A stretch of DNA of 64,000 nucleotides, taken from positions 56,828-120,827 of the forward strand of contig JANXYX010000052.1 in the NCBI GenBank assembly GCA_025408425.1. Reading direction: 5' to 3'. Position 1 is the first letter of the stretch, and each line of letters begins with the position of its first letter. A program made the position numbers and the translations under genes. This DNA comes from Granulicella sp. (GTDB taxonomy: Bacteria; Acidobacteriota; Terriglobia; Terriglobales; Acidobacteriaceae). The notes under the pieces were generated by a model. That model worked only from the letters and a program-made list of their open reading frames with translations. It made no database searches and was not told where the DNA came from. Of this stretch, positions 1 through 64,000 are shown piece after piece.

Positions 1-217
1 AGTCCGGATCGCAATGGGTGGAGTGGGGACGAAGCCGTGGCGGATGGTTGAGGCAGAGAAGGCCCTGGAAGGCCATGCGGTGAACGAGGGAACGCTGCAC
101 AAGGCTGCAGAGGCGGCGCTGCGAGGCGCCAAGCCGCAGAGTGAGAACGGATACAAGGTTGAGTTGGCGAAGCGGTGTCTGATGTATGCGGTGAAGCAAG
201 CAACGCAAGCGGTATAG
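1..217 (+). CDS. Xanthine dehydrogenase family FAD-binding subunit, C-terminal fragment (cut by window edge)
   Basis: ORF open to the window start; C-terminal sequence ...KVELAKRCLMYAVKQA typical of CoxM/XdhB-type subunits; directly upstream of the molybdopterin subunit. Confidence 0.7.
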   Translation, partial: VRIAMGGVGTKPWRMVEAEKALEGHAVNEGTLHKAAEAALRGAKPQSENGYKVELAKRCLMYAVKQATQAV

Positions 218-235
218 AGCGGCCGAGGAGAGAGT

Positions 236-2473
236 ATGGCGAGCATTGAAGAGGTAGTTCCTGCATCAATTATCGGGACGTCGCTGGCGCGCGTGGATGG
301 GCCGCTGAAGGTGAGCGGCGGGGCGATGTATTCGAGCGATCACAATTTTCCGGGCATGCTGTATGCGGTGCCAGTGTGCAGCACGATTGCGAAGGGAACG
401 ATTACGAGCCTGGATAGTTCTGCCGCAGAGGCGATGCCGGGCGTGCAGGCGGTGTATCACCGCAAGAATATTGGACAGCTGTTTCGGGCGGCTCCGCCGG
501 TTGGGTTCAGCGGGCTGATTGATGAGCGGCGCCCTCCGTTTGAGGATGATGTGATTCGCTACTACGGGCAGTATGTGGCTGTGGTGGTGGCGCAGACCTT
601 TGAGCAGGCGATGGCGGCGAGCGCGGCTGTGAAGGTGTCGTACGCCGGAGAGAAGCCGGATGTAAGCACGACGCTGAGCTCCGACGAGAAGCCGAAGGTG
701 GATACGACGCGGGGCGATGCGGATGGGGCGTTTGCAAGTGCGGCAGTGAAGGTGGATGAGACGTATGTGACGCCTGTAGAGACACATAATCCGATTGAGC
801 TGCATGCGTCGGTGGCGGTGTGGGATGGCAAAGGTTTTACGCTGTATGAGACGTCGCAGGCGGTGGGGAATCATCGTGAAGTGATGGCGCAGATGCTGGG
901 GGTTCCGCTGGAGAATGTGCGGGTGATCTCGCGGTTTCTGGGGTCTGGTTTTGGGGGTAAGTTGTGGCCGTGGCCGCATTGTTTGCTGGCCGCGGCGGCG
1001 TCGCGGAACCTGAACCGTCCGGTAAAGCTGGTGGTGAGCCGAAAGATGATGTTCCAGAATGTGGGACACCGTCCTTTGACGCAGCAGCGGATTCGTCTGG
1101 GCGCTACGGCGGATGGGATGTTGACGTCGTTGCAGCATGACTCGCTGAACCATACGTCGATACTGGATGACTATGGGGAGGGCTGCGGGGAGGCGACAGG
1201 ATATCTCTACAGCACTGCGAATCTGCGGGTGACTTCGGGACTGGTACGGCGGAATGTGGGTAATCCGACGGCGATGCGGGGGCCGGGTGCGGTGCCGGGA
1301 TTGTATGCGCTGGAGTCGGCGATGGATGAGCTGGCAATCAAGCTGAAGATGGATCCGGTGGAGCTGCGTCTGAAGAACGAGCCGAAGCTGGACGAGAGCC
1401 TGGGGATTCCGTTTTCGTCGCGGCATTTGAAGGAGTGTCTGACGGTAGGTGCGGAGAAGTTTGGCTGGTCGCAGCGGAAGGCGGGCGTGGGAGCGATGCA
1501 GCGGGATGGGCTGACGCTGGGATGGGGCGTGGGGGTGTGCTCGTGGATTGCGGCCCGAATAGGTTGCGAGGCGACGGTGGAACTGAAGGCGGATGGTACG
1601 GCTCGGGTGGCGTGTGGGACGCAGGACATCGGGACCGGGACGTATACGATTCTGGCGCAGATTGTGGCGGAGAAGGCAGGGATTCCGATTGAGAAGGTGG
1701 AGGTGGTGCTGGGGGACACGAAGCTGCCTGCGGGTCCGATTTCGGGTGGGTCGTGGGTGACGTCGTCGGTGATTCCGGCGGTAGCGGATGCGACTCAGAA
1801 GGCGATGCAGACGGTGCTGATGGCCGCGGTGCAGGGTAAGGACGCTCGGTTCGCGGGGAAGAAGCCAGAAGATCTGGTGTTTAGCGGCGGGCGGGTGCAG
1901 GTGAAGGGAGGTAGCGCTGAGACGAGTGTGGCTTACGCCGAGGTTCTGCGGGCGGCGAATCTCGGTGGGGTTTCGGGAACTGGTAAGTCGGAGGGAACGT
2001 TTGGGGTGCCGCCGAAGGTTTCGCAGCACTCGTTTGGGGCCCAGTTTGTGGAGGTGACGTGGCAGCCGGCGACGGCGCGGCTGCGGGTGAATCGCGTGGT
2101 GACGGTGATTGACGCGGGGCGCGTGCTGAACACGCGGGCGGGCCGGAATCAGATTGAAGGTGCTGTGATGATGGGCGTGGGAATGGCGATGTTGGAGCAT
2201 ACGACGTATGACCAGCGGAATGGTGCGCCGATCAACAGCAATCTGGCAGATTATGTGGTGGCGACGCATGCGGATACGCCACAGATTGACGTTACGTTTC
2301 TGGACTATCCGGATCTTTCGTTGAATGAGTATGGGGCGCGTGGGATTGGGGAGATTGGGCTGGCTGGGATTGCAGCTGCGATTACTGGGGCGGTGTACCA
2401 CGCGACTGGAGTGCGGGTGCGAGAGTTGCCGGTGCGGATCGAGGATCTGCTGGGCGGGACGGCGCGGGCTTAA
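236..2473 (+). CDS. Xanthine dehydrogenase family protein, molybdopterin-binding subunit (YagR/PaoC-like)
   Basis: 745 aa; motifs GSGFGGKLWPWPH, AMRGPGAVPGLYALES, GARGIGEIGLAGIAAAI. Confidence 0.93.
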   Translation: MASIEEVVPASIIGTSLARVDGPLKVSGGAMYSSDHNFPGMLYAVPVCSTIAKGTITSLDSSAAEAMPGVQAVYHRKNIGQLFRAAPPVGFSGLIDERRPPFEDDVIRYYGQYVAVVVAQTFEQAMAASAAVKVSYAGEKPDVSTTLSSDEKPKVDTTRGDADGAFASAAVKVDETYVTPVETHNPIELHASVAVWDGKGFTLYETSQAVGNHREVMAQMLGVPLENVRVISRFLGSGFGGKLWPWPHCLLAAAASRNLNRPVKLVVSRKMMFQNVGHRPLTQQRIRLGATADGMLTSLQHDSLNHTSILDDYGEGCGEATGYLYSTANLRVTSGLVRRNVGNPTAMRGPGAVPGLYALESAMDELAIKLKMDPVELRLKNEPKLDESLGIPFSSRHLKECLTVGAEKFGWSQRKAGVGAMQRDGLTLGWGVGVCSWIAARIGCEATVELKADGTARVACGTQDIGTGTYTILAQIVAEKAGIPIEKVEVVLGDTKLPAGPISGGSWVTSSVIPAVADATQKAMQTVLMAAVQGKDARFAGKKPEDLVFSGGRVQVKGGSAETSVAYAEVLRAANLGGVSGTGKSEGTFGVPPKVSQHSFGAQFVEVTWQPATARLRVNRVVTVIDAGRVLNTRAGRNQIEGAVMMGVGMAMLEHTTYDQRNGAPINSNLADYVVATHADTPQIDVTFLDYPDLSLNEYGARGIGEIGLAGIAAAITGAVYHATGVRVRELPVRIEDLLGGTARA

Positions 2474-2477
2474 AGGG

Positions 2478-2509
2478 AAAAGGCCACAGGGACGGGTGTC
2501 CTTGTGGCC
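2478..2509 (-). terminator. Hairpin between convergent genes, terminator for ssb
   Basis: GGCCACAGGGAC-gggt-GTCCTTGTGGCC (11/12 paired); on the minus strand followed by TTTTCCCTTT. Confidence 0.7.
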
Positions 2510-2526
2510 GGTGGGATCGAAGTTAG

Positions 2527-2985
2527 TTAGAAGGGGATGTCGTCGTCGGTGATGCCTGGGTCGGCGTACTCGGACTGGGCGACCGGGGTGCTGCTGCCGT
2601 AGCTGGCGGTATTGGACTTGGTGTAGCTGTTGCCGGAGCCGCTGCCTTCGGACTTGCCGCCGAGGAGGGTCAATTCATTGACGAGGATTTCGGTCTTGTA
2701 GCGCTTCTGTCCGGATTCCTTGTCGTCCCATGAGCGGTTGGTGATTTTACCTTCGACCAGAATCTGAGAGCCCTTTTTGACGTAGTCGCGAACGATTTCG
2801 GCGGTGCGCTGGAAGCAGACGATGTTGTGCCATTCGGTGCTGTCTACCCAGTTTGCGCCTTCTTTTTTGCGGTCTGCCGTGGCGAGCGTGAAGGATGCGA
2901 CGGTCATGCCGCCTGCGGTGGAACGAATCTCTGGATCTTTGCCTACGTTGCCGAGGAGGAAGACTTTATTGACGCCTTTTGCCAT
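2527..2985 (-). CDS. ssb: Single-stranded DNA-binding protein
   Basis: MAKGVNKVFLLGNVGKDPEIR...; OB-fold and C-terminal DDDIPF tip. Confidence 0.97.
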   Translation of the reverse strand: MAKGVNKVFLLGNVGKDPEIRSTAGGMTVASFTLATADRKKEGANWVDSTEWHNIVCFQRTAEIVRDYVKKGSQILVEGKITNRSWDDKESGQKRYKTEILVNELTLLGGKSEGSGSGNSYTKSNTASYGSSTPVAQSEYADPGITDDDIPF

Positions 2986-3056
2986 GGTGATTGCTCCGGA
3001 ATATGAACAGGTTTTGAAGGTTGAGGATAGCAGATGGGAGATTGTGGAGGATCGTG

Positions 3057-3290
3057 CTAGCGGCGGAGGTCGGTAAAGACTTTCATGAGGGCGAGGGTGA
3101 GAGTGAGGAAGCCGGTGGGAAGGCAGCCCATGGCGAGCATGAGTGCGAGCCAGCCGGAGTTGGTGTGGGGACCCTGGCGTCCGATGCCGCCGCCGAGGGT
3201 GGTGACGTAGAGGACGGAGAGGAGTCCGGTGCCGAATATGAGGAGTCCGGTACGAAGGATTGTGCGGGTGTCTGGCTGAAGAGATGGCAT
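3057..3290 (-). CDS. Small hypothetical membrane protein (about two TM segments)
   Basis: ATG start MPSLQPDT... at 3290; hydrophobic stretches; downstream of the DUF420/ctaB genes. Confidence 0.6.
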   Translation of the reverse strand: MPSLQPDTRTILRTGLLIFGTGLLSVLYVTTLGGGIGRQGPHTNSGWLALMLAMGCLPTGFLTLTLALMKVFTDLRR

Positions 3291-3378
3291 CGGTTGGTGG
3301 TGGGAACCTCTGGGGCTGAGCCCCAATGCTTGGGTGACTTACTTGAGTGGTCTATTTTTTGCGGATGCAGCCGTTGCG

Positions 3379-3933
3379 TTAGTGGATTGCGGCTTGCATG
3401 ACGTAGACGATGACTCCGGTGATGGAGACGTAGAGCCAGATGGGGAAGGTGTATCGGGCAAGGCGTTTATGTGCGGGGAAGCGTCCGGTGAGAGAGAAAA
3501 AAAAAGTAATGAGGATGAGCGGGAGTGCGATGACGGAGAGGAGGACGTGGGAGAGCAGGAGCTTCCAGTAGAAGGGCCACCAGGCACTGAGGCGGTTGAA
3601 GTGGGTTTCGCCGTGGAGGGTGAAGTTGGTGAGATAGGAGACGAGGAAGATGGAGGAGAAGAAGAAGGCCGCGAACATTGCGGCGCGATGGAACTTGATG
3701 TGCCGTTCTCTGATGTTGCGATAGCCCTCGATGAGGGCAAAGGTGGAGAGGCCGTTGAGTATGGCGTTGAGCAGGGGCAGGGAACGGAGTTGGGTTCCGG
3801 CGACGTCGGTAGGGGCGTGGAAGTAGACGAGGTAGCAGATGAGGGCACTGGCCAGGGCGGAGGCGACGATGATTCCGCCGATGACGGAGGGCGGGGTGCG
3901 GAGGGTAGTGGCGGTTGGGAGCGTATTTGGCAT
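3379..3933 (-). CDS. DUF420 domain-containing membrane protein
   Basis: MPNTLPTATTLRTPPSVIG...; several TM segments and histidines; start overlaps the ctaB stop (TAATG). Confidence 0.85.
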   Translation of the reverse strand: MPNTLPTATTLRTPPSVIGGIIVASALASALICYLVYFHAPTDVAGTQLRSLPLLNAILNGLSTFALIEGYRNIRERHIKFHRAAMFAAFFFSSIFLVSYLTNFTLHGETHFNRLSAWWPFYWKLLLSHVLLSVIALPLILITFFFSLTGRFPAHKRLARYTFPIWLYVSITGVIVYVMQAAIH

Positions 3934-4895
3934 TAGAAGAGGATGCGTCCTTTGACGTCGAGCATCATAGCGGCTAGCAGAATGGGAAGATATAGGACGG
4001 AGACGTGGAGCAGGTCTCGGGCGTACTGGCGCGAGGTGTCGGAGTCTGGGTCGCGGAGCGTCACTCGTGCGAAGCGGACGGTGTACCCAAGGTAGACGAG
4101 GCCAAGGATCGATGCGACTGCGGCGTAGATGTAGCCGGTGGTGTGGAGGACGGTTGGCCAGAGGCTGACGGGGATCATGAGTATTGCGTAGAAGAGGGAC
4201 TGGGCGACGGTGGAGCGGGCGGCCCAGGTGATGGGCTGCTGGGTGGCGCTGAGGCGGATGCCGGCGTCGGCGTAGTCCTGACGGTACATCCAGCCGATGG
4301 CCATGAAGTGGGGGAACTGCCAGACGAAGAGCACTGCAAAGAGAGCGACTCCGGGCCACTCGATGTGGCCACGGGCAGCGGTCCAGCCGATGAGGGGCGG
4401 GAGTGCTCCGGGGAAGGCGCCGATGAAGGTGTTGAGGGGGGTGAAGCGCTTGAGTGGCGTGTAGATGCCGACGTAGCCGATGGCGGTGAGGAGGGTGAGG
4501 GTTCCGGTGAGGAGGTTGGTGGCGTAGGTGAGGTAGAGAGAGCCGAAGAAGATGGTGGCAAAGCCGAGGAGGAGTCCGTGGGTGAGGGAGAAGCGTCCGG
4601 CAGCCATGGGGCGGTTGGCGGTGCGGTGCATGAGGAGGTCAGTCTTGCGCTCGAGGACCTGGTTGAGGGCGCTGGCGCCGCATGTGACGATGGTGATTCC
4701 GACGAGGGCCTGGATGAGGCTGGTATTGAAGGGGCTGATGCCGCTGCGGAGGCTGCCGAGGTAGAAGCCGGCTCCAGCAGTGATGATGACCATGGTGGAT
4801 ACGCGGACCTTGAAGAGGGTGGCGTAGTCGGCGAACAGGGATGGGGTGGCCTTGACGGGCGCGAGGACTTGATCGGTTGTCGCGGAAGTAGCCAC
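3933..4895 (-). CDS. ctaB: Heme o synthase (protoheme IX farnesyltransferase)
   Basis: 320 aa UbiA family; motifs NQVLERKTDLLMHRTANRPM and DYADAGIRL. Confidence 0.95.
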   Translation of the reverse strand: MATSATTDQVLAPVKATPSLFADYATLFKVRVSTMVIITAGAGFYLGSLRSGISPFNTSLIQALVGITIVTCGASALNQVLERKTDLLMHRTANRPMAAGRFSLTHGLLLGFATIFFGSLYLTYATNLLTGTLTLLTAIGYVGIYTPLKRFTPLNTFIGAFPGALPPLIGWTAARGHIEWPGVALFAVLFVWQFPHFMAIGWMYRQDYADAGIRLSATQQPITWAARSTVAQSLFYAILMIPVSLWPTVLHTTGYIYAAVASILGLVYLGYTVRFARVTLRDPDSDTSRQYARDLLHVSVLYLPILLAAMMLDVKGRILF

Positions 4896-4984
4896 GTTAT
4901 TAGTTTAGCGCGATTGCGGGGAGAACTGGATTGGGTTCGGTTTGTGCGGTAATGGGACAGGACTTGCTCGCGGGGTGACGCGGG

Positions 4985-6751
4985 TCAGGGTTTGGGGCGG
5001 AGTTGGGTGAGGAGATCCTGGGCGGTGGGTTGGGTATTGAGGATGTCTGGTGGGGTAAGCCAGGCGCGGCGGAGTTGAGTGACGCCATAGCGCATCATGT
5101 CGAGTTCTTCGGTGGCGTGGGCGTCGGTGTTGACCACGATTTTGCAGTCGTGTTGTTTGGCCAGGCGGAGGTTGAGGTCGTTGAGGTCGGCGCGGGCGGG
5201 GTGGGCGTTGTGCTCGACGGCTACGCCTAGCTGGGCGGCGCGGCGGAGGATGGTGTCGAGGTTGATGGCAAAGGGCTCGCGTTTGAGTATGAGGCGTCCG
5301 GTGGGATGGCCGAGGATGCGGACGTGGGGGTTCTCGATGGCGCGGAGGACGCGGTTGGTGGTCTCTTCGATGGGCTGGGAGAAGTGGGAGTGGACGCTGG
5401 CGATGACGATGTCCATCTGGGCGAGGGTGGCGTCGTCGAGGTCGAGGGCGCCGTCGGCGAGGATATCGACTTCGATGCCTGGGAGGATGGTGATGCGGCC
5501 ATCGAACTCCTGTTGGAGCTCGGCGTTGACTTCGCGGATTCGTTTGATGTGGGCGAGGGCGCGCGCGTCGTCGAGTCCGTTGGTCATGGCGAGGGCTTTG
5601 GAGTGGTCGGTGATGGCGATGTAGGAGAGGCCTCGGGCGAGGGCGGCTTCGGCCATTTGACGGATGGTGTCGCGGCCGTCGGTGGCGTTGGTGTGCATGT
5701 GGAGGTCGCCGCGGAGGTCTGAAAGCTGGATCAAGTGAGGCAGGGTGTGGTTGGCGGCGGCTTCGAGTTCGCCGGAGTTCTCGCGGAGTTCGGGGGGGAT
5801 GTAGTCGAGGCCGAGGGCGTTGTAGATGGCCTCTTCGGATTCAGCGGCGACGATGGTGTTGTCTTCGAGCCTGGCGAGGGCGTACTCGCTGAGAGTGAGG
5901 CCTTGTTTGAGGGCACGCTGGCGGAGGGCTACATTGTGCATCTTGGAGCCGGTGAAGTACTGGAGGGCTGCTCCATAGCTGGCGCGGGGAAGAAGTCGGA
6001 CGTCGACCTGGAGGTTGTTGCGGAGGGTGAAGGAGACTTTGTTTTGCCCCTTTGCCAGGAGCTTGTCGATGAGGGGAAGGGATGCGACGTGGTCTACGGC
6101 GGCAGCGACTACGTTGGGCTCGCAGGCGGGGCCGGTGACCAAGAGGTCGAGATCGCCTACGGTTTCGCGGCCGCGGCGAAGGGAGCCGGCGGGAGTGATG
6201 GTGTCGATGCCGGGGAAGGCGCGGATGAGGGCGGAGATTTTTTCTGCGTATTCGTGGGCTTGATCGATGCGGAAACGGCTGGAGTTGCGGCGATAGTCCT
6301 CGATGCCCTTGAGGAGTTTGGCTGCGAATTTTTCACCGAGGCGAGGGAGGCGGTTGAGGTGACCGGCTTTGGCGGCAGCTTCGAGAGCGTCGATGTCCGA
6401 GACCTGGAGTGCGGACCAGATGAGGGCTACGGTTTTGGGACCCATGCCGGGAAGGCGCAGGAGTTCGAGCATGGTGGGTTTGTATTTTTGGAGGAGTTCT
6501 TCGCGGAGGGGCATGGAGCCGGTAGCGACGAGATCGCGTATGTTGGCGGCCATGCCTTTGCCGATGCCGGGGATGGCGAGGAGGAGTTTGGGGTCAGATT
6601 CCGGGGTGGCGAGGGTGGCTAGCTGGGTGGTTTGCTGCTCAACGGCCTCGGCTGCGCGGCGGTAGGAGCGGATGCGGAAGGGGTCCGCGGCGTCGATCTC
6701 GAGGAGAGATGCGGTTTCGTCGAGGATGCGGGCTATGGTGATGTTGTCCAT
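4985..6751 (-). CDS. polX: DNA polymerase/3'-5' exonuclease PolX (Pol X plus PHP domain)
   Basis: [12 protein letters not shown]...; HhH motifs, [20 protein letters not shown] domain [11 protein letters not shown]. Confidence 0.93.
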
Positions 6752-6885
6752 TGATGTAGGGCAGCGCCGGAGTACACGATCTGCGGCTGCTGCCCTAGTA
6801 TGCAACGCTGGAGTGTGAATCTCATAAGGACAACATCGGGACTTGCAGTTGAAGGACCTACAGAGCCGGGGGGAGGACTGTGCTG

Positions 6886-7104
6886 CTACAGTGCTTCTTT
6901 GAGGCGGGCAACCTGGTCGGCTTGCGGACCTTTGGAGCCCTGGATGACGTCAAATTCTACGAGGTCACCCTCTTTGAGGGTTTTATATCCATCGAGTTGG
7001 ATTGAGCTGTAGTGGACGAAAACGTCTGCGCCGTCCTCCCGCCCGAGGAATCCATAGCCTTTCGCGTTGTTGAACCATTTGACGGTGCCTTTGTACTGAG
7101 CCAT
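6886..7104 (-). CDS. Cold-shock protein (CspA family)
   Basis: [30 protein letters not shown]. Confidence 0.96.
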
Positions 7105-7395
7105 TTAATCATTCTCCTCTACGACTACATGATTTAGCTGTTACTGCTAATTCCCATGTAAAGGTGTGACAAACGCTGGAGCCGTGGGGTTGCCTGAAGT
7201 TGTAATCGGAATTACCTGGGAGCGGGGTTGCACTTGCGGAGTGCAAAGTTTGGAGTAGGTGGCCAGAAGAAAATTCTGGATTGCAGGAAAAATTCTCCGT
7301 ACCTGATTTCGACCTAGAGCGCCCACCTGGGTGAAGGCACAGGTGGGTTTGGAGAGTGGCCTGGGGAAGATTCGATGTGCGTTGAGGCCGGAGGG

Positions 7396-8076
7396 TTAGA
7401 GCCGACCGGCGCGGCGTGCTGCGTCGTAAAGAGAGATGCCGATGAGGGTTTTGCCATCGTGGATCTTGTTATCCGCGATGAGCGCGAGCATTTCTGAGAG
7501 CGGGATGCGACGGATTTCGATTTGCTCGTCATCTTCGGGCTGTGCGGCGCCTTCGCGGATATCGCGGGCGAGGTAGATCTGCATCCATTCGCCGAGGAAG
7601 CCGGGGCTGGCGAAGTACTTGGTGAGGAGGGTCCAGCGTTTGGCGCGGAAGCCGGTTTCTTCGATCATTTCGCGCTTGGCCGCGGCGAGTGTTGCTTCGC
7701 CGGGTTCGACTCGACCGGCGGGGAGCTCGAGGAGGTACTGGCCGGCTGCGTGGCGGTACTGGCGCTCGATGATGATGTCGGGGTCGTGGGGTTTTTTGGA
7801 CTCATCGACGGCGAGGATGACGACGGAGCCGTTGTGTCGGATGACGTCGCGGACGTTGCGGTGACCGTTTGGCTCGATGACGGTGTCGGTGAAGACGTCG
7901 AAGACTTTGCCTTTGTAGGAGAGTTTGGAGGCGATGAGCTGGGCCTTGGTGGACTTCTTCGGCTTGGCCTGGTTGGCGGGTTGGGGCTTTGTGGCGGGGG
8001 CTTTTTGCTTGGAACGGGAGGCGGTGGAGGGGGAGGCGGGGGTAGCGGGGCGGGGCTTCTTTTTTGAGGCGGCCAT
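7396..8076 (-). CDS. NUDIX hydrolase (ADP-ribose pyrophosphatase-like) with basic Pro/Ala/Lys-rich N-terminal tail
   Basis: Nudix box around GEATLAAAKREMIEETGF; start MAASKKKPRPAT. Confidence 0.9.
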   Translation of the reverse strand: MAASKKKPRPATPASPSTASRSKQKAPATKPQPANQAKPKKSTKAQLIASKLSYKGKVFDVFTDTVIEPNGHRNVRDVIRHNGSVVILAVDESKKPHDPDIIIERQYRHAAGQYLLELPAGRVEPGEATLAAAKREMIEETGFRAKRWTLLTKYFASPGFLGEWMQIYLARDIREGAAQPEDDEQIEIRRIPLSEMLALIADNKIHDGKTLIGISLYDAARRAGRL

Positions 8077-8213
8077 AAAGCTACGGTAACATCCTGCATC
8101 GAGGATAGGGTGGTGGGCATCCAACGTGGTGCATACCTATGTAAGCTGGTAGAGCCGTAAATTACCACTGGGATTTTTTTTGAACTGCGGTGGTGTGTCT
8201 GGTCCGAGGATAA

Positions 8214-9860
8214 GTGGCTGCGATGAGTGTTGAGTGTTACCCAATTACGGTGTTGCCGCATATATCGCAGCTATATCGCGACTATCTTGCGATGGGCGAA
8301 AGTGCCGAGGATGCTGCGGTGCGGCAGTGGTATGGCTCCGGACAGACGGGCGGGCCGTTTTCGGGCGGATGGATGACAGGTGCGGTTCCGGCGGTTGAGG
8401 CGGAACGGCTGGCAGATGCGTTGCGGCAGCAGAGTCTGGAGTTTGGCGCGGGTGCTGCGGCGCTGGCAAATATTGAGAAGCTGCGGGGGGGTGCGCGGGC
8501 GGTGGTGACAGGGCAGCAGGTGGGTTTGCTCGGTGGACCGCTGCTGACTTTGCTGAAGGCGGCTACTGCGGTGGCTCGGGCGAAGCAGGCGACCAAGGCA
8601 ACGGGGATCGAGCATGTGCCGATGTTCTGGCTGGCTACGGAAGATCATGATCTGGAAGAAGTGGACCAGGTTTCGCTGCTGACGAAGACAGGCGTCGAGA
8701 CTCTACGCGCGGGATTGAAGACGCCTGGGGCGGTTCCGGTGGGTGGGGTTGAGATTGGCGCGGAGATTGAGTCGGTGCTGGCGCAGGCGGACGAGTTACT
8801 GGGATATGGCCCGGTGTGTGATCTACTGCGGCACTGTTATGAGCCCAGGGATGGGTATCGTCCGACGATGGGTGGGGCTTTTGCGCGGTTGATGGCACAG
8901 ATCTTTGCTGAGCAGGGATTAATTGTGATGGATGCGGCCGGGCGTGAGTTTCATGCGCTGGGGGAGCGGACGCTGCGGTATGCGATTGAACATGCGGAAG
9001 AGCTGGAGACGGCTCTGTTGGAACAGTCGCAGGAGTTGTTGGAGGATGGGTACCACGCTCAGGTGCTGGTAGTGGCAGGGCATAGCCTTCTGTTTTTGAT
9101 TGACGGCGTGGCCGGGGAGCGGGCTGCGCTACGACGGCTGCCGGATGGTGGATGGAAGGCTGCGGGCAAGGTGTATACGACATCGGAGCTGCTGGCGATT
9201 CTGGAGACTGAGCCAGAGCGGATCAGTCCGAATGCGCTGTTGCGGCCGGTGTTTCAGGATACGATTTTGCCGACGGCTGCGTACATTGGCGGGCCGGCGG
9301 AGATTGCTTATTTCGCGCAGAGCTCAGTGGCGTATGAGGCGATACTGGGGCGGATGACTCCGGTGTTGCCGCGGCTGAGTGCGACGCTGGTGGAGCCTGC
9401 GATTGTTTCCGTGATGGAGAAGCACGAGGTGAGTCTGCCGGATGCGATGACGACGGCGGAGGCGCTGGCGCTGCGGCTGGGTGCGCGGGCGATGCCGATT
9501 GAGGGGAAGCGGCGCCTGGCAGCGGTGGGAAATGCGGTGGATGCCGAACTGATGGCGTTGACCGAGTATATGTCGGCGATGGATGAGAATCTGGGGCGGG
9601 CGGCGACGGTTTCGGGTAACAAGATGCGGTACCAGATGAATCGTCTGCGGCGGGTGGCGGCGACGTTTGAGCTGCAGAAGGAGGCTAGTCTGCGGAGGCA
9701 TGCGGAGGTGTTGGCGCTGCATCTGTTTCCAGACGGGCATCCGCAGGAGAGACTGGTGGCTGGAGCGTGGTTTCTGGGGCGGTATGGGGACGGGTTAGTG
9801 GAGCGGATGGTGTGGTCGGCGGAGAATCTTTGTCCAGGGCATATGGTTATCAAACTCTAA
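8214..9860 (+). CDS. bshC: Putative cysteine ligase BshC (bacillithiol biosynthesis)
   Basis: 548 aa; GARAVVTGQQVGLLGGPLLTLLKA and MFWLATEDHDLEEVDQ typical of BshC. Confidence 0.93.
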   Translation: MAAMSVECYPITVLPHISQLYRDYLAMGESAEDAAVRQWYGSGQTGGPFSGGWMTGAVPAVEAERLADALRQQSLEFGAGAAALANIEKLRGGARAVVTGQQVGLLGGPLLTLLKAATAVARAKQATKATGIEHVPMFWLATEDHDLEEVDQVSLLTKTGVETLRAGLKTPGAVPVGGVEIGAEIESVLAQADELLGYGPVCDLLRHCYEPRDGYRPTMGGAFARLMAQIFAEQGLIVMDAAGREFHALGERTLRYAIEHAEELETALLEQSQELLEDGYHAQVLVVAGHSLLFLIDGVAGERAALRRLPDGGWKAAGKVYTTSELLAILETEPERISPNALLRPVFQDTILPTAAYIGGPAEIAYFAQSSVAYEAILGRMTPVLPRLSATLVEPAIVSVMEKHEVSLPDAMTTAEALALRLGARAMPIEGKRRLAAVGNAVDAELMALTEYMSAMDENLGRAATVSGNKMRYQMNRLRRVAATFELQKEASLRRHAEVLALHLFPDGHPQERLVAGAWFLGRYGDGLVERMVWSAENLCPGHMVIKL

Positions 9861-9905
9861 GACTGATTGGGTCTTAGAATGGTGACGAGGTGGATTGCCA
9901 TGGGG

Positions 9906-10208
9906 ATGAGTGACGAAGCGTTTGAGGTGATGTGTCCTGATTGTGGAGGGATGCTGAAGATCGATCCGGTGACTCGGTCGGTGATTGCTCATACGCCGGC
10001 TCCGAGAAAGAAGATGTTTGAGGACTTTGGTGAGGCGGCGCGGGCTCTGCGTGAGGCGGATGTGCGGCGGGACTCGATCTTTGCGCAGAGTGTGGATGCG
10101 CAGAAGAACAAGGACGATGTGCTGGCGAAGAAGTTTGCGGAGGCGGTGAAGAAGGCTAAGGAGAGTCCGCTGACGGAGCGGCCGTTGAGGGATTTTGATT
10201 TGGATTAA
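9906..10208 (+). CDS. Hypothetical protein with short CPDCGG zinc-ribbon-like N terminus
   Basis: ORF starting MSDEAFEVMCPDCGG. Confidence 0.6.
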   Translation: MSDEAFEVMCPDCGGMLKIDPVTRSVIAHTPAPRKKMFEDFGEAARALREADVRRDSIFAQSVDAQKNKDDVLAKKFAEAVKKAKESPLTERPLRDFDLD

Positions 10209-10250
10209 GTCTTTTGGGCCACTACACACTCTATTTAAAAGTGAGGTAGC

Positions 10251-10481
10251 TTGATGCAAGCAAGCGGCCATTTTTTTGATTTCATCTTTTCAATGCCTGT
10301 TTACTGGACCACTGCGGTAAGCGGTATTTTTCTTCTTGGCTATAGCCTTGTCGCTTCCATTCTGGGGATAAGTCCTTTATTCCGGTTTCCGGCAAGGTAC
10401 ACCCCTATCGCCCGAATCTATGACTTTACGTTCAGCGGGTTGATCTGCCTGTTCGGCGTCTGGCATCTTTTGCGGATTTAG
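10251..10481 (+). CDS. Small hypothetical membrane protein
   Basis: 76 aa, two hydrophobic segments; composition differs from neighbours. Confidence 0.5.
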   Translation: MMQASGHFFDFIFSMPVYWTTAVSGIFLLGYSLVASILGISPLFRFPARYTPIARIYDFTFSGLICLFGVWHLLRI

Positions 10482-10581
10482 GACGGCTTCGCGGCTGGAG
10501 TTGATCGGTTTTCGGGATATAACCTCTCGTCACGAGCTCTGCGTTCGCGCGAATTCTGCACGAGCGCGGTAGACTGAAGAG

Positions 10582-12405
10582 ATGCCACCAATCTTAAATG
10601 CGCAGGGTTTAACCAAGGCCTTTGGCGCGACGCCTTTGTTTCGTGAAATTTCTTTTACTGTGAATGATGGGGACCGCATTGGGCTGATCGGGCCGAATGG
10701 GGCGGGGAAGAGTACGCTGCTGAAGGTTCTGGCGGGCGAGGAAGATGCGGACGCGGGGGATGTTGCGATTCGCAAGCGGGCTCGTGTGGGGTATGTGAAG
10801 CAGGAGTCGACGTTTGCGCCGGGTTTGACGGTGCGGGACGTGCTGGAGCAGGCGCTGATCGCGGCCAAGGTGGCCGAGGGTGAGCATGAGGGCCGGCTGC
10901 GGGAGACGAGCGGGCGGACGGGCTTTCCGGATATGACGGCGGAAGCGGCGAAGCTGAGCGGCGGTTGGCGGAAGCGGCTGGCAATTGCGGAGGCGGTGGT
11001 GACGCATCCGGATGTGCTGCTGCTGGATGAGCCGACGAACCATTTGGACCTGGCGGGGATTGCGTGGCTGGAGGAGTTGCTGAATGAGGCTGATTTCGCT
11101 TGTGTTCTGGTCAGTCACGATCGTTATTTTCTTGAGAATGTTACGACGTCGATAGTAGAGCTGAACCGCGTGTATGCGGATGGATTGCTGCGGGTGCAGG
11201 GGACTTACTCGAAGTTTATAGAGGGTAAGCAGGCGTACATGGAGGCGCAGAACAAGCTGCAGGATGCTCTGAAGAACCGCGTGAAGATTGAGGTGGACTG
11301 GCTGCGGCGGGGGCCGAAGGCGCGGAGTACTAAGGCCAAGGCGCGGATCGACAATGCGAATGACCTGATTGGGCAGTTGAAGGAGGTCAACGCGCGGGTG
11401 CAGACTTCGAGCGCGGGGATTGATTTTTCTGCGACGGACCGGCAGACGAAGCGCTTGGTGGAGTTCGAAGATGTGAGCTGCGTGCTGGGTGACCGGAAGA
11501 TTGTTGAAGGGTTGAATTTTCTGGTGACGAGCGGGATGCGCGTGGGGCTGGTGGGGCCGAATGGGAGTGGCAAGACTACGCTGCTGCGGCTGCTGACGGG
11601 TGAGCTGGAGCCGACGTCGGGGACGATCAAGAAGGCGGCTTCGCTGAAGACGGTGTACTTCAGCCAGACGCGGGAGCTGGAGGAGGGCGTGACGCTGAGG
11701 CGGGCGCTGGCTCCGGACTCGGACTCGGTGGTGTACCAGGGACGGGTGGTGCATGTGGCGAGTTATGCTACGAAGTTTCTGTTTACGAGCGAGCAGTTGA
11801 ATCAGCCGGTGGAGCGGCTGAGCGGTGGGGAGCGGGCTCGGGTGCTGATTGCGAAGTTGATGCTGGAGCCGGCGGATTTGTTGTTGCTGGATGAACCTAC
11901 GAACGATCTGGATATTCAGACGCTGGAGATTCTGGAAGAGAGTCTGCTGGAGTACACGGGGGCGCTGATCTTAGTGACGCACGACCGTTATATGTTGGAT
12001 CGTGTGTCGACGATTGTGCTGGGACTGGACGGGAAGGGTGGAGCGGAGACGTTTGCCGACTACGGCCAGTGGGAGCAGTGGCGGGGCGTGAAGGTGGAAG
12101 AGTCGATTGTGCCGGGACAGGCGGGTACGGCTGTCGCAGGGACTGCTTCTACTGCTGGTAAGGAGGCTGCGTCGGGTGGGAAGAAGAAGCTTTCGTATCT
12201 GGAGGCTCGTGAGTTTGCGGGGATTGAGACGGCGGTGGATGCGGCGGAGGATCGGCTGCAGGCTGCTCGGGAGAAGATTGAAGAGCCTGAGGTGGCGACG
12301 GATGCGGTGAAGCTTACTACTGCGCTGGCGGAGATGGAAGCTGCGCAGGAGGTGGCGGACAAGCTGTATGCGCGGTGGGCGGAGTTGACGGAGAAGGCTG
12401 GGTAG
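10582..12405 (+). CDS. ABC-F family ATPase (Uup-like)
   Basis: Two Walker A motifs (GPNGAGKST, GPNGSGKTT), two signature motifs (LSGGWRKR, LSGGERAR), C-terminal coiled coil. Confidence 0.94.
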   Translation: MPPILNAQGLTKAFGATPLFREISFTVNDGDRIGLIGPNGAGKSTLLKVLAGEEDADAGDVAIRKRARVGYVKQESTFAPGLTVRDVLEQALIAAKVAEGEHEGRLRETSGRTGFPDMTAEAAKLSGGWRKRLAIAEAVVTHPDVLLLDEPTNHLDLAGIAWLEELLNEADFACVLVSHDRYFLENVTTSIVELNRVYADGLLRVQGTYSKFIEGKQAYMEAQNKLQDALKNRVKIEVDWLRRGPKARSTKAKARIDNANDLIGQLKEVNARVQTSSAGIDFSATDRQTKRLVEFEDVSCVLGDRKIVEGLNFLVTSGMRVGLVGPNGSGKTTLLRLLTGELEPTSGTIKKAASLKTVYFSQTRELEEGVTLRRALAPDSDSVVYQGRVVHVASYATKFLFTSEQLNQPVERLSGGERARVLIAKLMLEPADLLLLDEPTNDLDIQTLEILEESLLEYTGALILVTHDRYMLDRVSTIVLGLDGKGGAETFADYGQWEQWRGVKVEESIVPGQAGTAVAGTASTAGKEAASGGKKKLSYLEAREFAGIETAVDAAEDRLQAAREKIEEPEVATDAVKLTTALAEMEAAQEVADKLYARWAELTEKAG

Positions 12406-12433
12406 TGGGGAAGAGGCAACGACAAGTGCAACT

Positions 12434-12494
12434 GCAGGTCCTTCGACTGCGCCTCTCTCGGTAAGGCTGCGAGAGGCTTCGCTCAGGATGACAC
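12434..12494. repeat. Dispersed CHPERSEES-type intergenic repeat, copy 1
   Basis: GCAGGTCCTTCGACTGCGC...CTTCGCTCAGGATGACAC; shares sequence with 59222-59253 and 23464-23490. Confidence 0.75.
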
Positions 12495-12520
12495 TTTGTG
12501 GGGAAGGTGGGGGAGAACGG

Positions 12521-12577
12521 TCGTGCTTCGCACGATGCCCACTCATCGCATGAGACAAAGACGCGATGAATGGGGCA
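12521..12577. repeat. Double-hairpin intergenic repeat-like element
   Basis: TCGTGC-ttc-GCACGA followed by TGCCCacTCATCGC...GCGATGAatGGGGCA. Confidence 0.6.
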
Positions 12578-12627
12578 CCCGACTGTATCGATCCCACGCT
12601 TCTCCACCACGACGAGTTTGTGGTGGG

Positions 12628-13137
12628 TTAGGGGTTGAAGGGTTCGTCGGCGGAAGGGCCGTAGAGTCCGGGGACCGGGATGTCATTAAGGCGGAGATAG
12701 ACGCCTAGCTGGGCTCGGTGGTGGATGAGGTGGTTGAGGAACATGTTGCGGTAGGTCTTGGAGCGGGTGTCGTTGGAGATGACGTGCTCGCCGAAGCAGA
12801 ACTTCCAGCGCTCGGCGAGGGCTGCTTCAGAGACGGTGGCGAGAGCGGTTTTGGCTTCGTTGAGGGACTGCTCGAAGGTGGCGAGGAGGGTGTCGCGGGT
12901 GCGGAAGACCAGGTCGGGGCGAGGGAGGTCGCTGTTGGCGAGGTCCATGCCCGACATGGTCATGATGTATTTGGCGAAGATGGGCAGGGTGGCCACGTGC
13001 ATGGAGAGTTTGCCGATGGCGAAGGACTTTGCGTGGGGCTTGTATTCAGGCTTGTCTTCGGGGATGCGCTCGAGGATGCGGCGGGTGTTGGCCATTTCGG
13101 TGTCGAAGTCTTCGAGAAGGATTTCTTTGGCGGTCAT
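12628..13137 (-). CDS. DinB family protein
   Basis: 169 aa four-helix DinB-like; MFLNHLIHHRAQLGVYLRL motif. Confidence 0.88.
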   Translation of the reverse strand: MTAKEILLEDFDTEMANTRRILERIPEDKPEYKPHAKSFAIGKLSMHVATLPIFAKYIMTMSGMDLANSDLPRPDLVFRTRDTLLATFEQSLNEAKTALATVSEAALAERWKFCFGEHVISNDTRSKTYRNMFLNHLIHHRAQLGVYLRLNDIPVPGLYGPSADEPFNP

Positions 13138-13238
13138 TTGAGTTCCTTTCAGTAGAAAGAACGAACAACAGCAAGAACTAAATACGGGGATTCTTTGACT
13201 GCGCAGGTCACGATGAAAGCGGTGGAAAGCTGGCCGGG

Positions 13239-14006
13239 TTAGATGCCGGTGATGTTGTAGCCGCAGTCTACGAAGGTGATTTCGCCGGTGATACCTGAGG
13301 CGAGGTTGGAGGAGAGGAAGAGGGCTGCTCCTCCGACTTCGGACTGGTCAACGTTGCGGTGGAGGGGGGCGCGCTCTTCTACTGCGTTGAGGATCTTGGA
13401 GAAGTCGCCGATGCCGCGGGCGGCGAGGGTCTTGATGGGGCCAGCGGAGATGGCGTTGACGCGGATGTTGCGTGATCCGAGCGATGCGGCCAGGTAACGG
13501 ACGGTGGCTTCGAGTGCGGCTTTAGCGACGCCCATGACGTTGTAGTTGGGAAAGGTCTTGGTGGATCCGTAGTAGGTGAGGGTGAGGATGGAGCCGCCGT
13601 CGGTCATGAGGGGCGCTGCGCCGCGGGCGATGGCGATGAGGGAGTAGGCGCTGACATCGTGGGCGACGCGGAAGTCATCGCGGGTGGTGAGGAGGAAGTC
13701 GTTCTTGATGGCGTCGGCAGGTGCGTAGGCTACGGAGTGGACGACGATGTCGAGCTTGCCGTAGGTGGCCTTGAGCTGCTCGAAGACGGAGTCGAGTTCG
13801 GAGTCGGAGGAGACGTCGCACTGGAAGATCTGGGCATCGCGGAGTTCGGGGATGAGGGCTTCGGCTTCTTTTTTGAGGCGCTCGCTCTGATAGCAGATGG
13901 CGAGTCGGGCTCCGGCTTCGGAGAGCTTTTGGGCGATGGCCCAGGCGATGCTGCGTTTGTTGGCGAGGCCGAAGACGACTGCGACTTTACCGGTGAGATC
14001 GATCAT
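13239..14006 (-). CDS. fabI: Enoyl-[acyl-carrier-protein] reductase (NADH)
   Basis: SDR with GLANKRSIAWAIA and YNVMGVAKAALEA. Confidence 0.95.
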   Translation of the reverse strand: MIDLTGKVAVVFGLANKRSIAWAIAQKLSEAGARLAICYQSERLKKEAEALIPELRDAQIFQCDVSSDSELDSVFEQLKATYGKLDIVVHSVAYAPADAIKNDFLLTTRDDFRVAHDVSAYSLIAIARGAAPLMTDGGSILTLTYYGSTKTFPNYNVMGVAKAALEATVRYLAASLGSRNIRVNAISAGPIKTLAARGIGDFSKILNAVEERAPLHRNVDQSEVGGAALFLSSNLASGITGEITFVDCGYNITGI

Positions 14007-14081
14007 GTAACGTGGTTCCTCCATTGCTTGAACGCAAGGGTAAGGATACCAGTTGGTTGGTGTGACGGGAGGAGTCGTTTG

Positions 14082-15347
14082 TCAGGTACGGACGAGGGTC
14101 GGGGTGTGGCCTGGGGATGATGGGTTGGGGTCTTCGTCTGAGGGGGGAATGGCGATGTAGGAGCGGGAGTCGGTGAGATCCGCGGAGTGGCTGTTGGGAT
14201 CGTGGAGGATGACGCGGCAGTGGTTGCGGCCGGATTCTTTGGCTGTGTAGAGGGCTTTATCGGCGCGAGCGAGGAGACTGGTGGTGTGCTCCGTGGGGAC
14301 GGCTTGAGTGATGCCTGTACTGATGGTGATGGTGGTGTCGCTGAGGGGGATCTTCTGGATGGCCTGTTCGAGGCGTTTGCAGACGATGAGGGCGTCGCTC
14401 CAGGAGGTTTGGGGGAGGACGAGCAGGAATTCGTCGCCGCCGTAGCGTCCAAGGAGGTCGTAGGCCCGAAGTCGGCTGGAGATGGCAGTGGCAACCAGGC
14501 GGAGAGCTTCGTCGCCGCCTGCGTGGCCGAGGGAGTCGTTGATTGATTTGAAGTGGTCGATATCGATGAAGGCTACGGAGAGGTTCTGTCCGCTGCGATC
14601 GATGCGCTTGAGTTCGAGGGCGAGTTTGAGATCGACGCCGCGGCGGTTGAGGATGCCGGTGACGGGATCCTGCTGGGACTCATCCTGTACGAGGTTGAGG
14701 AGTTCGCTGCTGAGCATGAAGAGGAGAAATAGGCCCAGGAGGCAGACGAAGGCTGTGGCGATGACCATGGAGAGGGTCTGCATGGTGTTTTGCTGCATGT
14801 AGTTTGCAGGGGGGCCAAGGGTGAAGGTGAGAAGGACGCGGTTGAGCCCGAAGATCGCATAAGCTCCCATTACGTATGAGAAGGAGCGAATGAGAGGGCG
14901 TCGCGCGGACTGGTGATGGAGGTGATATGCGACGAGGCCACGCAGAAAGAAGGCGCTGAGACCGGAGATGACGATGCGCGCGACGATGTTGTCGTGGATG
15001 ACCGTGAAGTAAGTGATCTGGAGCGTCGCCAGAATTACCCAGGACCAGGCTGGACGGATTGATTTCTTGATGTCGAAGAACTGGCAGGTTCCAATGAGAA
15101 AGGAGAGATCACTCGCAAAGATAAGGGAGTTAGCCACGACGACGGAGAGAAAGTAGGGGATGGTGCCGCGGCCAACGATCAGGAGACCTCCGACTATTCC
15201 GAGGGCGTAGCTGGCGGCGAAGGCTCCGGTGCCACGCAGACGGCCGTATAGGTGCCTCATTCCGAAGAGGAATATGGCATAGATGGCGGCCATCAGAAGT
15301 TGACAGCCGAGAAGCGTTCTATTGTCGACCCAGCCCAGTACAGACAT
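14082..15347 (-). CDS. Membrane-anchored GGDEF diguanylate cyclase
   Basis: N-terminal TM region, intact GRYGGDEFLLVLP. Confidence 0.94.
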   Translation of the reverse strand: MSVLGWVDNRTLLGCQLLMAAIYAIFLFGMRHLYGRLRGTGAFAASYALGIVGGLLIVGRGTIPYFLSVVVANSLIFASDLSFLIGTCQFFDIKKSIRPAWSWVILATLQITYFTVIHDNIVARIVISGLSAFFLRGLVAYHLHHQSARRPLIRSFSYVMGAYAIFGLNRVLLTFTLGPPANYMQQNTMQTLSMVIATAFVCLLGLFLLFMLSSELLNLVQDESQQDPVTGILNRRGVDLKLALELKRIDRSGQNLSVAFIDIDHFKSINDSLGHAGGDEALRLVATAISSRLRAYDLLGRYGGDEFLLVLPQTSWSDALIVCKRLEQAIQKIPLSDTTITISTGITQAVPTEHTTSLLARADKALYTAKESGRNHCRVILHDPNSHSADLTDSRSYIAIPPSDEDPNPSSPGHTPTLVRT

Positions 15348-15445
15348 TCTGTTACCTGCCTGCAACGATATTAGTGTGCTGAGAGCTGTTGTGGGAGGGC
15401 GACGTTGAGCAACTTAAGTTGTAGTCTGGCTTGATTCAAGGGGGG

Positions 15446-15826
15446 TTAGGCCAAGGTTAGCCAGTCGTACTGCTCGTCGGTGATGGGAACGACCGAGAGC
15501 CTGAACTGGCGGAAGAGGATGGAATCGTGGAATACGGCTGCTGCGCGGATTTCGGCGAGCGACTTTTCCTGTTTGAGACGTTTGACGGGCTTGATGCGGA
15601 CGAGAGGATTCCTGGGGTCCGTAGCATCTACGGAGACAACTTTGGCGGTGCCGACGGCGGCTTTGCCAATATTGGAGTGATAGATGACTAGCTTCTCGCC
15701 CTTCTTCATGCCGCGAAGGTAGAGGATCGCCTGGTTATTGGCGATGCCGTCCCAGGTGGTTTCGCCGTCGCGTTCGAGGTCATCGAAGGAGTATTTGTTG
15801 GGCTCTGTCTTGAGGAGGTAGGGCAT
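15446..15826 (-). CDS. EVE domain-containing protein
   Basis: MPYLLKTEPNKYSFDDLERDGETTWDGIANNQAILYLRGMKKGE. Confidence 0.93.
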   Translation of the reverse strand: MPYLLKTEPNKYSFDDLERDGETTWDGIANNQAILYLRGMKKGEKLVIYHSNIGKAAVGTAKVVSVDATDPRNPLVRIKPVKRLKQEKSLAEIRAAAVFHDSILFRQFRLSVVPITDEQYDWLTLA

Positions 15827-15870
15827 GTGTGTCCTTTGAGTTGGGTTTTGTAGGTGTTCGTTGCGGCGGA

Positions 15871-16722
15871 TCAGCCACCAAGATCGATGAGTTTGACGGT
15901 GGGCAGGGGACGGCCGAGGAACAGTGAGCCGAGGCGTTGGAATTTCTCAACGGAGTCGGTGGCGTAGAACTCGCAGGTTGGCTGGGCGGGGGAGGAGTCT
16001 GCGGGGGGGGTGGTTTTTTGGGCGATTGCCTGTGCGGTGGTTTGAGCGGTGGCCTCAGCGGAGTCGATGATGGTCATGGGGTGGTTGAGGGTTTTGAGAG
16101 TCTTTTCGATGAGGGGCTTGAGCAGGGGGTAGTGCGTGCAGCCGAGGAGGAGGGTGTTGGCGTTGGGAGCTTCGGCCAGGGCTTCGGTGAGGTAGATGCG
16201 GAGGACTTCTGCGGTGACGGGATGGTCGATCCAACCTTCTTCGGCTAGAGGCACGAGGAGGGGGCAGGCTTTTTCTGTGGCCTGAAGACCAAGGGCGGTG
16301 AGGGCGTGGGCGTAGGCGTGGGACTGGATGGTGGCGGTGGTAGCGAGGACGAGAACCTGTGGGGTAGATGTTGGTCCGGCAGCGGCGAGGGTGGCCTGGG
16401 CTCCGGGCTGAATGACACCAATGACGGGGATAGGGAGGGCGGCCTGGATGTCAGGGAGGGCCAGGGCGGTGGCGGTGTTGCAGGCGATGACGAGGAGGTC
16501 CGCCCCTTGCTGATGGAGGAACTTTGCGCTGGAGATGGCGTAGCGGGCGATGGTTTGCTGGGATTTTGAGCCGTAGGGCAGTCGGGCGGTGTCGCCTAGA
16601 TAGATGTAGTGGGCTGCGGGGATAAGGGGCAGCAGGGCACGGAGGACGGTGAGGCCGCCAAAGCCTGAGTCGAAGACGCCGATGGTGGGGCCGGAGTTGT
16701 GGGCGGGGTTGGGAGGGGTCAT
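15871..16722 (-). CDS. murI: Glutamate racemase
   Basis: GVFDSGFGGLTVLRAL, VIACNTATA, LLGCTHYPLL. Confidence 0.96.
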   Translation of the reverse strand: MTPPNPAHNSGPTIGVFDSGFGGLTVLRALLPLIPAAHYIYLGDTARLPYGSKSQQTIARYAISSAKFLHQQGADLLVIACNTATALALPDIQAALPIPVIGVIQPGAQATLAAAGPTSTPQVLVLATTATIQSHAYAHALTALGLQATEKACPLLVPLAEEGWIDHPVTAEVLRIYLTEALAEAPNANTLLLGCTHYPLLKPLIEKTLKTLNHPMTIIDSAEATAQTTAQAIAQKTTPPADSSPAQPTCEFYATDSVEKFQRLGSLFLGRPLPTVKLIDLGG

Positions 16723-17378
16723 GGGTGGCTGTCCTGCTCGGTGGTTGGTGTGACGGGCTTGTTGGTGGTGTCTGTGGCGGGATAGGTGCGGAGGAGGTCG
16801 GCGTGGCCAGCGAGGGTTTCGCGGGTCTGACCGTTGACGAGGAAGCGGACCTGAGTGACCTGGGGGAAAGCGGCGTGGAGGGTGCCGATTATGGATTCAA
16901 TCGTCAGGTCTTCGACTTCGACGCCTGAGGGGTGGTTTTCGACGAATGCGCCGTGAAGGTTGATGACGGCGAGTTGTCCTGAGGAGGAGAACTCCTGTGC
17001 AGGGTCGGTGGGGGTGGTGATGGGGAGATTGAGGAAGAAGACATCGTCGATGGCGGGACCGCTCTGGAGGATGTGGGCGGAGTCGGGGAGGGCGTATTGG
17101 GCGAGGAGCTGCTGGAGGAGCACGCGAGCGCGGACAGTGGGCTCCTGGGGCAGGGAGAGGGAGCGTTGGGTGGCTGTGATCGAGCCGTCTGAGTCGTTTG
17201 CGAGGTAGAAGTTGAAGTCCTGAGCGCTGGAGGCTGCGGGCGCGGCGAGTGGGGTGTAATCGGCGAGTGCGGTGAGTTTTTTGTGTGCCTGCTCGCAGCC
17301 GCGGAGGAGGAAGATCGTCATGAGGAGGCTGCTGGCTACGAGGATCCAGAAGAGAACGCGCTGGTAGCGGGGGATCAT
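16719..17378 (-). CDS. GerMN domain-containing protein
   Basis: N-terminal TM anchor plus GerMN-type domain (QVRFLVNGQTRETLAGHADL); ATGA overlaps with both neighbours. Confidence 0.82.
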   Translation of the reverse strand: MIPRYQRVLFWILVASSLLMTIFLLRGCEQAHKKLTALADYTPLAAPAASSAQDFNFYLANDSDGSITATQRSLSLPQEPTVRARVLLQQLLAQYALPDSAHILQSGPAIDDVFFLNLPITTPTDPAQEFSSSGQLAVINLHGAFVENHPSGVEVEDLTIESIIGTLHAAFPQVTQVRFLVNGQTRETLAGHADLLRTYPATDTTNKPVTPTTEQDSHP

Positions 17379-18403
17379 CGGGCCTCTCCGGATGCTGGTG
17401 CTGGCGTCGTCGTGGGCGCGGGCTCCGAGGTTTGTGCAGGAGCTTTCGGGGCTGTGTCTGGCGGAGTAGTGTCTTTGGGAGGTGCGGATTTGGTGGGAGT
17501 TGCTGGTGCGGGTTTCGGGGTGGTTGGGGTGGCTGATTTGGATGGCTTGGGTGCGGGGGAGGTCTGGAGCCTGGGTGCGGGCTTCGGCGTTGGGGTTTCT
17601 GAGGGATGCGCCGGGGCGGCGGAGGGCTCGATGTGGCTGCGCCAGGAGGTGAGGGCGGTAGCGATTGCCTGGGCGACCTGCTGCTGGTAGGCGGGGTCGT
17701 TGACGGGTGTGATGTCGGCGCCGGAGACGTGGAAGGGAGCGATCTCGAGGGTTACTGCCGGGCAGGTGAGGTTGTCCAAGGGGCGGACAGAGGATCGACC
17801 GAGGAGGGTGGGGATCTGCGCGTGGACGAGGGCTACGCCGAGCTCGTTGGCGAGGCGGCGGCTCTGGGCGAGGTAGCTGGCCTGAGCGGTGTCCCAGGGG
17901 ATGACCGTGGCCGCGTCGTCGGGGGATTCTTCAGGCAGGGCCGAGGTAGAGATGTGTACGCCGGAGCCGCTGGCCGTTGCGTGAATGAGGATGCAGGCGA
18001 GGGCTCTTGCGTGGTTGGCGGTGTTGGCGCGCTGGTCGGAGGGGAGGAGAGGCGCGGTGTCCGGAAGCTCGGCGTCGCGAGTGGTGACTATGGTGAAGCC
18101 GGCTTGCGAGAGGAGGGTGCGGATGGTGGCAGCCAAGGCGAGGGTGACGTCTTTTTCGTCGAGATTATCAGCGAGGTGGGCGCCGGTGTCGGAGCCGCCA
18201 TGGGCTGGATCGATGAGGATTACGTTGCGGTTGAAGGCTGGTGGTTTGGGTGGGGTTTGGGAATAGCTGCAGAGACAGGTGATGGCGCCCAGGGTCAGGG
18301 TTGTCGCTACCTTGAGGATTGGGATGCGGGGTAGGGTCACGGTGTCCGATAGGTGCGATCTGATTGTAACGAGGTGCGAGGTGGAGTGGGGGAGAACGGG
18401 CAC
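17375..18403 (-). CDS. N-acetylmuramoyl-L-alanine amidase (Amidase_3) with Pro/Thr/Ala-rich C-terminal tail
   Basis: VILIDPAHGGSDTGAH...; start may be internal. Confidence 0.85.
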   Translation of the reverse strand: MPVLPHSTSHLVTIRSHLSDTVTLPRIPILKVATTLTLGAITCLCSYSQTPPKPPAFNRNVILIDPAHGGSDTGAHLADNLDEKDVTLALAATIRTLLSQAGFTIVTTRDAELPDTAPLLPSDQRANTANHARALACILIHATASGSGVHISTSALPEESPDDAATVIPWDTAQASYLAQSRRLANELGVALVHAQIPTLLGRSSVRPLDNLTCPAVTLEIAPFHVSGADITPVNDPAYQQQVAQAIATALTSWRSHIEPSAAPAHPSETPTPKPAPRLQTSPAPKPSKSATPTTPKPAPATPTKSAPPKDTTPPDTAPKAPAQTSEPAPTTTPAPASGEAR

Positions 18404-18469
18404 CTGGCCACAATGACGGAAAGGATGGCGGCGATGGCCCTGCCGGGCCGTCGCCGCCTGTAATGCGGG

Positions 18470-19837
18470 TTAGTCAAGCGCGTAGATGGCGAGGCCGCTG
18501 AGGAGTTTGGGGTAGAAGTCGGTGGACTTCTGGGGCATGACGTCGCCGGAGAAAGAGACGTCCTTGAGCTGGTCGAGGGTGATGGGTTTGATGAGGAAGG
18601 CGATGTCGGCTTCTCCATTGGTGACGAGGGAGATAGCTTCGTCGGCCTCGCGGATGTAACTGACGTTGCCGAGGCGCGTGATGGTTTCCTGATCCAGGCC
18701 CAGGAGTTTGTCGAGGATGATGGAGTGGAGCTGGACGACGTCGAGCTGGCGTTGACGGGCGGGAATGTCCTTGAGGACCTCGGCGATGACGTCGGGCTTG
18801 GCGGTGAGGAGGTAGTTGCCGTCTCCTGTGACCGCGAGGAAGGCTGCTCCCTGTGAGTTGGCGAGGGCTGCGAGGTCAGGGGTATCGAGCGCTTTGATGT
18901 CGAAGTAAGCGCTGGCTCGGGTGATGAAATCGGGCGAGCTGAAGTTGGTGAGGCCGTGGACGACACGGTGGGTGGGGAGGATGGTGATTCCGGGGGCTTC
19001 CATATTGACGAAGGTCATCATCATGGCTGCTTCGGGGAAGGGAGGAGTGGGGAGATGGCCGGGGCTGATCTTTTCGTCCTCGTCGCGAGGCTGGTTGAGG
19101 GGCAGCCTGAGCTGGGCGGAGCGCTCTTTGGCATATGCGACGGAGGTCTCATAGCGGTGGTGACCGTCGGCGATGATGAGCTTTTTATCTGCCATGGCGG
19201 TGACGATGAGATTGATGAGGTGGGGATCGGTGAGCTTCCAGACGCGGTGGATGACACCATACTCGTCGGTGATGGTTAGGTCGGCGGGTGGGGTCTGGGA
19301 GCCTGGCCTGCCGTCGTTGCCGAAGATGAGCTTCTCGGCGGTGAAGGCTGGGTCGGAGTAGAGCATGTAAATCTGCTCGCAGTAGGCGCGGGTGGCCTTG
19401 AAGAGGGCGAGGCGGTCTGATTTGTGCTTGGGGAAGGTCTGCTCGTGACGGTAGATGACCTTGTCGGCGTAGTCATAGAGGTGACCCAAGGCGATGAAGC
19501 CACGGCGTTCGCGCACTTCGTTGGTGTGCGGAACGGTGTAGGTCTGGGAGTAGCCGTAGAGGGCCGGCTCGGCCTCTTCCTTGAGGATACGGTCCTTGCG
19601 CCAGTTGGTGAGGTACTCAGCTGCGCGGGTGTAGACGTTGTGCGGGTTTGGACCGTCAAACGTATCGTTGGGCTCGTGTTTGCCGAGGATGACGCGGATG
19701 AGGTTGTAAGGGCTTGATTCGTAGTACCTCTGCTGCATGGCCGGGGTGATCTTGTCGTAGGGCTGGGTGACGACATCTCCCATGTTGACGCGGGCTGTGT
19801 CGTAACGGAGTGCTCGGAAGGGATAAATACGGGCCAT
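18470..19837 (-). CDS. DUF1015 domain-containing protein
   Basis: MARIYPFRALRYD...VVTQPYDKITPAMQ; IIADGHHRYETSVAY. Confidence 0.93.
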   Translation of the reverse strand: MARIYPFRALRYDTARVNMGDVVTQPYDKITPAMQQRYYESSPYNLIRVILGKHEPNDTFDGPNPHNVYTRAAEYLTNWRKDRILKEEAEPALYGYSQTYTVPHTNEVRERRGFIALGHLYDYADKVIYRHEQTFPKHKSDRLALFKATRAYCEQIYMLYSDPAFTAEKLIFGNDGRPGSQTPPADLTITDEYGVIHRVWKLTDPHLINLIVTAMADKKLIIADGHHRYETSVAYAKERSAQLRLPLNQPRDEDEKISPGHLPTPPFPEAAMMMTFVNMEAPGITILPTHRVVHGLTNFSSPDFITRASAYFDIKALDTPDLAALANSQGAAFLAVTGDGNYLLTAKPDVIAEVLKDIPARQRQLDVVQLHSIILDKLLGLDQETITRLGNVSYIREADEAISLVTNGEADIAFLIKPITLDQLKDVSFSGDVMPQKSTDFYPKLLSGLAIYALD

Positions 19838-20305
19838 GCTAGTTAGGTTCTCCGAAGTGCTGATATTTCTTGATTGTACGAGGTGTGGGTGAGACGCGTG
19901 TGAAGATCTGCCGGCAGGGCAGTGAAGTTGAGGTGATGCTTGAGTGTTGGGGATATTTGAGGTACAGCAGGTGGAAGGTCATCCAAGGATGGATGGTGGG
20001 CAGCGGAAGTTGCCAAGAGTCAGGCAGATCGTGTCCGTCATTCGGATGGGGTATAGATGGGGCGGAGATGATCTGTCATGTGAGAGGTGTGATGGGCATC
20101 ATAGAAAGCCTGGCGCCGGTGCCGTAGTGTAGAGCCGAGGTTGGGACATCGTGATGGAAGTAGTTTGTAGATTGTGAAGTTTTTGGGGCGAAATGTAATT
20201 TGTTTGTCACGGATGGGTCGGGTGGGTGGGTAAGTAGCAGTTGAGGCGGTGTAGTCTTCGGGCAATGGCTGTTTTTCTAAGTACACGATTTGGCGGAAGT
20301 TAAAG

Positions 20306-21406
20306 GTGAGAAAGACCTTGGCAATGAGAACTATTGGCGGCAGGAACGGCGGATGGACGGGGCGGTGGATGGTGTGGGTGCGGCTGGTGGTCGCGCTTGC
20401 AGTGGTGATGGTGTGGGGATTTTGGGCGAGTGGGGTATGTGTGGCGCAGGAGAATCCGCTAGGTCAGGTGCATACGCCCACGGCTCCGCCGCCGCCGAAG
20501 ACTCCGGAAGATATGAAGCCGGTGATTGAAGGGGCGGACAATGCGGCGAGGATGGCGACGTCGCGGCGGGACGCACGGATTCGGGTAGATGTGAACCTAG
20601 TGCTGGTTCCGATGACGGTGACGGACCCGATGAACCGGTTGGTGACAGGGCTGGAGCGGGAGAATTTTCAGATCTTCGACAACAACTCGCCGCAGGTGAT
20701 CAAGAGCTTCTCTACCGATGACGCCCCGGTAACAATTGGGATTGTGTTCGATTTGAGCGGGAGTATGGGGTCGAAGTTTGTTCGAGCACGGAAGGCGTTG
20801 AGTGAGTTTCTGCGGACGTGCAATCCGCAGGATGAATTTTTTGTGGTGGGTTTCAACGACCGGCCGGCAGTGATCGTGGACTACACGTCGGATGTGGACG
20901 ACGTGGAGGCTCGGATGGTGATGCTGAAGCCGGAGAACCGGACTGCGCTGATCGACGCGGTGTATCTAGGAGTGAACAAGCTGCGGCAGGCGAAGTATGA
21001 GCGGAAGGCGCTGCTGATCATCTCGGACGGCGGAGATAATCGAAGTCGGTACACGGAGGGCGAGCTGCGGCGGGTGGTGCGAGAGAGCGACGTGCAGATT
21101 TATTCGATCGGGATATTCGACCAGTATGCTCCGACGACTGAGGAGCAACTGGGGCCATTGCTGTTGACGGATGTGTGCGAGATGACGGGAGGGCGGATGT
21201 TTCGAGTGGCGGATGTAGCGGATCTGGGAGATATTGCGGCTCGGATCAGCGCGGAGCTGAGGAATGAATACGTGATCGGCTACAAGCCTTCCGAAGTGAA
21301 GAAGGATGGTAACTGGCGTAAATTGAAGGTACGACTGGTTCCGCCGGCAGGACTTCCTCCGCTGACGGTACACAATCGCCAGGGGTACTATGCACCATCG
21401 CAGTAG
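20306..21406 (+). CDS. VWA domain-containing protein (Acidobacterial VWFA-related family)
   Basis: Signal-like N terminus; FQIFDNNSPQVIKSFSTDDAPVTIGIVFDLSGSMGSK. Confidence 0.88.
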   Translation: MRKTLAMRTIGGRNGGWTGRWMVWVRLVVALAVVMVWGFWASGVCVAQENPLGQVHTPTAPPPPKTPEDMKPVIEGADNAARMATSRRDARIRVDVNLVLVPMTVTDPMNRLVTGLERENFQIFDNNSPQVIKSFSTDDAPVTIGIVFDLSGSMGSKFVRARKALSEFLRTCNPQDEFFVVGFNDRPAVIVDYTSDVDDVEARMVMLKPENRTALIDAVYLGVNKLRQAKYERKALLIISDGGDNRSRYTEGELRRVVRESDVQIYSIGIFDQYAPTTEEQLGPLLLTDVCEMTGGRMFRVADVADLGDIAARISAELRNEYVIGYKPSEVKKDGNWRKLKVRLVPPAGLPPLTVHNRQGYYAPSQ

Positions 21407-22532
21407 GGGATTCTGGATGTGTGCGGCTGCGGCATGGATGTTGCTGCCAGTTGCCGCAATAAATGTATGGGGGCAGCAGATGCCAGTTGCGCCGCAACCG
21501 ACGCCGTTGACGGTGGATCGCGATCCTGTGGCATCGCCCGATCCGGATCCTCCAGCGGGAGCTGTTGCCGCTCCACAGGGGGCGCCTGTTGGTCAGATTG
21601 CCAAGGAGCGCGGCAAGTACACGCTTCGGACGGATGCGTACGAGGTTCGGCTGAATGCCACGGTGCTGGATGGCAGCGGGCGGGCGGTGCAGACGCTGGA
21701 TAAAGACGCGTTCCGGGTGTATGAGGACGGGGTTCCACAGACGATTGCTTCGTTCCGGCATGAGGATTTGCCAGTTTCGCTGGGGATACTGATCGACAGC
21801 TCGGGCTCGATGTATGACAAGCGTGCGGCGGTGGAAAAGGCCTCTCTGGACCTGGTGAAGCTGTCGAACCATGAGGATGAGGCGTTTGTGGTGGACTTCT
21901 CATGGGAGGCGTTCATCGATCAGGATTTTACGAGCGATATCACGAAGCTGCAGCAGGGGTTGGGATATATCAAGTCGAGCGGCGGAACCGCGATCTATGA
22001 TGCGCTGGTGGCTTCGGCGGATTATCTGACGAAGAATGCGAAGCGTCCGAAGCAGGTGCTGTTGATTATTACTGACGGCGAGGACAATGCATCGAGCGCG
22101 TCATTGGAACAGGCGATCCGGAGGATTCAGGACCTGGATGGGCCTGTGATTTACTGCGTTGGGCTGCTGTTTGGCAGCGATACGGATAGGGCTGAGGCGC
22201 GCCATGCGCGGCGGGTTCTGGAAGCGTTGTCTGAGCAGACGGGTGGGGTGGCTTACTTCCCGAAGTCGGTGAAGGAAGTGGATGCGATTGCTGCGGAGGT
22301 GGCGCAGGACATCCGGACGCAGTATACGATTTCGTACCACTCGACAAAGTCACCGGCGCTGGGTGGATACCGTCAGGTGCATGTGGAAGCCAAGGGTAAG
22401 AATTTTGGCAGGCTCTCGGTGCGGACGCGGAGCGGGTACTTCCCGAGGGTGGCATCGGATAAGGACGCCTCGGGTAGCGCGCAGTCGACTGGCCAGGTTC
22501 TGAATGACCCGGGGAAGCGGCCGGGCAAGTGA
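21390..22532 (+). CDS. VWA domain-containing protein (Acidobacterial VWFA-related family), tandem paralogue
   Basis: FRVYEDGVPQTIASFRHEDLPVSLGILIDSSGSMYDK; overlaps the preceding gene. Confidence 0.9.
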   Translation: MHHRSRGFWMCAAAAWMLLPVAAINVWGQQMPVAPQPTPLTVDRDPVASPDPDPPAGAVAAPQGAPVGQIAKERGKYTLRTDAYEVRLNATVLDGSGRAVQTLDKDAFRVYEDGVPQTIASFRHEDLPVSLGILIDSSGSMYDKRAAVEKASLDLVKLSNHEDEAFVVDFSWEAFIDQDFTSDITKLQQGLGYIKSSGGTAIYDALVASADYLTKNAKRPKQVLLIITDGEDNASSASLEQAIRRIQDLDGPVIYCVGLLFGSDTDRAEARHARRVLEALSEQTGGVAYFPKSVKEVDAIAAEVAQDIRTQYTISYHSTKSPALGGYRQVHVEAKGKNFGRLSVRTRSGYFPRVASDKDASGSAQSTGQVLNDPGKRPGK

Positions 22533-23443
22533 GAGTGGCACAGACGATTACGGAGTTGGTAGGCCAGACACCGATGGTCCGACTAGGGAGGCTGAGCCCA
22601 GAAGGAGGCGCGGAGGTCTGGGTGAAGCTGGAGTCGATGAATCCAGGCGGCAGCATCAAGGACAGGGCCGCCTTAGGGATTGTGGTGGATGCGGAGCGGC
22701 GGGGAGTGCTGCGGTCGGGGATGACAATTGTTGAGGCGACGGCGGGAAATACTGGGGTGGGGCTCGCGCTGATTGGGGTGAATCGCGGGTACAAGGTGAT
22801 GCTGTATGTGCCGGAGGGCTTTGCCGAAGAGAAGTGCATGTTGATGCGTGGCCTAGGTGCGACGGTGGTGCGGACGCCCGAGGAGGATGGCATGGCTGGG
22901 GCAATCGATGCGGCGCTGAAGTTCGAGGCGGAGACTCCGGGGTCGTTTGCGGCGCTGCAGTTCGAGAATCCGGCGAATCCGGATTTTCATGAGGAGACTA
23001 CGGCGGTAGAGATTTGGGAGCAGATGGAGGGCCGGGTGGATGCGTGGGTGTCGGGAGTGGGTTCGGCTGGGACGTTTACGGGGGTGGCACGGTTTTTGAA
23101 GGGTAAGCGGGCGGATATTTTGACGGTGGCGGTGGAGCCGCAGGGCAGTGTATTGCAGGGTGGGATTCCGGGGAAGCACAAGGTGGAAGGGATTGGAGTG
23201 GCGCAGATTCCGGTGACGTTTGATCGAAGCGTTTGCGATCGGGTGATGATGGTGATGGACGATCCGGCGCTGGAGATGGTTCACCGGTTGGCGGCGGAAG
23301 AAGGGATTCTGGCGGGATCGAGCGCTGGGGCTATGGTGTTTGCGGCGATTGAGGTGGCTCGGGAGATGCGACCGGGGCACCGGGTGGTGACCGTGATTCC
23401 GGATTCGGCGGAGCGGTACTTGTCGAAGGGCTTGCTGGACTAG
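22529..23443 (+). CDS. cysK: Cysteine synthase family PLP enzyme
   Basis: MNPGGSIKDRAA, EATAGNTGVGLALI, GSAGTFTGVARFL; GTGA overlap with upstream gene. Confidence 0.92.
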   Translation: MRVAQTITELVGQTPMVRLGRLSPEGGAEVWVKLESMNPGGSIKDRAALGIVVDAERRGVLRSGMTIVEATAGNTGVGLALIGVNRGYKVMLYVPEGFAEEKCMLMRGLGATVVRTPEEDGMAGAIDAALKFEAETPGSFAALQFENPANPDFHEETTAVEIWEQMEGRVDAWVSGVGSAGTFTGVARFLKGKRADILTVAVEPQGSVLQGGIPGKHKVEGIGVAQIPVTFDRSVCDRVMMVMDDPALEMVHRLAAEEGILAGSSAGAMVFAAIEVAREMRPGHRVVTVIPDSAERYLSKGLLD

Positions 23444-23463
23444 GTAAAAGAAGGCGACACGCG

Positions 23464-23490
23464 GGGATTCTTCGCTTCGCTCAGAATGAC
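23464..23490. repeat. Dispersed CHPERSEES-type repeat, short copy 2
   Basis: GGGATTCTTCGCTTCGCTCAGAATGACA between cysK and the transsulfuration gene. Confidence 0.55.
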
Positions 23491-23515
23491 AAATTTTTAC
23501 TATGTGCGAGGGAAT

Positions 23516-24670
23516 ATGCAAGAGAAGAAGCAGGGGTTTGCGACGCGGGCGATTCATGATGGACAGGCTCCGGATGTGTTGACGGGCGCGGTAAATGTGC
23601 CGATTTATCTGACGTCGACGTACCAGCAGGAAGAGATTGGGAAGAACAAGGGACATGAATATGCTCGGCTGACGAACCCTACGCGTGATGCGCTGGAGGT
23701 AAGTTTGTGCTCGCTGGAGGGTGGGACGAGTGCGCATGTGTTTGGCAGTGGGATGGCTGCGATTACGGCGCTGTGCACGATGATGAAGAGTGGCGACCAT
23801 GTGGTGTGCTCGGACAATGTGTATGGCGGGACGGCGCGGATGTTCGACAACGTGATGGCGAAGTTTGGGCTGCGCTTTACGTATGTCGATACGAGCGTTG
23901 CGGCGAATGTTGCGGCGGCGATTACCCCTGCGACAAAGCTGGTGCATATCGAGACGCCGACGAATCCGATGATGGCGGTGACGGATATTCGGGCGGTGGC
24001 GGATATCTGTCATGCGCGTGGGGTGGAGTTGAGTGTCGACAACACTTTCTTATCGCCCTATTTACAGCAGCCGATCGCGCTGGGTGCGGATATTGTGATG
24101 CACTCGACGACGAAGTTTTTGAATGGGCATAGCGATGGGCTGGGTGGGGTGCTGATTTGCACGAAGCCTGAACATAACGAGACGTTCAAGTATGTTCAGA
24201 AGTGTACGGGTGGGATATTGTCGCCGTTTGAGAGCTATCTGCTGCTGCGTGGGGTGAAGACGCTGGCCGTGCGGATGAAGCAGCATGACGCGAATGGGCG
24301 CGTGGTTGCCGAGTTTTTGAAGGGGCACAAGAAGGTGCAGAAGGTGTTTTATCCGGGGCTGGTGGAGCATCCACAGCATGAGTTGGCGAAGCGTCAGCAG
24401 AGTGGGTTTGGGTCGATGATTTCGATTGAGACGGGGTCGCTGGAGAATGCAAATGCCTTTGCTAAGGCGCTTCGCTTGGGGCTATTGGCGGAGTCGCTGG
24501 GTGGGGTGGAGACGCTGGTGTGTCATCCGGCGAGCATGACTCATGCTGCGGTTGGAGCGGAGGGGCGGGCTCGTTTGGGGATTACGGATGGGTTGATGCG
24601 GATTTCGGTGGGGATTGAGGACGTTGAGGATATTGTGGCGGACCTGGAGCAGGCATTGAGCCATATATAG
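23516..24670 (+). CDS. Trans-sulfuration PLP enzyme (cystathionine gamma-synthase/lyase family)
   Basis: GFATRAIHDGQAPD, YARLTNPTRDALE, DIVMHSTTKFLNGHSD. Confidence 0.93.
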   Translation: MQEKKQGFATRAIHDGQAPDVLTGAVNVPIYLTSTYQQEEIGKNKGHEYARLTNPTRDALEVSLCSLEGGTSAHVFGSGMAAITALCTMMKSGDHVVCSDNVYGGTARMFDNVMAKFGLRFTYVDTSVAANVAAAITPATKLVHIETPTNPMMAVTDIRAVADICHARGVELSVDNTFLSPYLQQPIALGADIVMHSTTKFLNGHSDGLGGVLICTKPEHNETFKYVQKCTGGILSPFESYLLLRGVKTLAVRMKQHDANGRVVAEFLKGHKKVQKVFYPGLVEHPQHELAKRQQSGFGSMISIETGSLENANAFAKALRLGLLAESLGGVETLVCHPASMTHAAVGAEGRARLGITDGLMRISVGIEDVEDIVADLEQALSHI

Positions 24671-24808
24671 GCTCTGAGTCGATTGCGGTGACCGAAGGAC
24701 GGGGTGCGGGCGATGTATGCCTCGCACCCTTTTTGTTGGCCTGTTGATGCTGGACTGCATCCTAGTGATGGGTATATTAGTTTTTATTATGGATGGCACG
24801 GGGGCAGC

Positions 24809-25963
24809 ATGTTTGGATTGACGGAAGAGCAGGAGCAGTTGCGGAAGGAAGTTCGGGCGTTTGCGGAGCGGGAGATTGCTCCGCATGTGAGCGAGTGGGA
24901 TGAGAAGAGCGAGTTTCCGCATGGGGTGGTGAAGAAGCTGGGCGAGATGGGTTTGATGGGGGTGATCTTTCCTGAGGCTCTTGGTGGGGCTGGGATGGGT
25001 TATGTGGAGTATGTGCTGGCGGTGGAGGAGTTGAGCCGGGTGGATGGGAGCGTGGGGATTATTGTGGCTTCGCATAATTCGCTGTGTACGAACCACATTA
25101 TGCTGGCGGGGAATGATGAGCAGCGGGAGCGCTGGGTGACCAAGCTGGCGAGTGGGCAGTGGTTGGGGGCGTGGGGATTGACGGAGCCAGGATCGGGATC
25201 GGATGCGGCGGGGGCTCGGACGAGCGCGGTGAAGCGTGGGGATAAGTGGGTGCTGAATGGGTCGAAGACGTTCATCACGAATGGAAGCTATGCGGACTGC
25301 GCGGTGGTACTGGCGGTGACGGAGCGCGAAAAGGGGACGAGTGGGATTTCGGCGTTTGTAGTGGAGAAGGGGACGAAGGGGTTTCGGCCGGGGAAGAAGG
25401 AGAACAAGCTTGGGCTGCGGGCGAGCGATACGGCGGAGCTGATCTTCGAGGAGTGCGAGATTCCGGCGGAGAATCTGGTGGGCAAGGAAGGTGAGGGCTT
25501 TAAGGACGCGATGCGAGTGTTGGATGGGGGGCGGATTTCGATTGCGGCGCTGAGTTTGGGAATGGCGCGCGGGGCGCTGGATGCGGCGGTGAAGTATGCG
25601 CAGCAGAGGCGGCAGTTTGGGAAGGCGATTAGTGAGTTTCAGGCGATTCAGTTCAAGTTTGCGGATATGGCGACGGAGTTGGATGCAGCGTGGTTGCTGA
25701 CGATGCGGGCGGCGCAGATGAAGGATAAGGGGCAGCGGGTAACGAAGGAGTCGGCCATGGCGAAGCTGTATGCGAGTGAGGCGGCTTGCAGGATTTGCGA
25801 CGCAGGCGTGCAGATCCATGGCGGGTATGGATTTATTAAGGACTATCCGGCGGAGAAGTTTTATCGGGATGTGCGGCTGTGTCCGATTGGCGAGGGGACA
25901 AGTGAGATTCAGCGGATGGTGATTGCAAGGGAGTTGCTGGGGAAGACGCCTAGCCGGGGGTAG
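24809..25963 (+). CDS. Acyl-CoA dehydrogenase
   Basis: [19 protein letters not shown]...; [13 protein letters not shown]-terminal [23 protein letters not shown]. Confidence 0.95.
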
Positions 25964-26070
25964 GTGTTGGACTGAGTTTTGCCGCGCTGCGGGAAGTGGG
26001 TGACGCTTTGGGTTCATTGGGTGGCCTTAAGTGGTTGGTCTAGGTAGACTTAAGGGGCTGAGGTCAGCGA

Positions 26071-26610
26071 ATGACAAAGATGATGAAGAAGTGTCTGGTA
26101 GTGGTTGTGGCGCTGGGGTGGTCGGGATTGGCGCAGGCGCAAGCTGGGATCTACGGGCAGTTGACTGCTGCTAAGTTGAGCGCGGCGAACACCGCGTGGA
26201 TGTATGGGCCTACGGTAGGGCTGTATTACGACTACGGGCATGGGCTAGTGGCTACTGGATTTGATGTTCGGGGGTCGTTTCTGGGGCGCGGTGATACCAA
26301 CGGAGCCGGATCAGACGAGAGTTTGATGACTGGGTTGTTGGGGGTGCGAGTTGCGGCGACTCCGCATGTGTTGCCTCTGAAGCCGTATGTGGAGGCCCTG
26401 GGTGGATTTGGTTCGTTGACAGCAGGTCAGGGTACAACTCGGACGTCGGCGACACATTTTACATATCAGTTTCTCGGTGGGGTGGATTTTACGTTCTTTC
26501 CGCGGGTGGACTGGCGGGTTTTGGAGTTCAGCTATGGCAAGCTTTCCGGTCTGGGGGACAGCTATGCCCCGAAGACGTTGAGCACTGGATTGGTCTTCCG
26601 GCTGCCTTAA
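26071..26610 (+). CDS. Outer-membrane beta-barrel protein
   Basis: Signal peptide ending AQAQA; OmpA/OmpW-like alternating pattern, C-terminal LVFRLP. Confidence 0.75.
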   Translation: MTKMMKKCLVVVVALGWSGLAQAQAGIYGQLTAAKLSAANTAWMYGPTVGLYYDYGHGLVATGFDVRGSFLGRGDTNGAGSDESLMTGLLGVRVAATPHVLPLKPYVEALGGFGSLTAGQGTTRTSATHFTYQFLGGVDFTFFPRVDWRVLEFSYGKLSGLGDSYAPKTLSTGLVFRLP

Positions 26611-26648
26611 AGGGTTGCCTCAGGCTGAAAATCGCTTAAAATAGATGG

Positions 26649-27809
26649 ATGAGCGAAGTAATTGAGCAGTCAGCCCACGCGGTGAAGTACACGCGTAACA
26701 ATCCCTATTTGTCTACGGTGACGTATAACGAGCTGTTGACCGCGCCGGGCTCTGAAAAAGAGACGCGGCATATTGAACTCTCCCTGGAAGAGGGAATGAC
26801 GTATACGCCGGGAGATGCGGTTGGGATCATCCCGGACAACCGCCCCACGGCCGTGGAGGAAGTCCTTTCGGTGCTGCATTTTAGCGGCGAGGAGCGGGTT
26901 CTGGACCATTACAAGGTCGAGATCAGCCTGAGAGAGGCGCTGCGGACGCGGCTGCATATCGGGAAGCTGGCGCGGTCCAGCGTGAACCAGATGGCAAAGC
27001 TGGCTAAGGAGAACGAAGGGTTGAAGAATATGGCGGGGCCGGATAACAAGGCTCGCGCCGAGGATTATTGCTGGGGACGCGAGTTTGTGGATCTGGCTGC
27101 GGATTTTCCCGAGGTAGTGAAGGAACCACAGCAGCTATTCCAGGTTCTGGCTCGGTTGACGCCGCGGATGTACTCGATTGCTTCAAGCCAGGCGATGCAC
27201 CCGGATAATGTGCAGACGACGGTGCGTGTGGTGCGGTATGAATCACATGGGAAGAGCCGGCAGGGTGTGGCAAGTGGTGAACTTGGAGACCGTGCGGGGG
27301 TGGGCACAACTCTGCCAATCTTCCTGCACTCGAATGCGAACTTCAGGTTGCCAGAGGACCATTCGGCGCCGGTGATCATGATTGGACCGGGTACCGGGAT
27401 TGCGCCGTTCCGGGCATTTCTGGAGGATCGGCAGGCAAAGGGGCATCCTGGTCAGAATTGGCTGTTTTTTGGCGAACAGCGCGAGAAGCTGGACTTTTTG
27501 TATAGGGACCAGTTGCTGGGGATGAAGAAAGATGGGGTTTTGACACATCTGGATACGGCGTTCTCTCGCGACCAGCGCGATAAGGTGTACGTGCAAGACC
27601 GGATGCGTGAGCGCGCTAAGGAGATGTTCGACTGGCTGGAGCGGGGCGCGTATTTCTACGTATGCGGCGATGCGACGCGCATGGCGAAAGACGTGGAGAC
27701 GGCCTTGCTGGATGTCATAGCGAAGGGCTCGCACGGAACGCCGGAGCATGCCGTTGAGTATCTGGCCGCGATGAAGAAGCAGAAGCGGTACCAGCGGGAC
27801 GTGTACTAA
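26649..27809 (+). CDS. Sulfite reductase flavoprotein (CysJ)-like FAD/NADPH reductase lacking a flavodoxin domain
   Basis: TYTPGDAVGIIPDN, RMYSIASSQ, MIGPGTGIAPFRAFLEDRQA, C-terminal RYQRDVY. Confidence 0.9.
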   Translation: MSEVIEQSAHAVKYTRNNPYLSTVTYNELLTAPGSEKETRHIELSLEEGMTYTPGDAVGIIPDNRPTAVEEVLSVLHFSGEERVLDHYKVEISLREALRTRLHIGKLARSSVNQMAKLAKENEGLKNMAGPDNKARAEDYCWGREFVDLAADFPEVVKEPQQLFQVLARLTPRMYSIASSQAMHPDNVQTTVRVVRYESHGKSRQGVASGELGDRAGVGTTLPIFLHSNANFRLPEDHSAPVIMIGPGTGIAPFRAFLEDRQAKGHPGQNWLFFGEQREKLDFLYRDQLLGMKKDGVLTHLDTAFSRDQRDKVYVQDRMRERAKEMFDWLERGAYFYVCGDATRMAKDVETALLDVIAKGSHGTPEHAVEYLAAMKKQKRYQRDVY

Positions 27810-27868
27810 GGAGCAGTGAGCCTTTTGGGCTGCGAGCTTTGTTGGGAGGCTCGCGGCCCGGAGTGTGG

Positions 27869-28141
27869 TTAGTGGTGAGGGGCGTGGCGGCTGATGAGTG
27901 CCACGTTGAGGGTCGCTGCGTGGGGCCGCAGATGGTGATGGGGATCGATGGTATTGGTAGTTGAAAGCTGCCCGCCGACGTAGGTTGGGGTGTGAAAGTC
28001 GGGCAGCGCCAGGGAGACATTTTCAGTTTGCTGCTGCTGATTGCAGCCGGTGAGTAGCGTGGCGATCGCCATGACTACGGTGGCGGGTGCTGCGGAGCGG
28101 AGAACCGTGCGGCGGAGCATTACAGGGAGAAAGGGCTTCAT
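27869..28141 (-). CDS. Hypothetical lipoprotein
   Basis: MKPFLPVMLRR...ATLLTGC lipobox. Confidence 0.6.
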   Translation of the reverse strand: MKPFLPVMLRRTVLRSAAPATVVMAIATLLTGCNQQQQTENVSLALPDFHTPTYVGGQLSTTNTIDPHHHLRPHAATLNVALISRHAPHH

Positions 28142-28311
28142 ATATCTCCTAAGTGGCACATAAAAAGTAACGACAGGGCCAAGTGTAGGAGGGCCGAGGC
28201 AGAACGGATATGCAACGTAAGCTCTATGCCTATACAACTTTCGGGTGAGGGGATGGCACGGGCGGGGGAGGGTGCGCCGATGCCAGTATTAGCAAAAGAG
28301 GTACAGGGCGG

Positions 28312-28752
28312 CTAGACGCGGAAGTTATCGGCGCGCCAATTGACGATGTTCTTCTTTATGGCCTTGCGCTCGAGGCCTTGGGAGACGGCTTTGTGCGCGA
28401 GTGCGGCGAGTTCTTCGTCTGGCGCAAAGCGTAGAGCGATGAGCTGAGCTTCAGTAAGTTGGGCAATGGTGGCGGAGTCGGACGCTGGCAGGATGGAGGC
28501 GAGACGGAGACGCTCTTCGAGGCGGATGATGCGGTCCTGGGCCTTGAGGGCGCTGGCGCGGGCGTTGCCGGCCATGAGGATGAAGACGAAGGACATGACG
28601 ATGTACCAGAGGTGGGTGTGCAGGTAGGCGTGTCCGCTGTGGATGGCGATGTAGATGGAGAAGATGAAGTTGAGGAGGAGGATGGGGATGATGACGTAGT
28701 GGAAGGGGGGATCGAAGCGGGTGTGGTTCTTGTAGTTCTGGGGTGTGGGCAT
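28312..28752 (-). CDS. DUF6526-like membrane protein
   Basis: MPTPQNYKNHTRFDPPFHY; two TM helices then RIIRLEERLRLASIL. Confidence 0.75.
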   Translation of the reverse strand: MPTPQNYKNHTRFDPPFHYVIIPILLLNFIFSIYIAIHSGHAYLHTHLWYIVMSFVFILMAGNARASALKAQDRIIRLEERLRLASILPASDSATIAQLTEAQLIALRFAPDEELAALAHKAVSQGLERKAIKKNIVNWRADNFRV

Positions 28753-28868
28753 GGCTTTCCTTTTCAGAGGTTGGAATAAAGCTGTATTGCTGACGGAGCG
28801 ATGATACATGGGATGAGTTGTGCCGCCGGGGAGATGCAGAAGGGGGCTCGAACGTTTAGGCTTTGGAG

Positions 28869-29738
28869 ATGACTGAGTTGAAGAAGAAGCGAATTGGAGT
28901 GCATGTCGGGATTGCCGGGGGAAGCTGGACGGCGGTGGAGCGCGCGGTGGATGCAGGGGCGAATACGTTCCAGATATTTACGGCTAGTCCGAGGATGTGG
29001 AAGGCCGCGCCGGTTAAGGCTGAGGATGCGGCGAAGATGCGGGAACTGAGGGCGAAGCATGATGTGGGACCGGTGGCGGTGCATGCGAGCTATCTGATTA
29101 ATTTGTGCAGCCAGACGGAGACGGTGCGAGAGAACTCAGTGGGGGCGTTTCGCGGTGAGGTGGAGCGGGCGATGGCGCTGGGGTCGGAGTATCTGGTGCT
29201 GCATCCGGGGAGTTGGAAGGGGCTGACACGGGAGGAAGGGTTGCGGCTGGCGGCGGAGTCGATTAAGAGAGCGATCGATGGGATCGATTTTGCTGGGAAG
29301 GACTTCAGGATTTTGATTGAGAATACGGCGGGGGCGGAGTTCAGCCTGGGGGGAAAGCTGGAGCAGGTGGCGGAGTTGGTAGAGGCGCTGAAGCTGGTTG
29401 CCCCGGTGGGAGTTTGCCTTGATACGTGTCATATCCACGTGGCCGGATATGACATTGTGAGCGAGGACGGGTACATCGAGACGATGATGCTGGTGAGGGA
29501 CACGGTGGGGTTCGATGCGGTGAAGGTGTGGCATTGCAACGATGCGAAGGCAGCGATGGGATCGAAGCTGGACCGGCATGAGCATATTGGGGAAGGGACG
29601 ATTGGTGCGGAGGCCTTCCGTCGCCTGCTGCATGACTCGCGGTTTGGGCATGCAGTGTTTATTGCGGAGACGCCAGTGGATGCCCCAGGGGATGAGGCTC
29701 GGAATGTAGGGGTGTTGAGAACGCTGGCGGCGGGATAG
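28869..29738 (+). CDS. nfo: Deoxyribonuclease IV (endonuclease IV family)
   Basis: RIGVHVGIAGG, NTFQIFTASPRMW, VCLDTCHIHVAGYD. Confidence 0.94.
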   Translation: MTELKKKRIGVHVGIAGGSWTAVERAVDAGANTFQIFTASPRMWKAAPVKAEDAAKMRELRAKHDVGPVAVHASYLINLCSQTETVRENSVGAFRGEVERAMALGSEYLVLHPGSWKGLTREEGLRLAAESIKRAIDGIDFAGKDFRILIENTAGAEFSLGGKLEQVAELVEALKLVAPVGVCLDTCHIHVAGYDIVSEDGYIETMMLVRDTVGFDAVKVWHCNDAKAAMGSKLDRHEHIGEGTIGAEAFRRLLHDSRFGHAVFIAETPVDAPGDEARNVGVLRTLAAG

Positions 29739-29760
29739 AAATTTGTTGGCAATTGTGATG

Positions 29761-29790
29761 GAGAATGGCGCGAGCCTGAGGCTCTTGCGC
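29761..29790 (+). terminator. Rho-independent terminator-like hairpin downstream of nfo
   Basis: AATGGCGCgAGCC-tga-GGCTcttGCGCCATT followed by TTCTTT. Confidence 0.7.
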
Positions 29791-29813
29791 CATTTTCTTT
29801 ACAATGAAGATCT

Positions 29814-32339
29814 ATGACTGAGATTCAGGTAAACGAGAGCGAGAAGCAGGTTCGGTATACGCCTGCGGAGATTGAACCGAAGTGGCAGGCTGTGTGGGAT
29901 GCGGATGCGGCGTTGTATGCTGCGGAGCCGCATGACTCGGGTAAGCCGAAGTACTACTGCATTGAGATGCTGCCGTATCCGAGCGGGCAGTTGCACATGG
30001 GGCATGTGCGGAACTATGCGATTGGCGATGCGCTGGCGCGGCACATGTGGATGCGCGGGTATAACGTGCTGCACCCGATGGGGTGGGATGCGTTTGGGTT
30101 GCCGGCCGAGAATGCCGCGCTGAAGAACAACACTCCGCCGCGGGAGTGGACGCTGGCGAATATCGCGGCGATGCGGAAGCAGATGCAGCGGATGGGGTTG
30201 AGCTACGACTGGGCGACCGAGGTGACGACTTGCCTGCCGGAGTACTACCGGTGGAACCAGTGGTTTTTTCTGAAGATGTTTGTGGCGGGGTTGGCGTACC
30301 GGAAGAAGAGCAAGGTTAACTGGTGTCCGGAGTGCCAGACGGTGCTGGCGAATGAGCAGGTGGTGAATGGCTGCTGCTGGCGGCATGAAGACACGATTGT
30401 GGAGCAGCGTGATTTGACGCAGTGGTTTCTGCGGATCACGAAGTACTCGGATGAGTTGCTGGCGGGGCTGGAGAAACTGGACGGATGGCCGGAGAAGGTC
30501 CGGACGATGCAGCGGAACTGGATTGGCCGGAGTGAAGGGACGAATGTCGACTTTGCTGTGGCCGATGGTGGCGCAACGATTACCGTGTTTACGACGCGGG
30601 TGGATACGATCTTTGGGGCTACTTCGATTCAGTTGGCTCCGGAGCATGCAGTAGCGAAGGCTTTTGCGGCGGAGGACTCCGCGCTGGCGGTGCAGATCGA
30701 GGAGTTGCTGGACCAGCAGAAGAAGGCGCGTGAGGCCGGGGATGTTGGCGCGATTGAGAAACATGGTGTGCCGACCGGGCGGTTTGCGGTGAATCCGTTT
30801 AACGGCGAGCAGGTGCCAATTTGGGTGGCGAACTATATTCTGGCGGATTATGGCACGGGCGCGATTATGAGTGTGCCGGCGCATGATGAGCGGGACTTTG
30901 AGTTTGCACAGAAGTATGAGCTGCCGGTGCGTCGGGTTATTGCTCCTGTGGGGGTTACAGAACAGAGTGCACTGCCGTATACGGATGACGCAGCGGCGGT
31001 GCTGATCGATTCGGGTGATTGGACGGGGCTGGACTGCGTCGACGCGCAGGCGAAGATGGCTGCGTTTGCCAAGGCGAATGGATTTGGTACGGCTACGGTT
31101 ACATACCGGTTGAAGGACTGGGGCGTGAGCCGGCAGAGGTTCTGGGGGACGCCGATTCCGATGGTGTATTGCGCGTGCTCGGGTGAGGAGCCGATTCCTT
31201 TGCCGGAGAGCGCGTTGCCGGTGGTGCTTCCGGCGCAGGTAGAGATTACACAGCAGGGCGGTTCGCCGCTGGGGCGGGTGCCGGAGTTTGTGAATACGAC
31301 TTGCCCGAAGTGTGGCGGGCCGGCGCGGCGAGAGACGGACACGATGGATACGTTCGTCGACTCGAGCTGGTACTTCTACCGGTATACGGATGCGAAGAAT
31401 TCGACGGCACCGTTTGCGAGTGAGAAGGCGAACTACTGGTTTCCGATTGACCAATATATTGGCGGCGTGGAGCATGCGATTTTGCATTTGATCTACTCGC
31501 GGTTCTGGACGAAGGTGATGCGGGACCTGGGGCTGATCAAGAATGATGAACCTGCGGAGCGTCTGTTTACGCAGGGAATGGTGATTAAGGATGGCGCGAA
31601 GATGTCGAAGAGTAAGGGCAATGTAGTGAGCCCGGACTTGATGATCGAGCGCTATGGGGCGGATGCGACGAGGATGTATGCGCTGTTTGCGGCTCCGCCG
31701 GATAGGGATCTGGAGTGGCAGGAAGAGGGTGTGGCGGGGATCAGCCGGTTTCTGGGTAAGGTCTATCGGCTGACGACTAAGTATGCTGTGGTGCATGCCG
31801 TGAAGGATGAGGCGCACGTGGGTGGCAGGTCGCCTGAGGAGCAGGAGTTGCTGCGGAAGCTGCACCAGACGATTGGGAAGATTACGCAGGACTTCGGCGG
31901 GCGTTGGCACTTCAACACTTCGATCTCTTCGATCATGATTCTGGTAAATGAGATTACGGCGAAGGAAGCGGCGATGGATGCCGGGGAGATATCCGATGCA
32001 GTGATTGCGGAGGTGTTTCGCGGATTGACTCTGCTGCTGGCGCCGTTTGCGCCATTTCTGGCGGCGGAGTTGTGGGAGCAGATGGGCCATGAGGGCGTTG
32101 TGTTTCGGACGGCGTGGCCGCAGGTGGATGAAGAGCTGGCGCGGGAGGATGAGCTGGAGATTCCGGTTCAGGCGAATGGGAAGCTGGTGACTGTGGTGAA
32201 GGTTCCGGCGGGTAGCGATGAGGCTGCGGTGAAGGCTGCGGCACTGGCGGATGCGAAGGTGCTGGCTCGGATTGAGGGTAAGACGGTGGTGAAAGTGATT
32301 GTGGTGCCGGGCAAGCTTGTGAATCTCGTGGTGAAGTAG
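29814..32339 (+). CDS. leuS: Leucyl-tRNA synthetase
   Basis: 841 aa; MLPYPSGQLHMGHVRNYAIGD (HIGH-type), KMSKSKGN. Confidence 0.98.
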   Translation: MTEIQVNESEKQVRYTPAEIEPKWQAVWDADAALYAAEPHDSGKPKYYCIEMLPYPSGQLHMGHVRNYAIGDALARHMWMRGYNVLHPMGWDAFGLPAENAALKNNTPPREWTLANIAAMRKQMQRMGLSYDWATEVTTCLPEYYRWNQWFFLKMFVAGLAYRKKSKVNWCPECQTVLANEQVVNGCCWRHEDTIVEQRDLTQWFLRITKYSDELLAGLEKLDGWPEKVRTMQRNWIGRSEGTNVDFAVADGGATITVFTTRVDTIFGATSIQLAPEHAVAKAFAAEDSALAVQIEELLDQQKKAREAGDVGAIEKHGVPTGRFAVNPFNGEQVPIWVANYILADYGTGAIMSVPAHDERDFEFAQKYELPVRRVIAPVGVTEQSALPYTDDAAAVLIDSGDWTGLDCVDAQAKMAAFAKANGFGTATVTYRLKDWGVSRQRFWGTPIPMVYCACSGEEPIPLPESALPVVLPAQVEITQQGGSPLGRVPEFVNTTCPKCGGPARRETDTMDTFVDSSWYFYRYTDAKNSTAPFASEKANYWFPIDQYIGGVEHAILHLIYSRFWTKVMRDLGLIKNDEPAERLFTQGMVIKDGAKMSKSKGNVVSPDLMIERYGADATRMYALFAAPPDRDLEWQEEGVAGISRFLGKVYRLTTKYAVVHAVKDEAHVGGRSPEEQELLRKLHQTIGKITQDFGGRWHFNTSISSIMILVNEITAKEAAMDAGEISDAVIAEVFRGLTLLLAPFAPFLAAELWEQMGHEGVVFRTAWPQVDEELAREDELEIPVQANGKLVTVVKVPAGSDEAAVKAAALADAKVLARIEGKTVVKVIVVPGKLVNLVVK

Positions 32340-33335
32340 ATGACCGCGGAGGCTGTGAGCAGGAACGAAGTGCGGCAGGTACGAGGGACGCAGTCGCTGG
32401 TACAGACACTGGCTCGGTGCTGGCGGAGGCCGTCGCTGACGGGGCTGGAGGTTCTGTGGCGCTGGTTTTGCGGGGTGCCTGCGCTGGCGATCGTAGGATG
32501 GCATCTGAAGCGGATTCTTGCTGCCCACACAGGCGGGACGTACGATGTCGCACGGCTGGGACTGGATCGGGCGCTGGTGAATGACCCGGTGGGCGCCGCG
32601 GCGGCCGATCCGCTGGGGGTGACGGGCAAAGTGAGTCAAGCGGTGGGCATTCTGCTTCCAGACTTGCGGCATGTCGCGTTGTGGCTGGTGCCGTTGATGC
32701 TGGTGGTGTGGGTGGTGGTGTCATCGATGGGGCGGACGGTAGTGCTGCGCAAGATGGACAAACAACTGCACGCGCGGCCGATCACGCTGATGGGGTTGCA
32801 GGCGATACGGATGATTGCTCTGAGCGGGAGTTTTGCGGCGTGGTTTGCGTGTCTTCGCTGGGCTGCGGATGTGGCCGTGACCAAGGCGATTGCGTCAGGG
32901 AATGAGCCAAATCTGGTGCTTTATTTTGCGGTGTTGATTGTGTCTACCCTGGGATTGTTTACGTTGTGGGCCGCGGTGAGTTGGGCGTTGTCGGTGGCCC
33001 CCCTGGTGGCGATGAAACGGAACGCGGGAATGGGACAGAGCCTGATTGCGGCGTTTCGCCTAGGGCCGTTGAAGGGCAAGCTGGTTGAGGTAAACCTGGT
33101 GCTGGGAATCGTCAAGATTGCACTGATTGTGCTGGCGACAGTATTTTCGGCATCACCTCTGCCGTTTGAGAGCGTGACGACGCAGGAGTTTCTGATGTGG
33201 TGGTGGGTTGGGGTGGGGGTGTTTTACCTGGTGGCTTCGGACTTTTTCCATGTGGCTCGTCTGATGGCTTACCTGGAGTTGTGGCGGGCTTATGACGTGG
33301 GCGAAGATTCTTTGCCTGCGCCGGGCGAAATCTAG
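32340..33335 (+). CDS. Hypothetical multi-pass membrane protein
   Basis: 331 aa, ATG directly abuts the leuS stop; several TM helices. Confidence 0.8.
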   Translation: MTAEAVSRNEVRQVRGTQSLVQTLARCWRRPSLTGLEVLWRWFCGVPALAIVGWHLKRILAAHTGGTYDVARLGLDRALVNDPVGAAAADPLGVTGKVSQAVGILLPDLRHVALWLVPLMLVVWVVVSSMGRTVVLRKMDKQLHARPITLMGLQAIRMIALSGSFAAWFACLRWAADVAVTKAIASGNEPNLVLYFAVLIVSTLGLFTLWAAVSWALSVAPLVAMKRNAGMGQSLIAAFRLGPLKGKLVEVNLVLGIVKIALIVLATVFSASPLPFESVTTQEFLMWWWVGVGVFYLVASDFFHVARLMAYLELWRAYDVGEDSLPAPGEI

Positions 33336-33346
33336 CATCTCACTGT

Positions 33347-33366
33347 ATTAGTCCATTTGGACTAAT
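33347..33366. promoter_or_regulatory. Perfect 20-bp palindrome (operator candidate)
   Basis: ATTAGTCCA-TT-TGGACTAAT. Confidence 0.5.
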
Positions 33367-33398
33367 TTCATGGATTGCTGATTTCTCACGGAGAGCTT

Positions 33399-33569
33399 AT
33401 GTCCTTTGGTCTGTATGCGATTGGCTACCTTATTTTGATTGTTGGAGTGGCCTATCTGGCACATCTGATGCATATTCCGCAGAGCTATATTGTGGCTGGG
33501 GCGATCATCCTGGCTGGTCTCGGAATCGTAACCGGCGTACAAAGTACTCGTCAGAAGGACCCGAGCTAG
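33399..33569 (+). CDS. Small two-TM hypothetical protein
   Basis: MSFGLYAIGYLILIVGVAYLAHLMHIPQSYIVAGAIILAGLGI. Confidence 0.65.
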   Translation: MSFGLYAIGYLILIVGVAYLAHLMHIPQSYIVAGAIILAGLGIVTGVQSTRQKDPS

Positions 33570-33601
33570 GACTGGGTGACGCTCGCGGTTACACTTAGAG
33601 C

Positions 33602-35161
33602 GTGGACACTTCAACGATAGTCATTCTGGATTTTGGGTCGCAATATACACAATTGATTGCGCGTCGGATACGGGAGTTCAACGTATTTTCCGTTGTGCTG
33701 CCTTGCACGGTTTCACTGGAGCAGGTTAAGGCGCTGAAGCCGAAGGGTGTGATCCTTTCGGGTGGACCTTCGTCGGTGTATGACGCGGATGCTCCGAAGG
33801 CTGATCCGGCGGTGTTGGCGATGGGCGTGCCGGTGCTTGGAATTTGTTATGGACTGCAGTTTATCGTGCACCATCTGGGTGGCAAGGTAGAGCCGGCCCC
33901 GGCGCGAGAGTATGGGCATGCGCAGGTGAGCGTTGTGGCCGAGACTCCGCTCTTTCAAGGATTGCCGCAGACGATGGATGTGTGGATGTCGCATGGGGAT
34001 GAGGCCAAGGCGCTGCCCGAGGGCTTTGTTCTGACTGCGAAGACGTCGAATGCGTTGGCGGGGATTGCGAATGAGGCGCGGCGAATCTGGGCGGTGCAGT
34101 TCCACCCAGAGGTAGCGCATACGCGGCAGGGGATGGAACTGCTGAAGAATTTTGTGGTGGATATCTGCGGGGCCAAGGCGGACTGGACTCCTGAGCACTT
34201 TATCCAGACGACTGTGGAGCGGGTGAAGGCGCAGGTGGGGAATGGCCATGCTATTTGCGGCTTGAGTGGGGGAGTGGACTCGAGCGTTGCGGCGGTACTG
34301 GTGGCGCGTGCGATTGGGGACCGACTGACCTGCATCTTTGTGAATAATGGCGTGCTGCGCAAGGACGAGTTTGCAAAGGTACAGAAGACGATGCGAGAAC
34401 AACTGGGACTGAATGTAGTCGCAGTGGATTCGAGCGAGCGTTTTCTGACGAAGCTGGCGGGCGTGACCGATCCGGAGCAGAAACGAAAGGTGATCGGGAA
34501 CGAGTTTATCGCGGTGTTTGATGATGAGGCGAAGAGGATATTCGAAGCGGAGAAGAGTGCTGGCGAAGAGGTAGCGTGGCTGGTGCAAGGGACTCTGTAT
34601 CCGGATGTGATCGAGTCGAGCAGCGTGCATGGACCGTCACACACGATCAAGAGCCACCACAATGTAGGCGGACTGCCGGCGGACATGAAGCTGAAGCTTA
34701 TTGAGCCGCTACGGGATCTGTTCAAGGATGAAGTGCGCCGGATAGGGCGCGACCTGGGGATGCCGGATGACATCATTGAGCGGCAACCGTTTCCTGGGCC
34801 TGGGCTGGCGGTGAGAATACTGGGTGAGGTAACGGCAGAGCGGGTGGCGATTCTGCAGGAGGCTGACCAGATCGTAGTGGATGAGATCAAGAAGGCAGGG
34901 CTTTACCGCAAGGTCTGGCAGAGCTTTGCGGTGCTGCTGCCGGTGAAGAGCGTCGGCGTCATGGGAGACCAGCGGACGTACGCGAACACATGTGCAATTC
35001 GAGCTGTGGAGAGCGAGGATGGCATGACGGCGGACTGGGCTCCGCTGCCGTATGAGGTGCTGCGGACGATCTCAAGCCGGATTGTGAGCGAGGTGCGGGG
35101 GATCAACCGGGTAGTGTACGACATTACGTCGAAGCCGCCGGGGACGATTGAGTGGGAGTAG
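33602..35161 (+). CDS. guaA: GMP synthase (glutamine-hydrolysing)
   Basis: GTG start; [21 protein letters not shown]-terminal KPPGTIEWE. Confidence 0.98.
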
Positions 35162-35183
35162 GGGATTGCTGCGGGCTGGACTC

Positions 35184-36530
35184 TCAGCGCGGAGTTGAGG
35201 AGGGGGAGTTCGGCTTAAGGACGGCGGCTCGGCGGGCGGTGGTCTGAAGGACGATGCGGGTGTTGCGGGCGAAGGTGACCTGTTTGCCGGGGGCTATCCA
35301 GCGGTAGTAGAAGGCGACGGCGGTTCCGTAGAAGCCGATGCCGGCTGCGAGTTCGGGCGAATGGCCAGCGAGGCCAATGATGTTGCCGGCCAGACCGAAG
35401 CCGTTGGCCGCGACGGTATTTTTACCAAGCTGTTGCTCTCTGTCTTGATCGAGGGCCCTGCTGGCAAGTAGGGCAAGAATCAAGGGGACGACAAGCTTAT
35501 CCTGAGGCTTGGGCTTGACCTGTCCTTCTGAGTTCATGGCGAGGTTCCCGCCGGCGGCGGAGTCTACCCCGGTGAGAGCAGCCTGGACGTTCTGCGTGTT
35601 GCCGTTGGGGAGCTCGATCTGGCTGAAGTCGAAGCGGAGGGTTCCGGCGCGGGCGAAGGAGCGTGCGGGTTTCGCTTTGGTGATTTCGCCGACGAAGATG
35701 GCGCCCTGGGGCACGGCGATGGTGTGGTCTTCGTTATAGATGGGCTCTGCGACGGTGGCTTTGATGGTTTGTCCGGCTTTGGCTGTCGCGGAGGAGAGTT
35801 GGTCGTCGAGATAGGCCTGGATGATCCAGGTGGGTGGGGTGTCCGGCTTTGCGGGGGGAGCTGCAGCGGGTTTTGATGGCTGGGGAGTTGGCGCGGCCGC
35901 GGGCGGTGTCTGGAGAGGGATGGAGAGCGGCTCAGAGGTCTCGACGGTCCAGGCGGTGCCTTTTTCGATGCGCTGTGGATGGTAGGGGATCTGGTGATAG
36001 AAGAATTGGACGAAGCGATCACGCTTGTCCGGGCCGGTGAAGACGGCGACCTGGTCGTGCATTATCTGGATGCCGTTGTCGAATTGCTGCCGGATAAAAC
36101 CACCCTTGCGGGGCGGGGGAGCGACGAGCCGGTAGATGGGGGCTCCGTCGGTAGCGGTGCCGGTGGCTATGGGGAGGGTGGTTCCGTCGGTGAGGACGAT
36201 CTGGGTGAATTGCACGACGGGGATGCGGAAGGGGGTGAAGTCTCCGTTCAGGCGGGCGCGAATGCGAAGGGAATGGTTGGAGCGAAGTGCGACTACGGTG
36301 CCGGTGAGGGTGGTGTGTTCCGGCAGAACGAGGGCATCGTCAGCGTAAACGGGGTAGATGAGCTGGGCGCTGATCTGCTGGCCGACGCGCATGGGAAGGT
36401 GGTTGCTGATCTGGACAGGGAGGGGAGTGCCGACGGGGAGCGTGGTTGCGGCTGGTAGAGCAGGGGACTGACTGTGTGCGAGTGCCGATCCGAGAAGCAG
36501 GAGATAGGGGAGTACGGATCGGGGAATCAT
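35184..36530 (-). CDS. Secreted hypothetical protein (TrbI/VirB10-like fold suggested)
   Basis: Signal peptide; repeated pattern of ...I.QGA.F.GEI..A....R segments. Confidence 0.6.
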   Translation of the reverse strand: MIPRSVLPYLLLLGSALAHSQSPALPAATTLPVGTPLPVQISNHLPMRVGQQISAQLIYPVYADDALVLPEHTTLTGTVVALRSNHSLRIRARLNGDFTPFRIPVVQFTQIVLTDGTTLPIATGTATDGAPIYRLVAPPPRKGGFIRQQFDNGIQIMHDQVAVFTGPDKRDRFVQFFYHQIPYHPQRIEKGTAWTVETSEPLSIPLQTPPAAAPTPQPSKPAAAPPAKPDTPPTWIIQAYLDDQLSSATAKAGQTIKATVAEPIYNEDHTIAVPQGAIFVGEITKAKPARSFARAGTLRFDFSQIELPNGNTQNVQAALTGVDSAAGGNLAMNSEGQVKPKPQDKLVVPLILALLASRALDQDREQQLGKNTVAANGFGLAGNIIGLAGHSPELAAGIGFYGTAVAFYYRWIAPGKQVTFARNTRIVLQTTARRAAVLKPNSPSSTPR

Positions 36531-36536
36531 GTAGCT

Positions 36537-37886
36537 CTATCGTAGCGTAAGGGTTGCGGCATCGGTGCTCTTGTGGAAGGTGATGGTGAGATCGAGGGTA
36601 GCGGCTTCGGGGTCTTCTACGACGTTGCAGGAGGCTGGATAGTTGGCGCGTGTGTGCAGAGCAGTGTTGCTCTTGAGGAAGGCTGTGACGTAGCCTGCGT
36701 CGTAGATGTCTCCCTTACGGAGCTTCCAGGTGGAGTCGAAGTCTCTTCTTTGGCTGGGTGAGAGGTTGAGGATGGTTAGTTTGCGGAGGCGGTATTGCGG
36801 ACCTGGGGTGGCGGAGAGGGTAAAGGTAGCTTGGTGGGTGGTTGTGTTGAGGGTGGGGTTGGCGGTGATGACGACGTCCATATAGCCGTGGTTGCGGTAG
36901 GCAGCGTCGAGGTTGGCGAGCGAGTCGCGGAGGGCCTGCTGTGTGGCGGGTTCTCCTGGGTGGAGTTTGGCTGCGGTGGTGAAGGCCTGTGCGCTCATGA
37001 GAGGAGAGCCGGGCCAGTCCAGTCTGGCGAGGTGGTAGAGTTCGCCTTCGTGCAGGGTAGCGGCGATGTCGACCTCGACGTTGGGCGCGGCGGCGGCGGC
37101 GATGGTTCGGGTGAGACTAGTCAGGGAGGCATCCTGATATCCTGCGTCGCGGTAGATATCGAGGATGCGGTTCTGGAGGCTTGAGGTGGTGAGGCCTTCG
37201 TTATAGGGTGAGCCGATGAGGGAGCTGGTGAGCCTGGCGGTGAGCGGGAGGAAGGTTGGTGAGACTCCGGCGAGCTTGAGGGAATGGAGTCGGACTTCAG
37301 GGGGCTGGATGCGGAATTCGGCGATGCGCAGTGGCTGGCCAGGAAAGGGTGCGATGAGCTCTGAGGTGACGGTGGCGGTGATGCCTTTGGCTGTGAGGAG
37401 TTGATGGAGAGCGTCCTCTATGGCTTCCTGCTGGTTGCCGCCTTCCGGGATGGAGCCGTTGAAGAGTGGGACTCGCTTCTGGATCTCGCTGGTGAGCTCG
37501 CTGGGCTGCCACCAGACGAAGTTCTCAAAGCTGGCGTGGAGCATGTTTGCAGGATCGGTGGGTTTGATTTTGAAGATGATATCGACCGCGCTGGCGGGAC
37601 CGTCGAAGCTGGCCTGGACGTCGCTGAAGGCTCCGGTTTCGATGAGGCGGTCGGCTGCGGTCTGGAGTCCGGTGCGGGTGAGGGCCGTTCCGGGTTGGAG
37701 TCCGGAGGCTGCTTCGAGCGATGGTTGCGAGTAAGGGGTTTCGCCCTGAAAGACGATGGTGTGGATGAAGTACTCGCCCACATGCAGGGCGGGATCTTCG
37801 ATTTGATACGGAGCTGAGTGCTGGGCAGGAGAGGGTGCGGCCAGCAGCGTAAGCATCAAAGCGCTAAGCCAAAAGGAAAGGCGCAT
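36537..37886 (-). CDS. POTRA-domain secreted protein (BamA/FtsQ-type repeats, no Omp85 barrel)
   Basis: Start MRLSFWLSALMLTLLAAPSPAQ; POTRA-like segments (LHSLKLAG..., YRLRKLTILNLS...); ends without a barrel. Confidence 0.75.
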   Translation of the reverse strand: MRLSFWLSALMLTLLAAPSPAQHSAPYQIEDPALHVGEYFIHTIVFQGETPYSQPSLEAASGLQPGTALTRTGLQTAADRLIETGAFSDVQASFDGPASAVDIIFKIKPTDPANMLHASFENFVWWQPSELTSEIQKRVPLFNGSIPEGGNQQEAIEDALHQLLTAKGITATVTSELIAPFPGQPLRIAEFRIQPPEVRLHSLKLAGVSPTFLPLTARLTSSLIGSPYNEGLTTSSLQNRILDIYRDAGYQDASLTSLTRTIAAAAAPNVEVDIAATLHEGELYHLARLDWPGSPLMSAQAFTTAAKLHPGEPATQQALRDSLANLDAAYRNHGYMDVVITANPTLNTTTHQATFTLSATPGPQYRLRKLTILNLSPSQRRDFDSTWKLRKGDIYDAGYVTAFLKSNTALHTRANYPASCNVVEDPEAATLDLTITFHKSTDAATLTLR

Positions 37887-37912
37887 GAGTAAGTATACCC
37901 ATGCGCCTTTTT
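37877..37912. promoter_or_regulatory. 11-bp perfect hairpin containing the start codon of the POTRA gene
   Basis: AAAGGCGCATG-agtaagtatacc-CATGCGCCTTT plus TT; CAT at 37884-37886 is the minus-strand start codon. Confidence 0.7.
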
Positions 37913-37938
37913 GATGCAGTCGATTTTTTTGAGTCAGG

Positions 37939-38928
37939 TTATAGTCCGACTTTGCTGTGCCATGAACTGGCGGACTTGAGAGCTGTGTTGACGTTTTCGA
38001 TGTTCTCGACGCCGGTGGATTCAAGCCAGTCGCGGAAGGCCTGAGCGCCGTGCTTGGCGTAGATGGGAATGCCATCCTTCCAGGTGGCTCGGCCGCAGAG
38101 GACGCCGTTGTACTTGGTTCCGGATTCTCCGGCGAGCTCGAGAGTCTCGATGAAGACGGGGTTGGAGACACCAGCGGAGAGGTAGATGAAGGGCTTGTGG
38201 GTCATGGACTCGGCATCGCGGAAGTGCTGGAGAGCCTCTGCGCGAGAGTATGCCTTTTCGCCCTTGAATGCCTTGGTTCCTTCTACGAACTCCATGACGA
38301 TGGGGACTTCGACCTTGAGGACATCGACGTTATATCGATTTTTGCCGAACTCTGCCATGGCTCCTGAGACGATGGATGGCTTTTTGAGGGCGTAGGCGAG
38401 GGATTTCTCATCTCCGCCATCGGCGTCGTAGCCTACGAACTCAAGGAAGAAGGGGATGTCGTGGGCGAGGCACTCGTCGCCGATGCGCTCGATCCAAGCC
38501 TGCTTGAGATCGTTGATGTGGGACTTCTCGAAGGGGGTGTAGTAGAGGAGGATCTTGATGCAGTCTGCTCCTGCTTCCTTGAGACGGCGCACGGACCAGA
38601 CGTCGAGGAGGTCTGGGAGACGACCGGCGGTGGCGGAATCGTATCCGGTCTTCTCGTAAGCAAGGAGGAGACCAGCGTTGTGACGGAGCTTGGAGGCGGG
38701 CAGGCCGAACTCCGGGTCGAGGAGGATTGCTGACGCGTGCTGGGTGAGGACGTCGGTGACGAGCTCCTTGAAGACTTCGAGATCGTGGGCGTCAGCAGCA
38801 GCGCCGCGCTCCTTGGCGAGGGACTTCTGGAGCGAGCCGCGCTGGTCCATAGCTGCGGCGGCGATGACGCCGCGGTGATCGGATACGGCCTTGAGTCCGG
38901 CCAGCTTACCTGGGGTCAACTTCGACAT
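37939..38928 (-). CDS. lacD: Tagatose-1,6-bisphosphate aldolase family (LacD-like class I aldolase)
   Basis: MSKLTPGKLAGLKAVSDHRGVIAAAAMDQRGSLQ; ADCIKILLYY. Confidence 0.9.
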   Translation of the reverse strand: MSKLTPGKLAGLKAVSDHRGVIAAAAMDQRGSLQKSLAKERGAAADAHDLEVFKELVTDVLTQHASAILLDPEFGLPASKLRHNAGLLLAYEKTGYDSATAGRLPDLLDVWSVRRLKEAGADCIKILLYYTPFEKSHINDLKQAWIERIGDECLAHDIPFFLEFVGYDADGGDEKSLAYALKKPSIVSGAMAEFGKNRYNVDVLKVEVPIVMEFVEGTKAFKGEKAYSRAEALQHFRDAESMTHKPFIYLSAGVSNPVFIETLELAGESGTKYNGVLCGRATWKDGIPIYAKHGAQAFRDWLESTGVENIENVNTALKSASSWHSKVGL

Positions 38929-39126
38929 TGCAATGATCTCCTATACCGACTTTACGGTGATGATCCGCGAACCGCCATTTTACACAGGGGCAGGCTGGTT
39001 GGGCATCAACGTTGATTATCGTCCTTTGTATGAGCCTGTGCATCCCGGAGTGACGGCAGATGGGAAGGGCTGAGGAGGACTTGGCGGCAGCGGTGGCACC
39101 GATACGATTGATTGGTGTTTTGGGGC

Positions 39127-39591
39127 TTATCTGTTGTCCTCTTCTTCTTCGTCCTCATCTTCATCTTCATCGTCGTAGGGGGAGAGATCGAGCATGGTGC
39201 CCGGTTCGGCGAGGTCGAGACCGTCTGGGGTGGAGGCTATGGAGCGGATGATGTCTGGCGCGTAGGGCTTGAGGTGGAGGTTCGCGGCGTTCATGGAGGC
39301 GAGTTGGAGTCCGTAGAGGAGCGCGGTGGCACGCCTGGTGTCGAGCTGTCCGGTTGCGAGGGCGTTGATGACGACAGAGAGAGCGATCTGAACGGACTCG
39401 CGGTCTTCGAGGGCGGAGAGTTCGAGGTGTTGCCCCGGGATGAGGTAGCCGCGGGTGGTTTCGGTGTGACGGAAGGAGGTGTGGCGCTGGAGGAGGCGGT
39501 TATGGAAGTAGCAGTAGGGGCGCTGGTTGAGGGAGGGGGCCTGACACTGGAGGCCGTTGGTCTTGATGTGGCGGCAGATGGGAACTTGCAT
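39127..39591 (-). CDS. Hypothetical protein with N-terminal Cys/His cluster and poly-acidic C terminus
   Basis: MQVPICRHIKTNGLQCQAPSLNQRPYCYFH...; C-terminal DDEDEDEDEEEED. Confidence 0.75.
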   Translation of the reverse strand: MQVPICRHIKTNGLQCQAPSLNQRPYCYFHNRLLQRHTSFRHTETTRGYLIPGQHLELSALEDRESVQIALSVVINALATGQLDTRRATALLYGLQLASMNAANLHLKPYAPDIIRSIASTPDGLDLAEPGTMLDLSPYDDEDEDEDEEEEDNR

Positions 39592-39613
39592 GGTTTTATC
39601 CTTTTTGGGGTGG

Positions 39614-39764
39614 GGTACCCCCCTGGGGGGTAGGTGGTTAAAAGTCGAATGGATGCAACGAGTTAGCGAAATGTGTCTCGCTAACCTATTGCATCCAGAG
39701 GATTTACGGCTAAATATTAGATTCTAAACGAGTAAGCCCCGGCGGGTTGGCCGGGGCTCACTTG
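39614..39764. other. Structured intergenic element, copy A (C-tract palindrome, 46-nt double-stem hairpin, A/T box, GC hairpin)
   Basis: TACCCCCC-T-GGGGGGTA (39616-39632); GGATGCAA-cga-GTTAGCGA-8nt-TCGCTAAC-cta-TTGCATCC (39651-39696); box 39709-39736; AGCCCCGGC-gggttg-GCCGGGGCT. Confidence 0.65.
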
Positions 39765-39997
39765 TTACCTGATCTCTACTTCAATTGTAGCGGTTTGAGT
39801 GGAACTGCCAGACAGTATTTATTGCCTTTTGAATCAATGAGATAGGCTGTTTCTGGACTTGACAAGCGTTTTTGCTGGGAAAAAATGAAGGAAAAAAAGC
39901 GAGGCCGATTGATGACGTCGTTCTGGCCGTGTCTTCGCTGTGCTGTCAGGGTCTATTGAGGTGCATGTGATTTTGAAGCCATGGTGGAGATTGCGAC

Positions 39998-40744
39998 TTA
40001 AGAGGTGGCGTTGAGAGCGGCCTGCTGGATGGCGAGGAGTTGTTGGATGCCGGCTTCGGCGTAGTCGAGCATGTGGGTGAGCTGGGCTCGGGTGTAGGAG
40101 TCTTTTTCTGCGGTGGCCTGGGTTTCGACGAGGCCTCCTGAGGCGAGCATGACGACGTTCATGTCGACGGTGGCGCGGGAGTCTTCTTCGTAGCAGAGGT
40201 CGAGGAGGGTGTGTCCATCGACGATGCCGACCGAGGTGGCAGCGACCATCTGGCGCAGGGGCGAGGCTTTGAGGGTGCCTGCGGCGACGAGTTTGTTGAG
40301 GGCGATGGCGAGGGCGACGCAGGCTCCGGTTATGGCAGCAGTGCGGGTTCCTCCGTCGGCCTGGAGGACGTCGCAGTCGAGGATGATGGTTCTTTCTCCG
40401 AGTGCTTTCATGTCGACGACAGAGCGGAGGGAGCGGCCGATAAGGCGCTGGATTTCGTGGGTTCTTCCGCCGACCTTGCCGCGCTCGGACTCTCGGGGGG
40501 TGCGGGTGAGGGTTGCGCGGGGGAGCATGCCGTACTCTGCGGTGACCCAGCCGCGGCCGGAGTTGCGGAGCCATCCGGGGACGCCGGTCTCGATGGTGGC
40601 GTTGCAGAGGACGCGGGTGTTGCCTGATTCCATAAGGACAGAGCCTTCGGGGGTGACGACGTAGCCGGGAGTGATGCGGGTGGTGCGGAGGGTATCTGCG
40701 GAGCGGTTGTCCGGGCGGAAGAGGAGAGGTGCGGCTTCAGGCAT
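39998..40744 (-). CDS. rph: Ribonuclease PH
   Basis: [58 protein letters not shown]. Confidence 0.97.
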
Positions 40745-40824
40745 GAGGCGATTATAGTTGCGCGGGGCTGAGTCGGTGGTGCGTGGGCGGTGACTTTGGT
40801 TCGGGTGCTGGGATGGTCGGCTGG

Positions 40825-40910
40825 TTCCAGAATGGGAATCGGTTCCGAAATGGGAAAGGGGAGCTGGGGTATTTTGGTGGATTTTGAAGTCTCGAGTTTC
40901 AAAATGGGAA
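40825..40910. promoter_or_regulatory. Three direct-repeat boxes TTYCRRAATGGGAA (putative enhancer/UAS)
   Basis: TTCCAGAATGGGAA 40825, TTCCGAAATGGGAA 40843, TTTCAAAATGGGAA 40897; inverted repeat ATTTTGAA...TTCAAAAT at 40881-40905. Confidence 0.55.
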
Positions 40911-40988
40911 TTGAGTGATGGAGGCAGTGGGAATATAAATTAGCGATAACCGGTTTTATGTGCAATGACTTAGACTTGGGGTTCCAGT

Positions 40989-41006
40989 TTGGCACTTGAA
41001 ATGATT
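40989..41006 (+). promoter_or_regulatory. Possible sigma-54 promoter (-24 half good, -12 half imperfect)
   Basis: TTGGCACTTGAAATGATT: TTGGCAC matches the -24 box; GA replaces GC at -12. Confidence 0.35.
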
Positions 41007-41064
41007 ACGGAAGTGCATCCGGCCTTGGTACCAGAGTAAGCCGGAGTTGATTGGGAGCAGGGCC

Positions 41065-41571
41065 ATGCAGGCAACGCAGAGCAGTACAGCCTCAGGGAAG
41101 ACGGGCCGCCAGGAACAGTTTGCGGCATTACGTTACATCAGCCGTCAGTTGGAGATAAGCGCTGACGCGGGACAGGATGAGGATCGTGGCCGGGGTCGAC
41201 CGCCGGGGACGGGTGGGGGCGGGCTGGACGGATTCGATATTGCGCAGGATGCGGCGAGTCTGCTGGCGGTGCTGAGTCTCTACTCGGAGTTGCTGGCGCG
41301 GCCGGATCTGTCGTGGGATGAGCACCTGGAATATGCGGCACAACTGAAGGTACTGACGGATCGGAGCTGGGAGTTGGTGGGGCGATTTTTGCGCCGCTCT
41401 CGCGGTGAGATGCGCTGGATGGGGGAGCGTGCGGGGTTGCCTGCTGCGGTTGTATCGGCAGATGTGGCCGGCGCCGACGTGGATGGCGCTGGACTGCCAG
41501 CTCGTCGTGGACCGACGAGCGAGCGGGGCACGCGGGTGATGGAAGGAGCTGCGGGGTGGATGGCATGTTAG
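41065..41571 (+). CDS. Hypothetical protein with degenerate histidine-kinase DHp-like segment
   Basis: AQDAASLLAVLSLYSELLARPDLSWDEHLEYAAQLKVLTDRSWELVGRFL; no ATPase domain; overlaps the downstream response regulator. Confidence 0.65.
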   Translation: MQATQSSTASGKTGRQEQFAALRYISRQLEISADAGQDEDRGRGRPPGTGGGGLDGFDIAQDAASLLAVLSLYSELLARPDLSWDEHLEYAAQLKVLTDRSWELVGRFLRRSRGEMRWMGERAGLPAAVVSADVAGADVDGAGLPARRGPTSERGTRVMEGAAGWMAC

Positions 41572-43160
41572 TGGCTAACGGAATGAGGACGGTGAAGGTG
41601 GAGGACGCGAAGATGGGCGGCAGCGGAAGCGTTGTATTGGGGTCGGCGCAGGCAGGAGTACTGGCAGGATTGGCGGAGCAGAGCAAGTTGCATGCTGGGC
41701 CTGGACTGTTGCGGAATCTCTCCGATGGCGAGTTGGTCGTATTGCAGGTGCTGGTGGTGGATGACGATGAGCCGATGCGGAGGGCTTGCAGCGAGATTGC
41801 AATCGGGATGGGTTGTGAGGTGGTGCAGGCTGAGAATGTGCCGGCAGCGCAGGCGATTCTGAAGTATCAAAAGGTTGATTTGCTGCTGCTGGATCTGCGG
41901 TTGCCGGGGGTGGGTGGACTGGCTCTTCTGGAACAGGTGAAGGCCTTGTATCCGGATACGGCGGTGGTGGTGATGACGGCGTTTGCGACGGTGTCTTCCG
42001 CGGTGGAGGCGATGCGAATTGGGGCGGGAGATTACCTGACCAAGCCGTTTGCGATGGAGGAGCTAACGGCGGTGCTGGAGCGAGCGGGTAAGCGGGTGCA
42101 GTTTCATCTGGAGAGCCGTCGGCTGCGGGAGCGATTGCGGACGAAAAAGGGGATGGGGGAGCTGGTGGGGCAGACTCCAGAGATGGAGAAGCTGTACCGG
42201 ATTTTATCGAAAGTGGCGTTCTCGACGCACCCGGTTCTGATTCTGGGGGAGAGCGGGACGGGCAAGGAGATGGTGGCGCGATCGATCCATTGCAATGGGC
42301 CGAACGCGGCGAAGCCATTTATTCCGGTGGACTGCGGATCGCTGGTGCCGACGCTGATTGAGAGTGAACTGTTTGGGCATGTGAAAGGTGCGTTCACGGG
42401 CGCGCATCAAGCGAAGGTGGGACTGCTGGCGGCGGCGCATGGCGGGACAGTATTTCTGGATGAGGTGGGGGAGTTGCCGCTGGATCTGCAGGCGAAGCTG
42501 CTGCGTGCGCTGCAGGAGAAAGAGGTGCGCCCGGTGGGAGCGACGCATGCGGTACCAATCTGTGCGCGGGTGCTGGCTGCAACGAACCGTGACCTGGCGT
42601 TGATGGTGGAGCAGGGACGGTTTCGAAAAGATCTCTATTATCGATTGAATGTGGTGAATTTACGGATTCCTCCGCTGCGGGATCGACGGGGCGACATTGC
42701 GGGACTGGCGGTGCATTTTCTGGAGCGGATGGAGCGCGAGACGGGAGTTGAGCGAAGCTTCTCCGACGATGCGCTGCGGGTGATGACGGAGTACGACTGG
42801 CCGGGCAATGTTCGTGAGCTGGAGAATGCGATTGAGCGGGCGTGTGCGCTATCGAGCGGGCCGGTGCTGCATATGGGCGATCTGCCGACGCAGTTGCAGG
42901 ACTTTCGCATGCATTGGGTGCAGCGGGTGCCGACGGTCGAGGTGGACGAGGCTGAACTGGATGGGGTGCTGGGCGGGGGGGCGAGACGAACGAAGATTGT
43001 TTCGATCGCTGTGATGGAGAAGGAGGCGATTCTGGCAACGATTGATCGGTTGAAGGGAGACAAGCTGATGGCGGCACGTCTTCTGGGGATTGGGAAGACG
43101 ACGTTGTACCGGAAGTTGAAGGAGTACGGAGTGATGGATGGTGGGGAGGGGGCGAATTGA
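41556..43160 (+). CDS. Sigma-54-dependent response regulator (REC-AAA+-HTH_8, NtrC family)
   Basis: VLVVDDDEPMRR, GESGTGKEMVARSIH, GAFTGA, C-terminal HTH AARLLGIGKTTLYRKLKEYG. Confidence 0.96.
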   Translation: MDGMLVANGMRTVKVEDAKMGGSGSVVLGSAQAGVLAGLAEQSKLHAGPGLLRNLSDGELVVLQVLVVDDDEPMRRACSEIAIGMGCEVVQAENVPAAQAILKYQKVDLLLLDLRLPGVGGLALLEQVKALYPDTAVVVMTAFATVSSAVEAMRIGAGDYLTKPFAMEELTAVLERAGKRVQFHLESRRLRERLRTKKGMGELVGQTPEMEKLYRILSKVAFSTHPVLILGESGTGKEMVARSIHCNGPNAAKPFIPVDCGSLVPTLIESELFGHVKGAFTGAHQAKVGLLAAAHGGTVFLDEVGELPLDLQAKLLRALQEKEVRPVGATHAVPICARVLAATNRDLALMVEQGRFRKDLYYRLNVVNLRIPPLRDRRGDIAGLAVHFLERMERETGVERSFSDDALRVMTEYDWPGNVRELENAIERACALSSGPVLHMGDLPTQLQDFRMHWVQRVPTVEVDEAELDGVLGGGARRTKIVSIAVMEKEAILATIDRLKGDKLMAARLLGIGKTTLYRKLKEYGVMDGGEGAN

Positions 43161-43238
43161 TGGGAGGGGCTGCTCCGCGGGAGGGCGCATTTTGCTATTC
43201 TGGGCTCACCCTTAGTAAGAGAGTGAGAGTTGAAGCGC

Positions 43239-43466
43239 ATGTCCGATGAAGCAGCAGTAAAGATTATTGTCCGTCCGAACGGCCCATTACGGGTGGAAGG
43301 TCCCATTCAGTTGACGGATGCCGATGGGAAGCAGTGGGATCTGACGGGGAAGCCTGCGATTTCGTTGTGCCGTTGTGGCGCGAGCGCGAAGCGTCCGTTC
43401 TGCGATGGCTCGCATAACAAGATTGGATTCCAGTGCTCCGCGAGCCCGGAAGCGATATTGACCTAA
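43239..43466 (+). CDS. CDGSH iron-sulfur domain protein
   Basis: SLCRCGASAKRPFCDGSHNKIGF. Confidence 0.95.
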   Translation: MSDEAAVKIIVRPNGPLRVEGPIQLTDADGKQWDLTGKPAISLCRCGASAKRPFCDGSHNKIGFQCSASPEAILT

Positions 43467-43481
43467 GCGGAAGGAAATGAG

Positions 43482-43512
43482 AGGGACGTGGTGATGAGCC
43501 GCGTCCCTTTTT
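43482..43512 (+). terminator. Rho-independent terminator
   Basis: AGGGACG...CGTCCCTTTTT. Confidence 0.8.
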
Positions 43513-43550
43513 CAGCTTGACCTGGATGTGCGAACTCTGGAGATCTCTTG

Positions 43551-45701
43551 ATGCGAAGCTCCCTTTATGTTCTGGCGTTGGCGACGGTCTTGACTGGCGT
43601 TCCGGTGTTTGCGCAGCAAACTGATGTAACGACCGTGCCGACTGCGGCATCTGTTGTGGTGCTGGGCGAGTATGTGGGGCAGTATCGTTCGGCGGAGGAG
43701 CCAGAGGTTGTTTCGGCGGTGAATGTCGAGGGCGGCACACTGACTGTAGAGGGGGAACGCAGCGCGCGCGTGCAACTGAAGGCAGAGGGTAAAGATCAGT
43801 TTGCCGGGGTGGATTCTCCGCTGCGATTGAGTTTTGTTCGGGGTGCGGATGGGAAGGTTTCGGCGGTCAAGGTAGGTGGTGGCCGACGGAGTGGGTCAGG
43901 GGAGACGGTGCTGGCTCGGTTCAGCGATGCTGGGGGGAAGCTAAACCATTTCCGGGAGTACACGCGCGCCGATGTGATGATGCCGATGCGGGATGGGGTG
44001 AAGCTGCATGCGGTGATTGTGCGGCCTGCGGGATCAGAGAGTTCCGGTGAGCCGCTGCCGTTTCTGATGCAGCGGACGCCGTATGGGACGGCGGGTAGCT
44101 CATCCATCGCGGTGAATGCGAGCAAGCCGGAGTTGGCGGCGAGTGGATACATCTTTGTGTTTGCGGACATTCGTGGGCGATATGAGTCTGAAGGGCAGTT
44201 TGTGATGAACCGGGCTATCGTTGCTCACACGGCGAAGAATGACGTGGATGAGACGACGGACACACGGGACACGATTGACTGGCTGCTGAAGAATGTATCG
44301 AACAACAGCGGCAAGGTGGGAGTGCTGGGTGTGTCTTATCCGGGGTTTCTGGCGATGATGGCGGGAATCGATGCGCATCCGGCGGTGAAGGCGATCTCTC
44401 CGCAGGCGCCGATGACGAATATCTGGTTGGGCGATGACTTCTTCCACAATGGGGCGTTTCGCGAGACATACGGGTTTGACTATGTGCAGCAGTTAGAGGG
44501 GCAGAAGACGGATGTGCGAGTCGATACACAGGACGATACGTTCGACTTCTTTCTGCGCAACGTGAATTTTGCGGGGGCTGCGAAGTCGGCGGGGATGACG
44601 GAACTGCCGACGGCGAAGGTGTTTCTGGCGCACCCGGAGTACACGAAGTTCTGGCAGGATATGGCGGTGGAGAAGCACCTGACGAAGGTGGAGGTTCCGA
44701 CGCTGGAGGTGGGTGGCTGGTGGGACCAGGAGGACATGTGGGGGACGCAGGCGGAGTATGCAGCTCTGGAGCCGCATGACACGAAGCATGAAGTATTTAT
44801 GGTGCTGGGACCATGGAACCATGGTGGATGGGCTGGGACCTCGCGGCATCTGGGGGTACTGGACTTTGGCGCGGCGACGGGAGATGAGTACCGGAAGACG
44901 ATTGAGGCCCCCTTCTTTGAGAAATATCTGAAGGGCAAGAGCGGATTTGAACTGAAGGATACGGCCAGCTTCCGAACCGGGGTGAATGAATGGGAGCGGT
45001 ATGATGCTTGGCCGCCGGTGGCCGGGTTCAAGACGGCGAAGGTGTACCTGACGGAGAGCCAAGGGCTGAGTTTTGCGGCACCGGTTGGCGGCGGTGTGGC
45101 GGCGTCTTATGTGGCTGACCCGGCAAATCCGGTGCCGTACCGGAACCGACCGATTCAGGCGACTTATGGAAATGGGTCAAAGTGGCGGACGTGGCTGGTG
45201 GAGGATCAGCGTTTTGTGAGTGGGCGGAAAGACCTGGCTAACTTCTCGACACCGGTGCTGGACCACAATGTGACCGTAACGGGGGATGTGATGGCGGACC
45301 TGTTTGCGGCTACTACTGGAAGTGACGCGGATTGGGTAGTGAAGCTGATCGACGTGTATCCAGATGACGCGCCGGCTCCGATGGCGGGGTATCAGTTGAT
45401 GGTAGTGGATGAGATCTTTCGCGGGCGTTATGTGAATAGCTTTGAGCAGCCGGCGGCACTGAAGCCGGGGCAGGTGACAGAGTTCAAGTGGAGTCTGCAT
45501 GGAGCGGACCACACGTTTTTGAAGGGGCACAAGATCATGGTGGAGGTACAGTCGAGCTGGTTTCCTTTGTATGACCGGAATCCTCAGACTTTTGTACCGA
45601 ATATCATGATTGCACCGGCAGAGGCGTACAAGGCGGAGACGCAGACGATTTATGGGTCGGCGAAGTATCCTTCGCACCTGGAGTTTGAAGTAGCGCAGTA
45701 G
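43551..45701 (+). CDS. CocE/NonD family hydrolase (X-Pro dipeptidyl-peptidase family)
   Basis: Signal peptide; MPMRDGVKLHAVIVRP, GVLGVSYPGFLAMM, GPWNHGGW. Confidence 0.93.
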   Translation: MRSSLYVLALATVLTGVPVFAQQTDVTTVPTAASVVVLGEYVGQYRSAEEPEVVSAVNVEGGTLTVEGERSARVQLKAEGKDQFAGVDSPLRLSFVRGADGKVSAVKVGGGRRSGSGETVLARFSDAGGKLNHFREYTRADVMMPMRDGVKLHAVIVRPAGSESSGEPLPFLMQRTPYGTAGSSSIAVNASKPELAASGYIFVFADIRGRYESEGQFVMNRAIVAHTAKNDVDETTDTRDTIDWLLKNVSNNSGKVGVLGVSYPGFLAMMAGIDAHPAVKAISPQAPMTNIWLGDDFFHNGAFRETYGFDYVQQLEGQKTDVRVDTQDDTFDFFLRNVNFAGAAKSAGMTELPTAKVFLAHPEYTKFWQDMAVEKHLTKVEVPTLEVGGWWDQEDMWGTQAEYAALEPHDTKHEVFMVLGPWNHGGWAGTSRHLGVLDFGAATGDEYRKTIEAPFFEKYLKGKSGFELKDTASFRTGVNEWERYDAWPPVAGFKTAKVYLTESQGLSFAAPVGGGVAASYVADPANPVPYRNRPIQATYGNGSKWRTWLVEDQRFVSGRKDLANFSTPVLDHNVTVTGDVMADLFAATTGSDADWVVKLIDVYPDDAPAPMAGYQLMVVDEIFRGRYVNSFEQPAALKPGQVTEFKWSLHGADHTFLKGHKIMVEVQSSWFPLYDRNPQTFVPNIMIAPAEAYKAETQTIYGSAKYPSHLEFEVAQ

Positions 45702-45723
45702 GAGTTGCTGGATAGGAGTTTTA

Positions 45724-46299
45724 GTGCTGGTAGAAGATGAGGAAATTGTGTCGATCAAGACGATAAGCAGCCGGGAGGTTTACCGGAATCCGTGGACGAG
45801 CGTTCGCGAGGATGTGATTGAGAGGGCGAACGGGAAGCGCGGGATTTATGGCGTGATCGATAAGGATCCGGCGTGTATTGTGGTTCCGCTGGAGCGGACT
45901 GCTGAGGGAGATTTTGTGTACCTGATCGAGCAGTACCGGTACACGGTGGGGGGGCGATTTCTAGAGTTTCCGCAGGGTGGGTGGGAGCAGGCCGAGGTCG
46001 ATCCGGAGGAGTTGGCTCGAGGTGAGTTGAGGGAAGAGACTGGACTGACTGCGGAGCGGATGACGCATCTGACGACGTTCCAGATTGCGTACGGGGTGAT
46101 GAACCAGAAGCACCACTGTTTTCTGGCGGAGGGGCTGAAGCTGGGGGAGCCCGATCCAGATACTGAGGAGAGCGACCTGGTGGTGCATCGCGTGAGTGTG
46201 GCGAAGTTTGAAGCGATGCTGCTGGACGGGACGATTGTGGACAATTGCACCGCAGCGGCGTGGGGCGTGTACCGACTGTGGCGCGAGCGCCAGGGGTAG
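45724..46299 (+). CDS. NUDIX hydrolase
   Basis: FPQGGWEQAEVDPEELARGELREETGL Nudix box; GTG start. Confidence 0.9.
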   Translation: MLVEDEEIVSIKTISSREVYRNPWTSVREDVIERANGKRGIYGVIDKDPACIVVPLERTAEGDFVYLIEQYRYTVGGRFLEFPQGGWEQAEVDPEELARGELREETGLTAERMTHLTTFQIAYGVMNQKHHCFLAEGLKLGEPDPDTEESDLVVHRVSVAKFEAMLLDGTIVDNCTAAAWGVYRLWRERQG

Positions 46300-46310
46300 A
46301 TGGGTGCGCG

Positions 46311-47702
46311 CTACGGCGCGGTTTTGGTGAGAGGCAACTTCTGGCGGTTCCATGCGCTCATTCCGCCATCGAGATTGATGAGGTGGGTGAATCCGTGGGC
46401 GGCCAGGATGCTGGCTGCGATGCTGGAGCGATAGCCGCTGCCGCAGACGGTATAGATGGTGTCCTGTGTCTGGAGATGGTGGAGTTGGAGCAGGAGATCG
46501 CCGAGCATGAGGTGGGTGGCCCCGGCGATGTGACCGTCGGCCCATTCGGAGTTGCTGCGGACGTCAAGAACGGCGGGTTGGGGCGTGATTTGGCTGAGAT
46601 CCTGCGCGGAGATCTGAGGGATGTGAGCGAGAGGAAGCCCTGCATCGATCCAGGCAGCGATGCCACCGGCGAGGAAGCCGTGGATGTTATCCAGACCGAC
46701 GCGGATGAGTGAACGACGAGCCTGCTCGTTGGATTCTCCGTCTCCGATGAGGACGATTGGGGTGTTGGGGTCGAGCATCCAGCCAGCCCAGAGGGAGAGG
46801 TTCTGACCTGCTCCGATGTTGATGGAATTGGGGATGTGAGCACCACCGAAGGCCTCTGGGCGGCGGAGGTCGAGCAGTATGAGAGATTGCGTCTGGCGGA
46901 GGGTCTGGAGTTGGGTGGGAGAGATGGGGTTGTCCCCCGGGATGGCAGGCAGGATTGTGGGGCCGGCGGAGTTGAGGCGCTTCATGCGGCGGTAGTAGTC
47001 GGGGAAGGGTGGCACGGTGGCGAGAATTTCGTGCACGAAGGCTTCGGTCCCGAGGCGGAAGAAGTGGTTGACGTGGCGCTCGTAGCCGAGGGTGGACTGT
47101 TCACGGTCGCTCATGCCGGAGCCGCAGAGGGAGCCGGCGCCGTGACCAGGAAGCACTTCTAGCCAGTCGGGGAGTGTAGCTATGCGTCGTTGCAGGCTCT
47201 CAAAGAGTTGGTGGGCCAAGCGCTGCTTTGCGCCTTCGCCGAGGAGGTCTGGCCGTCCGAGTGAGCCGACGAAGAGGAAGTCTCCCGAGAGGAGTGCGGC
47301 TGGATGGCGAGTGCTGCGGGCGGAGTCGAAGATGAGGAAGGAGAGATGCTCGGGTGTGTGGCCGGGAGTGTGAAGGGCTTGAATCTGCACGTCTCCGAGA
47401 GTGAGCAGATCACCGTCTGCAAAGGGGTGGTGGGGGAAGGCGTAGACGAAGTCCTCGCCGATGTCGTGAGCGCTGAGCCAGAGTTCTGCGCCGGTAGCGG
47501 CTGCGAGCGCGGTTGCTCCTGAGGCGAAGTCGGCGTGGATATGAGTTTCGAGGACGTGAGTGATGGTGAGTTGATTCTGGCGGGCGTAATCGAGGTAAGG
47601 GTCCACGTCGCGCATGGGATCGACAACTGCGGCTTTTCCATCGCTGGCTACAATGTAGGAGTACTGGGCGAGACCTGGGATTTCGAAGCGCTTGATGTTC
47701 AT
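46311..47702 (-). CDS. MBL-fold hydrolase with two rhodanese domains (persulfide dioxygenase-like)
   Basis: ETHIHADFASGATAL, HTPGHTPEHLSFLI; rhodanese 2 loop CGSGYRS, rhodanese 1 loop without Cys. Confidence 0.92.
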   Translation of the reverse strand: MNIKRFEIPGLAQYSYIVASDGKAAVVDPMRDVDPYLDYARQNQLTITHVLETHIHADFASGATALAAATGAELWLSAHDIGEDFVYAFPHHPFADGDLLTLGDVQIQALHTPGHTPEHLSFLIFDSARSTRHPAALLSGDFLFVGSLGRPDLLGEGAKQRLAHQLFESLQRRIATLPDWLEVLPGHGAGSLCGSGMSDREQSTLGYERHVNHFFRLGTEAFVHEILATVPPFPDYYRRMKRLNSAGPTILPAIPGDNPISPTQLQTLRQTQSLILLDLRRPEAFGGAHIPNSINIGAGQNLSLWAGWMLDPNTPIVLIGDGESNEQARRSLIRVGLDNIHGFLAGGIAAWIDAGLPLAHIPQISAQDLSQITPQPAVLDVRSNSEWADGHIAGATHLMLGDLLLQLHHLQTQDTIYTVCGSGYRSSIAASILAAHGFTHLINLDGGMSAWNRQKLPLTKTAP

Positions 47703-48058
47703 TTCTTCCTCCTGGCGGAAGGGCGGGCGATGGGCTGCAACTCGTCGAGCTGCTGACGGCTCTGTTGTTCGGCGCTGCGGCAGACAAGTTCGCAGAGCTG
47801 AAGGACCATGGGATCGCTGATGGCGTAGAAGATGGAGGTTGCTTCGCGTCGGCGGCTGACGAGTCCGATGTCGTGGAGTATTCGGAGGTGCTTCGAGACG
47901 TTTGGCTGGTTACCGTCGAGTGCCTGGACCAGCTCGCCGACGGTCATTTCTCCAGCTTCGAGAGCCTGGAGCAGACGTAGGCGGTAGGGTTCGCCGAGAG
48001 TGTGGAAGCGACGTGCGACGATGTTGATCATCCTGTCGGACAGAGCGAGGCTTGCCAT
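47699..48058 (-). CDS. ArsR family transcriptional regulator
   Basis: wHTH NQPNVSKHLRILHDIGLVSRRREAT; C-terminal LCELVC. Confidence 0.93.
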   Translation of the reverse strand: MASLALSDRMINIVARRFHTLGEPYRLRLLQALEAGEMTVGELVQALDGNQPNVSKHLRILHDIGLVSRRREATSIFYAISDPMVLQLCELVCRSAEQQSRQQLDELQPIARPSARRKK

Positions 48059-48069
48059 TGGTTTACTGT

Positions 48070-48095
48070 ATCACTATATAAGCATGTATGGTGAT
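48070..48095. promoter_or_regulatory. Putative ArsR operator in divergent promoter
   Basis: ATCACTATATAAGCATGTATGGTGAT, 10 of 13 half-positions symmetric. Confidence 0.55.
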
Positions 48096-48111
48096 TATGG
48101 AGGGTAGAACG

Positions 48112-48459
48112 ATGAAGGAAGCAGAGCGGCGATGGATTGATGTGAGGGAGTTCCGGGAGTTTGCGGGTGGATATATTCCTGGCTCGGAGCTGGTTCCGTT
48201 GGGAGAGTTGAGGAGGGAATGTGCTGAATGGGAGCGGACCCAGCCTTTGATGATGGTGTGCAAGAGTGGGCGACGGGCGGAAGTGGCGCGCGAGCTGTTG
48301 AAGGGGCGTGGGTTCCTTGATGTTGAGGTGCTGTGTGGCGGGGTTGACCGCTGGCGTGAGAGTGGCAGGCCGATGTTGAAGATGGAGCGCAAGCCGTGGT
48401 CTCTGGCGCGGGTGCTGGGGCGGCTGCCGTGGAATCGTGCGGCGAAGACGGGTGTGTAG
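48112..48459 (+). CDS. Rhodanese-like domain protein
   Basis: WIDVREFREFAGGYIPGSELVPLGEL, MMVCKSGRRAEVARELL; GGAGG 8 nt upstream of ATG 48112. Confidence 0.9.
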   Translation: MKEAERRWIDVREFREFAGGYIPGSELVPLGELRRECAEWERTQPLMMVCKSGRRAEVARELLKGRGFLDVEVLCGGVDRWRESGRPMLKMERKPWSLARVLGRLPWNRAAKTGV

Positions 48460-48465
48460 GTTAGT

Positions 48466-48509
48466 GCGCAAGAAAGGGCTCCGATCACCGGGGTTCTTTC
48501 TTGCGCTTT
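48466..48509. terminator. Terminator hairpin between convergent genes
   Basis: GCGCAAGAAAG ... CTTTCTTGCGC then TTTG. Confidence 0.75.
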
Positions 48510-48517
48510 GACTTTGG

Positions 48518-50350
48518 CTACTTGCAGGCGACGCCGTTGAGGTAGAAGGTGGACGGGTTGACGTTGGTTCCGCTGTAGCTGGCGTTGAAGCCGATGCCGG
48601 ACTGGTTGCCTCCGGGGGCGATGGCTCCGTTCCAACTTGCATTGGTGATAGTGACGGTCTTGCCGTTTTGAGTGTAGTTTCCGTTCCAGGATTGGTTGAG
48701 AGCCTGATTGCCGCTGTAGGCCCAAGTGAGGGTCCAGGAGTTGATCTGGGTGGTGCCGGTGTTGGTGATGGTGATGGCACCAGTGAAGCCTACGCCCCAA
48801 TCGTTCTGGTCGATGTAGGTGACGTGGCAGGAGCTTGAGGTGGTGGCAGGAGCCGAGGTGGTGGCGCTGGCCTGATTCGAGGGGGCAGAGGCTCCGCTGC
48901 TGGAGGCTGCTGTCGCGGTGAAGTAATAGGTGGTTGAGGCGGTGAGGCCGGTGACCTGATAGCTGGTGGTGTTGAGGCCGCTGGCGATGAGGGTAGAGAT
49001 GGAGCCGGAGGAGGTCCCCATGTAGAGGTTGTAGGTGACTCCTGAGGTGGTGCTGGGTTGCCAGGTGAGATTTATCTGGGTGGAGGAGGCTGTGGTCGCA
49101 GTGAGGCCTGTGGGTGCTGCTGGTGGTGAAGGCGGGGGAGTGACGGTGCCGCCACCGCCAAGCTGGAACTGGACGGAGGCGAGGGACTGCTGCTTGAGGG
49201 AGTTGGCCGGGATGGGGTCGTAGTTGGAGTCGAGGAGGCCGTAGTTGTCTTCGCCGTTGAGAGCCCAGTAGGTCCAGTTGAAGGTTGGGTTTGCGGAGAG
49301 ATATTGCACGAGGCTCTGGAACCACTGGCCCTGGCTGCCGGGGGTGCTGTTCTGGATGTCGGTGTTGTTGCTGGTGGTGCCGAACTCGCCTAGCCAGACG
49401 GGTGCGATGTTGTTCTGGCTGATGTAGCCCCAGTGGTTTGTCCAGACGGTGTTGAGGCTGGAGGCGGTGGTGCTGCTGTTGAACCAGTTCTGCTGATAGA
49501 GCTGTGGGCCGTAGTCGTGGGCGGAGTAGACGAGCTGGTTGGGAACGCTGAGGGTGATGGGCGAGTTGCGAACGCCGAGGAGGTTGCCGCCCCACCAGTA
49601 CCAGTCGCCGTTGTAGGCGTCGGTGCCTTCTACGAAGATGAGCAGGTGCGGGTTGACGGCGAGGACGGCGTTGCCTCCGCGCTGGGCGGCGAGGTGCCAG
49701 TCATAGGCTCCGCCGCAGTCCCAGCAGGCTCCGCCGTTGAAGGCGTTGTGGGGCTCGTTGCGGAGGTCGACGCCGATGACGGTGGTGTTGTTGAGGTAGC
49801 GTGTGGCGAGATTGGTCCAGTCGTTGATCCAAGCGGATTCGGGGTAGCTGCTGGTGAACCAGAGGCCGTTGCTTTCGGCGCTGTCGCCAGCTTCGGAACG
49901 ATGGTTGTCGAGGATGACTTTGAGGTTGAGGGAGCCGGCGTAGGTGACGATCTTGTCGAGGATCTGGAGCCCGTTGAGGCCCTGGAGGTCGGAGTTAATG
50001 GGGCCGGTGCTGTTATTGAAGCTGATGTTTGAGGGGACTGAGGGGGTTTCGACCATCTGGTTGGAGAGGGGAAGGCGGATTGTGTTGTAGCCCTGGGTCT
50101 TGATGGTCTGGAGGATGGATTTGTAGTCCTGCGAGGTGAGGCCACCAGCGACGGCGCGGGTGGTTTCAAAGCCGTACCAGTTGATGCCGGTGATGCGGAC
50201 GGGCTGGTTGTTGACGTCGAGGACCTGGCTGCCGCTGGTGTGCCAGTAGCCGATGCCCTGGGCCTGAACTGCGATGGGGGCTGCAAGGAGGGCGAGGGCA
50301 AGCGGGAGGAGAGTTCGCCAAAGGCTGGCGTGGGCCGGGGAGGGGCTCAT
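48518..50350 (-). CDS. Secreted cellulase: GH5 catalytic domain, fibronectin type III, CBM2
   Basis: INWYGFETTRAVAGGL, GVDLRNEPHNAF, WLGEFGT; FN3 PTGLTATTASSTQINLTW; CBM2 CHVTYIDQNDWGVGFTGAITITNTG...NGVAC. Confidence 0.93.
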   Translation of the reverse strand: MSPSPAHASLWRTLLPLALALLAAPIAVQAQGIGYWHTSGSQVLDVNNQPVRITGINWYGFETTRAVAGGLTSQDYKSILQTIKTQGYNTIRLPLSNQMVETPSVPSNISFNNSTGPINSDLQGLNGLQILDKIVTYAGSLNLKVILDNHRSEAGDSAESNGLWFTSSYPESAWINDWTNLATRYLNNTTVIGVDLRNEPHNAFNGGACWDCGGAYDWHLAAQRGGNAVLAVNPHLLIFVEGTDAYNGDWYWWGGNLLGVRNSPITLSVPNQLVYSAHDYGPQLYQQNWFNSSTTASSLNTVWTNHWGYISQNNIAPVWLGEFGTTSNNTDIQNSTPGSQGQWFQSLVQYLSANPTFNWTYWALNGEDNYGLLDSNYDPIPANSLKQQSLASVQFQLGGGGTVTPPPSPPAAPTGLTATTASSTQINLTWQPSTTSGVTYNLYMGTSSGSISTLIASGLNTTSYQVTGLTASTTYYFTATAASSSGASAPSNQASATTSAPATTSSSCHVTYIDQNDWGVGFTGAITITNTGTTQINSWTLTWAYSGNQALNQSWNGNYTQNGKTVTITNASWNGAIAPGGNQSGIGFNASYSGTNVNPSTFYLNGVACK

Positions 50351-50578
50351 GTGGGTGTGCTCCGATCGTGGGATGTCGTGCGTGTGTGGACCGGGAGACG
50401 GAAGATGTTGCGATCGCGGAGTTGATAGTCGGGGCGACTCTGATGTTCGCCTTGATGCCTTTGAGGTTATAGGCATGACGATGATCGCACTGGTGCGAGG
50501 ACTCCGTCGATGGAATTGTTCCGTTTTGGTTACAAGTTCCCACGAAAGTTGTAGTGGGAGGGAGGCGTTAGGGATAGC

Positions 50579-52429
50579 TTAGCGGGGGGCTTTGGTGAGG
50601 GAGAGTTCGACGCCGCCGGTGATGCTGCGACCGGGCATGGGGACGCCGATGATCTCCTGATAGCCAGTGTTGGTGAGGTTGGAGAGTTGGAGGAAGGGGT
50701 GGATGCGTCCGGCTTCGCGGGCGATGGAGGCGTCCCAGACTGGGTAGGGGGTTTGCTGGTAGCGCTGGGTAACTCCGAGGCGGGTGCGGAGGAGGATGCC
50801 CTGAGTCCAGCTTTGCTTGAAGCTTTGGGTCCACTCGAGGCTGGCGTTGTTGGTGGGGTAGTTGGAGATGTAATCGGACTGGAGGCCGTTGAGGGCGCTT
50901 TGGGCACCGAACAGGAGAGTCCAGTCTGCCTTGAGTTGCTGACGGGAGGTGGGGTGCCAGTCGACTGAGCTCTCGATGCCGGTGAAGTGGAGGCTGTTGA
51001 GGTTCGAGGCCTGATAGGACGCGGTGGATGTGGCGCGGACGTAGTCGATGGCATCGGTCTGGCGGGAGTAGAAGACGGTGAGGGAGGCGGCGGTGTGCGG
51101 GTTGAGGTACCAGTCCATGCCGCCGTCGTAGTTCCATGCAGACTCAGGTTTGAGATTGGGGTTAGCGATGTGGCGCGGGTCGCTGTAGTAGAGGTCGACG
51201 TAGGTGGGGAGGCGGAAGCCGTACCCGAGGGAGGCGCGGAGTTTGAGGGAGTGCGGAAGCCAGAGGCTGCCGGCGAGTTGGGGGGAGAAGACGGAGCGGC
51301 CGCCGCTGAGGACTTCTTCGCGGAGGCCGATGGAGATGGTGCCACGCTGGGCGGCGCGGAGGTCGAGATCGAGGTAGCCTGCACCGCGGTTGCGAGCGTG
51401 GTGACCGAGGTTGTTGCTTTGGATGGCGTCGGTGTCTTCTTCGAGGCCGTAGTAGAGGGTGGCGTTCTTGAAGAGAATGTCGTGGCGGCGGAGGGCGGCT
51501 TGCCAGCTCTCGTCGATGTGCTGGTTTTTGTAGATGGCAGGGCGGTCGCGGAAGAGGACGAAGATATCGGAGTGTCGGCGGTAGCCTACGACGGCGTTGG
51601 TGTTGGGGCCGAGTGGCTGGTTGGCGGAGGCGAACCATCCCTTGGTGCGCTCGAAGGAGTTGTAGGGGCCGTAGAACTGGTCGGCCCCAAAGGGGCGGTC
51701 GCTGCCGGCGAAGAGGAGGTCTGTGTCGCCGAGGGGGGTGGTGATACGGGTTTCGGAGCTGGCGGACTCGGTGAGGAAGTCGCGGTCGGGGATGAAGCCG
51801 TCGGAGTGCTCACGAGTGCCGGCGAGGACCTGGCTGATGCGGTGGCCGGCGTAGGAGGCGAGGAAGGATTGCTGGTTTTCGCCGAAGGAGCCTGCCCCGG
51901 CGCGGAGGCGGAGGGTGGTGGCTTCGGGCTTGAAGGTAGTGAAGTCGACTACGCCGCCGATGGCGTCGGAGCCGTAGAGGGTGGAGCCGGAGCCGTGGAG
52001 GACGCTGATGGTGGCGATGGCTTCGAGGGGGACGGGGACGTCGAGGTTGAAGTGGGAGGTTTCGGCGTCGTTGATGCGGAGGCCGTTGAGGAGGACGAGG
52101 GTCTGCTCAAAGGAGGTGCCACGGATGGAGATGTCGGACTGGGTATTGGCTGCTCCACGTTGCTGAATGAAGACGGAGGCGTCGGTGCGGAGGTAGTCCT
52201 CAACGTCCTGGAAGGCGAGGCGGTGCTGCTGGGTGTCGAGAGTGGTGACGGAGCGGGCGGATTCGCCCTGGGTGACGGGGTCAGGGTTGCCGAGGACGAC
52301 GATAGTGGTCTGGAGGGGCGGGATGGTTTGGGTGGGGGGAGCTTGCGGGGTTGGGGCTGGCTGCTGCGGTTGCTGCGAGAGGGCGGGGAGGGTGAGGCAA
52401 AGGCTGAGGGCTATGGTGAGCTTTTTCAT
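50579..52429 (-). CDS. TonB-dependent receptor (BtuB-like)
   Basis: Plug domain ISIRGTSFEQTLVLLNGLRIND...VLHGSGSTLYGSDAIGGVVDF; C-terminal beta-barrel. Confidence 0.93.
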   Translation of the reverse strand: MKKLTIALSLCLTLPALSQQPQQPAPTPQAPPTQTIPPLQTTIVVLGNPDPVTQGESARSVTTLDTQQHRLAFQDVEDYLRTDASVFIQQRGAANTQSDISIRGTSFEQTLVLLNGLRINDAETSHFNLDVPVPLEAIATISVLHGSGSTLYGSDAIGGVVDFTTFKPEATTLRLRAGAGSFGENQQSFLASYAGHRISQVLAGTREHSDGFIPDRDFLTESASSETRITTPLGDTDLLFAGSDRPFGADQFYGPYNSFERTKGWFASANQPLGPNTNAVVGYRRHSDIFVLFRDRPAIYKNQHIDESWQAALRRHDILFKNATLYYGLEEDTDAIQSNNLGHHARNRGAGYLDLDLRAAQRGTISIGLREEVLSGGRSVFSPQLAGSLWLPHSLKLRASLGYGFRLPTYVDLYYSDPRHIANPNLKPESAWNYDGGMDWYLNPHTAASLTVFYSRQTDAIDYVRATSTASYQASNLNSLHFTGIESSVDWHPTSRQQLKADWTLLFGAQSALNGLQSDYISNYPTNNASLEWTQSFKQSWTQGILLRTRLGVTQRYQQTPYPVWDASIAREAGRIHPFLQLSNLTNTGYQEIIGVPMPGRSITGGVELSLTKAPR

Positions 52430-52495
52430 AGGAGGACTTCGGGTATTTTCGCCTATCAGGTAATGGAATTGGGGGTAGTTTAGTGCTGGCCTAAA

Positions 52496-52514
52496 TAGTT
52501 GAACTGATAAACTA
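52496..52514. promoter_or_regulatory. Inverted repeat in TonB receptor/marR divergent promoter
   Basis: TAGTT-gaactgata-AACTA. Confidence 0.4.
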
Positions 52515-52522
52515 ATTGCCCT

Positions 52523-53008
52523 ATGCGAATTGAGTCGTTTTTGAAGCAAAGCCCGATCTTTCAGGCGAACCGGATGGCGCGGCGGATGGACGCTTCGCTA
52601 GCAGAGGTGCTGGAGGGTGAAGAGTTGTCTGTATTTGAGGCGATGGTGCTGGTTGCCATCTTTTTTGAGAAGCGCGGGGAGATCAAGCCATCGGAGCTGG
52701 CGGTGGCATTTCAGACGACTCGGGGAAATGTGAGCCACTGTATTTCGTCGCTCGAGGCAAAAGGGTTGGTAGAGCGGCGGATTGATTCGGAGGACGCGCG
52801 CGGGGTTCAGTTGATACTGAAACCACTCGGCAGGCGGCGGGCAGTACGCGTGGCTGGGATTCTGGATCGGATACAGCGTCAACTGGAGGAGACGATAGGG
52901 GTGGCAACTCTGGAATCGATGCTCAAGCAGTTGGGTAAAGTTGAGGAGTTGTGTGCAGGGGTTGCGAATGCAGGGACAAACGCACCCTCAGATCACCCCG
53001 ATTCGTGA
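52523..53008 (+). CDS. MarR family transcriptional regulator
   Basis: wHTH ELAVAFQTTRGNVSHCISSLEAKGLVERRIDSEDARGVQLILKPLGRR. Confidence 0.92.
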   Translation: MRIESFLKQSPIFQANRMARRMDASLAEVLEGEELSVFEAMVLVAIFFEKRGEIKPSELAVAFQTTRGNVSHCISSLEAKGLVERRIDSEDARGVQLILKPLGRRRAVRVAGILDRIQRQLEETIGVATLESMLKQLGKVEELCAGVANAGTNAPSDHPDS

Positions 53009-53181
53009 CCTAGATTCGGAGCATGGAGCATGGCGAACCATGCTGCGGGCTGCTACGCTCTCAATCACAGTTTGTTGAAGATACCTGCGGGCAGGGGCTC
53101 GCTGCGTGTGGCGCCTGAGATAGACCGGTTAGTTCAATGTATGCGCTCTGGGATATTCTCCTGCGTTGGGAAGGTGGCCTG

Positions 53182-54039
53182 ATGAGCGTCCGCATGATGA
53201 TCGGACTCATTGTTGTGGGGGCCGCATCCTCGACGGTTTCGTCTGCGCAGATGGCGCCGACAGCGACCTTCGACGCGACTGCCTTGGTGCGTCGCGCCAC
53301 GCAACACAGGCTGGACGCTATGTCGCACCATCGACCGCTGCGGTATCTTCTGCACAGAATCGACAGTCGAAGCGACACCACGAGAGACGTGATTGAAACG
53401 AATGACGGCGATGTCTCCCGTCTGGTCGCAATCGATGGCAGACCGCTGAGCGCCGAGGCGAATCAAGCAGAATTGAACTGGCTGAATGACCTGGCGACAC
53501 ACCCCGAGATCCAGGATCGTCTTCGTATGCAGCACCGGAAGGATACGGATCGCATCAATCGATTCGTGCGGTTGTTGCCGGGTGCCTTGCTGTATCGATT
53601 TGAAGGGATGGTTCCGTGCGGCGGTGGGTGGTGCTATCTCCTGAGCTTTTCTCCCAATCCTAACTTCACTCCGCCCAATCGGGAGGCAAAGATCTTCCGT
53701 GGGCTGGCGGGGGAGGTGTGGATCGATCAGACTCAGGAGCGCTTGACGCGGGTGGAGGCTCACCTCGTCGCGAATGTCGATTTTGGATGGGGAATCATCG
53801 GCAGGCTGTACAAAGGGGGAACCATCATGATCGAACAGGAAGACATTGGCGGGAATGACTGGGAACTTACGCGGATGAAGTTCAACATTACGGGCAAGGC
53901 CCTGATGGTCAAATCTCTGAGGTTTCAATTTACGGAAGAGTTAAGCAATTTCTCCCCGGCCCAGACTGGTTTGAATTTCCGCGCGGCGATCAAGATATTG
54001 GAGCAGAGTGAATCGCTCGATACACACAACGGACGATAG
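53182..54039 (+). CDS. Hypothetical secreted protein
   Basis: Signal peptide MSVRMMIGLIVVGAASSTVSSAQ; LolA-like beta-rich C-terminal pattern. Confidence 0.75.
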   Translation: MSVRMMIGLIVVGAASSTVSSAQMAPTATFDATALVRRATQHRLDAMSHHRPLRYLLHRIDSRSDTTRDVIETNDGDVSRLVAIDGRPLSAEANQAELNWLNDLATHPEIQDRLRMQHRKDTDRINRFVRLLPGALLYRFEGMVPCGGGWCYLLSFSPNPNFTPPNREAKIFRGLAGEVWIDQTQERLTRVEAHLVANVDFGWGIIGRLYKGGTIMIEQEDIGGNDWELTRMKFNITGKALMVKSLRFQFTEELSNFSPAQTGLNFRAAIKILEQSESLDTHNGR

Positions 54040-54070
54040 CCATCAGTCGTTTGCTTTATCTCAATGCACC

Positions 54071-54176
54071 GTTTTCAGGACGCCGAGCGAGGTAGGGAAA
54101 TTCTCGCTTGATGCTAATGAATAGTTTTCAGGACGACGAGCGAGGTAGGGAAATTCTCGCTCAATCTTAATGAATA
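54071..54176. repeat. Two tandem 53-bp direct repeats, each with a hairpin
   Basis: GTTTTCAGGACGMCGAGCGAGGTAGGGAAATTCTCGCTYRATSYTAATGAATA x2 (54071, 54124); internal GAGCGAG...CTCGCT. Confidence 0.85.
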
Positions 54177-55411
54177 GTCTTCATACGGCGGGACATGAAG
54201 TCCATGAGGAGGTAGTTGCCGAGGTTTTCGGGGCTGGTGAAGTAGGCTTTGCCGCGGCACATGGCGGAGACTTGCTGAACGAATTGGACGAGGGCGAAGT
54301 CCTGCGCGAGCATGAAGGTGTTGATCATGATGTTGGAGCGCTTGCAGCGGGAGACTTCTTCAAGGGTTTCGGCGATGACGAGTGGGTCGAGGCCGAAGGC
54401 GTTTTTGTAGATGCGGCCATCGGGCAGGGTGAGGGCGGAGGGCTTGCCGTCGGTGATCATGACGATCTGCTTCATGTCTTTATTCTGACGGGCGAGGATG
54501 CGCTGGGCGAGGCGTAGGCCTTCGCGGGTGTTGGTGTAGTGAGGGCCGACTTTGACGCGGGAGAGCTGGGAGACGGGGATCTCTTCGGCGGTGTCGTGGA
54601 AGAGGACGAGGTTGAGGGTGTCGCCGGGGAACTGGGTGCGGATGAGGTGGGCGAGGGCCATGGCGACGCGCTTGGCGGGGGTGAAGCGGTCTTCGCCGTA
54701 GAGGATCATGGAGTGGGAGCAGTCGAGCAGGACGACGGTGGCGCAGGAGGAGGTGTAGTCGGCCTGGTGGACGTGGATGTCGGAGTAGTGGATGTTGAGG
54801 GGGGAGTGCTCTTCGCCTTCGATGGCGGTGGCCAGGCCTTCGCGGGCGAAGACGCTGGAGAGGGTGGCGGTGATGTCGAGGTTGAGGGTGTCACCGAACT
54901 CGTAGAGCTTTGAGGATCCGTTGGTTTCGACGCCGGAGGCCTCGTGGCGGGTGTCGTGGCGGCCGAGGCTGGATTTGCCGAGGGGGCCGAGGAGTTCGCG
55001 GAGGGCTTTGTAGCCGAGGAAGTCCATGCCTTTGTCGGTGACTTCGAAGCGGGCGTTCTCTCCTTCGCCACCTGCTTCACCCTGGCCTTGCTCGGGCATC
55101 TCGGCGTTGATGAAGTTTTGCTCCTGCATCTTCTGGATGATCTGGTCGATGAGTTTTTCGACTTGATCCTCGGAGAGGGCCTCATATTTTTCCTGGGCTT
55201 CTTCGTCGAAGAGTTCGCCGGAGTCGAGAGCCTGGCGGATGGCTTCGCGGAGATTGTCCATGGTCTGGTCGCCGTCGAACTCCTGGAAGCGGGACATGGG
55301 GTCGTTGAAGCCGGAGTCCAGGAGGAAGTCGGATAGAGCCTGCATCAGGTCTTCGAGGCCGAAGGCGGAGGAAAGGTCGCCGGTGAATTTTGTGTAGCGG
55401 ATGCGTTTCAT
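54167..55411 (-). CDS. VWA domain protein, chelatase-subunit-like
   Basis: [44 protein letters not shown]. Confidence 0.88.
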
Positions 55412-55454
55412 GGACAACTCCTCTTCCAGCTTAGCTTAGACCTAGCCGAGCGGT

Positions 55455-55578
55455 GGTACCCATCCCCCCTACCCGTCATAAAGTGCGCAAAATCTTCGAA
55501 TATAAGGACTTAGGTCTGGACTTCCTGCTTTAGCAGGTATGGAAAAGGCCCGACTTGGTAGTCGGGCCTTTCGTTTTG
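55455..55578 (+). other. Structured intergenic element, copy B: C-tract, A/T box, small hairpin, strong terminator (candidate sRNA)
   Basis: GGTACCCATCCCCCCTACCC; box GCAAAATCTTCGAATATAAGGACTTAGG 55487-55514; CCTGC-TTTA-GCAGG. Confidence 0.55.
55545..55578 (+). terminator. Strong intrinsic terminator between two minus-strand genes
   Basis: AAGGCCCGACT-tggt-AGTCGGGCCTT then TCGTTTTG. Confidence 0.85.
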
Positions 55579-55603
55579 TTCTGATTCAATTGTACTGTGG
55601 CTG

Positions 55604-56668
55604 TCAAGCACGGCCCATCGTTTGGAGGTGACGCAAGTGGGCGCCTACGGCTTTGCGAACGGTGGTGTGTTCGACGTAGGGGATGTTGCGTTCCTGACAG
55701 ATGCGCCGGACGATGCGGCTGATCTCCGGATAGTGCACATGTGCGACTTTTGGGAAGAGGTGGTGCTCGATCTGGAAGTTGAGGCCGCCTACGAGCCAGG
55801 TGACGATGCGGCTTTGGGTTGCGAAGTTGGCGGTGGTGGCGATCTGGTGGATGGCGAACTCGTCGGGGAGCTGGTTTTGGTCGGTATCGGGTAGCGGAAA
55901 GTCGGTGTGCTCGACGGTGTGGGCGAGTTGGAAGACGATCGTGAGGGCAATGCCTGCGGTGGCCATGGTGATGGCTAAGCCGATAAGCGCGTGCGCTGCG
56001 CCGATGCGAGAGATGGGAAGGACGAGGAAGAGGGTGGCGTTGACGAGTTTGCCGGTCCAGAATTTGAGGTGTTCGACGGGGCTCATCCTGGGCATGGGGA
56101 CGGGGCCGACTCTGCCGGTGAAGTAGCGCTGGTAGTCAACCTGAAAGACCCAGACGAAGTAGACCATCATGTAAAGGAACCAGCAGTAGAGATGCTGGAA
56201 GCGGTGCATCTTGAGTTTGCGCTGATGGGCGTTGACGCGCATGAGGTAGCCGATGTTGATGTCGTCGTCGACACCCTCGACGTTGGTGAAGGTGTGGTGG
56301 AGAATGCAGTGCTTGACCTTCCAGATGTAAGCGCTGCCGCCGAGGCACTCCAGGGTGGCGCCGGCGAGGGTGTTGATCCAGGTGCGGGTGCTGAAGCTTC
56401 CGTGGCTGCCGTCGTGCATGACGTTGAAGCCGGTGGCGGTGATGAAGAGGCCGAGGAAGACGCACTCCGGCAGGGCGAAGTACCAGGCTGGGGTGAAGAA
56501 GATGAGATGGACGTAGAGGGCGATCATGCCGGTGAGGATGATGATCGCTTTGGCGTAGAGCTGACCGTTCCCTCTGGACTTGAGTTCGCCCTGATCGAAG
56601 TATTGAGCGACGCTGGTTTTGAGTGCTGAATGTAGGGAGGGAGTCGTGACAGGGAACTTTGGAGTCAT
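55604..56668 (-). CDS. Fatty acid desaturase (acyl-CoA desaturase-like)
   Basis: Histidine boxes HDGSHG, HHTFTN, QIEHHLFP; TM helices. Confidence 0.94.
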   Translation of the reverse strand: MTPKFPVTTPSLHSALKTSVAQYFDQGELKSRGNGQLYAKAIIILTGMIALYVHLIFFTPAWYFALPECVFLGLFITATGFNVMHDGSHGSFSTRTWINTLAGATLECLGGSAYIWKVKHCILHHTFTNVEGVDDDINIGYLMRVNAHQRKLKMHRFQHLYCWFLYMMVYFVWVFQVDYQRYFTGRVGPVPMPRMSPVEHLKFWTGKLVNATLFLVLPISRIGAAHALIGLAITMATAGIALTIVFQLAHTVEHTDFPLPDTDQNQLPDEFAIHQIATTANFATQSRIVTWLVGGLNFQIEHHLFPKVAHVHYPEISRIVRRICQERNIPYVEHTTVRKAVGAHLRHLQTMGRA

Positions 56669-56805
56669 CTATTGCCTTGTATGAAGCGTGGGCCCACTGC
56701 ACAAGAAAGATCGGGTTAATCCGAGGATACAGCGCTAGAGGTATATGTGCGGCAGGTTACAAAAGTCTTACAGGGGAGGGTGGAGGATGAGGCAGCCATG
56801 CTCAC

Positions 56806-57003
56806 TCAGGGGCGAACAGCTTTCGAGGATGCACAGTACTGGCGAGGTTGGAACCGGGATTGTTGGCGGTAGCGGAAGAGGGTCGTCATCATGAGGTCCG
56901 CGTTGGTGGTGCGTTGGAAGATGCGGTTGCGTTGGTGCGTGACCGCAGTGATGGCGAAGGTTTCGGGACGGATTCGAACTCGGGGGCCAGGATTGGAAGG
57001 CAT
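56806..57003 (-). pseudogene. Truncated REP-associated tyrosine transposase (RAYT/Y1_Tnp)-like remnant
   Basis: ETFAITAVTHQRNRIFQRTTNADLMMTTLFRYRQQSRFQ resembles a RAYT N terminus; downstream catalytic region absent. Confidence 0.5.
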
Positions 57004-57009
57004 ATCTCA

Positions 57010-57061
57010 GGGGCTAAAGCCCGATTTGTGGTGGCCTGTAATGTCCGGGCTAAAGCCCGGA
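57010..57061. repeat. REP-like palindromic pair
   Basis: GGGCTaaAGCCC (57011-57022) and TCCGGGCTaaAGCCCGGA (57044-57061). Confidence 0.7.
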
Positions 57062-57070
57062 CCTATCACA

Positions 57071-57122
57071 AAGGCAAGAACAACGACAACGGCAAGAACA
57101 AGGGCAACGACAAGAGAAACGG
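57071..57122. repeat. Degenerate short tandem repeat
   Basis: aaggcaagaacaacgacaacggcaagaacaagggcaacgacaagagaaacgg. Confidence 0.6.
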
Positions 57123-57129
57123 TAGATGT

Positions 57130-58680
57130 TTAGTTGAAGCCGCGGCGGGTGCGGTTTTTGGCTGTGTAGTCGTCGATTTCGCGGTCGCGGATTTTTTCTG
57201 CGTAGTTGGCGGCGTCGGTGTTGCGTTGCTTCTTTTCGGCGGCGGAGAAGCTACGTTCTTCGCTGCGGCTGATGCGTTTGTGGGCGTACATGCCTTCGAG
57301 CAGGAACTCGGCTGCACTGACGGCTACTTCGGGTTTTGATTTGCCGTTGATGCTGAGGGGCGAGAGTTTTTCGAAGAGTCCCTGAATTTGCTGGAGTTCG
57401 GCCTGGGAGTCGGATGCGGCTTGTGCGTCGTTGAGCTGGACTGTTCCGCCGAGGTTGAACCACTGTTCGATTTGTTGGGTGTTGGTGGCGGCGAAATACT
57501 GGTCGAAGATGGTGGCTACGGACTGACGGATGATCTCGCGGATGACGGTGTCGGCTCCGCGCATCTCACCTTCGTACTCGAGCTCGATCTTGCCTGAGAT
57601 GCCGGGGAGAGCAGCGTAGATGTCGCCGACGCGGGGTACGGCGAGGGTTTCGCCGTGGAGGAAGGCGCGGCGTTCGGCGTTGGAGACGACTAGTTCCATG
57701 GTGGAGATGGGGAGGCGCTGGGAGACGCCGCTGCGCTTGTCGACTTTTTTGTCTTCACGGGCGGCGAAGGCGATCTGCTCGACGATCTGGCGGATGTAGT
57801 GGGGGATTTCGATGTCGGAGCTGGGGCGGGCTGGATCATTGCCCCGGGCGGTCCAGGCTTCCTGGGCGGTGATGGTGAGGCCTTCTTCGATGTTCTCGGG
57901 GTAGTGGGTGCGGATCTCGGAGCCGATGCGGTCTTTGAGTGGTGTGACGATCTTTCCGCGGGCGGTGTAGTCCTCGGGGTTGGCGGAGAAGACGATGGCG
58001 ACGTCGAGGGGGAGGCGGACGGGGTAGCCCTTAATCTGGACGTCGCCTTCCTGCATGATGTTGAAGAGGGCGACCTGGATTTTGCCGGCGAGGTCGGGGA
58101 CTTCGTTGATGGCGAAGATGCCGCGGTTGGCGCGGGGGAGGAGGCCGTAGTGCATGGTGAGCTCGGAGCCGAGGTCCTGGTTGGAGCGGGCGGCTTTGAT
58201 GGGGTCGATGTCGCCGACGAGATCGGCTACGGTGACGTCGGGGGTGGCGAGTTTTTCGACGTAGCGATCGTTGGGGGTGAGCCAGGCGATGGGGGTGTCG
58301 TCGCCCATTTTGGCGAGGAGGTTCTTCGAGAATTGTGAGATGGGGGCGTAGGGGTTGTCGCGGAGTTCGGAGCCGGCGACGTAGGGGCAGGCGGTGTCGA
58401 GCAGGGTGGTGAGGGCGCGGAGGATGCGGGATTTGGCCTGGCCGCGGAGGCCCAGGAGGATGAAGTTGTGGCGGGAGAGGACGGCGTTGACGATCTGGGG
58501 GACGACGGTGTCCTCGTAGCCGACGATGCCGGGGAAGAGGGGGGCGTCGGTCTTTGCGTTGGCTCGGAGGCGTGCGATGAGGTTCTCGCGGAGCTCGTCC
58601 TTGACGGAGCGGGCGAGGCGGGTGGGGGTGAATTCGCTGGCGCGGAGTGCGCCGAGAGTCGTCGGGAGAGAGTTCGCCAT
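57130..58680 (-). CDS. AAA+ ATPase, magnesium-chelatase ChlI/MoxR-like
   Basis: GLRGQAKSRILRAL, ANRGIFAINEVPDLAGKIQVALFNIMQEGDVQIKGYPVRLPLDVAIVFSANPEDYTARGKI. Confidence 0.9.
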   Translation of the reverse strand: MANSLPTTLGALRASEFTPTRLARSVKDELRENLIARLRANAKTDAPLFPGIVGYEDTVVPQIVNAVLSRHNFILLGLRGQAKSRILRALTTLLDTACPYVAGSELRDNPYAPISQFSKNLLAKMGDDTPIAWLTPNDRYVEKLATPDVTVADLVGDIDPIKAARSNQDLGSELTMHYGLLPRANRGIFAINEVPDLAGKIQVALFNIMQEGDVQIKGYPVRLPLDVAIVFSANPEDYTARGKIVTPLKDRIGSEIRTHYPENIEEGLTITAQEAWTARGNDPARPSSDIEIPHYIRQIVEQIAFAAREDKKVDKRSGVSQRLPISTMELVVSNAERRAFLHGETLAVPRVGDIYAALPGISGKIELEYEGEMRGADTVIREIIRQSVATIFDQYFAATNTQQIEQWFNLGGTVQLNDAQAASDSQAELQQIQGLFEKLSPLSINGKSKPEVAVSAAEFLLEGMYAHKRISRSEERSFSAAEKKQRNTDAANYAEKIRDREIDDYTAKNRTRRGFN

Positions 58681-58841
58681 GGTTGAAGTATAGATGTTTG
58701 GGGTGGGAGGTTGGGTTCGGAGTGGTGGCATCACTACAAAGCGGACTGCGGATTTGAAGGATTAAGGCGGACAAGACAAATACGAAAGAGGGATGCTCCG
58801 CCTTCAGCGAAGGCTGACAATTTTGTTGGCTAGTCTCGGAC

Positions 58842-59153
58842 CTATGTGGTGAGGTCGTCGAGGAGGGCTTGCATCTCGCTGGCGGCGTGGGTGTTGCTGG
58901 TTCGGTTGGCGGCTTCGAGGCCTTCGCGGAGGCGGGTGATGGCGGCTTCGGTGTGGCCTGATTTGGCGAGGGTCTGGGCGGACATCTGGTAGGCGGGGAC
59001 GTAGTCGGGATTGTGGGCGATGAGGGTGTTGAATTCGGAGAGGGCGGCTTCGAGGTTGCCGAGGCTGACGTGGTGCATGGCGAGGCCGTAGCGGGCGAAG
59101 GCGTTGGTGGGGTCGAGCTGGAGGATTTCGTTGAGGGCTGCGGTCTTGTCCAT
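58842..59153 (-). CDS. TPR repeat protein
   Basis: AFARYGLAMHHVSLGNLEAALSEFNTLIAHNPDYVPAYQMSAQTLAKSGHTEAAI. Confidence 0.88.
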   Translation of the reverse strand: MDKTAALNEILQLDPTNAFARYGLAMHHVSLGNLEAALSEFNTLIAHNPDYVPAYQMSAQTLAKSGHTEAAITRLREGLEAANRTSNTHAASEMQALLDDLTT

Positions 59154-59221
59154 ATTGGTATGGTGCGTGGGTGTGGGTGGGATTGCAAGTTGTGGAGGTC
59201 AAGCCACTGCAAAGGCTGGAA

Positions 59222-59253
59222 GCAGGTCCTTCGACTTCGCTCAGGATGACACT
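59222..59253. repeat. Dispersed CHPERSEES-type repeat, copy 3
   Basis: GCAGGTCCTTCGACTTCGCTCAGGATGACAC. Confidence 0.75.
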
Positions 59254-59295
59254 TCAAAGGGAGTGTGCCGGGGCTGGCAATTTAGAATGGTGGGG

Positions 59296-59817
59296 ATGAG
59301 TGAAAACTTAGTGATGCGGACGGTCGCGGAGTCGCAGTCGGAGCGGAGTGAGATTATCTTTCCGGCGGATGCGAATGGTTTGGGAAATCTGTTTGGTGGG
59401 CGGTTGATGCAGTATATCGACCTGGTGGGGGCGATGGCGGCGAGCCGTCATGCGCGGGCTACTACGGTGACGGCGAGTATGGATCATCTGGACTTTGTGG
59501 CGCCGGTGCATGTGGGGGACCTGCTGATTCTGAAGGCGAGTGTGAACCGGGCTTTTCGGACTTCGATGGAAGTCGGTGTGAAGGCGATGGTGGAGGATGT
59601 GCGGGAGCAGCGGCTGAAGCATGTTTCTTCTGCGTATCTGACGTATGTGGCGGTGGACCAGAACGGGCATGGATTGGTGGTTCCGCAGTTGGTCTGCGAG
59701 ACGGACAATCAGCGGCGACGGTATGAGGATGCGGGACGGCGGCGAGAGATGCGAGCGGGGGAGACTTTGAGGAAGAAGCGGCTTCGGGAGCTGTTGCCGC
59801 CGGAGTGGCATCTGTAA
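59296..59817 (+). CDS. Acyl-CoA thioesterase (hotdog fold)
   Basis: FPADANGLGNLFGGRLMQYIDLVGAMAASRHA. Confidence 0.92.
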   Translation: MSENLVMRTVAESQSERSEIIFPADANGLGNLFGGRLMQYIDLVGAMAASRHARATTVTASMDHLDFVAPVHVGDLLILKASVNRAFRTSMEVGVKAMVEDVREQRLKHVSSAYLTYVAVDQNGHGLVVPQLVCETDNQRRRYEDAGRRREMRAGETLRKKRLRELLPPEWHL

Positions 59818-59883
59818 GGAAGCTTTGAGCTGTGGGCTTTGAGCTTTGAAACTTTGAAGATTTCTTGAGTTTGGAATAAGGAG

Positions 59884-60723
59884 ATGGAAATGGGACATAT
59901 GGGAGCAGGAGCACCGCAGGGGCCGCAGCCGTTGCCGGGAGTGGCGCATGTTGTGGCCGTTGGGAGTGGCAAGGGTGGCGTGGGTAAGACCACGGTGGCG
60001 GTAAATCTGGCGGTTGCGCTGGGCAAGCTGGGGTACAAGGTTGGGCTGATAGATGCGGATATCTATGGGCCGAATGTGCCGATGATGCTGGGCGTTTCGC
60101 GGCAGCCGAATGTGGTGGGGGAGAACCGGATTGAGCCGATTCTGTCGCATGGGGTGAAGTTTATTTCGGTCGGGCTGATTTCGCCGGGCGATAAGCCGAT
60201 GGTGATGCGGGGGCCGATGCTGCACCAGATTATCCGTCAGTTTTTGATGCAGGTGGAGTGGGGGGAGCTGGATTTTCTGATTGTTGACCTGCCTCCGGGG
60301 ACGGGGGATGTGGTGATTTCGCTGGTGCAGACGGTTCCGCTGACGGGTGCGGTGGTGGTGTCGACGGGGTCCAGCGTGGCGTTGCAGGATGCTCGGAAGG
60401 CACTGGAGATGTTTCATCAGGTGAATGTGGATGTGATTGGGCTGGTGGAGAATATGTCGCAGATGACGCTGCCGAGCGGCGAGGTGATCGACGTGTTTGG
60501 CGCGGGGGGGACGGAGCGGACGGCGGCGCAGTTTGGGCTGGAGTTTCTGGGCGCTGTGGAGCTTGATCCTGCGATTCGCGAGGGCGGAGACAAAGGACTG
60601 CCGGTGGCTCTGGCTGGGCCGGAGAGCGCGAAGGGCAAGGCTTTCTATGAGGTAGCGAAGAAAGTGGCGCTGGCGGCGGAGAAGATTGCAGCGCAGGGTG
60701 GGAGCGTACTGGAGGTTTCGTAG
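59884..60723 (+). CDS. Mrp/NBP35-family iron-sulfur carrier ATPase
   Basis: GSGKGGVGKTTVAVNLA, DLPPGTGDVVISL. Confidence 0.95.
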   Translation: MEMGHMGAGAPQGPQPLPGVAHVVAVGSGKGGVGKTTVAVNLAVALGKLGYKVGLIDADIYGPNVPMMLGVSRQPNVVGENRIEPILSHGVKFISVGLISPGDKPMVMRGPMLHQIIRQFLMQVEWGELDFLIVDLPPGTGDVVISLVQTVPLTGAVVVSTGSSVALQDARKALEMFHQVNVDVIGLVENMSQMTLPSGEVIDVFGAGGTERTAAQFGLEFLGAVELDPAIREGGDKGLPVALAGPESAKGKAFYEVAKKVALAAEKIAAQGGSVLEVS

Positions 60724-60886
60724 GTACTTAGGATGAGTGCGTTTCTCACCTTGCGTGAATGCCCGACTTAGCGCGGGTGAAGACTGCGCGCAGGTTCTGC
60801 AGCAGGCGCCGATGTGGCAGCCGGGTCTGTGGCTCACGCGGGATAGTTGACGGCTGGCGTAGAGTTAAGGAGTGGAGGTCATTAAG

Positions 60887-61990
60887 ATGGCGAATGCGGA
60901 GCGGGTGACGGCGCGGCAGAGAGCTATTTTGACGGCCATTATTGAGAACTACATCGACACGGGTGAGCCGGTGGGGTCGGGGACAGTTGCGGAGACGATG
61001 GCTCGTCTGCAGAAGGGCGAGAGCTCTGGGGTGAGTACGGCTACGATTCGAAATGAGATGGCGGCGCTGGCGGAGACGGGACTGCTGGAGCAGCCGCATA
61101 CTTCGGCGGGACGGGTGCCGACGGCGCGGGCGTTTCGGATGTATGTGGAGGACTTGAGCGGGGGCGCGCATCCGCGGATCGACGCGGCGCGGTTGTCGGC
61201 TCAGTCGCGGATGCAGATCGATTCGAGTTTTGCGGGTCTGGCAGGAACACAGGCTTTGCTGCAACGGACCTCTCATGTTCTGGCGACGCTTTCAAGCGGA
61301 GTGGGCGTAGCGATTGCGGCGGCGACCGAGGGCGACATGCTGGAGCACGTGCATTTTTCACGGCTGGCTCCGCGCCGGGTTCTGGCAGTGGTGGTGACGC
61401 GGAGTGGTTTGGTACGGGATCGGGTGCTGGCACTGGATCAGGATCTGACGCTGCGGGAGTTGGAGACGGCGGCTAATTTTTTGAATGAGAACTTTCGCGG
61501 ATGGAGCGTGGAGCGGGTCCGAGCCGAGATTGCGCGGATGGTGGAGCGTGAGCGGAGTGAGTACCAGATGTTGCTGAACTCGGTGCAGCAGCTATGGGTT
61601 AAGACGGTGCCGGAGAGTGAGATTGACGGGCAGACGGTGTATGTGGAGGGCGTGGCGAATCTGGTGGGGAGCCAGTCGGTTGGTAGTCAGGAGGACCGTG
61701 AGCGCCTGCGTGAGGTGTTGGTGGCACTGGAGACGAAGCAGCGTCTGGTCGAACTGCTGAATGCATATATTGATGCGCGGCAGGAGAGTGTGAGGGTGGT
61801 ATTTGATCTTGCAGAGCAGGCTCCGGAGATGGCGGGGCTGGTATTGATTGCGGCTCCGGCGAGGATGGCAGGAGAGAGCCGCGGGACGGTGGGAGTGATT
61901 GGGCCGAAGCGGATGCACTACGAGAACACGATGAATGCGGTGAGCTATATAGCAAACGTGTTCGACCGGATGATGCATCCCACAGAGTGA
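60887..61990 (+). CDS. hrcA: Heat-inducible transcription repressor HrcA
   Basis: TARQRAILTAIIENYIDTGEPVGSGT; upstream of grpE and dnaJ. Confidence 0.95.
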   Translation: MANAERVTARQRAILTAIIENYIDTGEPVGSGTVAETMARLQKGESSGVSTATIRNEMAALAETGLLEQPHTSAGRVPTARAFRMYVEDLSGGAHPRIDAARLSAQSRMQIDSSFAGLAGTQALLQRTSHVLATLSSGVGVAIAAATEGDMLEHVHFSRLAPRRVLAVVVTRSGLVRDRVLALDQDLTLRELETAANFLNENFRGWSVERVRAEIARMVERERSEYQMLLNSVQQLWVKTVPESEIDGQTVYVEGVANLVGSQSVGSQEDRERLREVLVALETKQRLVELLNAYIDARQESVRVVFDLAEQAPEMAGLVLIAAPARMAGESRGTVGVIGPKRMHYENTMNAVSYIANVFDRMMHPTE

Positions 61991-62039
61991 TGGGAAGATG
62001 TTGTTGGGGCTCGTTGTGGAAAGAAGCCCTACCTTCGCG

Positions 62040-62055
62040 ACGATAGTACTGTCGT
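62040..62055. promoter_or_regulatory. Near-perfect palindrome upstream of grpE
   Basis: ACGAtAGTACTgTCGT, one mismatched pair. Confidence 0.45.
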
Positions 62056-62102
62056 AAAGATGGGACACCCTGGTTTGATAAGAGTTTAGAAGGTGGGATG
62101 GG

Positions 62103-62753
62103 ATGACGATTGAGGAGCGGCTGGGCCGACTATCGCGATGGGCTCGGATGGGCAACAATAGAAAGGGAATTATGGATACAGGGAGTGAGGAACTGATGCA
62201 GGACGAGATGACCGGACGGGTTGACCAAGAGCCGGAGATGATCACGGGAGATGAGTTTCCTGTGGATCCTTTGCCAGAGGTGAACGCTGCGCAGGCAGAG
62301 ATGGAGCAGCTGAAGACCGAGCGAGACCAGTTGAAGGATCGACTGGTACGGCTGCAGGCGGAGTTTGATAATGCGCGTAAGCGTGAGGTTCGGGAGCGGG
62401 CTGATGCTCGGGATTACACGATCTCGAACGCGGTGGAGCCTTTTCTGGGCGTGATGGATAACTTTCAGCTTGCTTTGAAGGCGGACGGGTCGCTGGAGCA
62501 GTTGAAGAGTGGTATCGAGTTGATTCTGAAGCAGATGGAAGAGGCATTGCGTGTGCTGAACGTGCAAGCCGTGGATTCGGTTGGGGCGCAGTTTGATCCG
62601 CGAATCCATGAGGCCCTGGGGAGCATCGAAACTAAGGAGTTTCCTGATCACCAGGTGCTGGAGGAGATTCGACGGGGTTATCGGATCAAGGACAAGCTGC
62701 TGCGTCCGGCGTTGGTTAGAATCGCGTCGAATGCGGACCAGGTTTCGGACTAG
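62103..62753 (+). CDS. grpE: Nucleotide exchange factor GrpE
   Basis: RLQAEFDNARKREVRE...; GAQFDPRIHEALGSIETKEFPDHQVLEEIRRGYRIKDKLLRPALVRIA; start may be 62172. Confidence 0.95.
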   Translation: MTIEERLGRLSRWARMGNNRKGIMDTGSEELMQDEMTGRVDQEPEMITGDEFPVDPLPEVNAAQAEMEQLKTERDQLKDRLVRLQAEFDNARKREVRERADARDYTISNAVEPFLGVMDNFQLALKADGSLEQLKSGIELILKQMEEALRVLNVQAVDSVGAQFDPRIHEALGSIETKEFPDHQVLEEIRRGYRIKDKLLRPALVRIASNADQVSD

Positions 62754-62808
62754 TTTGGGCTAGTCGACTTAAGACGAAATTAGAATCAGAAGAGAGAATT
62801 TAAGACAC

Positions 62809-63963
62809 ATGGCGACGGCAAACGTGACGAAGACTGACTTTTATGAGGTACTAAGTGTTTCGCGGGACGCTTCCGATCAGGAGTTGAAGACTGCGTATCG
62901 CAAGCTGGCGATGCAGTATCACCCTGACCGCAATCCGGATAATCCGGATGCGGAGGATAAGTTCAAGGAGTGCAGCGAGGCTTACGGGGTCTTGAGTGAC
63001 CCGGAGAAGCGAGCGGCTTATGACCGATACGGCCATGCTGCGTTCAATGGCGGCGCTGGCGGTGGTGGCAATCCGTTTGCGGGCGGCGGTTTTGGCGGCA
63101 ATGCGCAGGATCTGGGGGACATCTTCGGCGATCTGTTTGGCGAGATGTTCAACATGGGTGGCAGCGGCGGGCGCAAGGCTTCGCGGGTGCAGCGTGGACG
63201 GGATCTGCGGTACGACCTGACTCTGGAGTTTGAGGAGGCGGTCTTCGGGGTTGAGAAGGAGATCACGATCCGGCGGATGGAGACCTGCACGGACTGCAAG
63301 GGCTCCGGCGCGGCGAAGGGCAGGGCTCCGGTAACGTGTACGCAGTGCGGCGGACGGGGTCAGCAGCGGTTCCAGCAGGGATTCTTTTCAGTAGCCCGGG
63401 CGTGCTCGGTGTGTGGTGGCACGGGGACGCTGATTGTTGATCCTTGCACGACTTGCAAGGCGCAGACGGTGGTGCAGAAGGAGCACAGCATCCTGGTGAA
63501 GGTTCCGGCGGGAGTGGAGCAGGATACGCGGATCCGGTACCAGGGCGAAGGTGAGTCCGGGAAGTTTGCCGGGCCTGCTGGCGATCTGTACGTGGTGCTG
63601 AATGTGAAGGCGCACAAGTTCTTTGATCGCGATGGCGATGATCTGCATTGCGTGTTGCCAATCTCGTTTCCGCAGGCGGCGCTGGGAACGGAGCTTGAGA
63701 TTCAGACGCTGGAGGGAATGGCGACGATCAAGGTTCCTGAAGGGACGCAGAGTGGGCGGGAGTTCAAGTTGCGGGGCAAGGGTGTTCCGCACCTGAATTC
63801 GAGCGGCAAGGGCGATCTGATTGTTGAGATTCGGGTGCAGACGCCGAGCAAGTTGAACAAGCAGCAGAAAGAGTTGCTGCGGCAGTTGAGCGAGACGATG
63901 GTGGTGGAGAATACACCGACTTCGCGCGGACTGTTTGAGAAGGTTAAGGACATCTTCAGCTAA
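62809..63963 (+). CDS. dnaJ: Chaperone protein DnaJ
   Basis: J domain with HPD, G/F region, four zinc-finger repeats ([32 protein letters not shown]). Confidence 0.97.
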
Positions 63964-63976
63964 GTTCAGACGGGGG

Positions 63977-64000
63977 CGGCAGCGCGAAGAGGCGCTGCCG
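63977..64000 (+). terminator. Hairpin downstream of dnaJ, cut by window end
   Basis: CGGCAGCGC-gaagag-GCGCTGCCG. Confidence 0.6.

Follow-up and report, generated by a model that had tools for sequence, protein, structure and literature searches.

The locus and the extent of the module

Between the gene for RNase PH and the start of an ORF of 154 amino acids, the window (the whole stretch of 64,000 nucleotides from Granulicella sp. that was analysed) contains a densely structured intergenic region (Table 1). The initial annotation had described a palindrome, a 46-nt hairpin, an A/T-rich box and a GC hairpin at this site, and all four are present as stated. The proposed extent of about 150 nt (39614-39764) did not stand, as homology between copies spans from a G-run at ~39607 to GG..CTTGACA at ~39864. 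The four features are thus enclosed in a larger unit, hereafter the module, with a length of ~260 bp in the aligned copies of the own genome. These copies have a common order of G/C palindrome, ~29-nt unit region, AT box and GC hairpin, followed on the plus strand by a T-rich run, CTCTA..ATTNTA, AACTAA..GCCA and the right end GGGGCTTGACA. Most copies carry the T-rich run after the GC hairpin in a terminator-like arrangement; the window copy has no clear T run. The two direct 29-nt units are contiguous, and the first one pairs with the inverted unit to form the arms of the 46-nt hairpin. Inside the AT box, TAAATATTAG shows almost no variation in the own-genome alignment. In three own-genome copies (L020, L023, L025) extra sequence is located ahead of the GC hairpin, which opens with an ATG and a frame of 8-9 codons.

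Table 1. Position of the module, its parts and the neighbouring genes in the window
Feature	Position	Strand	Remarks
Tagatose-bisphosphate aldolase	37939-38928	-	
154-aa zinc-finger gene	39127..39591	-	downstream of module
RBS and start codon of 154-aa gene	39589-39605		
Whole dispersed module	39607..39866	-	own-genome copy alignment; right limit also by ortholog comparison
Left-end G/C palindromic block	39607..39632	none	abuts gene; block in nearly every copy
Palindrome TACCCCCC-T-GGGGGGTA	39616-39632	none	
Inverted copy of 29-nt unit (left hairpin arm)	39643..39669	-	read directly
46-nt hairpin (dyad) GGATGCAA-cga-GTTAGCGA/TCGCTAAC-cta-TTGCATCC	39651..39696	none	
Direct 29-nt unit 1 (right hairpin arm), CGCTAACCTATTGCATCCAGAGGATTTAC	39679..39707	+	
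Direct 29-nt unit 2 (AT box GGCTAAATATTAGATTCTAAACGAGTAAG)	39708..39736	+	AT box given as 39709-39736
GC hairpin	39735..39758	none	
Putative -10 hexamer TACAAT	39784..39789	-	family conservation and promoter scan
Upstream box TGGC.. (on +: AACTAA..GCCA)	39804..39815	-	family conservation
Right end GG(G)CTTGACA	39854..39866	+	conserved among copies
RNase PH	39998-40744	-	named from its sequence
Second, short-type copy	55458..55610	-	upstream of VWA-domain-like gene; nhmmer E 8e-6

The zinc-finger gene beside the module

Numerous genomes of the genus encode a homologue of the 154-aa protein; one match that bears a name is Edaphobacter lichenicola M8UP30, after which we call the genus Edaphobacter. 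Seven residues (C6, R7, H8, G13, C16, C27 and H30) are invariant in 33 homologues, and the cysteines and histidines of the family follow the pattern C-x9-C-x10-C-x2-H, which it has in common with the Pfam families DUF5763, zf-primase and WRC. DUF5763 matches 17 of the 33 homologues, zf-primase 13 and WRC one, the last weakly. Even for DUF5763 these matches are weak (best E 2.1e-4), and the window protein itself gives no match at the gathering score; searched alone, it hits no family in Pfam (including DUF5763), NCBIfam or PHROGs. Comparison with the PDB, both by sequence and by the fold of a model, revealed no resemblance to the 154-aa protein, and its C-terminal helical domain had no match either.

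The module is a regular companion of this gene family. An iterated profile detects it upstream of the zinc-finger gene in 62 of 66 distinct leaders, with no hit in reversed-sequence controls; this profile was partly trained on such leaders, and the independent figure, obtained with a profile from own-genome copies alone, is 51 of 66. Together with the conserved minus-strand -10 described below, this supports the suggestion of the initial annotation that the region could be a 5' leader read on the minus strand. The arrangement of the genes at the window locus is old, judging from sequence comparison, since the homologue in G020 likewise adjoins the aldolase gene and the one in the RYN_3 MAG lies near RNase PH.

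Distribution and copy number

A covariance search had been proposed as a check of whether the element has homologues elsewhere, and these proved abundant. In the own genome, which comprises 4.23 Mb on 53 contigs, BLAST with the 201-nt region located the element in 21 places and the covariance model in 35. Across the genus, the model found 1,679 matches in 56 of 63 Edaphobacter genomes, with 71 being the scoring ceiling for a single genome. When 101 genomes were drawn evenly from the class, only eight of those outside the genus had matches, one to three weak ones each, and none had an E better than 2.5e-5. The option of a dispersed palindromic repeat is therefore supported by the many copies and their lineage-specific occurrence.

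Among the 63 genomes, presence of the element is associated with presence of the zinc-finger gene (Fisher p 0.003) and genomes with more zinc-finger genes tend to have more copies (Spearman rho 0.61, p 1.5e-7), both values being uncorrected for relatedness and stemming, as regards the association, partly from the gene-linked copies themselves. Solo elements also occur in genomes in which no zinc-finger gene is detected at E 1e-10, for example G042 with 70 of them. In the own genome the solo copies adjoin unrelated genes, as named from their sequences. Across genomes, 40 copies lie on the start side and 41 on the stop side of the neighbouring gene, so that there is no preference in orientation. 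About half of the copies thus follow a stop codon, where a promoter would be antisense into the left gene, and at these copies the terminator-like hairpin may be more important.

The second copy in the window, located between the VWA-domain-like gene and a fatty-acid-desaturase-like gene, resembles the leaders of longer zinc-finger genes and is probably the copy B of the initial annotation. Several copies in G024 and G050 (L329, L332, L335) are accompanied by a different dispersed intergenic repeat, which contains TCCTGCCGGACGG.. and GTATACAAGTCACGAAGTGACC.

A conserved promoter-like site

The most constant part of the module is a short site beyond the GC hairpin. In 87 aligned copies, the sequence at positions 54-59 is A T/G T N T A, which gives TANA[A/C]T when the minus strand is read, and the first, second and last bases of the hexamer are present in 86, 87 and 86 copies, respectively. 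This motif has the pattern of a sigma-70 -10 hexamer and is oriented leftwards, so as to lead into the zinc-finger gene. For the window copy, the promoter scan returned CTGGCA-16-TACAAT. The conserved TGGC box of most relatives is ~21 nt away from the -10, and most copies lack a -35 at the normal spacing of 16-18 nt. By pattern only, we call this site a putative leftward promoter.

Hairpin: RNA or DNA

The 46-nt hairpin of the window copy is unusually strong, with a folding energy of -15.9 kcal/mol compared to -5.25 +/- 2.01 for shuffled sequences (z -5.3). It is also strong in many zinc-finger-linked copies of relatives, and among 14 own-genome copies 67% of the pairs are formed. The two arms covary: in the own-genome copies 67.2% of the positions are paired versus 29.8-45% in slid alignments, a value reached by none of 500 shuffles, and 24 cells are altered on both sides versus 13.6 +/- 2.6 in shuffles. 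Gene-linked copies behave in the same way, as seen from GGATGCAA/TTGCATCC in the window and TGACTGCA/TGCAGTCA in L065. Compensatory changes, the absence of which together with a missing transcript would have spoken against the proposed structure, are found in the arms of the hairpin.

Selection on an RNA strand predicts more G.U pairs than A.C mismatches. We applied a symmetric mismatch count of G.T versus A.C in the stem, which is based on small numbers, and obtained 15 versus 13 for isolated mismatches and 33 versus 22 overall. With such similar counts neither strand stands out as the RNA, and a DNA dyad, for instance one bound by a dimeric protein, explains the stem no worse than an RNA hairpin does. 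RNAalifold returned the GC hairpin as the only structure of the 14 copies, and Rfam contained no match at the gathering score, the best sub-threshold hits being a plant miRNA model (29.1 of 75 bits) and BSnc120 (19.8 of 114). In view of the missing Rfam match, the near-equal isolated mismatches and a hairpin that is weakly kept in solo copies, the structured ncRNA considered in the initial annotation finds no backing.

Gain, loss and movement of copies

Comparison of upstream regions demonstrates that individual copies differ between species. The copy at fumA is missing from all 15 relatives and that at gdhA from all 12 relatives read, which means that these copies were gained or lost between species; in the own genome, native -10-like sites of fumA and gdhA are still recognisable next to the insert. 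Two species of ~90% identity have 36-37 of 41 copies in common, and between G045 and G046 every checked copy is in common. Movement is accordingly slow, as copies are largely common to close species.

A special situation was found in G073, in which the module lies inside units of 442-448 bp (the 445-bp element) that are bounded by terminal inverted repeats. The unit starts with CTAG-AG.GCCTGTTATGAACT and ends with AGTTCATTACAGCCTCTAG; the inverted repeat reads AGAG.CTGTTATGAACT with CTAG at both ends (L191-L210, L260-L267), and the right inverted repeat has 31 matches. This indicates, from the sequence of the units, that the module has been carried by transposition in this genome. No transposase gene with such ends was found in the loci read for G073. 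Copies in the own genome have no terminal inverted repeat at their ends, nor do G044, G055 and G062 have ends of this kind. A search for a clean empty site in G024 and G050 yielded none: one candidate turned out to be a partial loss in G050 with the GC hairpin remaining, and two other candidates for insertion sites were not clean.

Conservation and the break at the right end

In 36 orthologous pairs between G024 and G050 the element is ~80-92% identical, close to the value of the coding flank (~91-96%). Homology is unbroken from the left gene over the element to TTGACA and stops within ~30 nt of this motif in ~17 of the 36 pairs; breaks on the left side are rare (~3). Ectopic recombination between copies was ruled out as the cause of the break, because the right half of the element is 87% identical in broken pairs and only 60% identical between paralogues. 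The break may reflect either that the element is under selection and the adjoining DNA is unconstrained, or that this end is a favoured site of joining. In any case, the sharp loss of homology past the right end raises a directly testable question on gene gain or rearrangement in Acidobacteriota. As a separate observation, a STAS-domain-like gene is located just to the right of one element in G024 and is absent in G050 (L326 versus L312), so that gene content differs at the right end in this case.

Interpretation

In the best-supported reading, which we consider somewhat more likely than not, this genus-wide, high-copy intergenic element acts at the DNA level, bears a promoter and has its home location in front of the zinc-finger gene, as the control region of that gene. 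Direct support is provided by the family, its distribution and position, the conserved -10, the covarying dyad, the lineage-specific copies and one transposon-borne form. At the home locus the module would function as promoter and 5' leader of the zinc-finger gene, as suggested by position and conservation. We infer that the zinc-finger protein controls its own gene by binding to the 29-nt units, and that the solo copies put other genes under the same promoter or supply a terminator. As to the route of spread, in at least one lineage the copies have spread inside an inverted-repeat mobile unit, as the ends and the uniform length of this unit show.

Lineage-specific copies, the 445-bp form of G073 with its terminal inverted repeats and CTAG flanks, and neighbouring genes without orientation preference would also be expected from a purely selfish, MITE-like repeat, in which promoter and hairpins would simply be carried along and the zinc-finger gene would be no more than a frequent neighbour. 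We regard this explanation as rather unlikely, since neither terminal inverted repeats nor target duplications were seen outside G073, the two species of ~90% identity have most copies in common with their sequence kept, and nearly all zinc-finger genes carry the module at the same position. It is more doubtful still that the module is a structured cis-regulatory RNA on the minus strand, that is, a riboswitch-like or protein-binding leader: its location ahead of the start codon and the compensatory changes of the arms would agree with such a function, yet neither strand appears RNA-like from the mismatch counts, Rfam gives no threshold match, and the hairpin is weak or absent in many copies and substituted in others.

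A plus-strand terminator or 3'-end element of the left gene, with an incidental -10 site, would explain the GC hairpin with its T-rich run in most copies as well as a left end at most ~15 nt from the stop codon in several genomes. This is the least probable of the explanations, because the -10 pattern, as the most constant feature, is located past the terminator and the left gene runs in the opposite direction, both in the window and at the leaders of the zinc-finger genes. Only slightly less improbable is a two-part self-propagating system of element and zinc-finger gene, in which the protein would bind the 29-nt units and aid spread or maintenance, and the GGGGCTTGACA end would be a site at which new DNA joins. 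If true, it would stand for propagation without a known transposase or HUH enzyme.

Comparison with known systems

None of the open-access papers searched described the element, which we take to be a new, probably regulatory repeat specific to the genus and not an isolated RNA. As a promoter-bearing element at home in a gene's control region, it would provide the genus with tens of ready-made promoters in each genome, linked to zinc-finger proteins of an uncharacterised family. It would also be a natural system in which to study how the regulatory region of a gene gives rise to dispersed control elements.

REP sequences are associated with a Y1 HUH enzyme. They are palindromes of 20-40 bp (PMC3733652). 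With REP/REPIN and RAYT systems the module has in common that it is palindromic, dispersed, kept over species and linked to one gene family. In contrast, its conserved unit comprises ~260 bp, and the protein linked to it contains a zinc finger but lacks an HUH domain. The own genome contains seven Y1_Tnp (RAYT-like) matches, including G000:C12:137796 and those on C39, C21 and C10. In loci of 3.2-3.3 kb around four of these genes, none (0/4) adjoined a copy of the module, and a link to RAYT was rejected on this basis.

The module also resembles MITEs, being non-coding and dispersed and having in G073 a form with terminal inverted repeats, CTAG flanks and uniform length; unlike a MITE, it is free of terminal inverted repeats in the own genome and in all other genomes examined except G073.

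Another point of comparison are the Correia repeat enclosed elements of Neisseria, which are short, high-copy, intergenic and genus-specific; they have promoters directed outwards and affect the genes next to them. They measure ~100-155 bp and have terminal inverted repeats and TA target duplications. The dispersed, putatively promoter-bearing and genus-specific nature of the module is Correia-like, whereas the module is ~260 bp long, mostly without terminal inverted repeats, and tied to a family of zinc-finger genes.
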